DNA of 64,000 nt, taken from contig NC_092573.1 of NCBI RefSeq assembly GCF_037975245.1, positions 18,236,265-18,300,264 on the forward strand, in the 5' to 3' direction. The translations under genes and the position numbers were made by a program. The number at the start of each line of letters is the position of its first letter. The stretch's first letter is position 1. The DNA is from Apostichopus japonicus. Lineage: Eukaryota; Echinodermata; Holothuroidea; Aspidochirotida; Stichopodidae. The notes under the pieces were generated by a model. The model made no database searches. It saw only the letters and a list, made by a program, of their open reading frames with translations, and had not been told where the DNA came from. Below are positions 1-64,000 of the stretch, in pieces.

Positions 1-1482
1 CTCTTTCAAGAAACTGCAGCTTCCAAGGCTAGGGGAGAATGTGCTAGGTAATAATTATTATGATTATAATCATAGCTGACTGGCTTTTCTTGGTTCTTCT
101 TCCAAACTTCCCCTTGCCTCTAGGTAAAAAAATTGGATAAATAAACTATTGTGCATCTGAGCATACTTTAAAACAGACCTGAAATGGGTCTCATAAAGTG
201 ACACTTTTGGCTCCATCAATGTCCATCAATTCTTAGAACAGGATGACAAAGAGGGTCACATAGTAACAGCAGCAGGACCCCCACCAATTCTCTTCTTGTT
301 AGGTCTGGTTACCAACTACTGACAGTAGGACTGAAGTTTTATCATGTTTCAGTCACATTTGGAATTACATCATATAATGTTTTCATATTTTATATTATTG
401 ATTGCAAGCAGTAAATTCAATTTACTTGGGAGGTGTTCCTTCTAGCTTATAGTCCAGTCAATCTATGACCACAAAATGGCTCAACCTTAAACAAATTGCA
501 ACAGAATGTTTTTTAGCAGTGTTAGACTGATAAGTGTCTTAGAAACATCACATCCAAAATCCACATTGATCCTGGTTATCTAACCCAACCAAAGTGGCAT
601 CTTAATACAACATGGTGGCGGGTGTATGTTTTCAATAAATATTCGAATATATTTTCAGATAAGATGTCAAACACAATTAAAGCATAATCAAATCATACGA
701 CTGTACCTTTAAATAATGAACAATGGTTTTAAAATTAGATTTAAAAAAAATCCTTCAGTGAGGACGCTCTCCTCATCGCCATTTGATCAAGAGAGGACTA
801 TATATACATGTAGGTTTATCTTTTCTAATAGTTCCTTATTTAATTTATGATTTAATGTGAACAATGTTTACATAACGTCAATGTGCGCATAAGAGTATTG
901 AGGAAAAACATACTTGCCAGGCAAATAATATGAAAACATGTGACTGTCCATTGTCATCATCTTGCATGGGCAACTCTTGATTTAAAAGACAAGAACTTTT
1001 ATCACTAAAACTGAAATTTAATTTCTTTACACATTGCCATATTTGTTGGTAAAAAAGCAGCGAGTACTATGCATTCGCAATCGAGCTAAACTTTCAGTGC
1101 CCACATCGCGTCCTGTAGCTCCTTAGTACTTTCTAACCGGGCGATTGGATTTGAGACTTTTGTTGGAAGGGGGGGTGGGGTAACTAGGACAGTGGTATAG
1201 AGTAACATATATTTCTTTATTTTTGCAGGTAGCGAGGTGACAAAATTGTAACATTTTATACATTTTTTCAGTGTGTTCCCTCTCACTTTAGAAGGACATG
1301 CCCCTCTTGATTAAACATATTATTTATCGGTGGATGGTTGTCATGGCAAAAGTCCTGCTCCAAAAGAAGTTTGACTGAAGTAGGTCTGGCGGTAGCATCC
1401 GATGTTCAGTTTTTTTTCATCAGTAGCTTGTTTTTCCTGAACAGTAGAAGCAAACCACTTCTTGATTATCTTGCATTTGCAG
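1..1482. other. No exon identified; probable intron of the gene at 1483-14727
   Basis: AT-rich sequence with no convincing coding exon. The first supported exon downstream begins at 1483 with one carried base (phase 2 upstream intron), so the gene must have at least one earlier exon, probably left of this window. A short G-run lies near 1170. Nothing else can be supported here. Confidence 0.5.
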
Positions 1483-4400
1483 ACAGCAGAGGGAAGAAAT
1501 CAAAGCAAAACAAGAGAAATTGGAAATGATGCTGAGAAAGAAACGAGCCGAGAAGAGAGATTCAAATGGACTGAGACCGGAGAGTCCCGGTGGAGATGGT
1601 AGAAATAGGAGGAAAACAAAGCCATTGGTCCCTAGGGTAGCTTCCATTAGTAAGAGGTCAAGCCACTCAAGAGCTAGCATGGAAGTAAGTCTTCAACAAT
1701 TTGCCATTGACAATGAAAAGAAATTATTATTTGTTACTATTCTTCATTTCACTTTTCACAAGTTGGTTAATATCCTACCATTAAGATTGCTTTATTTTTA
1801 CTTTATCTTTACTTTATTTAGCCAATTTTCCAGATTGTTGATATCAAGCTATTAAGATGTAAAATTAATGTCTTTCTTTTTTTTATAATATAAATTCGTA
1901 TTTTTAACAGAGGAAGATAGAATTTCGAACATAAAGAAAAAGGATTTTGTCTAGCTCACCGATGGATAACAGGCTAAGAAGATCATCAAACATCTTATGT
2001 CTGTACTAATCTGTCGGCTTTCTTTCTAGAGGTTTCATTGAAAAATTGGTCTCCTAATTAAACAAAGAAAGTGAAATCAATTATTTCAGTCACTTTTAAC
2101 CGTCTAATTCTATCCTCACAGACGAGGTTCACGGATGCAGAACCGTTCGATACCTCGCAACCTCAGGACATCCTGGAAGAAGAGGAACTGGATAGGATCA
2201 GCGGCTTACTCCAAAGGGATAATCTGGTCAGGGGATTAGGCGTGGTAGAACATGTCTACAGGTTGCTGCATTGTACTCCTGGTACCATCGGTGTCATGAA
2301 GAATGCTGAAAGGCAACCAAATGTAAGTCATCAATTAGATCAAGTTCAACATAAGGCCCGTTCTCTCTTTCTTATTCTCTTGTTTAATTTACTTATTTAT
2401 TTAGTCATTTTTTCTTCTTAATATGAATCACATCATTTCTCCTTGAACTTAAGTTAACTTGGAAAAAGAGCACATACTTTTGGGCTAGGATGGGATTGGT
2501 ACCAAATACCTCATACTAACATGCCCTGCATTCTACCAACAGAGCCGTCCAGCCTTCATTGTTGGCAATCCCTCAATACAAGACTCTGTGGCTTCATGGT
2601 TATAGGGGTTGGCAACAACTAAGTTCTTGATAGCTCCATTTACACAGCCCAGCAGAGCTTGTAACCTTAAGGTCACTAGTTCGAATCCTGTTTTAGCCAA
2701 AAATGTGTCTTTTCTTTTGAATAGTTTTGTCAATTTTTCTGTCGTAATATTACTTACATTTTAACCAAAGTTATTTACCAGTTACAGGGGACAATTATGT
2801 ATTTGTGAGTATGATTACTTTTAACTATCCTACAAATAGCATTATGTGAAGACAGATAACCACAAATGTCTTGAGCCTTGATCTATCCCTCACTTTCCCT
2901 TCCTCGTTTGTAACTTTCTTCATTCTTATGCTCTTGTTTTCTTACTTCCAGCAATCTGTATAACTCAACCCCTTTCCTGTCCCTCTTTGCTATTATCTCT
3001 TCCACTTTCCTTTCTGTGTTTGTTTTCCTCTATTCCCTAGTATTCCTTTAGACGTTACCCTCGAGTATACACCTCCTCTAACTTCCGCAATCAGTCCTTC
3101 AGCCAGAACAGTGGTTACCTCCACTTGCAAGCTCCACCCCTGCAAAACGCAAGGGATAAATCAAAATCGAATAATCACCGTCAAAAATCCCAGTCCCAAG
3201 ATGTGGACGGTCACGCTTGCGATGCTCACTGTCAAATAATCAATGACAAAGGAGAGAACCAGAGATATCCCATGTACCATATGACGTCTCAAAGCCCCAA
3301 GAGACAGCAAGATAGTCCCGGTACGGGGAGATCGGAAAGTCCCTCTAAGAGAAACACCTGGATGAATATCGTCAATCGGAAACAAGGCAACGCCCAACCG
3401 ACCACGAATAGCATACTGACCGTGGAAGCGATCAAAAACTGGACCCCCAACAGGAAATCTAAAAGTACGGAGGAGTGCGAGGGACTGCACCAGTATTTAC
3501 TCACCAAGGGGGCTTCTAGAATGGTGGATGTTTGCTGCAGCAGCTTAAGTTCAGGAAAAAATCCCACTGAGAGACAGAGGAACTCAACAGAAATCAAGAA
3601 TGAGAACCAACCATTGTCCGTGAAGGTAGTTATAGACGTAACCAGAACCGTGCGTCCTGATGAACCCAGCCACAGTTTTGCTCCCATTTTCTCTAAATCA
3701 TGTCGTCAATGTTTTCCCATCTTCTTGTTTTGAAAGCGTTGTTTACATTTGTTCATGATTTTGTTGTACTTTTTATCAAGGGAATAATACTATGCTTTTT
3801 TCACGGTTAAGTTTGTTTCCTTTTGTTATTGGCTGTTAGTTTACATTGGTTCTTGTTTTTCTTCTTTTTTTTCCCCCTCTTTTTGTGTTTGGTTAATAAG
3901 GTTATTCCCCAACTTTGATTATGGTGCCTGTTGCTGTTTCCTATGTTTACTATTTTTTCAGTTTTGAGCATTCCTCTATTAGAATGGCTCAATCTGCTTG
4001 TTGTGTTGCATATTGCATTTGTTATTATTCTTCTTTTCTTTTTTTAACACCAAGTAAACAGCAAGGAGAGTATTCTGTTTGTTTCATGTCCATCTTTGGG
4101 TCAAGCTCCATCACTCATAATTTCATGCATCAGACCATGTTCTTTTCCCTGTCAGCAGTCTTTCCAGTTTATAAACAGTTTTGTAAAGTTCGTGCTTCGT
4201 AAGAGAGTCATATCGGAGTTATTCTTGCTGGTCTTCATTTCTTTCTATCCTCTGAGCAATTCCTATTCAGTTCATAAATGCTGTTACATGAAATATTTCA
4301 GCTTTCTTCCTTTGTTAAAAGTTCTTTAAGGCCGGCCATTTTATCATTGTCATTCTATAGACAGCATGATCTATTGATTACGATCTTGTTAAATCATTGA

Positions 4401-7400
4401 GCCACTTCTGAAGTTCTCATTAACTTTTTCCTCATTAATTTTTCCTCCATCAGCATTGTTCAAACCTCTTTTGTTTTCTCGCAATAAACACAACCCTTGG
4501 GTTTGAACTTAAACTAAATCTAGGTGCATTCCTGCTATGTTCCTATCAAACCATTTCAGTTCTTCGTTTATCGGAGTAATTTGTCTGGTTGTTCTTCATT
4601 CACCTTTCACTGAGTGATGTTCAGTTCATCATGAATGCTTTAACATGAAATATTTCAGCTTCAATCTTTCTTACAATTTCTTTAAAGCCGCTTGTCAGGC
4701 GTTGCTGTTCTGTGGACGACATTTATTTACCTGTGTCGTCAGTCCCGGATCGAAACTCTCTCTTTGAGGTTTCCTTTCATCCACAGTGTTCGTGCCTCCT
4801 TCATTTGTTCTTGGACATGTTTAATATTTTCTGCAATGTTCACACATTTTCTGGTCTTTGCTGTATACTGTACTTCCACTTGTCAAGTTCAAGAACCTTG
4901 TTCAGTTTTGTTCGCCTGTTGTCTTGCGCATGAAATTAGCAAAAACATGCCAACTTCACTCATCATACAAAAATATACTCATGGACTTCTCTGCATGGTT
5001 CTTTGTTAGACAATTCCATGATACACATATAATTCAGTGGCTTATTTCTGAGATTTAACATTAACATTGACCTTCTTTTCATTTCCTTCAGTTTTGTCCA
5101 AATTCTCTCGAATGAGAAACAAGTTTATCTTCCCATGTTTAACTTGTAGGTTAATTAACTATTGGCAGTTCATTGATACTTGAAAAACAGTGCATGACAT
5201 ATTGCTATTAACCACCTGTAATGATAAGGCACTTAGTTTTTCCCTTGAACCTGTACTGTGTAACCAATTGTACTCATAAAGCAGTCTATTGTTTCTTAGT
5301 AGTAGTAGTAAGTTGAGTCTCGTCTATTCGACATGCTCAGTGATTAACCTCCGCCACGTTTTACGATCTTGCGCAAGGTTAATTGCTTCCTCGAAACTGT
5401 TAATATTAACATATTATATTAATATTGTTTCTTGCATGTAATTATTATTGACAATCACACTTATTACACCCAGTGTTAATTGTACTAACCAATTGTACTG
5501 AAATAAAGTTAACAAATGCTTTTTGCAAAATACTAATCTGCACAAGTAAGACAAAATATAACCTGTTCTTTCAATAACATATAATGCAATGAGCTTTTAA
5601 TATTTGTGCCAAGGCTTTATCGTATATTAAATCTTGCATCATTTATCAGAGACATTTTTTATCGTCATTTTGATGATTGGTTTTTATTGGTTTCTATTTC
5701 ATTTTCGCATCAAGTTGTGTTTAACATTAACCCCATTTTCCGACTCAGTTATAATTCCTAATGATTAATCCATCTAACAGATTAGGGGCATGCAGATAAC
5801 TTCAGCCACAAACAGTGAAGTCAACTTTCTTGAATCCACCTCACTCGGCTCATCTACAATTAACAGCAAAGCTTTCAGGAAAGATTCCACTAACCAACAA
5901 ATTATTATAAAGGTGAAGCCATTAAATTTATATCAGAAATAGCAGGTTGTTGTTTGCTTTCTCAAAACATAATATCAAAAGAGCATTTTAAATTGTGACT
6001 AACTCATCCTTATACAACCTGTTAGTAATTTACTTCATAGTGGAAACCTACACAAGAAATGATTCTCTTGTAAATGTAAATTGTTTAATATGACGTGCCT
6101 CAGAAAATTGTTTGATCCACATTGGATGCCAACGAGCTAAGGGAAGATCTGTGCCTTTGCCTCAACAATGTTTTGGCAGGCAGAATCACAAATATCATTC
6201 CAAACAAAATTAATACAAATCCTGGTAGAATTCAAGTTCAATATATACATACAGCTTTAAAGTACTTTCTTTGTCAAATGGCTTTAAGATGATTTGTTTT
6301 CATGTAATGCTTTATATTGCCATAACTTTGTATGCCTTCATATGAATGTATCAAGATCTTTATTCTTTTTTTTTTTTAATTTTGCCAGTTAGACCAACAA
6401 GGTTTACTCATTGTTAAAATTCATACACACATAACAATGCTGTCATAAATTAAAAGTAGCTATTGACATTGATCAACATTATAACCTCTCACAAGATTCA
6501 AAAAGACTCTTACATGTCACAACAAATGTATATATATACAACATCAAGCAAATCCTGTACCAAATTCTCAAAACAAACAAACATTGAAGAATAGTTACTA
6601 GCCAGTTGCATAATTACTTTAAGTAAAGAAGGCATGTGTTTTTTTTTATCTGTTTTTTTAGTTTTTTATTGTTTGACTACGATGTTATTCAAGTTTGTTT
6701 AACATTTTCCATTATTTATTTACTTAATAATTTCGAAAGATTTCATTTCAGTTAAATTTGTATTAAACATATCGCACAGTACACTTCCTTGTTCTAACTT
6801 TTCAGTGTCAATTACTTCTCATGCCATGTCAATGTTATTCTTCCTTTTCTGGTTTGGCAATCTGTCGTCTAAAGTTTTCATAAGAACATATTTCTCTCTA
6901 CAATTGTGAGTGTTGTGGGCGAAGTTGATTTTGTCAATTCTTGTCATCACTTTGCCCTTTCAATTCAAATAGGTTCTCATAATTTTTGCAGTATGACATA
7001 TTTCAGATTCTATGAAAAGCATATATATATATCCCATTGTAAACTATGTAAAAAAAGTCCCGTAATTTCCAGTCAATCGATTGGTCAAGATTGTCATATT
7101 TCCTGCAGGGTCGGACTAATGACATTAGAAAAATGTTCATATTAAAATAATTGCTAATGTTTCTTCAGATTTCATAATTTTATACACAAATGGACTAATT
7201 ATATGGGAAAGATCAGATCAGATTTTACCCAGTAAAGAATGATTCAGTGTTGTAAAACTCTCTTTGCATCCTGTAGGCAACTACCTCGAACAGAGTGTAC
7301 CCGCATCCTCCGAATGGCAACACGGGAGTCGCAGCGCATGGACCGTTCCAATCTTCCAGGGGGATGAAATTTGGCAGCAACCCCCAGGAGTATTACACAG

Positions 7401-10400
7401 GGTCAGCGGGGACCACCTCCAGTAATCTGATACAGCGCCAGAGATTGATGCCTCGCAAAGGGTTCTCATCGCAGAGGGACGTCCGATACGACCAGAGCAC
7501 CACTGGGGACTGGCGAAGCATCACCACCATGCTAGAGAACAACGATAAACGGAACAGCGGGCCCTCTCTGACAGTCGGAAACAGGTCAAACTCCTATATG
7601 AACTTGAATCTGAACGCCAATGCTCACAGCGACTGGAGAGGCAGTGATAGTCACCTCTGTATCGGAAGCGCACCGGCTAGAAGAATGTACACTGATGCTA
7701 CTGCTCTTGATAACAGAAGGGAGTATGGTAAGGGAAATATTTTGAAGAGAAAAAATTTAAAAATTGAGGGCAGTATTAACCTTTACCCGACCTCGACCAA
7801 GCAGAAATTTCCCTTTCACCACACTAAGGAAAAAACACACATTGGCAATGACGACAGGTGTCAAGAGGCTAAAATATCTATGAGTATGGGTAGATGTAAA
7901 TGCTGGTGTGGTTGGACCTTAATATCATCCCCTGTAGGACTGACAATGTCTTTTGCTAGTCAATTAAGATGAATTAAGCAAAATGAAAATTACGTATTTT
8001 GTCTGTATTTATGCACTGCAAGTTATGACATTTGTGTCTGGTCAACGGAATTCTAGAAGTTGTAGTCAGGTTAATGGGAGGAGTGTTGGGTACATATTAG
8101 CAAATATGAAGTTAAAGTTGATTTAGGGGAATTGTGTGTCCTGCTTTTGGCAGATTGAACGTATTAGATGGACAGTAATATGGAATATTATCATTTGAGC
8201 TGCTGTTAGGTGAATCGCACATTACATTGATCATAGTTAAATTCCTGTTTTGACATCTTAATCACACTGAGAATGGACTATTTCAACTAGGTGATTGTGA
8301 CTCCAGTAGCACTATTACAACTTAAACAGATAGAGGTGCAGCTAGCAAAAGTTAAATGGATCCTTACAGTAGAAGGGGGGGGGGGGCTGGGTGGGTATGA
8401 ATTTGGTGTATGTTACATAACTATATTTCACAATGCCTTACAATTGTGGGCCCCCCCTCCCTCCTCCACTTCCCAATAATGTATACTATAAACATATGGG
8501 AGAAAATAAAGTAATATCCACTCATTTTCAAACTTCCAACAACGATTTAGCTTTGTTTCATATATATTTAATAATCATGGAGACTCATGTCAGTGATTGA
8601 ACATGCCTCAATACCTGTCAATGTGTGAATATGCTTAAAAGCTTTTAACCATTGCTAGCGTGCTACAATTTGATGCCAATAGTTTGTGATCTTAAACACA
8701 TGTAATGTTGACCAGTCCATATGTAATAGCAGTAATGGAACTTACGTTTTCATAGAAGGTGACTGAAAATGTATTTCTCTCTTTCGTAGGTCCGTATGGA
8801 GGATCCGGTCAAAATTTCCCAAACCTCCTTAGGATTAGTCCTAGTCCAAGTATGCCTCACACATTACATGGTAAGCATTCTCAAGTAGTTCTGGAGGGCA
8901 GGCTCTTTGTTAATTTTGTATAAAGGTGAGAGAGAGAGAGAAGTGTGAGCAAAGGGCCAGAGAGAACCATGCTCTAAACTAAATCTAGATTACGCAACAA
9001 GCAGGGTAGGCTGGTAGGGTGCTCAAGCCTACCGGCCTTGTATGCCTCCATGTGCTGATTAATACAAAATTGTTGGTCAACTTTGTTGGCAGGGTGGTAC
9101 AATGTTTCGATCGCATTTTGAGAACCCCTGTGCTAGAGGATTCACTGCTACATTTGTTCCGTAAATGTGTTCACCACCCGGTCTATCTTACATTTAAATT
9201 TGCTTTCCTTCCTGTGAACATTTATTGTGGCATACATTCCCATTGGTCAAAGTTGGTTATTTTCTCCCAAATGTGCTCTAAAATGTGCTGGACGTGTGCT
9301 GGTGAAAGTCTCATCCTAGCATGTTTGATCACACAGTAATATTTTAGTTTTGGAGTCAAGGGGGAGGGAGGCGTGAGGGGAGGGGAAGGTTTGGGTTTTA
9401 TCTATGTTTATTGATGATTTAATGGTCTGCATATTTATCTATTCATGTTACTCTTATTTATGATGCTGATATCAATTGTTATAATGTGACATTTTACCAT
9501 GTTATACCATCAAAGTCACGACATGAACACATGTTTGGAACGAAGCATATTGTAGAAGACCTACAACTTTTCCAGTAATTTTTTTGTTCTACAGCTTCTA
9601 ACGTACCTAGTCTGAGTGTTGTGTCAGGGCCAGCTCCTGTAGTACATAGGCCAGACATGAACAGCGCTTCTGGAAGGACAACCATCAGTCGAGAGAGGGC
9701 CGATAATTCTCCACTGAGGTAAGTTGCCCCAATTCGTCCGATTCCATTCCTCTTAAGTACTTTGCAATAACTTAAAATAACTTTATAGTCTACTTTATTT
9801 AGATGTCAAACTTTAAATTATTGGGTATATCCAGTATTTTCAGAAATTCCGTGTCATGACAGAATGAAAATACGTTTGATGTGAATTAGGCAAACAGATT
9901 CTGTCCTTGCCACCAGAAACTACTTGTCTCTGACAATCCTACCAGAATATCAACCCTTAAGAGCATACATGACTCATTGAGAATGTCAGACCCTTAAGAA
10001 GTTAAGACTATCAGAATTAGATGTACAGAGGTTCTCACATCAAGGAAGAACCAGGCCTGATATGAAAGGGGGGGGGGGGAGGGTCAGGGACTACAGCACC
10101 GGAAAACAGGATCAATTGGGGATCTCAGGAAAATATGGGCGAGGTGCAGGAAAATATGGGATAAAGAATACTGTATTATCATTTTAGTAGTGTACTTAAG
10201 GAAGAAGGAATGAGTGCCCAAAAAGGGGGCATTATGACATTTTTGTCCCGGTGAACAACTTGGGGTCAAAAGGTAAACAAGCAATGGAGTACAAAATATG
10301 CTAGAAGAAATACTTGAAACAAGCAATGGAGTACAAGTTATGCTAGTGAAAAATGCTTGAAACAAACAATGGTGTACAAAGTAAGACCAAAATAGTTTTT

Positions 10401-13400
10401 TTAAGACTCTTTTGTCATTCAAAGATTGGTGTAATCATCTTGCCTTTACCCACTTTTGTTTTGTTGTATTTTAAGCTGGATGACGGACATATCTGTGAGA
10501 TTTGGCGCCCAGTCGCCCATTTATAAGACCTTGAAGAGTTTGGTAAAAGATGAATACCATACAGTAGGTCTTCAAAATGATCATACGTCACAATGCATGC
10601 TAGCGTAGTGATCTCATAGCATAGAATGGTGTGTCGTGAAGGTCATTGTAGGTTACTGTCAATGTGCATTGCATCTGTTACATGTCTGAGAAGGGGCAGT
10701 GACCCTGGGGACCAAGGTTAATTAAGGGACCTGGGACAGTATGGGAAAAATAGTGTATTATCATTTTTGTAATAGTGTATTATCATTTTTGTGTATATTC
10801 AAAATAGTGTATTATCATTTTTTATCATTATCATTTTTTATCATTTATCATTTATCATTTATCATTTTTTATCATTATCATTTTTTATCATTATCATATT
10901 CAAAATAGTGTATTATCATTTTTGTAATATAGTTAAAGCTAAACAAAAATTGCAAGAAGGGGGCCCAGTGATGTTATTGTCCCTGGGCCCGATGGGGCTT
11001 TAGAGGCCTCTGATTACATCACCTGGAGTTTCAGACCTCTGATTCATGTATGCAGATGTAATAGGGAGGTGGGGGGTACATTCATAACATATCATTAAAA
11101 ATAAAAGGCAAAAATGATGAATTATAAACAAAACAATTTTATTGATTTAAAACGTTGCTCTGCTTCAAAATTTGGGATTTATTTCATTGTTAATTTAGGA
11201 GTTGCAAAATCCTCAGACTGACCATGGACATTAAAGCTGGACCATGCATGTCACTCTTCTTAACTCATAGAAGCATTATTATTTCGAAGAGCAAATAAAA
11301 TGCCTGCCACTTGTAGGCTGGAAATTTAGAAAAGGCTTATGGAAATTCTTGAGGATAATTTGACTTCATTGATCATTAGGGTCGTCTTCCATTTTGTGTT
11401 TTAGTAACGGTTTGGTATTGTTTGTAGTGCATGTCATATAATTTGTGTGTTTTACATGCATTTTAGATGCAATTTCTGTCAGCATGTTTGGTTTTCATTG
11501 TTGATGTGTTGCGGTAGCTCATTATTCAATGATTTAAGTAATAACTCTTGATGATAGATATTTGAGTGGACTGCCAAGCTTTCTTGGGACCCTATAAGGG
11601 AGTCCTAATATAACCCCCCCCCTTGACCTTTGACAGACCCCCTTGAGACACACTTCTGATGAAGAAGCTTCTCTTCTGTTTCTCTCCTCATGGTGGGTGG
11701 TGCACAGCTCTGGTCTCTGAACCTCCATTTGTAAGCTTCCTGATGACATCTCTGGACTTGGTTTTACAAATGTTTGAAAGAAGCATTTGAAAAGTCAACC
11801 AAAGTGTACAAAGTATACATGAGCAACCCTGGGAAAGTCACAAAAAATTCAACCATAAAACGAGTGGCGGAGCTAGGGGTATTGGTCGGGGGGCGAGAAT
11901 TGTCTGTAGGGGCGCTTTCGACACTAAGCGGAGCACCACCACAGGTTGGCGCATAGCGTACAGAATTTTTTTGAGTAAAGATACTTCCTAGGTTGCCGGA
12001 AATGACCCTCTCTGGGCCTTGCTAATTTGCAGATAATGTGACAAATGTCAATAGGTAGATGAGAGCGCAATAAAAAAGTCAATAATCCCGAATAAGTAAA
12101 AAGTGGTAAAAAGCTGAAAAGGGCGCCAGCAGTCCATTAGAGTCCGTCAGGGGGGCATCCGCCCCCCCCCCTGACTGTATGGACACTCCGCCACTGCATA
12201 AAACTTGTTAAAGCATCCTACCTTTACTTATTGCGGTATTGTCATAACAGTTATGTAATACCATAAAGGACGAATCCTTTCCAATAAAAACATCACGTCA
12301 ACTTTTAACTGGCACGGTGATAGCATATTAGAATTGGTGTGGATTTGTTCTGTTCATTATCTTGTTAAATGGTTACTTAATGAGTGAAACTCTTGGGGCC
12401 AAAAAAGTAGAAAAGAAAAAAGTAAAAAAAATTTAGGTACTTCATATAGAGTATATGTTGAATTTTGGACTAGTAACGAATGGTGCCTCCGCTGGAAATT
12501 GGAAAATAGTGGATTTTGAGTTAGCAATGAAATTCTGAGTACTACTTTATGTGCTGTGAAATTACCACTCTAACTTGTTCAACAAACATTTGACAGTATA
12601 AATGATTGCTGCCTTGTTTAGTTTTACTGAGAAAATGTATCAACAAAGCATTGTAATCTACATGCCAGATTTACCAAAATTTGCTGATTGAATAACCATC
12701 AAAGAATATCCTAATGTGAGACCACAACATTAAAAATGAAAATGATTTTGTGGTCAATCAGTTTACTTCCGAATTTGAGCAGTCCAGATTACTACTACTT
12801 GCTTGATATTTTCTCAAGGTAAACTTAATTGCATCTCTGAATTACCTAAACATCCTATATTTACAGTTTTTAGGAAGGAGAAAACAAGGTATTTCATGAC
12901 AATTATCCCCTTTTATAGAGGTGGGAAGGGGGGGGGGGGGGGGCTTTATTTGACAAATATTCATCATGTGTAAAAGTAAGTGGGCCTGACGTTTGGATCC
13001 TAGCAGGATCTTCTTCAGGGGCTGAATGACAAGTTACAGTATTAGAAGGGACAAATACATGCACAGAATACAGACAGGTAAATGAGCAGGGTGAACACAA
13101 AAGAGATAGATGTAAGAGGATTAGTAGACAAGGGATGGAGAGATGAAAGAAACCAACAGGGGAAGAGGAGAGGTAGGAGATAAACTGTGGAGGGACAAAG
13201 AGATGATTTAGGGAAGAGGGTAGGGTATAAACTTGCATAAGTTCAAAGACCCGAAAGTGTGGAGAAAAAAGGTGGAAGAGAGCTAGGAGAAGAGGGTGAC
13301 AGAGAGAGAACAGGGGGAGATGGTTGGGGAGGGGGGGGGGGGGCAGAAAGAAGGTTAGTCATTTCCTTCCTGAATGTTCAGCCCATGAGGTTGAAAGGTG

Positions 13401-14727
13401 CAAAGGCAATGCATCCACAGTCTCTCTCTGCTGAGTCGTACTAGGTCAGGACGGCTACCCAAGGATTCAATCCCCTGTATGGACATGTCATTTATGGTAT
13501 GGTTGGGAAGGTTAAAGTGTTCTCCAACCTGGGTTCATGGTGTTGACTGTGGATCTGTGACCATAGTACCAATTCTTGAGGGTGGTTTGGTCATTCAGCC
13601 ACTGAAGGAGATCCTGCTAGAATCGAAATGTCTCTTACTTTTACACATTCTCTTACACAGGCTCTTTAGTGGATAAGCAGTTTGCTAACAGTTTTTGTTT
13701 TATTTTCAATATTCATCATAACAGGGTTTCCATTTGCTTTCCTCACTTAGGTCAACAAAGTCCCAAAGGATCCGTGGGGTTACTAACAGTGTACGGTTGA
13801 AGGTAGGTTCACAGTCAATGTTCCATCTATGTCCATATGTAGGCCAATGCCACTTCCATAATGGTGTGCACCTACCGTACTGTGTACATTTGTCACCCTC
13901 TTCCAAAACAAAGTGTTAACATGCTGTTTACTATCTACTGGGAAAAGGCTCTGTAGTTGTTAAATGTGTAAAGGTTTGATGGCATGACCTTCTATCCTAG
14001 CAGGATTTCTTCATAGGCAGATTGAGGAAGATACTGTACATCTTTGTAACTTTGCCAGTTTTCTACAGTATGCATTGACCATATTTCAAATGACTAAGTA
14101 TTTTTTCACTCAGAGTGTGTTGCATCATTCTTAGCACATTACTTTTGAAAATTCTTTTTAACCATAGCATGTGTACCATTAATATTTCAATTTCTTCAAA
14201 GCTATTGTAATGTGAATTGTAAATATAACTTTTTTATTTGCCTCTGTGCTCCTCCTTCCAATCCTCCCCCTTCCCCCCTCACTGACTCCCATTGCCCCTA
14301 TTAAATCACACCTACTGTATCTCAACCTCCTCCCCCCCCTCACGCTCTTATAATCCTTAACGACAAAAAAGTTGCCTTTTGCCACCCAGACTAATGAATA
14401 TTTTATTAAGTTGTAACATTTTATTTCTTTCACAACTCATCCTTTACACCAAATGAAAAAGCAGTTAAACGTTTGGTAAATTATTGTATGAATCAGACAT
14501 GCACCGTAGTGCTCTTCACAGTATAATGTTCACACTGGTAACTACGTCTAGATGCATGCCGCTTTATGTTTGAGCGTCTTTCTAAAGCTTACATGAGGTC
14601 TGCCTCTTACTGCATAGACTGGAAAATAATCCAGTCTTGCAATCTAACAAATGTCTTTTCTCATTCCTTCTCTTCCTATTTTTAGCAGCTGGAATTACGA
14701 GAGAGCCATGGGGTTGTGCTGAGCTGA
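1483..14727 (+). CDS. 3' part of a multi-exon gene for an unrecognised coiled-coil, Ser/Asn/Arg-rich protein
   Basis: Nine exons join in one frame: 1483-1684, 2122-2322, 3041-3625, 5781-5912, 7277-7727, 8790-8870, 9595-9718, 13751-13802 and 14686/14689-14727 (TGA at 14725). All use AG acceptors and GT donors (several GTAAGT/GTAAGC; 3626 GTAGTT and 5913 GTGAAG are weaker), and the phases agree at every junction (0,0,0,0,1,1,2,0), which is strong support without homology. The visible product is about 621 residues. It opens with a short Glu/Lys/Arg coiled coil (QQREEIKAKQEKLEMMLRKK), then basic Ser-rich sequence, then an acidic stretch with a possible folded helix (EEEELDRISGLLQRDNLVRG). The rest is Ser/Asn/Arg/Gln-rich and low in hydrophobics, so probably disordered, as in scaffold or cytoskeletal proteins. 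The extreme C-terminus reads ESHGVVLS. The N-terminus lies outside the window. I do not recognise the family. The exon 3 donor is the least certain junction; read-through would stop at 3733. Confidence 0.75.
2520..2705 (+). repeat. Possible degenerate tRNA-derived SINE remnant
   Basis: Inside an intron, the stretch from about 2589 (TGGCTTCATGGTTATAGGGG, A-box-like) to 2695 (AGTTCGAATCC, close to the Pol III B-box GGTTCGAATCC) has the order and rough spacing of a tRNA-like promoter but no clean cloverleaf. It could be an old SINE head or chance. Confidence 0.35.
10741..10926. repeat. Simple repeat of TATCATTTT / TATCATTATCA units
   Basis: Irregular tandem short units built on ATCATTT, with the longer phrase AGTGTATTATCATTTT repeated at about 10751, 10775, 10804 and 10907. 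Intronic, with no coding potential. Confidence 0.8.
11862..12196. mobile_element. hAT-type non-autonomous element (335 bp), TSD CATAAAAC
   Basis: Inverted ends GAGTGGCGGAGC at the left and CTCCGCCACTG at the right (consensus CAGTGGCGGAG). They are flanked by a perfect 8-bp duplication CATAAAAC (11854-11861 and 12197-12204). The inner sequence contains the module AAGCGGAGCACCACCAC...GGTTGGCGC that recurs in many other elements of the window, and a C-run before the right end. No transposase. Inserted in an intron of the 5' gene. Confidence 0.85.
12940..13650 (-). mobile_element. Penelope-like retroelement 3' relic with GIY-YIG endonuclease tail
   Basis: The complement of about 13395-13545 reads an open stretch containing EHFNLPNHTINDMSIQGIES, then RPDLVRLSRERLWMH and FQPHGLN. 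This resembles the C-terminal part of the GIY-YIG endonuclease domain at the end of Penelope-like elements (GHS-DM...GIE...R.RE..W......PHGLN). Below it (13240 to 12950) lies a pyrimidine-rich 3' tail with a CCTAGCAGGATC motif at about 12998, echoed at 13615 and 13998. No reverse transcriptase is attached, so this is a 5'-truncated dead copy. The GIY and YIG residues themselves are not visible. It lies in the long intron 9719-13750. Confidence 0.6.
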
Positions 14728-16500
14728 TAAGAGTCTGTCGTGAATGTCGTGATGTGTGAAATATTAGATGCACAAACTACAAGGGCAATCGTTGAAGTTT
14801 CAGATGATGAATGAACCAACCATAAACAAGTTAACCAACCTGAGAGAGGGAGAGACATTGTACAAGGAGATTATGGATGTCGCAGTACGGGTTTATATCA
14901 TTTAGCGCACAGGTAGGCGGAACGCTACCCGCGAGAAGCACCATTAATGTGGCCCTTCGGAACGTTAGCCCATAGCTGAGGGGAAACATGAAATGGGTAT
15001 CGTTTGAGGAGTTTACACTTAGTTCCCCTACATGTGATAGGATAGGACAACATTAAACAGGTTGACCACATTTGTCAACTAATTTGTTTTTACTTTCTCA
15101 CATTATGTTCAATGTCTTTCGTCCATCTCAGTCGTAGGAGGAGGAGGTACATACGAAAGTGTTGCGGCACATGCAATGGGAACAAAGCAACGATTTGGCC
15201 CGCCAGATTAATTTCATGTCACCTCTTATCTTCAGAGATGTAAATTACTGTTAAAGAAGAATGATCCTGTTCTTGAAGGCATGATGGTGCTACTAGAACA
15301 GGGTCTAGAGGTACTGCATTAATTGTACTTTCATGAAATTCTAAAACCGGCAGTTTTTCCATGCTTAACCCAAATCACAAATATCGACACATTCAGATAT
15401 ATAGTCAGATTATTTGATATAAGTGTGGATTTATTCGAGGAGTATCAAGAAAAAGGATTCTCAAACACATTTAAGTTTGTTTCAACAATATTCAGGAACA
15501 ATGTCCTAAAAACATCAGATATACAGTAGTAAAAGGAATGATCGTAATGTTATGCCATCAGAGATATTCCTGCCTTGACTAAATTTCCATTTAAAAACCC
15601 TGCCAAGATCACCATTGCCCCCAAGTTGAAGGTAAGATTACCAAAATTCTTCAAAAGGCATTTATAAAGTCGAAACTTCATCGGATGTAAGACCCACCCC
15701 ACCATTACTACTTATATACCATGATAGCTACACCGTTGAGGACATACACAACAGTAAACGTTTTATTCAGTTTTAAACTTTTTAGCTTTGACTGGAATGT
15801 AGTGTTAAACCTTCCTTTGAATTTTATGAAGTGAAACTACAAATATCTCTTTAGGCTTGATGACTATATCTGCTATACATTGTCTTTTAGAGAATACAAT
15901 ATTGTCTGGAATCTTTTAGCCCCTTTATTTGGCTCACCTCCCTACAATACTGTGTGACCTTGCTATTGCCATATCTTTCAAATAGTGTGCTAATAATGGC
16001 ACCACTAATCCATAGTAAAATTTGTAGAACAATTGTTGAATTAGTGACAGAATTTAAGCTAGAAGACTGTGTGCTGTTTTTCTATTCCAATTTATTTATT
16101 ACTTTTTTTGTTGTTGGTACATTCTTGTTCTGTGAGGCTGATAAAATGGCTTTTATACTTTGTCTGCAAATATTTTGTTCAGAGATTATTAAATTAAATA
16201 CTCCTACACTTTTTTCTTCAGTAATCTAGTTTTAAGTTGTATGTGTAAATGCTTTGCTTGTTAATTTCATCCCCCCCCCCCCCATTAAATGGTTCAATGT
16301 ACTTTGAGGCTAACAGAGGTTAAACAGGGTCCTATATTTGCATAGATCTTTGTGCCATTTTTTTTCCCTTTTTTTTCCTTTTTTTTTTTTAGCATTTTCA
16401 AATCTGTATTCAAGGATGTGTTTTTGCAAGAACATATTTTAGGAATCATAATTTATAAGCTAACATTAAGGTAAGTTGTAATAATAAATTATTCATAATT
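14728..16500 (+). other. Probable 3' UTR and downstream flank of the 5' gene
   Basis: No further exon is visible after the TGA at 14725. AT-rich sequence with several short chance ORFs. An AATAAA-like hexamer occurs within TAATAATAAATTATT near 16482 and could serve polyadenylation, but the UTR end cannot be placed from sequence alone. A C-run lies at about 16270. Confidence 0.4.
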
Positions 16501-18868
16501 CACAATAATATCATATGTTTCTTGTCAGAAGCTGTGCAGGGGCTACCACCCCTCAATGGGTTCAGGTTGGTGTTGCTGTTGGTTTTTACTCTTATTCCTA
16601 TGAAACCAAATCTGCCTTACTTTAATGATTTAACGAAAGACAATCAAACACGTCAGTCACAACATTGTATTTAATTTGAGCTATACCAGTCTAACTTAAA
16701 ATATCACCCAAAGTGCCCTTAATCAACAACTTTTTTGATGCTGTAAATCATATTTTTTTCTGTTTCTTTTAAGTATTATTCTACATTCTTCCAGATAAGT
16801 TTGTCTTGCCATTATAATTTTTGAAGTGTGTGCCTACCTTAGATATAAAAAAGTTATACGACAGTCTGTTTTTCTTCTTCATTTTTTGGTAAAAAGAAGA
16901 GTGTTCTGTCTCCATCTTTCTATTTTTTAATAGTTCTATTGTGTATATTATAAAATGGGTGAAAATATCTTACTAATCTTAACAAGAAAAAGGTATCTAA
17001 CATATTTGAAAAATTAGCAAATTTGTGAAAATATTAGTGTTTGTAGAGTTTATTAAAACCAGTTACTTTAGTGTAATACATGCAGAAATAGAGACTGAGT
17101 ATTTTAAAGCAGAAACGGTCAGTGAGGTTAAGAAGAGACATAGCAGGACCATTGTTTGTTTGGAGGGGTAGGGGAGGGGTGTGGTGGTGATTAAGACAGA
17201 AGGAGGGGGAGGGAGAACGGTGTGTGATGAAGAAGGGGAGCTTACCATCTAATTATATGATGCCAGTTCAGTAAATAATTATTATAAATTTGCTTTGTAT
17301 TTATTACAAGAAAGTGACTTCTGATTGGCTATTGTATTGTAAAAGAGACTACATTTCAGACCGAAAATTCAGACCACAAGCATATACCATACTGTGTGTC
17401 CTATACTTACATATATTATTTTGAAACCATATACAACAGTGTAACAGTATTTATAAAGAAAACCAAAGTGCTGATTAATTATGGCCAGTGTCTTCTTCCT
17501 TTTGAATCAAGCCATTCTTTTCCATCGATAGCCTGGAATTCCATTTTTGTGTAAAGTGACCTTTCCTTTATTGCCTCTGAATAGCTTTTTACCATTGGGA
17601 ATATTATTTGTGGGGGGGGGGGTTGAAGTGTGGGAATTGAAGTGTGGTGGTGAGGAAGTGAGCCACTTGTATGCCAAAATTTGGAACAAAGTTATGACAG
17701 ATCACTGATATATTGACTTGAAATATTTTCAATCTGTCGTTATAATTTTTGTGACTTTTCATGATAAATATTGTTTTCAGTTGCTGGTAATACCACTGTG
17801 TTTATTGCATTGTCAGGAATGGAATGGTTACATAGCATAATAGGAACTTGAATCTAGCCAGTGTCTTACCACAGGGTGACATTTTCTGGGATCTTGCGCT
17901 GTGTCAGCCACAACAGTATGATACCGTTGACTGCACTTGGCTAATAACAGAGGCCAGTTCTCTTCTGGTCGTAAACCCCCAAAAGGCCACTATTGTATTT
18001 GTGATTGACTTGTGTATTGAATCAAAGTTTATGCTGTAGTCAAGGTTACATCAAAACAAAGATCAAATATTCTTCATGGGTAAAATTTCTTTTGTTTCAA
18101 TACCTCTGCAGTCTGCACTGGATTTGGCCTGCCGTTAAAGTCAATTAAAGACAAACAAGGTTAATAATAAAACACTTCACAGAACATATAACTTGGCCTT
18201 TTCAGTGAGCCTAATACGGGGACCTCTATAACTTAAGGTTCAGGAGAACACTCAATTTGCCGATAGGGACGCCTATTAAATATAAAAACAGACCTATTAA
18301 TGTTAAGTTAGCTAAAACCTCTCCCGGAAGAAGGAAGGAGAGTAAGAATGTGGGGAGGACAAGTAACGTTGTTGGTTTGCTAGCTGCCTGTGTCGTGGCC
18401 GAACGTGATACATGATGTCGCTATGGCAAAAATTCATGTATTATTCTGTCCCATCAAGCATACGTAAAATGTTTCTGTGATAGTTTTAAAACTGCTGACG
18501 GATAAACCCATATGTGGTGCAGATGTTATACCACATTGCATTCCATACATCATTTTACTTTATTTAAAAGTAAATTTCTGACCCAGCAGAGAGGGGAGCC
18601 AACATGTGTGAGGTTATAATAGGAACTGGTACATAATGATATGGGTCAAGGAGTGTGTCATTCAGGGATAATGGTAGTTATATTATGAATAGAATGAGAT
18701 CTGCCACTGGTGCATGCATGATATGATGCTTTTCCTGTTTTCTATATATATATTTTTCTGGTAGATGTTATTTTACTGTGAAATTTTCAAGAAGAAACCC
18801 ACAAAATGTACTTTTGTCTTCCATCAGACTTGCAGTGTTGTGTTATTTGGCCTACTCACCATACCTAT
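16501..18868. other. Intergenic, no gene seen
   Basis: AT-rich with short ORFs lacking splice-consistent or recognisable protein features. The purine-rich stretch 17159-17240 and the G-run near 17613 are simple-sequence features. Nothing else supported. Confidence 0.5.
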
Positions 18869-19500
18869 AGGCCCTGATGGTCAGTTCTAAATTTGAAGCT
18901 AGCAGTAGTTAGAATGAGCTATACCTGGCCCTGATGGTCAGTTCTAAATTTAAAGCTAGCAGTAGTTAGAATTACCTATACCTGGCCCTGATGGTCAGGT
19001 TTAAATTTGAAGCTATTAGTAGTTAGAATTACCTATACCTGGCCCTGATGGTCAGTTCTAAATTTGAAGCTATTAGTAGTTAGAATTAGCTATACCTGGC
19101 CCTGATGGTCAATTCTAAATTTGAAGCTAGCAGTAGTTAGAATGAGCTATACCTGGCCCTGATGATCAGTTCTAAATTTGAAGCTAGCAGTAGTTAGAAT
19201 TACCTATACCTGGCCCTGATGGTCAGGTTTAAATTTGAAGCTATTAGTAGTTAGAATTACCTATACCTGGCCCTGATGGTCAGTTCTAAATTTGAAGCTA
19301 TTAGTAGTTAGAATTAGCTATACCTGGCCCTGATGGTCAATTCTAAATTTGAAGCTAGCAGTAGTTAGAATTAGCTATACCTGGCCCTGATGGTCAGTTC
19401 TAAATTTGAAGCTAGCAGTAGTCAGAATTAGCTACACCTGGCTCTGATGGTCAGTTCTAAATTTGAAGCTAGCAGTAGTCAGAATTAGCTATTTCTGGCA
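18869..19500. repeat. 57-bp minisatellite, about 11 copies, with a 4-unit higher-order repeat
   Basis: The phrase GGCCCTGATGGTCAGTTC recurs every 57 bp (starts at about 18870, 18927, 18984, 19041, 19098, 19155, 19212, 19269, 19326, 19383 and 19440). Shared variants (CAGGTTT, CAATTC, GCTATT versus GCTAGC, TACCT versus TAGCT) show that units 2-5 and 6-9 form a duplicated 228-bp higher-order block. No coding potential. Confidence 0.95.
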
Positions 19501-22034
19501 TAATAGAAGCTTCATTCTTTATTCGGTTCCTTTGTTGTTGTCTGTAGCAACTGTACTGTAATTATAAAGTTGTAATTCAAACAACAAGGGATGTAGGGGA
19601 AAGGAGAGGAAAGATGAGGGGTTGGGGAAGAGAAGTTTGGGGAAAGAGGAGGAATTAGGGAGTGCCTCATTATTTCCATAACAACAGGATATATTCTAAT
19701 ATGGCCAACGGAATGTTGGTTTTGTGAAAAAGGCCGCTTAAATTTCTAGCTGGATGGAGGAGGTAAGGTGTGTGAGATACTTTTGACCTGTAAAAGTCTA
19801 TGCAAAAAAAGAATCACCAGACTATTATTATTATTACTTACTAACCTTTCACCTAGTCTTCATGAATATTCATATCAGGGATATATTAAACTTACAGCCT
19901 GCATGTGACCATTTTCGTATAGATGAGAAGTCTCTCTCATAATCAGGGTACTGTTAAGAAGTGTGCTAATTATTTACATCCAAAGACCTTTTCTTCAGTT
20001 TTCAGTCTATAAGTATGTTTTTTTTATTTTATTTTTTTATTAAGGTACAAGTTTGTACGTTACACTTCATTTAGAAACAGTATAATTTTCAAACAAGTGT
20101 GTATTGAAAATTAAGTCTTGTGTGTTATTCGTCAGCCTCTTAAACATTAGATATTAAAAAAAAGAAATAATTCTTTAGTTCAGTTGTACTACAGAAATAC
20201 AAATTCCAGATGTTTATGAATTTATCCTCAAGCCCATCTCTATTTATTGTGCTAATACAGCATGAATCTTACCAGGCCATCTATGCTCCCATCTAAGTAT
20301 CACCAGGGAGTGGATCCAGGCTGTCTGTGCAGTTAAATGTTCAAACAGCCAAACAGGAAAAATTCAGTTTAAATTCACAATAAAAGTGACCAGTCTTACC
20401 CATCCTCATTCATACATAAATTGTGTCGAAGACCAACAATGCTATTTCAATAATATTGGGGGGAAAAGTTGAGATGGTACCAAGAAAAGTTAGCAGACTT
20501 AAAACTGATTCCAGGCCACTTGGTGATATTAAATGGGAGCCTCTGCCTTTTAACCTGCCAATGAAACATGTCATGAAAATTGGTTAAATTATACAGACAA
20601 AATTTACTTAGCAAAAATGATATGGTTCAATGGTGGATCACATATATAGAGAAGTGTTATTGAGGTGTAAACTGTACATACTAATACTGTATTACATTCC
20701 AGCCAAACCGTAATTGTGATGTGTTGTCTTATATGAATGAATCAATTCACAGGTCTATGCAACTAGATATACTTATTTTCCATCTAAAGTTTGTTCAATA
20801 TAAATAAAATTCATTCTTTTGTAGAACTAAAAACTGTTACTTTTGAATTTTTTCTCTCATTATTAGTGTCAATTTCACTTTTCACAGTATTTATATTCAT
20901 AATGAAATAGGCCGGGAGACTACTTCATCCCTCAACCCCCCCCCTCCACCTCATACCCCACCCCCACCTACACCCACAGCCCCTTTGACCCTACCTGTAG
21001 ATGCAAGTTACACAATGCAATGTGCACAGTTAATGACGCCTAATACTTTAAATACTTGTTATAAATTTCAACATTAACAAGAATATGAGGTAAAATTTCT
21101 TATTGATACGTCGAAGATGAACACATGATATTAGCACACTATAGTGAATTGAATCCTGATTCAATTTATATCTAAATGTCATTTTCGAGATCTTAAGAAT
21201 TGAAAGTGATACTTTTTATAGAAAGTAAAATATACAAGCAAAATAAGTGAAATGTCATAGATGCACACACTAATAAAAAGTTTTCTTTTTGATGTAATTC
21301 ATCATTAAAAAAAATGGTTTGTATTCGTGAGATATATCACCTGGGGGGGGGGGGGCAAGTTTCGCACGCGACCAGTTAGGTCATTTTAGGTACTTTTGCA
21401 ATATGCCCAATTACCAAACACTTGTAACCACGGTAACGGAACTGTTACGAATGTTTCTTTAGCCAACTTGAACAGTTTATTCCTGAGTTCCATCCCTAAG
21501 TTTCTGGAAGGGATAGTCCAACTGAATATAGGAACTTGATATAGTGTAAATTCACTATACTCTTAGCTGATAACCCTGGGTGCTCTGTTCTCGTACTGTT
21601 CACAGTACATAAATGTATCATTCGCACTTTGTCTACAACTTCTATATAATTGGATTATTCATTTTCGTCAGTAAAAGTTGTTATTTGCCGAATCAAATTT
21701 AGAATTTGGATAAACTTAAAAAATAAAAAAAAAAGCTAATAGTAAATGGGATTTTGACAATTGGGTTCAGTTTTTCATCTTTTCAAGTGGTTTGTCTGAA
21801 GTTCTCATTTTGGTGTGTACTATTCTTTCAGCAGTACAGTTTAAGTTATCTCAATGTCTATGCTTTGCTAAATTATGATTGAAATAAATTTGTATATGAA
21901 GCGGCTACAAAACTGTCTGTCTAGCGCCATAATTGATCGGTTTATTACATTAATCTTAAATCTGTATAGTCGTCGGAAACAATATTTCGATTAGGCCTAT
22001 CCATACGTGCGCTGTTGAAATGACGTAATATATC
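19501..22034. other. Intergenic, no gene seen
   Basis: AT-rich sequence with a C-rich stretch at about 20935-20990 and a G-run at about 21344. No splice-consistent exon or recognisable protein. Confidence 0.5.
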
Positions 22035-22173
22035 GAGTGGCGTCGCCAGACATTTCAATCTGGGGGGCACAGGGAGGGCACAGCACTTAATTAGGGGGGC
22101 ACAATGTTTATTTGTGAATGCCGTCTTGGGGGAGGGGTCTAAGGGTCCAGGCCAACCCTTGGCGACGCCACTA
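22035..22173. mobile_element. hAT-type MITE (139 bp), imperfect TSD AATAT(A/C)TC
   Basis: Inverted termini AGTGGCGTCGCCA (left) and TTGGCGACGCCACT (right), with flanking octamers AATATATC (22027-22034) and AATATCTC (22174-22181) matching at 7 of 8 positions. Too short to code for anything. The termini resemble the element at 11862. Confidence 0.7.
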
Positions 22174-22666
22174 AATATCTCATGCTGCAGCTTCCAAGTA
22201 AAAATCTCGGATTAACTTCGGACGGAACATACAGATATGATATAACAAGCATGGTAACATGTTATCTCGCTGGGTAGCGTTGTAAGGGGGGGGGGGTGGC
22301 AACGACAGAAAGCAAAATAATAGGATAATATTGAACTTGAAATTACTGATTAACGTCAACCGCGAACAGGTTTAGCTTTACCTTTAAATGCATTTTGACA
22401 TTTTCGTCCAGTATTATATTTGTCCTCCAATGTCATGGACGGGGGGTTAGCGGGGAAAGACATTTGACCGTGGCTCCCGCACATACCCCCCCCCCCCTTC
22501 ACTGCCCCTTTTGTACCACTAACTAGATCCAACCAAGAATTACTACAATGATAAAGGGAGGGGGGTTGGGTTAGGGTTATGGTGTTCGGCCGGTTGAGGA
22601 GCTGGATTTCCTGATTCGTTCAGCTGTTCTGTCCAACAAGCTCAATGGGTATTCCTCTGCTAATTA

Positions 22667-25600
22667 TCATTTCTTCTTTTTAGAATCTCCCACCGTAGTA
22701 CTCCCTTCTGAAGCTGAACTAGTCTTGCGGCAACAACAACAGTAACACCAGCAACCATATAAACATTTCAAGATTCCTCTTAAAGTAACAAAACTTATGA
22801 CACTTAAGATTACGACCATAATGATTATAAATGCTGCAACATCTAACGAGTACAGCTCTATAGTTCCCATGTCTGCTGATCTTGGTCTTAGGTGGTCGCC
22901 ACCAAATTGTAACACGTGATCGATCCAGTAAACAGCTCGTTCCAAAGGGCTTTGGTTCTTATTTAAATCTCTGTAGATTGCAGATAATCTGTCGGCATTC
23001 TTTTGGTAACTGATAGTTTGCAAGATGGTAGAATGTAAGAGAGACAGGAGAAGAAGAGGGAAAAACAGCTTAAAATGGGTGAATCATCTAAGAACGAAGT
23101 TTTGTGGGGAAGGTGGGAGAGGAGAAGTAGGAGGGGGAGGGGGAGGTGAGGAAGGGAAGGTGAGGGAGGGGAAGGGGAGGGGAGGGATTCACTGGGAAAA
23201 CGTGTGAACCTCAAAACATGTGTTGATGTAGTCCATTTATGGCCTACCCGGAATATGGAGCAATGTACCCGTGTACACTGAAATTAATTTTGATATTTTA
23301 TCTCACTAATGGAACAAGCTATCATAATGAAACCTTGGCTTTCTGCGTCAAGTTTGATCTTTTTTTTTTATTCCATTCATGTATTAAACCAATAATTCAA
23401 ATCAGCATATCATTTATTTACATATTTATTGTTTTAAAGTTGCTAAGCTAAAAATGGTGGATTTTAGGGGGGGCGGGGGTTATATTGCATACTTGTAAAA
23501 TCTTGAATTAATTCAAAGCGTAATCCACGTAAGACAATTCAGTTTCCGCATTGTATTCGTAACGCCATCTATAGCCTATATATCCAAAGGTTAGTAAAAA
23601 ATAAAATAAAATAATTGAATATTGGGATACTGATGTTAACTTGTAACAAACTGATACGTTTGTGAAACAGATGGCGCTCCGTAATTTTAATAAATTTGCT
23701 GTTGACCAATCACAAAAAGTTTTATTATAATGGGGCTATTTACCGTCGGTCGTGAAGTACAGTATTAACTGCTTCCCGAAAGCTCTCTTCTGTGATTTGA
23801 AGAACATCTAACATAACCCCCATTCCTTTCTTCTGAATCCGAGTCGACGTGAAAAATTGATCCGCAAATAACGGTAGAAGAACCATCGGTACACCGTGGT
23901 ATATAGCTTCGTAGACACCGTTAACACCACCGTGATATATCATTAATTTGACTTGAGGATGAGCTGGAAGAGACAATAATAATGATCAAAAACTTTCAAT
24001 ATATATAAGGTCTTTAGCAAAACATGGGGGATGGGGAGGGGGGGGACTTAAAACAGCTAGGGGTACATTTTCTGTTAAGTCGTTTGAACTTTAAACAATT
24101 TCCGAGGATCCAGGCTGAATACCTTTGAGGTCATGATATATCGATCATTAACGTTTTAGGACGCGGTTGGCTATAGACTCACAACTGTGCGATCAGTGTG
24201 TTGACCTTTCACGTTCAGTTGAGTAAATATGGTTGTGGCGTTTCCATTGGTAGTTTCATTGTGGTAAATGATTAAAAGTATGTCTGCCTGCGATAAATGA
24301 CATTAGAGTTTGTAAAATACTCGTAGAACCTTGAACACGACTCGTGATCAGGGACGTAGCCAGGGGGGGAGCAGGGGGAGCGACCGCTCCCCCCCTTTCA
24401 GTGTCGATTTTTTTTTTTTTTTAAGCTGTCGTTTTTTTAGCATGGTATTTTGTCAGTGCTCTTTTGATCTTGAATACTCGCAAGCTCCGTTAAGTCGATT
24501 ATAATCGTAGTAACATTCACGCCTACTGATTCAGCACTTACTTAGTTTGGCAGATGCAATTAGCTAAATTTAGCCTATAGCCTATTACAAGTATACAGTT
24601 GGCCACTGCGTAATAAAATACATATTGCCTACCTTACCGCACTCTATGGAATGTCACGAACCGTATGCACAACAACGTCGACAACGTTCGTTCTCATCCT
24701 TTCTATGATTCGTCCTAAGTTGTTGCACGAACAGCATATTATGAAGCTAGCTAGCAATCGTACGTGATACGCACTTCCTATAATAATTATTACACTGCTA
24801 ATACACTGCGATAACGATATTTGTTTTTAGGCCACTGCATATCTGGCTATATTACAAAATATGAAAGTTTATATTGTCCATCAGTTAAGTTCGTCAAATG
24901 TATTAAAGTCCAGACATTGGACAATAAACAAGAATCATCCTACTGGAAAAATTGTAAAAGAGCGCTATGTTTGTCTTTCTGATATATTATGCAAAAGAAC
25001 ATGTAAAAGAATTCAAACAGGATACAAAATCTGCTGATAATGATATCATATGATCAGGGGCGTAGCCAGTATGTAGCACTGTAGGCCCGGACCTACATTT
25101 GTTTTGGCCAAGTTATCTTTTTTTTTAAAACACCCATAATTCAAATCCATAAGCTTGCTGGACGAGTTTAAGAGTCTAGACAGGAAAAACTATTGAAATG
25201 AACGTAGCAAGAACATGGCTAAATTAGGTGACCTATTCTTCTGTCATCTAGGCTGTCATTTCTATCGCGTGCTGTTTCATTCAACACTCTAACCGCCGAA
25301 AAAGACTAGGATCCGATCTTGTCAGTTTTTTAACATGTAGTTAAGAACCCGTTTACGCAGATAATACGTCAGTTGAGAAAACAGTTGAGAAATTTGCATC
25401 AGATGGCAATCGTCGGATAGCTCTCGCCTTCTCTTATTAGGCTAACTTAAACATTTACTAGCTACAGTTGTATCAAAGACAATTACTATTTTCAATCGTT
25501 TGTTTTTTTGGTTTACAAGTGATATTGAATGAGGTGTCTCAAGTTAGCAAGAGGCCAGGGAACCAGAATGAACACTCGGGAAGGGCTGTTTCCGGCCATC

Positions 25601-28600
25601 TGGGGGGTTTGTAAAACCAAAAATTTTCTTGTACGCTCCGCGCCAACCGATGGTGGCGCTCCGCTCAGATAGTCTTGCATACAACTTTGTAAATCCATAT
25701 CAATCGCAAAAAGTGCTCCCCCCCTTTCAAATTCCTGGCTACGTCGCTGCTCGTGATCATAATAAACTGGCAGGCTATCTGTGTGGTTAGTGTTTGTGTG
25801 ACGCGAACGATCAAATTGGATGGGAAAAAGGAAAAAGGAAGGTTATATACAGAATTCATTTGTGTTATTTTATGACAATTGATCCTGCATGTGGGCAGGA
25901 ATTGTGTGGGTTCCTAATTCATTGCAACTGGGGTCTCTTTAATAGCTGAACCATTATGGAATAAAACGAGGTAAAAGATTCCCTGTTTTTCGACGCGTAT
26001 AGGCCTACACTCAACATTGCGTCCGACTAAACAACATGAAATGGTGGAAATCAAAGCTCTTTTGAGGGAATTTAACAATTTTCAGCTACTGTTTGCCAAA
26101 AATCGGCCAAAATGCTATTTGGTCGGACCTTTTTCCTCCAGCCAAAGAAATTTTTAAAAATTTGTCACCCTTACAGTTTAAAAAAGCTAAATCTGCAACC
26201 CTCGTCTATCTGTCTAGCATATTTGGGGACCAACTGGCATCAGACTTTGTGATCGCTGGTATTACACTATATTGTTGCACATACCATAGGAGGTTAAGAC
26301 AGTACACTGAATCATGTCTAAATATGTGTTTATACAAATGTGTTTACTATTTATACAGATAGGCCTATACAGGAGTAATTTGACGAGATGTTTCTCTCTA
26401 CTGAGAGTATTGAGAGTGTACACTATACTTCAAAATAAAGGGAATACTCCTTATACTTCATAGTATAGATTATACTCCCAATATTTCGTAGTATCATGAG
26501 AGTATACTCCCTATACATCATAGTATATATGCAGGGTATAGAGTATACTCCCTATTCTTCATAGCATAGAGTATACTTCCTATACTTCGTAGTATAGAGT
26601 ATACTCCCCATACGTCGTAATACAGAACATACTCCCTATACTTCGTAGTATAGATTATACTCCCTATACATCATAGTATAGAGTAAACTCCCTATACTTC
26701 GCAGTATAGAGTATACTCCACATACATCATAGTATAGAGTGTACTCCCTATACATCATAGTATAGAGTATACTCCCTATACAATAAATGCAAAATATAGA
26801 ATATACTCCCTATACTTCATATTATAGAGTATACTCCCTATGCTTCTCAGTATAGAGTACACTCCACCTACATCATAGTATAGAGTGTACTTCCTATACA
26901 TCATAGTATAGAGTATACTTCCTATACAATAAACGCAAAGTATAGAGTATACTCCCTATACTTCATATTATAGAGTATACTCCCTATGCTTCTCAGTATA
27001 GAGTACACTCCACCTACATCATAGTATAGAGTGTACTCCCTATACAACATAGTATAGCGTATAACTTCCTATACAATAAATGCAAAGTATAGAGTATACT
27101 CCCTATACTTCATATTATAGAGTATACCCCCTATGCTTCTCAGTATAGAGTACACTCCACCTACATCATAGTATAGAGTGTACTTCCTATACATCATAGT
27201 ATAGAGTATACTTCCTATACAATAAATGCAAAGTATAGAGTATACTCCCTTTACTTCATATTATAGAGTATACTCCCTATGCTTCTCAGTATAGAGTACA
27301 CTCCACCTACATCATAGTATAGAGTGTACTACCTATACATCATAGTATAGAGTATACTTCCTATACATTATATGCAGAGTATATAGTATACTCTATTGGC
27401 AGTATTACCAAGTAGATCATTCTGTGGCATCCATTTTACGATACGTATATTCTCTCCGACGGCGACACCCGATGGTAGTGTACCCTCAAACTTCCATAAA
27501 ACGCGTTGTTTAAGTCCGTTGAATGTATTTAACATCAAGGCTGTCTGTTTGTCCCCCAGTGATTTCACTGCAGAACCCTGTGCATAGGAATCATATACCA
27601 TGATCGGGTTGAAATTACGTGACTACGGCGATGGGGAGGGAACAGGGACGAGTGGGTATTATTTCGGTGTGATGGGGTTGGGGAGATAAGGTGGTGGGAA
27701 GGTACTGAGACGCACTTTATAAAGCTATAAGGTATGTCCTCATCAACTGTTTTGGAATAAAGGGCATAATATTGTCTCCTATACGTTAGAAAGTCAAAGA
27801 ATGGTCTCTCATGTGCAAATGTCAGGACGAATTATCTTGACTCCTTATACGGGTTTGAAATGAGTCGGGGGAATGAGTTAGATAGGGAGAAACAGAACGA
27901 GCAATACTTTTGAATGTGTCGAGGTATACAATTCCTGCATAGAAAATCAATGCTCTAAACAATTGGGGTTATGCTCCCCCCTGTACTCCCTGCCAGGGTC
28001 CATATTGTTACATCCCTCTCTAAGCAGTGTTGTTATCGATATAACGTTTTGCTTACTGCACTTCTAAATATCTGAGAATGGGAGAATTAGAACTTCCAGA
28101 AATGTATATGTACTTTTTGAAAGGTTTAAGAACTTTGGCATGCCTTTAATGGACGCAATACTACCACAAAGGAGATCTCCAGATAATACTATGAAATTAA
28201 AATACATGTTAATTCATTTTATTCTTATGACCCCCTCCCCTCCCCTGACCCTAACGCACCATCCCCCTTCCCCACCCATGAAGATTTTAATGTACCGTAC
28301 AAACATTAATCTTGCAGGAACACCAATTTACGGACATATATGAAAAATAACTTACCAGCGAACAGATAACAACACCGTTCTCACCAGCACCATCTAGAAA
28401 CTCTATTAAGTCCTACAACATAAAATAAGAAATCGAAAAACACAATTAAATAAGATAGAAGAATAAGCTATTGTTCTTCTCGTTCTTTTGTTTGCGGATA
28501 GTTTTATTATCTGCCAAAAAAAAGAGGTAACAATGTAGATTGAGCACCTGGTAGAAGTTCTTTCCCAACCTCCCCCTCCCCCTCTCGTGGTCCTGATTAA

Positions 28601-30561
28601 ACTTATGTTCCCTATTACGACGATGTAAAAGCCCTCCAGATGAGGATGGTGACCGGCGCGTAGCCAATGGGGGGGGGGGCGAAGGGGACAGCCGCCCTCC
28701 CCCACATTGAGCATACATATATATTTTTTTAATGTTTTCATAATATCGCTAGTAACTTCAAAAGAGAAAATGCTAAGATGCAACTAACAAGGCCTGGGAA
28801 GTGCCATTTCCAGCGATCTGGGAGGCATTTTCAGCCAAAATTTTCTTGTACGCTTCGCGCCAACATGGTGGCGCTATACACTTAGATAGTTTGCAATGCC
28901 GTATCTAGGGCTCTGATAGTTTACCTACCTTTTCGCCCCTCCCTTGGCAATTCCTGGCTATGCGCCTGGATGATGATGCCATAGTAATATAGGAAGGGCA
29001 CCAATCGACTAATAGAGGTAAGGTATTCGCAAACTATACATATATGCATATTTAATGTCCAATTGTTCTGCTTTAGGTCTATGTTCATCCAATTTTTTCA
29101 CCATCTACCCTACCATACACCTCTGGGGCCCCTGCTGCCCATTTTGCTGATTTACGTTTATATGTTTCACTTTCATTTCCTTTAACCTTCCTCCATATGG
29201 TAGATAACAAAAAACTCATTTGCTTGATAGATTAAATCCCCTTTCAGATTGATTAGTTCCCAATGTAACCGTTTGAAATTAATACATCACCTACGTACTG
29301 TATCCAATATAAGAAAACAAAGAGTTTCATTGGTCAACACAACTTATATCATTTGTTTGCTACAATCTGTCCATGCATTAAACTGCCTGTCCCTTCTCTT
29401 CCGTGCATGCCCCTTATCCTCCGTTTAACTCACGCTACTGGTTAATGTAATTTAAAACTAAAATGGGGGAAAAGGTGATTTGGGGGGGTGGCGTCGATTC
29501 TGCAAGGAGAGGTGAGGAGGGGTTAGGTATCTTAAAATTTATAGCATAGATCGGTGTTAATATGAGGCCTGTGTTGTTTCCGGTGTTAACCCGGGCCGAT
29601 TTGTTTTCCAACCTATATAGGTCAACCTTTATAGGCCTATAGGGCCTATACATACCTCTCGCAGTGGTTTTTCCTTAGTTACCATGACGCCTCCGATAGG
29701 GATGACATTCGGGGTGAAAGGTCGTGCGAAGTCAAGCGTAACATCAACATTAGTCAACCAAAGTAGAGCATCGGCAAAAAGTTGTTTTTGATTCAGTTCA
29801 GGTTTGATGTTATATTCTTGTTGGGTCTTAACCAATGTATCGGTTGTTACATACATCGCTAAATAATCCACGTAAAAACTGACAAAATTTTGAAGTCTTT
29901 CAAAAAATGTCATTTCGTCTGTAAGCGTGCTAAATATATCAAATGGGACGTACGATGAAGGTATAGGCATACCGAAGAGAGTTTCGTCCAGCAAGGGTAC
30001 TCGAACGGTACTTGTAAACACAACAAACGGGTGACCGAGATATTGGGCTACCATGCCATTACACGTTGACAGATAGAATACTAGAGTCAAATCATAATGG
30101 CCATTCTCTAGCTCTTGCAATGCTCTCTTATCGGCCCACATATCCCCGCAACATCGAGCAAAAACATGTTTCATCTCTAGAAGATTGCGAACCATCTCCG
30201 AGAATCCGCTGGCGGAAACAGAAAATTGCTGCGAACTCTTCTCGTTGTACTCTTCACTCTCCTCTTTGGTGAAACAACCACTGTATACTATGACTTCAGA
30301 GAATGAATCATTTGCGTAATTCTCCCAGCCTGTCCAACGTAAGAGTGTCACGTGGTGGCCCTTGTCAACCAGCGCCTTCGATATTGTGGTGATTAGCTTG
30401 ACGTGACTGGGTGTGTGGAATCCGCTTGTAACCGGTAACAGAATACGATGTCCTATAGTATTTGAGACGTAAAACAGTAAACAAAACAGCGCGAACATCG
30501 CAGGTCCTGAACGAACCATTCCAGCACGTACACAACCTCTATAACGAACGCCACCTTCCAT
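22667..30561 (-). CDS. UGT-A: complete UDP-glucuronosyltransferase-like gene, five exons
   Basis: Family-1 UDP-glycosyltransferase, a type I ER membrane enzyme that transfers a sugar from a UDP-sugar to lipophilic acceptors. Exons: 30561-29656 (906 nt), 28412-28356 (57 nt), 27577-27409 (169 nt), 23963-23744 (220 nt), 23009-22667. Phases 0,0,1,2 agree throughout, giving 564 residues (vertebrate UGTs are about 530). Hydrophobic signal near residues 21-38; Met15 or Met22 are alternative starts. The His of TPSH (residue 53) is the expected catalytic base. The signature region begins at 378 (HPQVKLMIYHGGVNGVYEAI) and ends in PLFADQ, the UDP-sugar-binding Asp-Gln. Transmembrane helix about 509-527, Cys-rich stretch 532-544, and a C-terminal SKKKK that fits a dilysine ER-retrieval motif. 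The Asp normally paired with the catalytic His appears replaced by Phe162. Introns hold two hAT elements and a palindromic minisatellite. Confidence 0.93.
24349..25749. mobile_element. hAT-type element (1401 bp) in a UGT-A intron, TSD CTCGTGAT
   Basis: Termini CAGGGACGTAGCCAGG (left) and CCTGGCTACGTCGCTG (right) are inverted repeats. A perfect 8-bp duplication CTCGTGAT flanks them (24341-24348 and 25750-25757). A G/C-rich run follows the left end and a C-run precedes the right end. Near the right end is the module TTTTCTTGTACGCTCCGCGCC shared with other copies. A second CAGGGGCGTAGCCAG end at 25056 hints at another, truncated insertion inside. No intact transposase was seen. Confidence 0.88.
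26400..27395. repeat. Palindromic minisatellite (GTATAG-AGTATACT-CCCTATAC type)
   Basis: About 1 kb of 20-30 bp units of the form AGTATAGAGTATACTCCCTA. Each is nearly self-complementary (GTATAG pairs with CTATAC, and GTATAC is palindromic). From about 26760 a longer unit of roughly 140-145 bp repeats, marked by CAATAAATGCAAA-type phrases (26781, 26930, 27073, 27221). It ends within about 20 bp of the UGT-A exon 3 splice donor at 27408. Confidence 0.93.
28653..28968. mobile_element. hAT-type element (316 bp) in UGT-A intron 1, TSD GATG(G/A)TGA
   Basis: Left end CCGGCGCGTAGCCA, right end TGGCTATGCGCCTG, flanked by GATGGTGA (28645-28652) and GATGATGA (28969-28976), 7 of 8 matching. G-run after the left end. 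It contains the TTTTCTTGTACGCTTCGCGCC and ATGGTGGCGCT modules seen in other copies. Non-coding. Confidence 0.75.
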
Positions 30562-31693
30562 TCCTATACCGAGGCACGCCGTTGTATTTTGGGATTATTA
30601 TGATTGATTTAATCGGTTTTACTATCTCAAGTAAATTGATCGGCTTTGCAAGTAAGCAGATCCAAAGATGTATGGCGAAGATGGACGAGCAGCCAATTGT
30701 CGAACGTTTGAAAAGACCAAAAGTCTTCCTCAACCAATCGAGTGATATTTCCGTTCCATGTGAACCACAAGAGAATAATAAAAACTATATATACACCGTT
30801 ATCATAATAGCAGTAAAAATATACCATACGTGCATGGTCCACTGAGCTGAACTAAATAATTGCTACAATAAAATAACACTACAGAATAGGAATTTAGTTT
30901 GAGTACAAAGGTCAAGGTTGTCTTTTCAACTCAGTGCTTCCTTTTCTTTCGGTATACCAATGTTATCAAAACGTATGCCAAGAGTTGCGTACATAAAGTG
31001 TGTGGGCGTCTGAACCGCACCAGGTGTGTGTCAAGGTAGCCTTCAGGCGAGACACTTATCCAAACTTGAACCTATTCATGCAATGGAATTATTACACTTT
31101 GTTAATAGGACTTCACAATTTAAGGACTATGTTATATTTGTTATATTGTTATATTGCTATATTGCTTTTTAGTAAAAGTGTCACTATCATTCTGTGATTC
31201 GGGTAGCGCCTAAGAATATCACATTGTTCTGTACGGTTTCGGTACGAGTCTTCTACTATCCATTCTCGTTTAAATGTCATACTGCACAGAAACATTTTTT
31301 CCAATGTGCATTTATGCAGCAACATGTATCCGCCAAAGTGCCCAACCTTTGTTCATAGAAAGTATTGATGTTGTAGATCCAAGGGCGTAGGAACCGGGGG
31401 CCTGGGGGCGCCAGCCCCCCAGTGAAAAATATGTGGAGGGGCGGAAGTATCATTCCGCCCTCCCGCTTCGCAAGTCAGAAAACCCCTTTTTCATTTCCAA
31501 ATGAGAAAAAAAATCTCATTTGGAGCACCAGATTGCATCTAAGGCCTGGTGAAAATACAAAATTAAGTTTACAAAATGGAGTGGGTGTTGAAGTGTGCTA
31601 TATTGCACCAAATTGCATCTGAGGCTACCTGGAAATGCAAAAAAATGTTTACTTCTGCGTTATTCACTAATTTATATATTGATATATTATTTG
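30562..31693. other. Intergenic between UGT-A and the UGT-B relic; presumed UGT-A promoter side
   Basis: The 5' flank of UGT-A (minus strand) begins here; no convincing core promoter motif was identified. An isolated repeat end, AAGGGCGTAGGAACCGGGGG, occurs at about 31383 and resembles the left end of the element at 50267, but no partner end or target duplication was found. No gene. Confidence 0.45.
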
Positions 31694-32281
31694 TCACTCA
31701 TGTTTATATTTGGTAACCATAGGGATCCTTTTAAAATACCCGATCATTGTTCGAATACAAAACGATATTATCCATAAACAAATCAAAACGATTGAAATGA
31801 TATAGATGGTGACATCAATCATATAAAGTTCAATAAAATTCATATCTGCAGATCGTGAGCGCAGATGTTCGTCTCCAAACTTCATGACGTGTTCCATCCA
31901 GTGTACTGCCCTCTCTGGAAGAGTCTGTGGCGCGTCTTTGTGTATCCTTGAGAAGTGTTGGCTAAGTTGAGTATATCTGAAATAGCAGTAAATAATCGGG
32001 GTAAGGAGCCTGTTATTACAATACCCCTCCATTCAATATTACTTTTGTTTTCATGATGTCCTTTGTTCCGACCAATGTGGAAATAAACCGTATACCGTAT
32101 ACGTAGTTCGCCTCATCATACTGACAATTTTAATTCAGTGATTAAAGACCAAAAGGCTAGTCGACTGTATATCTTTATGGTTAGTGTTCGAAACATCTCC
32201 TTAATAATGCGGATACGGCTCCTGTTAAAACAGAGTTTCGGTATTGGTGCTAAACAACGGAAGTCATATGAATGATATGAT

Positions 32282-33297
32282 CAGCCACGTCGCTAGAGTG
32301 GGGTGTGGGGGTGTCTCACCCCCCCCCCCCAAACTTGGTAAAACTGACGATAGTTGGAAAATTTGAGCGCGGCAGTAGGAATTTCCGACTGTCGCACTCT
32401 AATTTTCATATATTCTTGTAATTTGTGAGTGACGAAAAATTTTCAGTCAAAATTGACCTTTAATCGATCATATTTACCACGTTTTCCTTGTCACATTGAG
32501 AAATGGTATCTCGCAATCCTTATACTCCACCATACAAAACTCCGTATGATATTGAACACTCTGTACAACGTATACAATTAAACACTCAATGCTAATCTAC
32601 GGAAGCTTAAAAGTGCCATCAACATAAGAAAAACATTGCCCCATAAGGTGAAATTTTTCAGTAAATTGTTAAGATAACAAGATAAAATCTGATAAAAAAA
32701 AAAACAGAAAAATGGTGGATTGCTCAGTTGCTTTAACTGAGCAATTGAACAATTTTCTGAAAAATGTTTAATTGTTCACTTCATTCCAAATGCTCAGTTG
32801 GAATGAAGTGCACAATTGAATTTTTTCATGTGAGTGATAAATAGCCCCCCCCCCCCCCAAGAAAATAATATTAAGTGCGCTAGGAAAAAGCACTGTATTT
32901 TTTGGTAATTCATTATGTCGTTGAATAAAATTTGTTGAAAATAAAAGTTTTCTCCTTTGTTACATTAACGTATCTTTTGTAGTTCGTAGTCTATGTAGCC
33001 TATCAAGCAGATAACTTATACTCAGTTGCTTACTTGCTTAACCAGAGTGATTAATAAGTTTGTGAAGCGAGGCCCAGTATTACAAATGTACCGAAAAAAG
33101 TTCGGAACAAAAGTGCAGTCGCGAAAGATAGGATGTCTGACTGACACTGACCGTATCGTTGACGAGTAGTGCGGGGGGGGGGGGGGGTACAAGGCAGCAG
33201 TCGGAATTTTCTGGCTCCAAAACCCATCCAGTTGGAATTTCAGCCACTACACCCCCCCCCCCCCAGCCCCATTTACCAGGCCTTAGCTACGTCCCTG
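32282..33297. mobile_element. hAT-type element (1016 bp), TSD GATATGAT
   Basis: Ends CAGCCACGTCGCTAGAG (left) and CTTAGCTACGTCCCTG (right) are imperfect inverted repeats, flanked by a perfect octamer GATATGAT (32274-32281 and 33298-33305). C-runs lie at 32319 and 33251 and a G-run at 33173. The interior at 32700-32820 holds small inverted repeats (GCTCAGTTG/CAACTGAGC type). No transposase. Lies between the last two UGT-B exons. Confidence 0.82.
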
Positions 33298-33417
33298 GAT
33301 ATGATGAAAAGGTCTCTTTGTAAGACCCCCACCCCACCCTCAGGGTCTTCTTGCGGAATGCATTTGGAGGAGTGCAGCAAAAATATGCGGGTTACCCCCT
33401 CAAACCCACCTGTACCT

Positions 33418-34135
33418 CAGGGGTGTATCCACGATTTTGTAACCCGGGGGCGCGAAATACTATCTAAGCGGAGCGCCACCATCGGTTGGCGCGCAGCGTA
33501 CAAGAAATTTTCGGGTTTTGATTCCCCCCCCCCCAGATCACCGGAAATGGCACTTCTCTGGCTTGAAATGACCGACCCAATGTACACTTTTGCCTGAGAA
33601 CCAAGAATTTCCCAATATTTCTTTTTCATCCATAACCTTTTTGAAGATTGTCACCAGTCACACATCATTCGACCACATTGCATCTCCTGTGGATCATTGC
33701 TTTCTTGTAGATGGTTCTACGTCGCGGCCCACAATACCCGTAAGCACCATTTTCAAGGTTTAAAGCCCATTATTTGTTCAGAATTTGAATAAATTCACTT
33801 CAAAAAATACCCATAATGTTGCACAAAATTTCACCAATATAGAAAAACCTCCTTCAACCCCTAACAGACCGGTCAAAATTGCACGAGTAGAGGGAAGTAT
33901 GATGAAGAATGGTGGTCAGGGAATTTTCGAAAATTCAGACACAGTTAATTTATTGGTGTACAAATATTAAACCTCTTATAACGGCTAATATAAAACTTCG
34001 TTGAAGGAAATTAAAATATACCAGATATTTCCGGAACCGAACACTACGCACATGAAACGCCATGAAACGCCATTTTCATGCTCACTGATATGATGTGATA
34101 TCTGCAGTTTGCTTTAAAAATTCGAATAATTGAAA
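33418..34135. repeat. Dispersed repeat, direct copy of 49659-50698
   Basis: Starts with CAGGGGTGTATCCACG, then AAGCGGAGCGCCACCATCGG and TTGGCGCGCAGCGTACAAG. It continues with long unique-looking text (for example TTTGCCTGAGAACCAAG, CTACGTCGCGGCCCACAATA, CACTGATATGATGT) that is repeated in the same order and orientation at 49659-50698. It differs by small indels and by the element inserted in the other copy. Confidence 0.85.
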
Positions 34136-34182
34136 TGAGACTGAAATAAATAAGTACTATCTGTTTATTGTGCAATGCCCCA

Positions 34183-34640
34183 CCAGTGGCGTAACGATGA
34201 GCCTGGGGGGGGGGGCTCCTGGCCCAAAGGGCCCCCTATCAGGAGGCCTAGCAAGGGCGTCCGCAGAAATGTAGTACAAGGGGGGTCAGTAGGTCATATA
34301 GGTGTAACACACTACTTGATACTATCTAAGCGGAGCGCCACCATTGGTTGGCGCGGAGCGCACGACTTTTTTTTTGGACAAAAATTACTCCTAGATCGTC
34401 GGAAAAGACACTTCCCGTTCAAGTTGCATTTACACATTGGTTATTTTGAGATCTCATGTCTTAGGATTTTGACTTTCAATAATTTCAGTAATGCATTATG
34501 GGTCAGTAAGCAATGAACATAACTAGAGAACTGTTGGTTGGGGGCAATCATTGAAATGTCAAATACTTAACTTTTTTTTTAATTTTCCAGGGGTGGGCAA
34601 GTTCCCCCCACCCCTTTCCCCCTACTGTATGGAGTATAAT
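34183..34640. repeat. Fragmentary hAT-like end and GGAGCGCCACCA module
   Basis: CAGTGGCGTAACGATG at 34183 resembles a left end, followed by a G-run. AAGCGGAGCGCCACCATTGG with a GTTGGCGCGGAGCGCACG continuation follows at about 34330. No matching right end or target duplication was found, so the boundaries are unknown. Confidence 0.5.
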
Positions 34641-35149
34641 GGAGACTACTGTACAAATACAGTTATCAAACCTAAACATAGTCCCCATAGGAACCCATAG
34701 GAGTTGCGCCCCACATTCTTTTCATTTCGAAAGACGCACAGTTTCAAGTTCATTACATACTGAAGGCTTCGATTCTCTATATGCCTTCAGTTTAGGGAAG
34801 ATCTTGGGATTTTCTTCCCTAGATATCGCGAGATATTGCTAGATATCCATACAGTACAGTGCCCTTTGCATTTTTCGGGGCCTGATCCTGGGGAATTGCA
34901 AAGTCGGGAGTGGTCACACTCCATGTAGGTCAGTGCACGACCTCTAGACGTCACTAATACACAACCCAATCACTTGTTATCGATGAAATGGTGTGTTGCC
35001 GGATTTTGTCAAGATCGTCTTGGTACTACGGGCGAAGGTCATTAATTAAGTTTCGTAACTCATCGGGAAGCGATGAGAGGGGTGGGGCGTAGGGTTGTTG
35101 GCGCGCGTTTTCATGCAGATGGGAACAATCTCAAGGAGTGGTGGGTGCG

Positions 35150-35314
35150 TCCTTTTCTCCCTTTTTCCTCTTTCTTCTTTTTCTTTTCCCTTCCTTCCTC
35201 TCTTTCCTCCTATTTTCCCCCTCTTTTTTCCCTTTTTTCTTCTCCTTTTTTTTCTCTCCTCTTTTTCTTACCCGGGGGGCGCGCGCCCCAACGCCCCCCT
35301 GAATACGCGCCTGT
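35150..35314. repeat. Polypyrimidine element end (inverse of 63139-63350)
   Basis: A 120-bp pyrimidine tract (TTCCTCTTTCTTC-type) runs into CCCGGGGGGCGCGCGCCCC and ends in GAATACGCGCCTG. The same arrangement in reverse complement occurs at 63139-63350, and a shorter version at 53622-53671, so this is one repeat family whose outer end resembles CAGGCGCGTATCCAGG. Confidence 0.65.
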
Positions 35315-37103
35315 TAACCTCCCATCAGAATTGCCCGACGTTGCATGTCAAAGCTCAAGGTTCATTTGAAGTTGGCTGTGCTAACGATAAGGTTCAGTGA
35401 ACTTAAGATTGGCTTATTCTCAGTGTACTCAACTTATGGTATATAGTACGCTACCTATGCTTAGTTTATTGTTTCATGCGTATCAAGGAAGAGGCTGCGA
35501 TGCACCCGCGGCAAGATTACAATGATTACGGTACTTTACACATCCTGAAAAGTTTGGAAACCTGCTGGCGTTGACAATTTCTGTACCTATAATTTTTGAG
35601 AACTTCTTATATAACCCCCATGAGAGTGGGTCTCTTTCCTTTCCTCTAATCCCATTCCTTTCTTCTGGTTACTGGAGGCGTGAGCAAACTGATCTCCAAA
35701 CAAAGCCTGATCACCCCTTGGTAAATGGCCTCGATTACGCCATTACTTCCTCCGTGATAGATAAGAAGACGTGTCTTAGGGTGACCTGGTCCCGTGGAAA
35801 ACAATAACATTTTACTTCTCTAATTCGGGGGGGGGGGAGGGGCAGATGGGTGTGTACACATCCTATCCCACGTTTGGAAAACCCCACACAACAAAGTTAA
35901 AAGTAGTTATTAGTATAATCTTACGAATATCGGCCTCATCGAACTCAGGGCCACGCCACCCTATAGAACCGCCCCACTGGGCCTTTGTGAAATGTGACTA
36001 GTCTAGCTAATGTCAGATTTCCTATGCCTACAAATCATGACATATGGGTTATAAGTATCGAAAGGCATCGAAAAAATGTTCAACAAAAAATAAACTCCTT
36101 AAAAATGTAAATGTTTACGCCATATACTACAGAAAGAAAGAAAAGAATTAGCCAATTACAGCACGATATGGTAGAATTAAGCAAGATCTCCAGAACCACG
36201 TGAATCTATTCCTATATTTACTAACGACCAACCTCGCAAAGTTCTTCTCACTAGTAAAGCAACATTATGATATTAATTTTACGACATTACAATGTAGTGA
36301 CAAAACCGATATATTAAGGCGTTAGCAAAATAACAGTAGTAAAAGAGACTTACCCAGTAACGCATTCTGTGGTACCCATTTCAGTATTTTGGTATTTTCC
36401 CCTTAATTTAAGGATACTTCATCGTTATGCCGCCACAGAACACGCAGCGGAAGTCGTTTAAATACGTTAGAGAACGTCTTGATTTGGTCTCCATGAAGTA
36501 AATCTGGTAAAAAGGAACCCTAAACCAGGACCCAATGAAACAACAAACATAGACACATTTTCATTCTTTTTTTTTCATCCAACAACAACCTTAAAAAGTT
36601 AACTTCCCTTGAATGAAAGCCATGCTTAACGAAAATGCTTGAAATGTTTTGCCCCTCATGCCAATGCTATATCCTAATAACGTTTTGTACGGAGAAGATA
36701 TGAATTTTCCAAATATGGAGACATTTTGTGAAAGCATCTGGAAGTTCAGCTAGAAATGATTTTTAACAATATTTAAATCATTTAACCACAACTAGAAAAC
36801 ACTGCAGTTTGATGTGATTTTTGCTACAGAGAATATTAGCAGCTAATCAATCATTCCAAATGTACCAACTTGATTTTTAAGGATAAATCAACAAAAGATT
36901 TAAATTATTAATAGGATTGATTAGCGGCAAGGGATGGGTTGGCTTATTCAAATTTTAAAATTTCATATTACTTTACTGTTACTTCATAATTAGAACAGAA
37001 ACATGTTATAGGAGATTATAGATTATACATTTTTGTTCTGGCTCACCAATGAGAAAATAGTAATCCCGTGCTCGCCAGATCCGTCGACAAAACTTTCCAG
37101 ATC

Positions 37104-38230
37104 CTGGGTAAAATACAAAGAATTATAAAGATTCCATCATGAAAACGAAGAAAATATGTCAGCGATAAATAAATTGCAAAATGGTTTCTTGACCGCATAT
37201 TAAGACCACGTGAGGAACTAAGACCAAGAATCATTATCATTTTACGAAGCATTATGGTGTAAGAAATGTTAAAATAAAGTTTCAAAAAGACGTTCATAAT
37301 TTCTTCCAAAAGCATGTTACCCGACGACAAGTCACATGCATGTCATTGGACTATGAGATTGCGAGTTTGGGATTCGTCAAATTTAAATAATGCATGTTTT
37401 AAAATGGTAATATACGGCAGATTATGGCGGCCATGCAAAAAAAAAAAAAATATGTAAACCATTGATATAGCCTATTTAACAGTCAACATTTTAAAAATAA
37501 AAAATAAAATAAAATCGAAAAAAAAACATTTAAAAACGAAAAATAAAAAATTAATGTAGTCACACTTTCAAAAAACATTTGGATCTGACTGTGCAAGTGT
37601 AAGCAGACTTTCGATGTGCGTTCTGAAAGTCTCGGTGTGGATCGAAACCACCTTATTCGGCAATAATTCATCATAGGGTAATCCTATGCTGAAATTGAGC
37701 AATTCTAGCTTTAGAAAATGATATTTTTGTTTTTCGTTTTAATTTTTTCCTTTTCGTTTTAAAAATATGTTTGTCGTTTTAAATTTTGTTTGTCGTTTTA
37801 AATGTCTTGTCTTATATGGATATCAGTTTTTTATATTTTATGGGCATGGCCGCATCAGTTCTCCGTATTAAAACTTAAGTTGCACACAAAATGTGCTAAC
37901 TGAGATGAACGCCTAGGTTTTCACAAATAATCAAACTGAAACAGGCGTTTCACCTTCAGCCCACTGTTCAACATTTTACGTCATCGAAACATTTCATCGA
38001 TTATGTGAACCTTTAGCATTGTGTGGAAATAATTCACTGCAAGCGTTACTCATAGGTGTCTGGCGTTTATAAGGTGGGGGCGGGGAGGGGTTTATCACCA
38101 ATTTTTTTTGTGAAATTTTGTGCACCCTAAAATTGAATGCAAGATAAACGGCCTTTAAAGCGCTGAAAATTAAGAAATTTATATTTCTAATAATACCAGC
38201 GAAACATATTGCTACGTAACAGAATTGCGT
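37104..38230. other. No gene seen; expected but missing UGT-B first exon region
   Basis: AT-rich, with A/T-only runs (37490-37560, 37720-37800, TTCGTTTTAAA-type). A UGT first exon would be about 900 nt with a TPSH motif on the minus strand; I find none here. Confidence 0.5.
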
Positions 38231-38259
38231 TAATAAACAGAGGAACTATTCCCTGCACA

Positions 38260-39060
38260 ACCCGCTCCCAAGCTCCGGTGGTCGTACACATGCACCCACT
38301 TCACCGATTCAACCGTCCATGACGGCTCATCAACCCCGCAAAGAGTGAGCAAAGTCATCCTAGACAGAATCAACAACGCCGAAAGGGATGCCACAAAGGT
38401 CAACCAATGGAGAAACACGTCGTCTGTCATAGAATGGTTCAAGAACATACACAAGACAAGGACAAACACACTTTCATCAGCTTCGACATTGTAGAATTCT
38501 ACCCTTCCATAACATGAAACCTACTGGAAAAAGTCACGGCAAAAGAGTACACATACATCTCCAACCAAGACACCAAAATCATCGTGTACTCCAGGAAGTC
38601 ACTCTTATTCGACAAAGGCACGCCTTGGATAAAGAAAGGGATCAACGACCTTTTTGATGTCACCATGGGCAGCTACGGTGGGGCCGAGGTATCCGAGCTG
38701 GTAGGACTCTACATCCTAAACACTCTAGCAAAGGAATACGGAAAGGATAACATTGGGTTATTCAGAGACGACGGGCTAGCAGTGTTTAAAAGCACCATCG
38801 GCAGTAAAGCAGACCGCATCAGAAAAAATATGACCAAGACATTTAAAGAACTCAGCTCAGCATTACCATCGACTGCACCCTGAAGATCGCCAACTTTCAC
38901 GACGTAACTTACAACCTGAACACCGGAAAAAAAACTACCCCGACAGGTAACCCAACGATCGCCCAATGTACATCCACAGCCAGTTATACCACCGTCCCAA
39001 CATCACCAGGTACCTACCAGCCTCGATAAGCAAACGCATCTCCTCAATCTCACCGTGACA
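38260..39060 (+). pseudogene. Broken reverse transcriptase of a retroelement
   Basis: Pieces of one RT domain lie in order on the + strand in changing frames: SKVILDRINNAERDATKVNQ (about 38347), FISFDIVEFYPSIT (about 38475, motif A with catalytic Asp, followed by a stop), KSLLFDKGTPWIKKG (38599), FDVTMGSYGGAEVSELVGLY (38654) and LFRDDGLAVF (38759, the xxDD catalytic box). A third segment after 38880 (LKIANFHDVTYNLNTG) is frame-shifted. Several stops and shifts make it dead. This RT type is widespread in marine invertebrates; I cannot say whether it belongs to Penelope-like or another non-LTR group. No endonuclease or terminal repeat found nearby. Confidence 0.75.
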
Positions 39061-39185
39061 CGACGAATAAATCTTCAAGAAAGCCTCACCAGTTTACGAG
39101 AAAGCATTAAAATTAAGTAGCTTCACTGAGGGTCTATCCTACATCGCAATTGAAAAAAAATTACTCTTTGCAATATTTCGAAAAC

Positions 39186-39240
39186 CATTTCTGAAATATG
39201 TATGTATGTACGTACGTGTGTATGTATGTATGTATGTATT
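39186..39240. repeat. (TGTA)n microsatellite
   Basis: TATG/TGTA tetranucleotide run with a few ACG interruptions, just left of the segmental duplication border. Confidence 0.85.
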
Positions 39241-39306
39241 TTAGATCCTCCTGCAAGCAGGAACTCGCGAAGAAGCCTCATTAGCTATCAAAGCCGCAAG
39301 CTGACC

Positions 39307-40433
39307 GAAGTCAGTTTCTTAGATTCATATTTAACGCCCATGATTATGCATTGTCAGTTGTCAAAGACTGGAGAAACAGGGATTTGATAAACATTTGTAT
39401 TGAAATTTACCTTTACGTGCAGGCTTAACCTTTTTCATTTTCAAGATACTCCATTAAAGAATAAACATGATGACGTCATCTCCTCATTTCAATTACTACA
39501 TAAACACCTCCCCCACCAGACACAAGTTTCGGAGGGGAGCGAGTCAGGTCAATTAGCCTACATACTCAGTGGGGTAGAATTTGTTTCCTGTGGCGGCACC
39601 ACGCCTGCATGAAAATCATTGATGTGAAAAAATATATTATTAGGTACCATTCCCTGCCATCCTCTAGCAACCACCCCCTACCCCCACTCCCGAGTGTAAT
39701 GGAGGTCCTAATATGTTAATCACACTCAAACATTGTCCTTATATCTTAGGTCTGTATACAAATTATGGAGATGTCGTATATACCTGGTTTTTACGCTTCA
39801 GGGTGGAAGGCTATGTAGTTCAAGCAAGGAGCACACACATACTCAATAGAAAAAGGTGTAAAATATCGTACGAAGCTCGTGACGGGATAATGAAGGAACA
39901 ATGATGACTTCGAAGGGGTGAGGGAGGGGGCTCAGTAACATGATTGACCCTAGGCCCGAATTGGTCTTAGCTCCCATGTATATTAATGCAAAATGTAAAT
40001 TTGCTAAGTAATCTGCACTAATTAAATTTATCCGTCTGATTTTAGTCTATAAGTGCCCTCTCAGTTTTCCTCTGAATGCAGAAGATTCGTAACGCATGGA
40101 AACATCATTAAATTAATTTCATGAAATTTATTGTTTGATAGAGAAGTTTCAGCGTACTTCTTACAAAACTGTTATTTAATGGTATATTTGCACAAGGTTT
40201 ACAATTGTGTGCGATTTATATATACGATTGATGGCGTTCCCTGATGAGTATGGTGTGACCAGATATATATCTAAACATTTTATCTTAATCTAGCTACATT
40301 CTTCAGTTTATTCTTCTTTGATGAGCTGATGCTCATTCTCCTTTGGATTTGCTTATCTTGGCGGCCTTTCCCTTGCAGCAACAATTACACAGCCTTTTCA
40401 AAATGACGTAATCGATATACAGGCCAATCAAAC
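39307..40433. repeat. Segmental duplication copy of 56647-57820
   Basis: About 1.13 kb is nearly identical in sequence and orientation to 56647-57820. Shared text includes GAAGTCAGTTTCTTAGATTC, GTTTCGGAGGGGAGCGAGTC, the phrase CTATGTAGTTCAAGCAAGGA and the UGT 3' end. It carries the 3' flank of UGT-C and the last 101 bp of its coding region, and stops abruptly inside that exon. Short ORFs in it (for example 39713-39904) recur at 57103-57294 only because the DNA is duplicated. Confidence 0.92.
40333..40433 (-). pseudogene. Detached UGT last-exon fragment (UGT-C type)
   Basis: Encodes on the minus strand LIGLYIDYVILKRLCNCCCK and the KISKSKGE tail with its stop at 40333-40335, identical in reading to the end of UGT-C. 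The match breaks at 40433 in the middle of the membrane helix, and no other UGT exon precedes it. A duplication relic, not a gene. Confidence 0.9.
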
Positions 40434-41671
40434 TACTTACTGCAGTAGGCTATATGCATACGTACACGTCTAGGCTAATATATTTCATACTCAATATTCA
40501 TAAAAGGAGTAGCTGCAAAGAGATACGGCCATAGTGTTACCATCGTCGCAATAGGCCTAAGGCAGACATACAGTGTGAATGGTAAGGAAGCTTTTGTGCA
40601 TGTGTGAGTGAGTACATAAACTTTATACATTGTAGTCGGCCTATATATAGCCTAATACAAAATCACATTCTTCTAATTGGCTGTTTATTAACTCATTTGT
40701 ATTCAGTAAGTGTCTTCATTTGTATAATTTCGTAACAGATTATAGTTCTTTGCCCATGCATTTGGAAAGGAAAGTTTTTGTTTTGTCATTTCGTTTGGAC
40801 TTCAACATCGTCCCAGCTGTAGTGATTTGCTTTGAGCTATATTATACATGTCATATTTTCATAAGTGGTTGGGTTGTTACATGCATTATGTTCTCCTATC
40901 CTACTTTTGGTTATTTCTATATTGCTAAATGTTTATGTAAGCTACAGTGATGAACACTCACCGGTTCCCTTGTATAAAAATATACATTCATGGAAACTCA
41001 ATTATTATTTTACATCGTTTTTGACAACGAGAATACCAATTTTAAATCGCTTGAAAGTGTATGTGTGATTTGTAATTTGGCAAGAAAACCCCCACCGAAT
41101 TTCTTTGTATGTTCTAACTTTATGTTTTGGCATTACTGAACAAAGTTAACAATATATGTATTCTATGAGAGCATCATGACTGTTCGTGATACAGCAATTT
41201 TTTGTGTTGCAGATATTATCAGATGCTATAAATGAAACAATAGGAAAGTTCAAAGTACAGTTGAAATATTATTTTATTATTAGTTATAATATTAATTTCA
41301 ATATCGGATGATTTACAGTAAGATTAATGATTAATTATTGTTGTGCTTTGAGAGATGTTGACTTGGATATACTGGGATACAGTTGGAACTCAGCTATCAT
41401 GTAATTCGATTCATCGAATTAACCTGCTTACAAATATTCCCCAATCGGATAAGTTATATCTAAGAGTTAAAAGTTTATAATAATTTATAATTTAAAAGAA
41501 TTTATATAGTATAAAAACCATGAAAATGTAAGCAAAACTAGAAACTAACTTGAAACTCTTGAAAAGATCATACTCTGATTATGATCTCTGTCTCCCTCTT
41601 ACAGTAAATAATATCTGGAGGTGGTCCTTGTATATGTTGGAACTATCGACTCTTGAAGTTGGAAGAAAAGT
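40434..41671. other. Upstream region of the GBP-like gene
   Basis: AT-rich, no coding exon recognised. In the frame of the GTPase ORF a TGA lies six codons before the ATG (about 41654), so the coding region cannot extend further upstream without an intron. No interferon-type or TATA element could be assigned with confidence. Confidence 0.4.
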
Positions 41672-43783
41672 ATGGAGCCATATCCATCAGTACCGTTATG
41701 CCTACCAAGTAATTTCACCTGGGACCCACAAATCAGAGACATACAAGTGGACAACAGTAAACCGCGAGGCGATGTAACAGTATGCAAAGAAGGACTTGCA
41801 ATCCTTGAAGGTGTTAAAGACGATTATGTCATCGTCATTTGCATTACAGGTCCAGCCCGTACCGGGAAGTCGTACTTTTTGTCACAATTTCAAGAAGGCG
41901 TGACCTTTGATGTAGGTCACACAACGACATCAAAGACCACGGGAATATGGATTGCTTTGGCACCTAATTCGGTGACAACGACTGACGGGAAAGTCGCGCG
42001 TCTTGTTCTTTTGGATGCCGAGGGGTTAGCATCTACATCCAAGATCGACCATGATGAAAGCCCTGAAATATGGGATAGAAAAGTTTTCACCCTCTGCGCT
42101 CTGTTCAGTTCCTATTTGATATACAATAGCAAAGGTATTCCTACAAATGATGATTTAGACAAGCTGAGTTTCATGTCCCAGTTTAGTTCATCTATCCAGG
42201 GTCACTTATCAACACCCGGAGAAAGCACGCAAACCGCTGTTGATATTTCTCCATATTTTATGTGGCTAATAAGAGACGCCGATCTCCAACCTGAAGTAGA
42301 GGGCCAAAACTGTGCCTGGAAGAAATTCATACTATCTTCAGTCCTCTGCGTAGAAGCTGTTGCAGCAGCTAGACACCCTCGAAATGCCATTAAAGCAGCT
42401 ATCAGAAGGTCATTTCAAAACTTTGATGCGCACGGGATACCTCCACCTCAAGTGAAACCTAAATGTATTCCAAATTTGCCTTTAGCCGAAGACATGGAAC
42501 AGATCGGCAATGAGTTTTTATGTCAGGTTTTAAAAGTTAAAAACCACGTTCTCACCTGTGCAGAAGTGAAATCGATAAAAGGTTTTCACGTAACCGGCCA
42601 ACAGTTGGCTTTGTATGTGTCATCATGTGTAAACGTTGTGAACAGCGAATGCGATACGTTACCTATACAAACTGCCTGGGAGACTTTGCTTGAAGCAAAA
42701 TGTAACGCAACTTTGATTGCGATCAAGAAAAAGTATGATGACCACGCAAATCAAATAAAGTTTCCTGTTTCAACTGAAGACATTGACAGTTTTCATGATA
42801 AGGAATCTGCTGAGGCTTGGAAAGCATTTACCGACTTTAAAGCCTCGACATTCGACGACAGAAGCGTAAAGCAGTACAGGAAGAAACTTGATTCAGCTCT
42901 CAAAGAAAAATTTCATACCATAATGACCACAAACTACACAAAATCAAACGATGCATGTGAGAAAGTGATGAAATCAGCAAAGAGAAAGCATTTCGATCCA
43001 AAGTGTTATTTCACAACCAAACTGACAATTTCCGTTTTGGAAAGTGCGAAGGTAACCGTCCTGGCAGAATACGACAGAGATGCACGTGGGCCAGCAAAGG
43101 ACAAGGTAAAAAGGAAGTACGGTGAGGATATGGATGAACAATTGTGTCAATTCGCACCGCTTATTGCAGAACGTACACTTTCTGGAGCAGAGATTGAATT
43201 TAAAGAAAAACTGGATGCTCTGTTAAAAGAGGGTCCTCTTGAGAGTCAAGATGCATCTGCGAAGTTCTCTTCAATCTGCCAAATTGTACACGAACATTTT
43301 GAGGCAAGTTCTCATGGAATGGACGATGTGCTCAGTCGTGAATGCATCGCAAAATTGGACTCGGTGATGTCCGACGCCGAGACAGATTTCTATCAACGGA
43401 ACGATGACCTTTCCTCCGAATACTGTAAGAATTTGATGACTAGGTTGATAATCAAAATTTTAAAACCATCGATTGACAATCATGACATGTTCGTGTCATA
43501 TGACAAAAAGATGTCATCTATTCTACAACAGTACGATGAGAATGCTAAAGGTCCAAAAGCGGACGAGGTGAGAGTTGCGGCGGTCTTACAGATAGACAAA
43601 GATATCAAGAGGGCAAACGAGCAACGTGTGTTAACGGGAATAACAGCAGGCATTGAAGTAGCAGCTGTGGGGCTTGGAGCACTAATTGGCGGAAAGACAG
43701 GGGCAGGTTTGGCCGCAACCGCCACCGCCGCCGTCACCGTTGCAGCAAAATCATTGCGAACAGATATCGACCAAAACGAATAA
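41672..43783 (+). CDS. Guanylate-binding protein (GBP/atlastin-like) large GTPase, uninterrupted ORF
   Basis: 703 residues in one exon. The GBP-type G domain is clear: P-loop GPARTGKS (60-67), switch I Thr in HTTTSKTTGIW (83-93), G3 DAEG (115-118) and the family-specific G4 Arg-Asp in WLIRDADL (201-202). Residues about 300-640 are charged and helical, like the GBP stalk. The end is unusual: residues 656-692 form two Gly/Ala-rich hydrophobic stretches split by GGKTG, followed by a short polar tail ending DQNE. There is no CaaX prenylation box; vertebrate GBPs often use CaaX and atlastins use a transmembrane hairpin, so this may be a membrane-inserting segment. GBPs hydrolyse GTP, oligomerise and act on membranes, often in defence against intracellular pathogens; a similar role here is inference. 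It lies between UGT relics on the opposite strand. The ATG follows an in-frame TGA closely, which supports the start. Confidence 0.92.
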   Translation: MEPYPSVPLCLPSNFTWDPQIRDIQVDNSKPRGDVTVCKEGLAILEGVKDDYVIVICITGPARTGKSYFLSQFQEGVTFDVGHTTTSKTTGIWIALAPNSVTTTDGKVARLVLLDAEGLASTSKIDHDESPEIWDRKVFTLCALFSSYLIYNSKGIPTNDDLDKLSFMSQFSSSIQGHLSTPGESTQTAVDISPYFMWLIRDADLQPEVEGQNCAWKKFILSSVLCVEAVAAARHPRNAIKAAIRRSFQNFDAHGIPPPQVKPKCIPNLPLAEDMEQIGNEFLCQVLKVKNHVLTCAEVKSIKGFHVTGQQLALYVSSCVNVVNSECDTLPIQTAWETLLEAKCNATLIAIKKKYDDHANQIKFPVSTEDIDSFHDKESAEAWKAFTDFKASTFDDRSVKQYRKKLDSALKEKFHTIMTTNYTKSNDACEKVMKSAKRKHFDPKCYFTTKLTISVLESAKVTVLAEYDRDARGPAKDKVKRKYGEDMDEQLCQFAPLIAERTLSGAEIEFKEKLDALLKEGPLESQDASAKFSSICQIVHEHFEASSHGMDDVLSRECIAKLDSVMSDAETDFYQRNDDLSSEYCKNLMTRLIIKILKPSIDNHDMFVSYDKKMSSILQQYDENAKGPKADEVRVAAVLQIDKDIKRANEQRVLTGITAGIEVAAVGLGALIGGKTGAGLAATATAAVTVAAKSLRTDIDQNE

Positions 43784-46413
43784 TGTTGTATCATTTCTAT
43801 ATATGGGCTTACAATTTTTTATTCATACCATCTCTTCGAGAGCTATGGCTTAAAGGTTGTCATGGTTTATAAAGTATGGTCGGAAATCCTATAAAACAGA
43901 ACATGAAACCTATGGCATTCATTCAGTTTTCCTCGTTCATTTAACCTTTTTCAATAGACCTGATATCATTCTTACGTATATAGAAGGTTTTTGTTCTCCG
44001 TGAATGGGAAACGATTATCTGGTATCGTATACCAATGCTGAATATATAGCAGCTCAAGTATACGGTAAATAGATTGGCATCGTCTAATGAATCTGTGAAC
44101 ACACAGATATGTCTGAGAAAGCCTCCATGCACGAAAATCAGTATATATAAATAGCCCGTAAGTAGGCATACAACTGTATAAGTTCAAAGCCAACGATTTA
44201 TCTGGACATCTGCAGATCTATTTGACATATTAAATTATATGGTGTTGTATTCCACAACATGATTATTTGTACATATCGTAAATAACGACCTCTAATATAT
44301 GTCATGGGGGGTCGTGAAACCATTAACGTTGTTTTAGTCGAGTTTATCTTAAATATTACAGATTTGGTAGTAACGGGACTTATCACCTTACTAGTTGTGT
44401 ACATTTCCAAATCAGATGATTAATGACCATTTACATTCAACTTGAAATTGTTAATGCCAGGGCAAACATTCGTAGATGGCGGAAGAGTAACTCGTTCCTA
44501 TATTCGTCAAAGCGAACTGTTATAATTGAATTATCGTATGTTAGTTTACATTTGCCAATCTGAATGGATTTACTGACCAGGTCAGTCCTTTTTTCTACTA
44601 TGAATGGTCAAAATCTAATGGCAATGCCATGGCCAGGTTTGACTTTCTGTTATGTTCAGAATTGTATCAATTTTGACAGAGGCGTTTACGCACTTGATGA
44701 TTGTCGTAGACTGACTATATTTATTTTGGTTTAAGCAACGACTTTGCGACCTTTAATGGACCGGGGTCTAATTTTTGACAAATAATTATGTTCTACTTTT
44801 GTCTGCATATGTACATTTAGCTTTTCTGTTTTAACGAGGATGGCTGTATGGATTGTTGATCGTGAAATAGCTATATCGCTAATTATGTTGTCCGTTCGCT
44901 TCAATTTCATGTTTTACCTTGTAGTTTGAAAATCGCGATGGTTTTGTATGTTTATCTTTATTTGGAAAAATGTTATACACAATCTGATAAAATTAGCATT
45001 GCGAATTTGCGTCTGCGAATTGGATCACTTTAAAACTGTAATTAATTGTGATTAATCATAATCTAGCTTCCACTAATAATTATTTTATGCCACGGTGCAC
45101 TAATCACCATTTTTAAAGCTGTACACTAATTTAGCAAACTAAAGGTATACCTAAGGTGAGAACCTGAACTTAATTGCCTAGCTTATTTATCATGATACTT
45201 TAATACATAAATTTCCAAAATATTGTGATATTACTTTCACATACAATGATGTTGACTTCTCAAACCTCAGAGTTTGAGGTGTATTAGACACGGACCTGAC
45301 CAGGGTAACGTTTCGTTAGTAAAATGTTCCGAGCAAGATGATGCCCATGAGGTCAGGGGACAAACTCTTTCAAAACGTTAAGACAAATCCTGCCCCGTCT
45401 TGTCTGGCAGTCTTGTAATATGTGTTATCATGCGCCACGACGATCTAAAACCTTTAAGTTTCTGAATTTGTTGTTCATTCGTGACATTGACAGTATTAAC
45501 ACAACCCATCATTAAGCGATGTTAAGAACTTCAATGTGTTGGATTCAGCATTTGCAAGACGAATCCCGATAACAGGAAATACGGATTGCAGTTATGAAGA
45601 AACAGTGTAGCAGATATGATTCCATGATGTCATATTTAGAGTCATTCTGGTTTTCAGCTTTTTGTCCGAGGGGACACGCATACGATTTCACCAAAAGAAA
45701 TAAGAATTTCATTTTGTTTGGGGAAGTTTGTTATCCCGTTTTTCTTTTTAACATAGAACAATGATTGGTGCTTGGGTTTATGTCTGCTTGAATGCAGCAA
45801 GTCCAACTTTAAATACAGTTACGAGTGATTGTAATTCAATTATTACCTTGCAAATAAACATCACAAAAGATGATCTTTAAATGCTCTCATTAATCACAGA
45901 TTGATGCTTTAAACACACTGTTAAAAAAATTGTTGTAAAATAACGATAACTTAATGTTCCATTACAACAGAATTGTTGTACAATTACATCACATGTATGT
46001 TTAATGAATTGTTATTGACTCTCTGTTCAAAAAGTTCAAAAACAAACGTTTTCTCTTTAAAAACAAATTTGTAAGGTACACATTCAGTGTCAGAAATAGT
46101 TTGAATTTCCAATGCATGTCCCTTAACTAAGAAATGTTGTTAAAATACACAACACATGTGCGTATCGAATTTCTGTTCAAAAACACACGTTTTCTGTCCA
46201 GAAACAAGCGTACAACGAAAACATTTGTTGTGATGTCCGGGCACGGAGCTGAAAAGCCGACTCAAAATTGCTGAAGACGAAGAAGGTAATTCGCAATAAC
46301 AAACACTGACGAAAGTCGGTAGTAAAGTTATAACACAACTTGTATTTACAGAGATATTTACACCGTTCATCACAAAAAAACACTAAAAGCAAGGTGACAT
46401 AATAACTGTATAA
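43784..46413. other. Intergenic, no gene seen
   Basis: AT-rich with many stops in all frames. Short ORFs near 43941-44410 and 46140-46491 lack recognisable features. No hAT-like end or microsatellite of note. Confidence 0.5.
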
Positions 46414-46419
46414 TGAGAC

Positions 46420-48503
46420 TACGGAGAGCCAAACGTTCCATAAATGTCGAAAAAGAAAGTGAAGTGTCCAAGTTAATATATATATGTCCAAATCGATATC
46501 AACATGTTACAATTCGATATCAGCATGTTACAATTCCATATGAACATGTCGAAACAAAATACAATATGCCATTGCGTCTATCAACATGTCAAATTCAACA
46601 TCAGCATGTCGAAAACTTGTAACAGCATGCCATTACTACATTGGTCATGTCAACATGCTATATTTACGTCGTGCTATAATTTTGGCACTTCGGCGCGCGC
46701 CAACGTTTCGTATATGTCGAGATTTATTTCAGTATGTCCAAAACTTGTGTCAGCATGGTGAGCGAAGAGTAGTGAAGTATTGCCATGACAACGTTGCACA
46801 TGGTTCGTGTCGTTCACACGGTACTATGGTTGAATCATGGAGCTATAAACAGATGGAGAAAACCCACTTTGAAGTATCATTGTAACCGACAAAATTTGAT
46901 CGCCATAAGTAAACATGCCTCAGGGCACAAACACGAGTAAAGCCATCATCAGCTATTACGTAATCCTGGTACAAAGGTCATTTCGTATCTAGCGCCCCTC
47001 ACAACATAACAACAGACACTCCGATCCTAACGTATATGTAATTGAAATAGTATACACAGTACTCATATATGTTACGTTACGCATACCTGTAAGAATTTCG
47101 ATCGGAATATATCTTTCATTTCTCACCGAATCATGCGAAGATTCGTATTTAATAATTAATTGTTTATCTCAGCATATATTTCATCGCAATATATGAACAA
47201 GTAATGGCGAAATAGGTACTTTTAGTCAAGTGTAAGGGGCTTTATTATCTTGCCCATATACTTTATACTTGTTATCTTTATTTTTGGTGGGCTTCTTGTA
47301 CAAGCTACGGCTTCCAAGCCCTTCCACCATTTTCTCTCCGAAATTTCCATTATTTTTCTTTTATATGATTTATTACTTATTATTTTCTTTGCATGGTATT
47401 GTCTTCACAGTCCTATTATTATATAAACATTGTGAGGAAATGGAAAAATAAATGAAATGAAATAAAACTTTTCTTCGTTCGTTAGGCAAATAACGTTAGT
47501 GCTGTTTGTTATTGCATTGGGAACCTAGTGTTATAAAATTAACAAAATTAATTTAACACGAAACATGGCTGTCAAAAAACTTTGCATCCGCCGAGGACAT
47601 TAGAAATGTTCATGCTACAGGATATAGTTGAATTTATGGTGAAGCTGATGATTGAAGAGTTTGAGAGGCTGGATGTTCCAGACGACATAAATTTGGAAGA
47701 TACATTAATTGTTGAAAAACATGAGGAACAAATTCTAAGATAATTAGCAGGTTATGTGCCATTTGCCCTTAAAAAAACGTTACATGAAAGTTAAGAGTAC
47801 TCAGAATGCTTTAATATTTTTACAGTACTTAAACTGTATGTCTGTTGCAGGTGAAGGTCACAGTTTTTTAGATGAGTTGCGACCAATGGGATCGACTCAC
47901 ACACCCACCGCCGTGCCTGCCTATGCCAATCACGGGAATACATCGATATATCAAAATTACGTAATCAGTTCCTGTTCCTGTTTCGGATAAACATCTCTCG
48001 TTACCTCCGCGGAGCGCAACAGATGTAACCCCTGAGGGAACGAAACGTATCTCACTAAGGAAAAGTCGTAGCTTTCCGCTACAGTATATTCAACCATAGT
48101 ACCGTGTGAACGACACGAACCATGTGCAACGTTGTCATGGCAATACTTCACTACTCTTCGCTCACCATGCTGACACAAGTTTTGGACATACTGAAATAAA
48201 TCTCGACATATACGAAACGTTGGCGCGCGCCGAAGTGCCAAAATTATAGCACGACGTAAATATAGCATGTTGACATGACCAATGTAGTAATGGCATGCTG
48301 TTACAAGTTTTCGACATGCTGATGTTGAATTTGACATGTTGATAGACGCAATGGCATATTGTATTTTGTTTCGACATGTTCATATGGAATTGTAACATGC
48401 TGATATCGAATTGTAACATGTTGATATCGATTTGGACATATATATATTAACTTGGACACTTCACTTTCTTTTTCGACATTTATGGAACGTTTGGCTCTCC
48501 GTA
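46420..48503. mobile_element. 2084-bp DNA transposon-like element, 416-bp inverted arms, TSD TGAGAC
   Basis: Left arm 46420-46835 and right arm 48089-48503 are almost perfect inverted copies beginning TACGGAGAGCCAAACGTTCC. A perfect 6-bp duplication TGAGAC flanks the element (46414-46419 and 48504-48509). Each arm carries about 20-bp subrepeats with CATGT or CATGC cores and the GGCGCGCGCC palindrome. The 1.25-kb centre has a decayed coding stretch (47611-47940): VEFMVKLMIEEFERLDVPDD, then after a stop and a frame change AGYVPFALKK / RYMKVKSTQNALIFLQYL and GHSFLDELR. This looks like the end of a transposase-type protein but I cannot assign a family. Long arms and a 6-bp TSD are known for Polintons, yet the TACGG terminus does not fit the usual AG start, so the superfamily is open. 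Confidence 0.88.
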
Positions 48504-48509
48504 TGAGAC

Positions 48510-49658
48510 ACTCTAAAAGCTAGCGAAACACACTAAAAATAGTCGAAATCATATAAACGTACTCGTTGGTCGTAAATGGTGATATTTTCTGACTCGTAAA
48601 TACCGTACTGGCTAGTAGGCTTGCAACATCCGAAAACATAAAAATAACCTTTTTATGGAAGGCCAAATAAGCAGCTCTGCCAGTACACTTGTTACAAAAA
48701 AAAATGTAAAAATAAAATAAATTTATGTCCATCTATGTCGATTTATGTTATATGTACGCTATAACGAATTCTGTCCAAAAACGGATCTATTCTGTATGGA
48801 AACAAAACTGCGATCGGTATATCTCCAGCAGAGTTAAATTTACAATAATTCAATGTCCCCTGAGAAAGCTTGTCGTCAGTCATCACATGTTGGTCATCAT
48901 ATATTACGTAGCAGACCAACTTTCAGGGAAAAGATTGAGAAGGGTCGCTTAGCTTCTTTCAACCTGAGAAGAGTGCTTTGATGATATTTCCTGCTTTTAG
49001 TTTAATCCTATTTTTCGGGTTACTCAAAAGGGGGGGGGGGGCTATCCACAAATGTAATTGTAGTTTTTCAACACTCATCGACACCAAAAGGCTTGATATA
49101 GGCCTAAGCCGGTTTTCATCTACACGATCATTATATGGAAAGAATTTCAAATGAGCATTTTAAGGTTTTCCTAATCCTTAGTTATCTAAGCTAAACGAAA
49201 CTATAGCTTTTGCCGAGGGGTGGTAAATTCGACTAAATTAACGGAGCGTCCACCCGTGTTTCAAACGTTTTGTACAGGGACCGCGGATAAAATGTTGATG
49301 GAAGGGGAGGGGTGATTCGGGGTGATCGGCTCAATGTGTTCACAATATACTTCCCTCAAGTGTTAGAGAGAAAAACGGCCCTATCGAGCCATGCGAATAA
49401 TTTCGGGAGGGACATATGTAATGGAAATTTGAATGAGACCTATAATAGAATTCTAAGACATTATATAAGTATATATCCCAAGTTTTGGGGAGCGACTGCC
49501 CCTCCTCTTTCATTTTGTATTCAGCTGAGAATTTTTTTTTTTTAGAGCACTTCTGCAAACGGCAGCTTTGTGCAGACACTGGTGGCAAACCTGTTTTAGC
49601 GCCATTTCTCCATGTTGTCCGGTCACTGATCTAAAAGTATCATTTTTGGTCCAGTCTA
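48510..49658. other. Intergenic, no gene seen
   Basis: AT-rich with a G-run at about 49031. Contains short ORFs without features. Ends at the dispersed repeat beginning CAGGGGCGTATCCAGG at 49661. Confidence 0.5.
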
Positions 49659-50698
49659 CAGGGGCGTATCCAGGATTTTCTAACCCGGGGCGCGAATTAC
49701 TAGCTAAGCGGAGCGCCACCATCGGTTGGCGCGCAACGTACAAGAAAATTTCTGGTTTTGATACCCCCTAGATCACCTAAAATGGCACTTGTACACTTTT
49801 GCCTGAGAACCAAGTATTTCCCAATAGTTTTTCCCCATCCATAACCTTTTTTGAAGATTTTCACCAGTTACACATCATGTTCGACCTGATCGCATGTCCT
49901 GTGGATCGTTGCTTTTGTAGGTGATTCTACGTCGCGGCCCACAATACTCGACAGACCCACTTTTTAAGGTTTTCAGCCCATTATTTGTTCCGAATTTGAA
50001 AATTCACATTTCTCGTGAATAAATTCACTTCAAAACATACCCATAATGTTGCAAAAAATGTCATCTATGGACAACCAATATAGAAAAGCCTCCTTCAACC
50101 CTAACACACCAGAAGTGGGAAGTATGATTAAAAATGTTGGTCAGGTAATTTTCGAAAATAATTTATTGGTGTACAAATATAGGCCTTCTTATAACGGCTA
50201 TTACAAAACTTGGTTGAAGGAAATGAAAAAATAGCAGATATTTCCGAAACCGAACACAACACACATAGGCGTAGGATGCGGGGGGGGGGGGGTGGGGGGG
50301 CTACTGAAAGAAAAAATAAAATGCAATGATGTAGCTAAAGGAAATGGATCTCATTGATAATTAAAATAAAGTTCTATAAGCTTGGCCGACTTATTCGCCA
50401 TTTCTAATGTAAAAGAGAATTTGACATAATTTGACCTCCATGCTTTTTCTACATAAGACATTTCCTTGTTTACATTAGCATCCCTCGGTATACTGCGCAA
50501 TTTCCACGGACCGTACGGTATAAAAAAATTTAGGTTATATTTTTCGGGCAAGTCGTTACAGCCCCCCCCCCCCCCCTCAAATCAAATTGGGTTCCTATGA
50601 CTACACACATCGACAGTTTTGAGGCTGTTCAACCTGGAACCGCCATTTCCATGCTCACTGATATGATGTCAAATCTGCTGTTTGCTTTACAAATTCGA
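49659..50698. repeat. Dispersed repeat, direct copy of 33418-34135, interrupted by a hAT element
   Basis: Same order of blocks as 33418-34135 (CAGGGGCGTATCCAGG, GGAGCGCCACCATCGGTTGG, GCCTGAGAACCAAG, GTCGCGGCCCACAATA, CACTGATATGATGT). The insertion 50267-50602 is absent from the other copy. Confidence 0.85.
50267..50602. mobile_element. hAT-type element (336 bp), TSD ACACACAT
   Basis: Left end AGGCGTAGGATGCGGGG and right end CCTATGACT are short imperfect inverted ends (AGGCGTAGGA versus AGTCATAGGA), flanked by a perfect octamer ACACACAT (50259-50266 and 50603-50610). A G-run follows the left end and a 17-base C-run precedes the right end. Non-coding. It interrupts a dispersed repeat whose paralogue at 33.4-34.1 kb lacks it. 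Confidence 0.78.
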
Positions 50699-51135
50699 AC
50701 AGGCGCGTAGCGAATAATTTGCTAAGGGACGGGCGAAGCCTGTAGGCAAACTATCTAAACGTAGCGCCACCACGAGTTGGCGCGAAGCGTACAAGAAAAT
50801 TTTGGCCGAATTTGCCTCCCAGATCGCTGAAAATGGCACTTCCCAGGACCATGGGTTGGCGCGAAGCGAACTAAAGATTTTGGCCGAAAATGCCTCCCAG
50901 ATCGCTGGAAATGACACTTTCCATGCCTTCTGGGTTGCATCTAAGCATTTTCTAATTTGAAATTACTAGCGATATCATAAAAAAAGTATACTCGGGGGGG
51001 GGGGGGGGGCGTTCGCCCTCTTCCCGAAATGCGTCATGTTCCCCGACGACTAGGTCGAGTTCGAGACCAGCCACAGTTGGTTTCATAGCACAATTGTTTA
51101 AGGCGTCCATAAACACACACGCGTTATGATAGACC
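50699..51135. repeat. Dispersed repeat, inverted copy of 63494-63835
   Basis: Begins CAGGCGCGTAGCG, contains ATTTTGGCCGAATTTGCCTC, a G-run at 50996, and ATGCGTCATGTTCCCCGACG through ACGCGTTATGATAGACC. The same blocks appear in reverse complement at 63494-63835 with the same outer flank (CAAATTCGAA), so a larger unit was copied with the element inside it. Confidence 0.85.
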
Positions 51136-51136
51136 A

Positions 51137-51142
51137 TATATA

Positions 51143-51227
<85 letters not shown>

Positions 51228-51238
51228 AATATATATAT
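51137..51238. repeat. (TA)n microsatellite
   Basis: About 85 bp of pure TA dinucleotide followed by interrupted TA. The six-frame ORFs across it are artefacts. Confidence 0.95.
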
Positions 51239-51240
51239 GT

Positions 51241-52242
51241 AATGGAGGTAAACGACAAAGGCAAATGAATATATATAAATGAAAATCGTAATGAGTTGGA
51301 AAATCAAGAACAGTGAAAAAACTTTCAGCCTCCACCGGGATTCGAACCACGGGCCTCCCGCTCTGTACGCGGACACCCTAACCACTAGGCTATGGACGCT
51401 GATTGTATGTCCAGAGGTTCGAAACCGGTAAGGAAGATCGTAATTCCACTGTAGGCGTTTGTCACCTATATCGAACAATACTAGTTCTGTTTTTGGTGAC
51501 ATATTTTGCCCTACTCTAGAGATCAAACATGATGCTATCCAACTCGAAAATCATTTGTGATTCCTAAAGCCGGATCTCGAAAGAGATACTTTGAACAGAC
51601 TTTATGTTAATGCAATGGAGGTAAACGACAAAGGCAAATGGGAATATATATAAATGAAAATCGTAATGAGTTGGAAAATCAAGAACAGTGAAAATACTTT
51701 CAGCCTCCACCGGGATTCGAACCACGGGCCTCCCGCTCTGTATGCGGACACCCTAACCACTAGGCTATGGACGCTGATTGTATGTCCAGAGGTTCGAAAC
51801 CGGTAAGGAAGATCGTAATTCCACTGTAGGCGTTTGTCACCTATATCGAACAATACTAGTTCTGTTTTTGGTGACATATTTTGCCCTACTCTAGAGATCA
51901 AACATGATGCTATCCAACTCGAAAATCATTTGTGATTCCTAAAGCCGGATCTCGAAAGAGATACTTTGAACAGACTTTATGTTAATGCAATGGAGGTAAA
52001 CGACAAAGGCATATATATATTTATATAAATGAAAATCGTAATGAGTTGGAAAATCAAGAACAGTGAAAAAACTTTCAGCCTCCACCGGGATTCGAACCAC
52101 GGGCCTCCCGCTCTGTATGCGGACACCCTAACCACTAGGCTATGGACGCTGATTGTATGTCCAGAGGTTCGAAACCGGTAAGGAAGATCGTAATTCCACT
52201 GTAGGCGTTTGTCACCTATATCGAACAATACTAGTTCTGTTT
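51241..52242 (-). repeat. Tandem array of about 374-bp units, each with a tRNA-like SINE head
   Basis: AATGGAGGTAAACGACAAAG recurs at 51241, 51614 and 51989. Each unit carries, on the minus strand, a tRNA-like module (51328-51399, 51703-51774, 52078-52149). That module has an A-box TAGCCTAGTGG, an anticodon-like stem CCGC/GCGG with loop GTACAGA (in copy 1), and the B-box GGTTCGAATCC. The third unit is cut at about 52244, where the sequence turns into an inverted copy. Open frames crossing it are repeat translations. Confidence 0.9.
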
Positions 52243-52244
52243 TT

Positions 52245-52553
52245 CGAGATCCGGCTTTAGGAATCACAAATGATTTTCGAGTTGGATAGCATCATGTTTG
52301 ATCTCTAGAGTAGGGCAAAATATGTCACCAAAAACAGAACTAGTATTGTTCGATATAGGTGACAAACGCCTACAGTGGAATTACGATCTTCCTTACCGGT
52401 TTCGAACCTCTGGACATACAATCAGCGTCCATAGCCTAGTGGTTAGGGTGTCCGCGTACAGAGCGGGAGGCCCGTGGTTTGAATCCCGGTGGAGGCTGAA
52501 AGTTTTTTCACTGTTCTTGATTTTCCAACTCATTACGATTTTCATTTATATAA

Positions 52554-52560
<7 letters not shown>
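52245..52560 (+). repeat. Inverted fourth SINE unit, forming a palindromic cluster
   Basis: Reverse complement of a 51241-type unit: starts CGAGATCCGGCTTTAGG, with the tRNA-like module on the + strand at 52425-52496. The B-box has one change (GGTTTGAATCC). It ends in a (TA)n run, as does the opposite end of the array at 51137-51238, so the whole 51.1-52.6 kb block is roughly mirror-symmetric. Confidence 0.88.
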
Positions 52561-52617
<57 letters not shown>

Positions 52618-52710
52618 GCGTTATGATAGACCATATATAGTATATATATATATACACACACACACGCGTTATGATAGACCATATATAGTATATATATATA
52701 TATATAGAGT
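52555..52710. repeat. (TA)n and (CA)n microsatellites with duplicated GCGTTATGATAGACC blocks
   Basis: TA runs alternate with CACACACGCGTTATGATAGACC blocks at about 52610 and 52660. The same block also occurs at 51118-51136 (as part of ACACGCGTTATGATAGACC) and, inverted, at 63490. Confidence 0.9.
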
Positions 52711-52959
52711 AGGTTGGCGTCTATCTTGGCGCAGAGTGCTCTATGTCCATTGGACAGAGCGGAATATATGTTGATACTAGATGAGACTAGTGGAACACTA
52801 GTAGTTGTAACTCGGAGTTTCACGCGTTATAGCGATCTTCAGACAACTGGTAGCTTCAAGTTATGCTCCATGAATATATAGGATCCTCGTCGGGATTACC
52901 GGGGATTATGCGGTTGTTGGTGTATTGTTCTGCCGGTGTATTCTCTTTTGCGTCCGTTC

Positions 52960-53250
52960 TGTTGGTGGGTTTGTAAGACTTCTGCAGTACCTGAGGTCCC
53001 TGGTTCAAACCTCGGTGTCGACACTGACACCAATTTCACCCGCTCCTTTCTCGTGGTAGGAAAGTGGCTACACGTGGGAAGCGGTACTCACGTCCTTCGG
53101 AGGGGACATCAAATTGCGGTCCCGGGAGCAGGACTACACACCCCTGCCTCGTTACTTCCGGGCACTATTCGAAAAGAGAAGGCGAGATTCGCCGGTGTCT
53201 TTCCACGCACACAAAAACTTGGAACCTCAATAATTTCCGACTAAGGATTT
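52960..53250 (+). repeat. Possible tRNA-derived SINE (B-box GGTTCAAACCTC)
   Basis: CCCTGGTTCAAACCTCGG at about 53000 resembles a Pol III B-box. It is followed by a GC-richer body (ACGTGGGAAGCGGTACTCAC, GGTCCCGGGAGCAGGACT) unlike the AT-rich surroundings and typical of a SINE body. No clear A-box or second copy in the window. Confidence 0.4.
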
Positions 53251-53592
53251 CCTTAGTCTGCTGAAGCACCTTCGGGTGGAAGCGTAATACGAGGTATATG
53301 ATATGATGATATCGGTGTTCGGCTGTTGGTGTATTCTCCTTTGCGTCCGTTCTGTAGTTGGGGTTTTTTTTGCCTTCCTTCGGTGCTCGCTCCTTAGTTG
53401 TGTGTGGTTCTCTTGACGGTGTTTGGTGGTTGGACTGGAGTTGTTTATGTAGAACTTGTTTTCGTGGCGACACTTCGATATGAGCTCTGGGCGTTTGTTC
53501 AGGAGGGTCCGTTTGTCTGCGTTGATAATGATGAGTTTTTCAGTGAGACAGAGGCTGCACCGCTTCGACTCGTTGCTGTAGGCTTTGGCTCT

Positions 53593-53671
53593 GGCTCTGC
53601 TGGCGATCGCCAGCAGAGCCAAAGCGGGGGCGCGCGCCCCCAACACCCCCCCCCCCCGGATACGCGCCTGG
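53593..53671. repeat. 28-bp perfect palindrome abutting a CGCGCC repeat end
   Basis: 53593-53620 is a perfect palindrome centred on GCGATCGC with flanking CTTTGGCTCT/AGAGCCAAAG that extends the hairpin. Next to it is GGGGGCGCGCGCCCCC, a C-run, and GGATACGCGCCTG at 53671, the end shared with 35314 and 63139. Confidence 0.8.
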
Positions 53672-53699
53672 TCTACGTAGCGCGCGCTAATATTATTTG

Positions 53700-54477
53700 G
53701 CGGTAATCTACAAAACATTGCACACAACATCCGATGACTTTCAACTCACGGCGTGAGTGATGAATGACATGCAGGTGAAAAAGGTTTTCAAACGTATGGC
53801 ACTGATCTCGAATAGTGGGAGTTGATATAAGAAGGTCTCACATTAAGAAGATTTCCCGGATTATAGGCTAATCCTCAATTAAAGGGTAATAACAAAAAAA
53901 AAATAGACATTGCTCGGAGGTCGTCAGTCGTACCTAAACCTATAACGCAGTAGCCTCCCCTAGGCCTATTAGTACTGTACTGCTAGGCGAGGCTATATCT
54001 GACTGTCACTGTTAATACTAGTATACTTCTGTAGTGTTAAGCCTAATTTTAATTTGAAGTTTACACTTTGGCTTATTTTGGCTTAAATTTGACGTCGTGC
54101 GTGTACAGAATGCATGTTGTACTGTAAGCGAACCCCAAATAGGGCCTAGTAATTAATATTAAGACTCATCATTTTGCATGAAGGCCGTTATGAACGTTCA
54201 GCACAGACAGTTGTTATGCTTCTCTTTTGATTGCATTTGGAGTTTTTATCACACATTAGATGGCATACACGGAATGAACGGCCATGTGATGCGTTCCAGA
54301 GTGGTTATCATATTATGACCAGGCTTTGAGCTGCAGACGATACATAATTACCTATAACTAAGCCTGTAGCTTAACGTTACATTGATACAAGCCATTGACG
54401 AACAAAATGCTGCATTTAGTGCGTAGTCAGCTTTTAGGCTAACAATTACTTCTTTTTGGTTTATAACAGATTACAAT
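53700..54477. other. Intergenic, no gene seen
   Basis: AT-rich, no exon or repeat recognised; ends at the target duplication ATTACAAT (54470-54477). Confidence 0.5.
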
Positions 54478-55875
54478 CACTGGCGGATCCAAGGGGGGCC
54501 AACGGGGGCCATGCCCCCCCCCCCCCGCAAAGGTGAGCCAAAAAGTGTTTCCGAACATCCGCTGAATCATATGATTGGAAATTAAAAAAATCGGGAGGAA
54601 TAGCAGTGGTAGACTAGTCTAAACCTTTACATTTTCTGGTTTAAAATTAAATGTATGAGCATGAGGATTTACAGTTTATCACCATTTTGCAGTTACTGGC
54701 TGGTTGTAAGAAATTTATAAACTATGAAAAATAAAAATTTTTGAGAAAGATGATCCCAACTTTGTTTTATAAATATTTTAGAAAATTACACCTGGGAAAC
54801 ATTTTTTTAGAAGTAAATTAACATCACCATTTTACACTTTTGTCGCACCACAATTGCATCTGAGGCAGCGGTGTAACGCCTATGGGCTCGGACGGGGCAA
54901 ACCCAGGGGCCCCCGACCAAAGGGGGCCCGCTGCACTGATGTACAGAACTTAGAAGAGGGGTACCCTTTTTTTCTTTTCTTTTTGAAACGGCACGTTTTC
55001 GTTGGAAAAGAAACTATAAACGAGACAATGGACATATTTTTCTGTGTGACCTTAGTACCTACTCAAAGCTGTTATCGGCTGTGGTCCTATTTATTACACT
55101 TCCAGTCACAGTGGCGACCGCAGAAAGATCATTCTCCAAGTTGAAGCTAATCAAGACTTACCTACGTTAAACCATTTCTCAAGATCGGCTGGATTCGCTG
55201 GCTATCCTTTCCATCGAGAGCGAGGAGGCATGGTCACTTGATATAGATGGACTAATCGATATGTTTGCTGACAAGAAGGCCAGGCTCAGTAAATTCAAGC
55301 TCTAGCCTTTCCAAGCTCTCGGGAACTTGGATACCATTTGTCCACAGGAGTTACGCCACGGGTGGAAAGATACATGTTGATTTTAATTGGACATTGGTTA
55401 TTTGGTCTTATTGTCCTTTCAATCTCTTAATGTATTCTAGCTTCGCAACACATTTTTTTCATGTTCCCAGTATGACAGACAAGGCGGACCAAAAATGTGT
55501 CTATGAACGCAGATTTTCCCCAAAATCTCAGTCGATAAAATCACCACGAAATGTTCCAGATACGGCTTAGATTGCACCAGAGAGCTTGTAAAACCCCAGA
55601 GCTTCCAGGGCCCTAAGGCGGGCCCTGGACCCACGCCTTTGGGACTTCGCGCTCCGCGCTCGTGATGTGCGCTCCGCGCACATCGGTTGATTCTTCGCAG
55701 CAGCCAGGGGGCCCTTCCTTCCCTGGACACAGGGGCACCCAGATTCATCGTTACGCCGCTGATCTGAGGGCATTCAGCAATAGAAAATTTTCCACCCCCT
55801 CCCCTTAGACCCCTCCCCCATATCACTCTAACGCCACTTTGGCCCCTCCCAAACAAAGGCCCTGGATCCGCCAGT
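54478..55875. mobile_element. hAT-type element (1398 bp including a nested insertion), TSD ATTACAAT
   Basis: Ends CACTGGCGGATCCAAGG (left) and GGCCCTGGATCCGCCAGTG (right) are inverted repeats. A perfect 8-bp duplication ATTACAAT flanks them (54470-54477 and 55876-55883). A 13-base C-run lies next to the left end. Without the nested element and its duplicated octamer it would be about 494 bp and non-coding. Confidence 0.92.
54866..55761. mobile_element. Nested hAT element (896 bp) with transposase C-terminal relic, TSD ATCTGAGG
   Basis: Ends CAGCGGTGTAACGCC (left) and CGTTACGCCGCTG (right), with perfect octamer ATCTGAGG at 54858-54865 and 55762-55769. Inside, on the + strand at about 55094-55305, the frame reads LLTLPVTVATAERSFSKLKL, IKTYLR, a stop, then SQDRLDSLAILSIESEEAW. 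This is the hAT C-terminal dimerisation motif (ATAERSFSKLK...LAxLSIE). The premature TAA and the short length show a deletion derivative that depends on a transposase supplied elsewhere. Confidence 0.92.
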
Positions 55876-56204
55876 GATTACAATAATAACTGTCTTGTAA
55901 CTGCATTGGTTAGTCTTTCTGCAATTAGTTATCCACAGGCAGTTTTGTGAAAGTCGAACTTGTAAAATTCCTTTCAAATGTGATCGGTAACAGATCTTTT
56001 TCTGGTTGGTTTTCTGGTTGGTTTCAATGAAATCATTACCTTTGCAGTCATGACGGCATGTGTGTGTGCGTGTGCGTGTCATGTGTGTGTGTGTGACGCT
56101 TTAGCTTGTGTGCACGATAGATCCACAAAGGAATGACCGATCATTACCATACTGGGTGGGTGGATAACCCATGGTGAGAGGAAGATCGTTATTGTTTTTG
56201 GTGC

Positions 56205-56625
56205 CTGTGAAGGTCACCAAAGGTCAGTTAGAGGTCAAAAATATTAGAAACAGCAATAGATCCCATTGACAGGGTCTGACATGGTTGATATTTTGGAATA
56301 ATTTTGAATGGGGTAAGGGATCGTTTCCAAACATTACGGTCATGTGATCGAAGGTCAACAAGGGTCAACTAGGGGTCAAAAACTAGTATTTTTGCAATAA
56401 CTTGAGAACAAATGTCCGTCAAGTTTGGGAGTTATGCTATTGTAACCCAGAAGTCGACCCGCATCTAGGTGACCTTTGACCTCAGGTTGACCTCTGGTGA
56501 CCTTTATCAGTTTCTTTGGTTATTTGAATTTTCGGGGCCATAATCGGATCTCTTCCGATCAAAATTGTCTATGGTTGATCCCTGTGCTACCTTCGTGTGC
56601 GAAGTTATCAGAGGTCAAGGTTTTT
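56205..56625. promoter_or_regulatory. Cluster of AGGTCA half-sites with regular 4/5-bp spacing
   Basis: Three groups. 56211-56237: AGGTCA, 4 bp, AGGTCA, 5 bp, AGGTCA. 56352-56378: AGGTCA, 4 bp, GGGTCA, 5 bp, GGGTCA. 56470-56503, reversed: TGACCT, 1 bp, TGACCT, 5 bp, TGACCT, 4 bp, TGACCT. A single site follows near 56611. AGGTCA direct repeats bind nuclear receptors, which control UGT genes in vertebrates. The block lies about 1.2 kb past the 3' end of UGT-C. It may equally be a dispersed repeat; function is unproven. Confidence 0.5.
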
Positions 56626-57718
56626 TTTTAACAAGTACAGTTAGGAAGTCAGTTTCTTAGATTCATATTAAACGTCCATGATTATGCATTGTCAATTGTC
56701 AACAACTCTGTAACTGGACGACATAAATTAATCTTAGAGAAGTAGGGATTTGATAAACATTTTATATTGAAATTTACCTTTACGTGCAGGCTTAACTTTT
56801 TTTATTTTCAAGATACTCCATTAAAGTATAAACAAGATTCGAATGGTATTTCGCTGATGACGTCATCTCCTCATTTTAATTACTACATAACCACACCCCC
56901 CCCCCCCAGACACAAGTTTCGGAGGGGAGCGAGTCAGATCAGTTAGCCTACATATTCAGTGGGGTAGAATTTGTTTCCTGTGGCGGCACCACGCCTGCAT
57001 GAAAATCATTGATGTGAAAAAATATATTATTAGGTACCATTCCCTGCCATCCTCTAGCAACCACCCCCTACCCCCACTCCCGATTGTAATGGAGGTCCTA
57101 ATATGTTAAACACACTCAAACATTGTCCTTATATCTCAGGTCTGTATACAAATTATGGAGACGTCGTATATGCCTGGATTTTACGCTTCAGGGTGGAAGG
57201 CTATGTAGTTCAAGCAAGGAGCACACACATACGCAATAGAAAAAGGTGTAAAATATCGTACGAAGCTCGTGACGGGATAATGAAGGAACAATGACTTCAA
57301 AGGGGTGAGGGAGGGGGGCTCAGTAACATGATTGACCCTAGGCCCGAATTGGTTCTAGCTCCCATGTATATTAATGCAAAATGTAAATTTGCTAAGTAAT
57401 CTGCACTAATTAAATTTATCCGTCTGATTTTAGTCTAATAAGTGCCCTCTCAGTTTACCTCTGAATGCAGAAGATCCGCAACGCATGGAAACATCATTAA
57501 ATTAAATTCATAAAATGTATTGTTTGATAGAGAAGTTTTAGCGTACTTCTTACAAAACTGTTATTTAATGGTATATTGCACAAGGTTTACAATTGTGTGC
57601 GATTTATATATACGATTGATGGCGTGCCCTGATGAGTATGGTGTGACCAGATATATCTAAACATTTTATCTTAATCTAGCTACATTCTTTAGTTTATTCT
57701 TCTTTGATGAGCTGATGC

Positions 57719-62182
<4,464 letters not shown>

Positions 62183-63138
62183 ATATGAATCTCAAATGAC
62201 GAAGACGCTCTGTGTGATGGTCACTGAGAAATCAACCAACTATTAGTTTCGCACAACTGATACACTCAATTGAAGACCGCGGTTAAGACAAATGAAAAGG
62301 CTTGTCACTAAATATTTGCTTAGGTTGGTGACCACCAGTGATTGTATAGTCCATATACGTTTCACCACCTGTTGTTTCTTCCAGCTTCAGGCCGTGCATG
62401 TGTAGTTATATCTTCAAGTGACTATCACACAAGTGGTCTAAGGGATACACGCTTTCAATGCCGATTTGTCATGAAACATGGTGCTGAAATTGCGACATAC
62501 ATTTTGCACTCCATTTCCTATGTGACCATGCAGTAGTGCCTACTGAATAGCTTACAACAATCAATGCGTTTACTTGATACGTAACTATAGTCAGGTGTTT
62601 CTCCATTGTGCAGATCTGACGACCCTGCAGTCTTACTTCCAATTAGGTTTAATTGAACAATGTACACAAATATCTGTTCGAAGTACACTGTACACCACAT
62701 TATATATAGGGCGACAAAAAGGTGTTATGAATCGTATACAATGAGAGCAAAGCATTGTGTGTGTCAACTATATAGAGCCCACACATATATGATACGCGCG
62801 AGCTTGATGGCTTTATTGTGACATTTTTAGTAGACCCTATATAGCTTCAAATAAATTGCTTGCTTAAGTAAATTGCTTGCTTAAATAAATTAAAAAGGCC
62901 AAAGGCTGGGGAATTTCCCTCTTTCCCACAAAGCTGCGAACACAGAGGAAGGAGCAGGGCGGCCGAGGGTAAATGCTCCCCTACAGAAACTTTCGCCGGG
63001 ACGTAGCAGAAAAGAAACTAAATAACCATATGCTATGTATAATTTTTTCCATTTTCAGTTACTGTTGTGAAAACTTAATAAAGTAGCCTATATAAAGCTG
63101 GCCTAGACCGCTATATACTGATAGATAGGCTACTTAAT
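62183..63138. other. 5' flank of UGT-C, no gene seen
   Basis: Presumed promoter side of UGT-C; no core element could be assigned. Short tandem AATTGCTTGCTTAA at about 62855-62885. Confidence 0.4.
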
Positions 63139-63350
63139 TCAGGTGCGTATCCAGGGGGGGGGGGCGTTGGGGGCGCGCGCCCCCCGGGTAAGAAAAAGAG
63201 GAGAGAAAAAAAAGAGAAGAAAAAAGAGGGGGAAAAGAGGAGGAGGAGAGGAAGGAAGGGAAAAGAAAAAGAAGAAAGAGAGAAGAAGGAGAAAAGGAGG
63301 GAGTAAAAGAAAAACGCGAAGACACCGGGAAGAGAAAGAGGAACAGTGAC
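63139..63350. repeat. Polypurine repeat with CAGGTGCGTATCCAGG end
   Basis: End motif, G-run, GGGGGCGCGCGCCCCCC palindrome, then about 160 bp of A/G-only sequence. Reverse complement of the 35150-35314 arrangement. No second end found. Confidence 0.65.
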
Positions 63351-63493
63351 ATCATTACAGCGCTGAAGGGTAACCAGTGACGGATCAATGATTTCGTAAA
63401 AGTCTGCCTCACCCTATCCCTTACACCGACAACTCCATTTTTTGACGTTTCCATTTTCCTCTCTCACTAATGATCTATATATATACTATATAT

Positions 63494-63990
63494 GGTCTAT
63501 CATAACGCGTGTGTAGAATTGTGCTATGAAACCAACTGTGGCTGGTCTCGAACTCGACCGTGTCGTCGGGGAACATGACGCATTTTGGGATGGGGGCGAC
63601 CGCCCCCCCCCCCCCCATTCAGCATTTTTTTAAATGATATCGCTAAGTAATTTCCAAATAGAAAGTGCTTAGATGCAACTTACAAGGCCTGGGAAATGTC
63701 ATTTCCAGCGATCTGGGAGGCATTTTCGGCCAAAATTTTCTTGTACGCTTCGCGCCAACCTATGGTGGCGCTACGCTTAGATAATTTGCCTACAGGCTTC
63801 GTCCCTCCCTTGGCAAATTCCTCGCTACGCGCCTGTTCGAATTTGTAACGCAAACAGCAAATATCACATCATATCAGTGAGCATGAAAATGGCGTTCCAG
63901 GATGAAACGCGTTCAACGTGTCAATGTCAATATCGTATAAGCAAGCATCGGTTATTACATCGCATGCCATCATGTACCGTACGGTCCGTT
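63494..63990. repeat. Inverted partner of the 50.5-51.13 kb repeat
   Basis: Contains, reversed, the GTCTATCATAACGCGTGTGT block, CTGGTCTCGAACTCGACC, a C-run, ATTTTCTTGTACGCTTCGCG, GCTACGCGCCTGTTCGAA and ATATCAGTGAGCATG of 50.6-51.13 kb. ACCGTACGGTCCGTT near the window end matches 50505-50519. Confidence 0.85.
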
Positions 63991-64000
63991 CAAATTGCGC

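Follow-up and report, generated by a model that had tools for sequence, protein, structure and literature searches.

A recently active family of long-armed, non-autonomous DNA transposons that probably belongs to the IS3EU superfamily

A 2084-bp element with perfect inverted arms

We analyzed a 64-kb stretch of DNA (the window) from contig C13 of a 671.6-Mb, 35-contig genome. UDP-glucuronosyltransferase open frames, together with a 708-aa frame for a guanylate-binding-protein GTPase at window positions 41657-43783 (PF02263, 2.3e-29), are in keeping with an animal genome. The window also contains tandem arrays at 18756-19610 (period of about 57 bp) and 26406-27531 (about 28 bp). At 51267-52562 lies a tRNA-derived repeat in three direct copies and one inverted copy, with four Rfam tRNA matches, that is probably a SINE array. 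Between these features we find a 2084-bp element that starts TACGGAGAGCC, ends GGCTCTCCGTA and is bounded on either side by TGAGAC. Its terminal inverted repeats (TIRs) form the longest arm pair among the inverted pairs listed for the window. The parts of the element are as follows.

46414-46419, no strand: left target-site duplication (TSD) TGAGAC, seen in the sequence; empty relatives have one unbroken site
46420-46835, plus strand: left TIR arm, starting TACGGAGAGCC; 416 of 416 nt (100%) complementary to the right arm
46489-46549, plus strand: sub-terminal repeats of about 21 bp with GATATCA and CATGTY units (TRF period 21)
46836-47231, plus strand: end piece of a second DNA transposon (TIR CATGGAGCTATAAACAG), part 1; 98.2% identical to bases 1-396 of the element at locus L038
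47232-47461, plus strand: insert of about 230 bp within that end piece, with AAATG-type repeats at its tail; absent from the L038 element and from copies L011, L012 and L015
47462-47873, plus strand: end piece of the second transposon, part 2, with a coding remnant; 98.5% identical to bases 405-816 of the L038 element
47874-48087, minus strand: inner flank of the right arm; in copy L016 it continues the TIR, which is about 552 bp there
48088-48503, minus strand: right TIR arm, ending GGCTCTCCGTA; 416 of 416 nt complementary to the left arm
48504-48509, no strand: right TSD TGAGAC, seen in the sequence

An earlier note on this DNA had claimed exact borders for the element, and these hold to the base and are shared by the other copies described below. 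It had also given the arms as 416 bp and almost perfect; the length is right and the arms are in fact perfect. Hexamers of the CATG type, a motif picked after looking at the sequence, occur 11 times in the arm against a mean of 1.4 in 1000 shuffles. The sub-terminal repeats are possible transposase-binding sites.

Copies of the family and their target sites

When up to 3 mismatches are allowed, the 672-Mb genome contains the element's terminal 30-mer 277 times (134 + 143); the reversed pattern, used as a control, occurs 0 times. A genome search with the left arm returned 271 first-look candidates; 40 of these were scored, all with matches of 99-100%. Among 100 ends listed, 62 form 31 facing pairs with spans of 357-8834 bp and 38 are unpaired in that listing. 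We fetched 20 loci, which favor good copies because they were picked from the scored arm matches; one (L024) is incomplete at the fetched boundary, and the other 19 could be scored. In all 19, both ends are intact and identical between copies, and the flanking 6-bp duplication is perfect. Together with the window copy, this gives 20 copies that all have the termini TACGGAGAGCC..GGCTCTCCGTA and whose 6-bp TSDs are all perfect and all different. The 2084-bp element is therefore mobile and is one of many near-identical copies with common ends, and precise insertion, shared ends and a 6-bp duplication are properties of the family. The earlier note was thus correct in calling the element mobile and in its 6-bp target duplication. 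The 277 ends contradict the possibility that the arms are a local inverted duplication unique to this locus, and copies with a different border or lacking the 6-bp duplication were looked for and not found among the 19.

To examine the target before insertion, we joined the flanks of the window copy with TGAGAC present once and used this as a query. There were 55 candidates, of which 40 were scored and matched. Two of the matches are the flanks of the window copy itself; the remaining 38 are 75-90% identical and all span the junction. All five of the empty relatives that were fetched have no insertion, an unbroken sequence and a single target copy (TGATAC in four, TGATTC in one). The joined flanks belong to a diverged repeat and, given that uninserted relatives are unbroken at the junction, the element entered this old repeat cleanly.

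The range of targets and the ends also bear on the identity of the family. Dada transposons insert into small-RNA genes, and their U6 and U1 families are described in PMC3706591 as lacking TIRs; we rejected Dada based on the 416-bp TIR and the 20 different target sequences found here. A second candidate is a short derivative of Polinton/Maverick. Polintons end in AG..CT and carry genes for polymerase B, integrase and capsid. The window family ends in TA..TA in 20/20 copies, and five of six frames of the long copy L015 match no Pfam family, although a short derivative could lack the Polinton genes. Long TIRs fit a Polinton, and a 6-bp TSD is characteristic of that group as well (PMC10045372). 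On its ends we rejected this candidate, as the earlier note had done by termini and size, and consider such a derivative very improbable.

Two observations address the age of the family. Over the 20 copies, the two arms of one copy differ by a mean of 1.15 substitutions and arms of different copies by 1.54, from which it follows that the family is young. One variant is common to both arms in L020, L021, L026 and L027, and another is common to both arms in L015, which suggests that some homogenization, with occasional copying between arms, is likely. An extra 21-bp repeat unit is confined to one arm in 5/5 fetched copies of 2.57 kb. The earlier note had proposed that the insertion was young or that its arms were gene-converted. 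Youth explains most of the arm identity and that half of the proposal stands; conversion as the sole cause was rejected on the same substitution counts, with some homogenization still likely.

A second transposon inside the element

The interior of the window copy is in large part derived from another transposon. The CATGGAGC element stands alone at L038, where it is 4.8 kb long with the TIR CATGGAGCTATAAACAG and has its own 7-bp duplication ATCTGAC, and it is therefore a separate unit. The first 816 bases of this element correspond, at 98% identity, to window positions 46836-47231 and 47462-47873. At the protein level the coding remnant (47600-47873, by tblastn) aligns over 59 and 35 residues, about 86% of them identical, with an open frame (L037:2704-3222) in a diverged copy of the L038-type element. 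The decayed coding remnant that the earlier note could not place is thus a fragment of a different, inserted transposon and not a gene of the 2084-bp element itself. Interior sequence of the window copy is also present in the long copies L011, L012 and L015. Another diverged copy of the CATGGAGC element contains an insertion of about 5 kb with a reverse-transcriptase frame (L035:3202-5175; PF00078, 1.2e-27).

Arm identity in the window copy ends at base 416, precisely where the second transposon starts, because that transposon sits in one arm. In L016 neither arm is interrupted and the arm match extends to about 552 bp. From this comparison we infer that 416 bp would be a scar of the second transposon's insertion, not the natural arm length.

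The second transposon may be P-like, based on a 7-bp TSD as in Galileo and on a nearby frame for a P-type transposase (PF21787; L037:7657-9000). The label is a weak one: the PF21787 frame reads on the strand opposite to the remnant frame and falls outside the stretch that matches. Pfam offered nothing convincing for the remnant frames of L035 and L037, a viral polymerase match at chance level (E 0.048) being the single hit. The possible P-like piece inside the element raises the question of whether the window family is itself a P- or Foldback/Galileo-type element. Galileo, a P-superfamily transposon, resembles the family in its long, internally repetitive TIRs and its chimeric copies, but it has other ends and a 7-bp TSD (PMC2775673), and the P TSD is given as about 8 bp in PMC3706591. 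In the window family the TSD is 6 bp in 20/20 copies, and the CATGGAGC element is, as described, a unit of its own. A P or Galileo identity was rejected on ends and TSD length and is, in our judgment, extremely doubtful.

Probable assignment to the IS3EU superfamily

The ends and TSD of the window family resemble a known kind of transposon. IS3EU elements have TA..TA termini and usually a 6-bp TSD (PMC10045372), and in a set of IS3EU families from rust fungi the TIRs are longer than 30 bp and the ends are TAYGG..CCRTA (PMC12730594). All of these features are found in the window family, with the difference that its TIR is 416 bp (about 552 bp in L016) and that no transposase was found in the window copy or in the long copies examined. 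IS3EU is a sparsely documented superfamily, with 45 families in Repbase in May 2022, 17 of them autonomous (PMC10045372). Styx, an IS3EU-like element of the fungus Zymoseptoria, also has a 6-bp TSD and copies of varying length, but its TIR is 36 bp and its full-length insertions are about 7.9 kb (PMC10853768).

A transposase of the family's own was looked for in several ways. No stop-to-stop frame in L011, L012 or L015 exceeds 140 aa. The Pfam scan covered L015 (6.8 kb) among these long copies, and five of its six frames (all except the third minus frame) match no Pfam family. Longer autonomous copies that share the termini and carry a transposase, as the earlier note had envisaged, were not found among the copies and ends covered.

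Given that the window family shows the published IS3EU features, we checked the genome for transposons of the rva_4 type. The rva_4 domain (PF24764, an integrase core), which we take to be the IS3EU transposase, has at least 148 matches at E <= 0.01 with 150 of 224 candidates scored, one of them (L047:4369-5247) at 1e-72. There were 0 matches in 14 control genomes, which is a weak control, and a literature search for rva_4/PF24764 returned nothing relevant. Two nearly identical rva_4 loci, L050 and L052, start TATGGCAAGCCGTT, an end that occurs 123 + 122 times in the genome and 0 times in the control. The 100 of these ends that were listed include many pairs about 3 kb apart, and in four pairs, 20.4-26.0 kb long, rva_4 frames free of stops lie between the ends. 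Nine pairs were checked, the four that enclose rva_4 and five others, and 9/9 have the ends TATGGCAAGCC..GGCTTGCCATA and perfect 6-bp duplications; two of the nine, both on contig C12, have the same duplication, which probably reflects the duplication of a single locus. A second pair of rva_4 loci, L047 and L048, starts TATGGTTGGCC at the one end reached.

The 20-26 kb rva_4 elements and the window family have in common the TAYGGnnAGCC motif, the 6-bp TSD, sub-terminal repeats of 20-21 bp with a GATATCA core and many short derivatives, and 8 of 11 bases are the same in TACGGAGAGCC and TATGGCAAGCC. They differ in that the rva_4 elements have a transposase frame and in that, by eye, their arms are unlike those of the window family past the terminal motif and repeat core. 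The rva_4 family's many copies of about 3 kb are a parallel case of short derivatives. A DDD/E integrase-like transposase is thus present in like-ended elements of the same genome and was not found in the family's own copies searched.

We also looked for an autonomous partner by position and found none among the 186 of 192 exact 29-mer ends listed, within 30 kb for the first set of ends and 50 kb for the rest. For this search the rva_4 matches were transcribed by hand, with neighbors merged and 150 of 224 candidates scored, and the ends covered were the exact ones, apart from which about 85 ends carry 1-3 mismatches. The only element near a listed rva_4 match is at C6:12604490, where a 21-residue fragment lies about 5 kb outside the element.

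Based on these data, we propose with good confidence that the window element is a non-autonomous cut-and-paste DNA transposon of the IS3EU superfamily. The proposal draws on the ends, the TSD length and the parallel with the rva_4 elements, not on an enzyme of the family's own; a signature is all that ends and TSD length provide, and the TAYGG form is one described from fungi. The main alternative is that the family represents a superfamily not yet described, moved by a transposase of its own, whose TAYGG ends and 6-bp duplication coincide with those of IS3EU by chance. This would be consistent with the finding of no transposase-bearing copy among those covered, but the rva_4 elements of the same genome are similar in end motif, in TSD length and in their sub-terminal repeats, and we regard the alternative as unlikely. 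We give similarly little weight to a variant of this idea, in which the TACGGAGAGCC family is moved by an unrecognized transposase lineage that is related to IS3EU only in its end motif, its autonomous copy being missing from the assembly or having diverged ends. The earlier note's suggestion of an undescribed family is therefore probably wrong at the level of superfamily. The non-autonomous transposon family seen in the window is real and has been active recently; it is most likely of a known kind, though possibly unlisted as a family.

If the IS3EU assignment is correct, a DDE (integrase-like) transposase supplied in trans, presumably the rva_4 enzyme of the kind encoded by the 20-26 kb elements, would bind the arms, cut at TACGG..CCGTA and join both ends to the target at positions 6 bp apart, and gap repair would then produce the 6-bp duplication. 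At some stage the second transposon may have entered one arm past base 416 and been truncated at its far end, and the hybrid of the two may then have multiplied in a recent burst. The finding leaves transposon classification unchanged. The genome shows a recent burst, seen in 20-kb elements with rva_4, in short derivatives whose TSDs are exact and in target sites that are empty, and it would make a good animal system for studying the spread of large IS3EU elements and their long-armed passengers.

Two further observations concern the rva_4 elements. A stretch common to two rva_4 copies contains a HECT ubiquitin-ligase frame (L047:8808-9794; PF00632, 1.2e-07) that is possibly a captured host gene. 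Many of the rva_4 matches listed are on contig C17, mostly at about 15-25 Mb.
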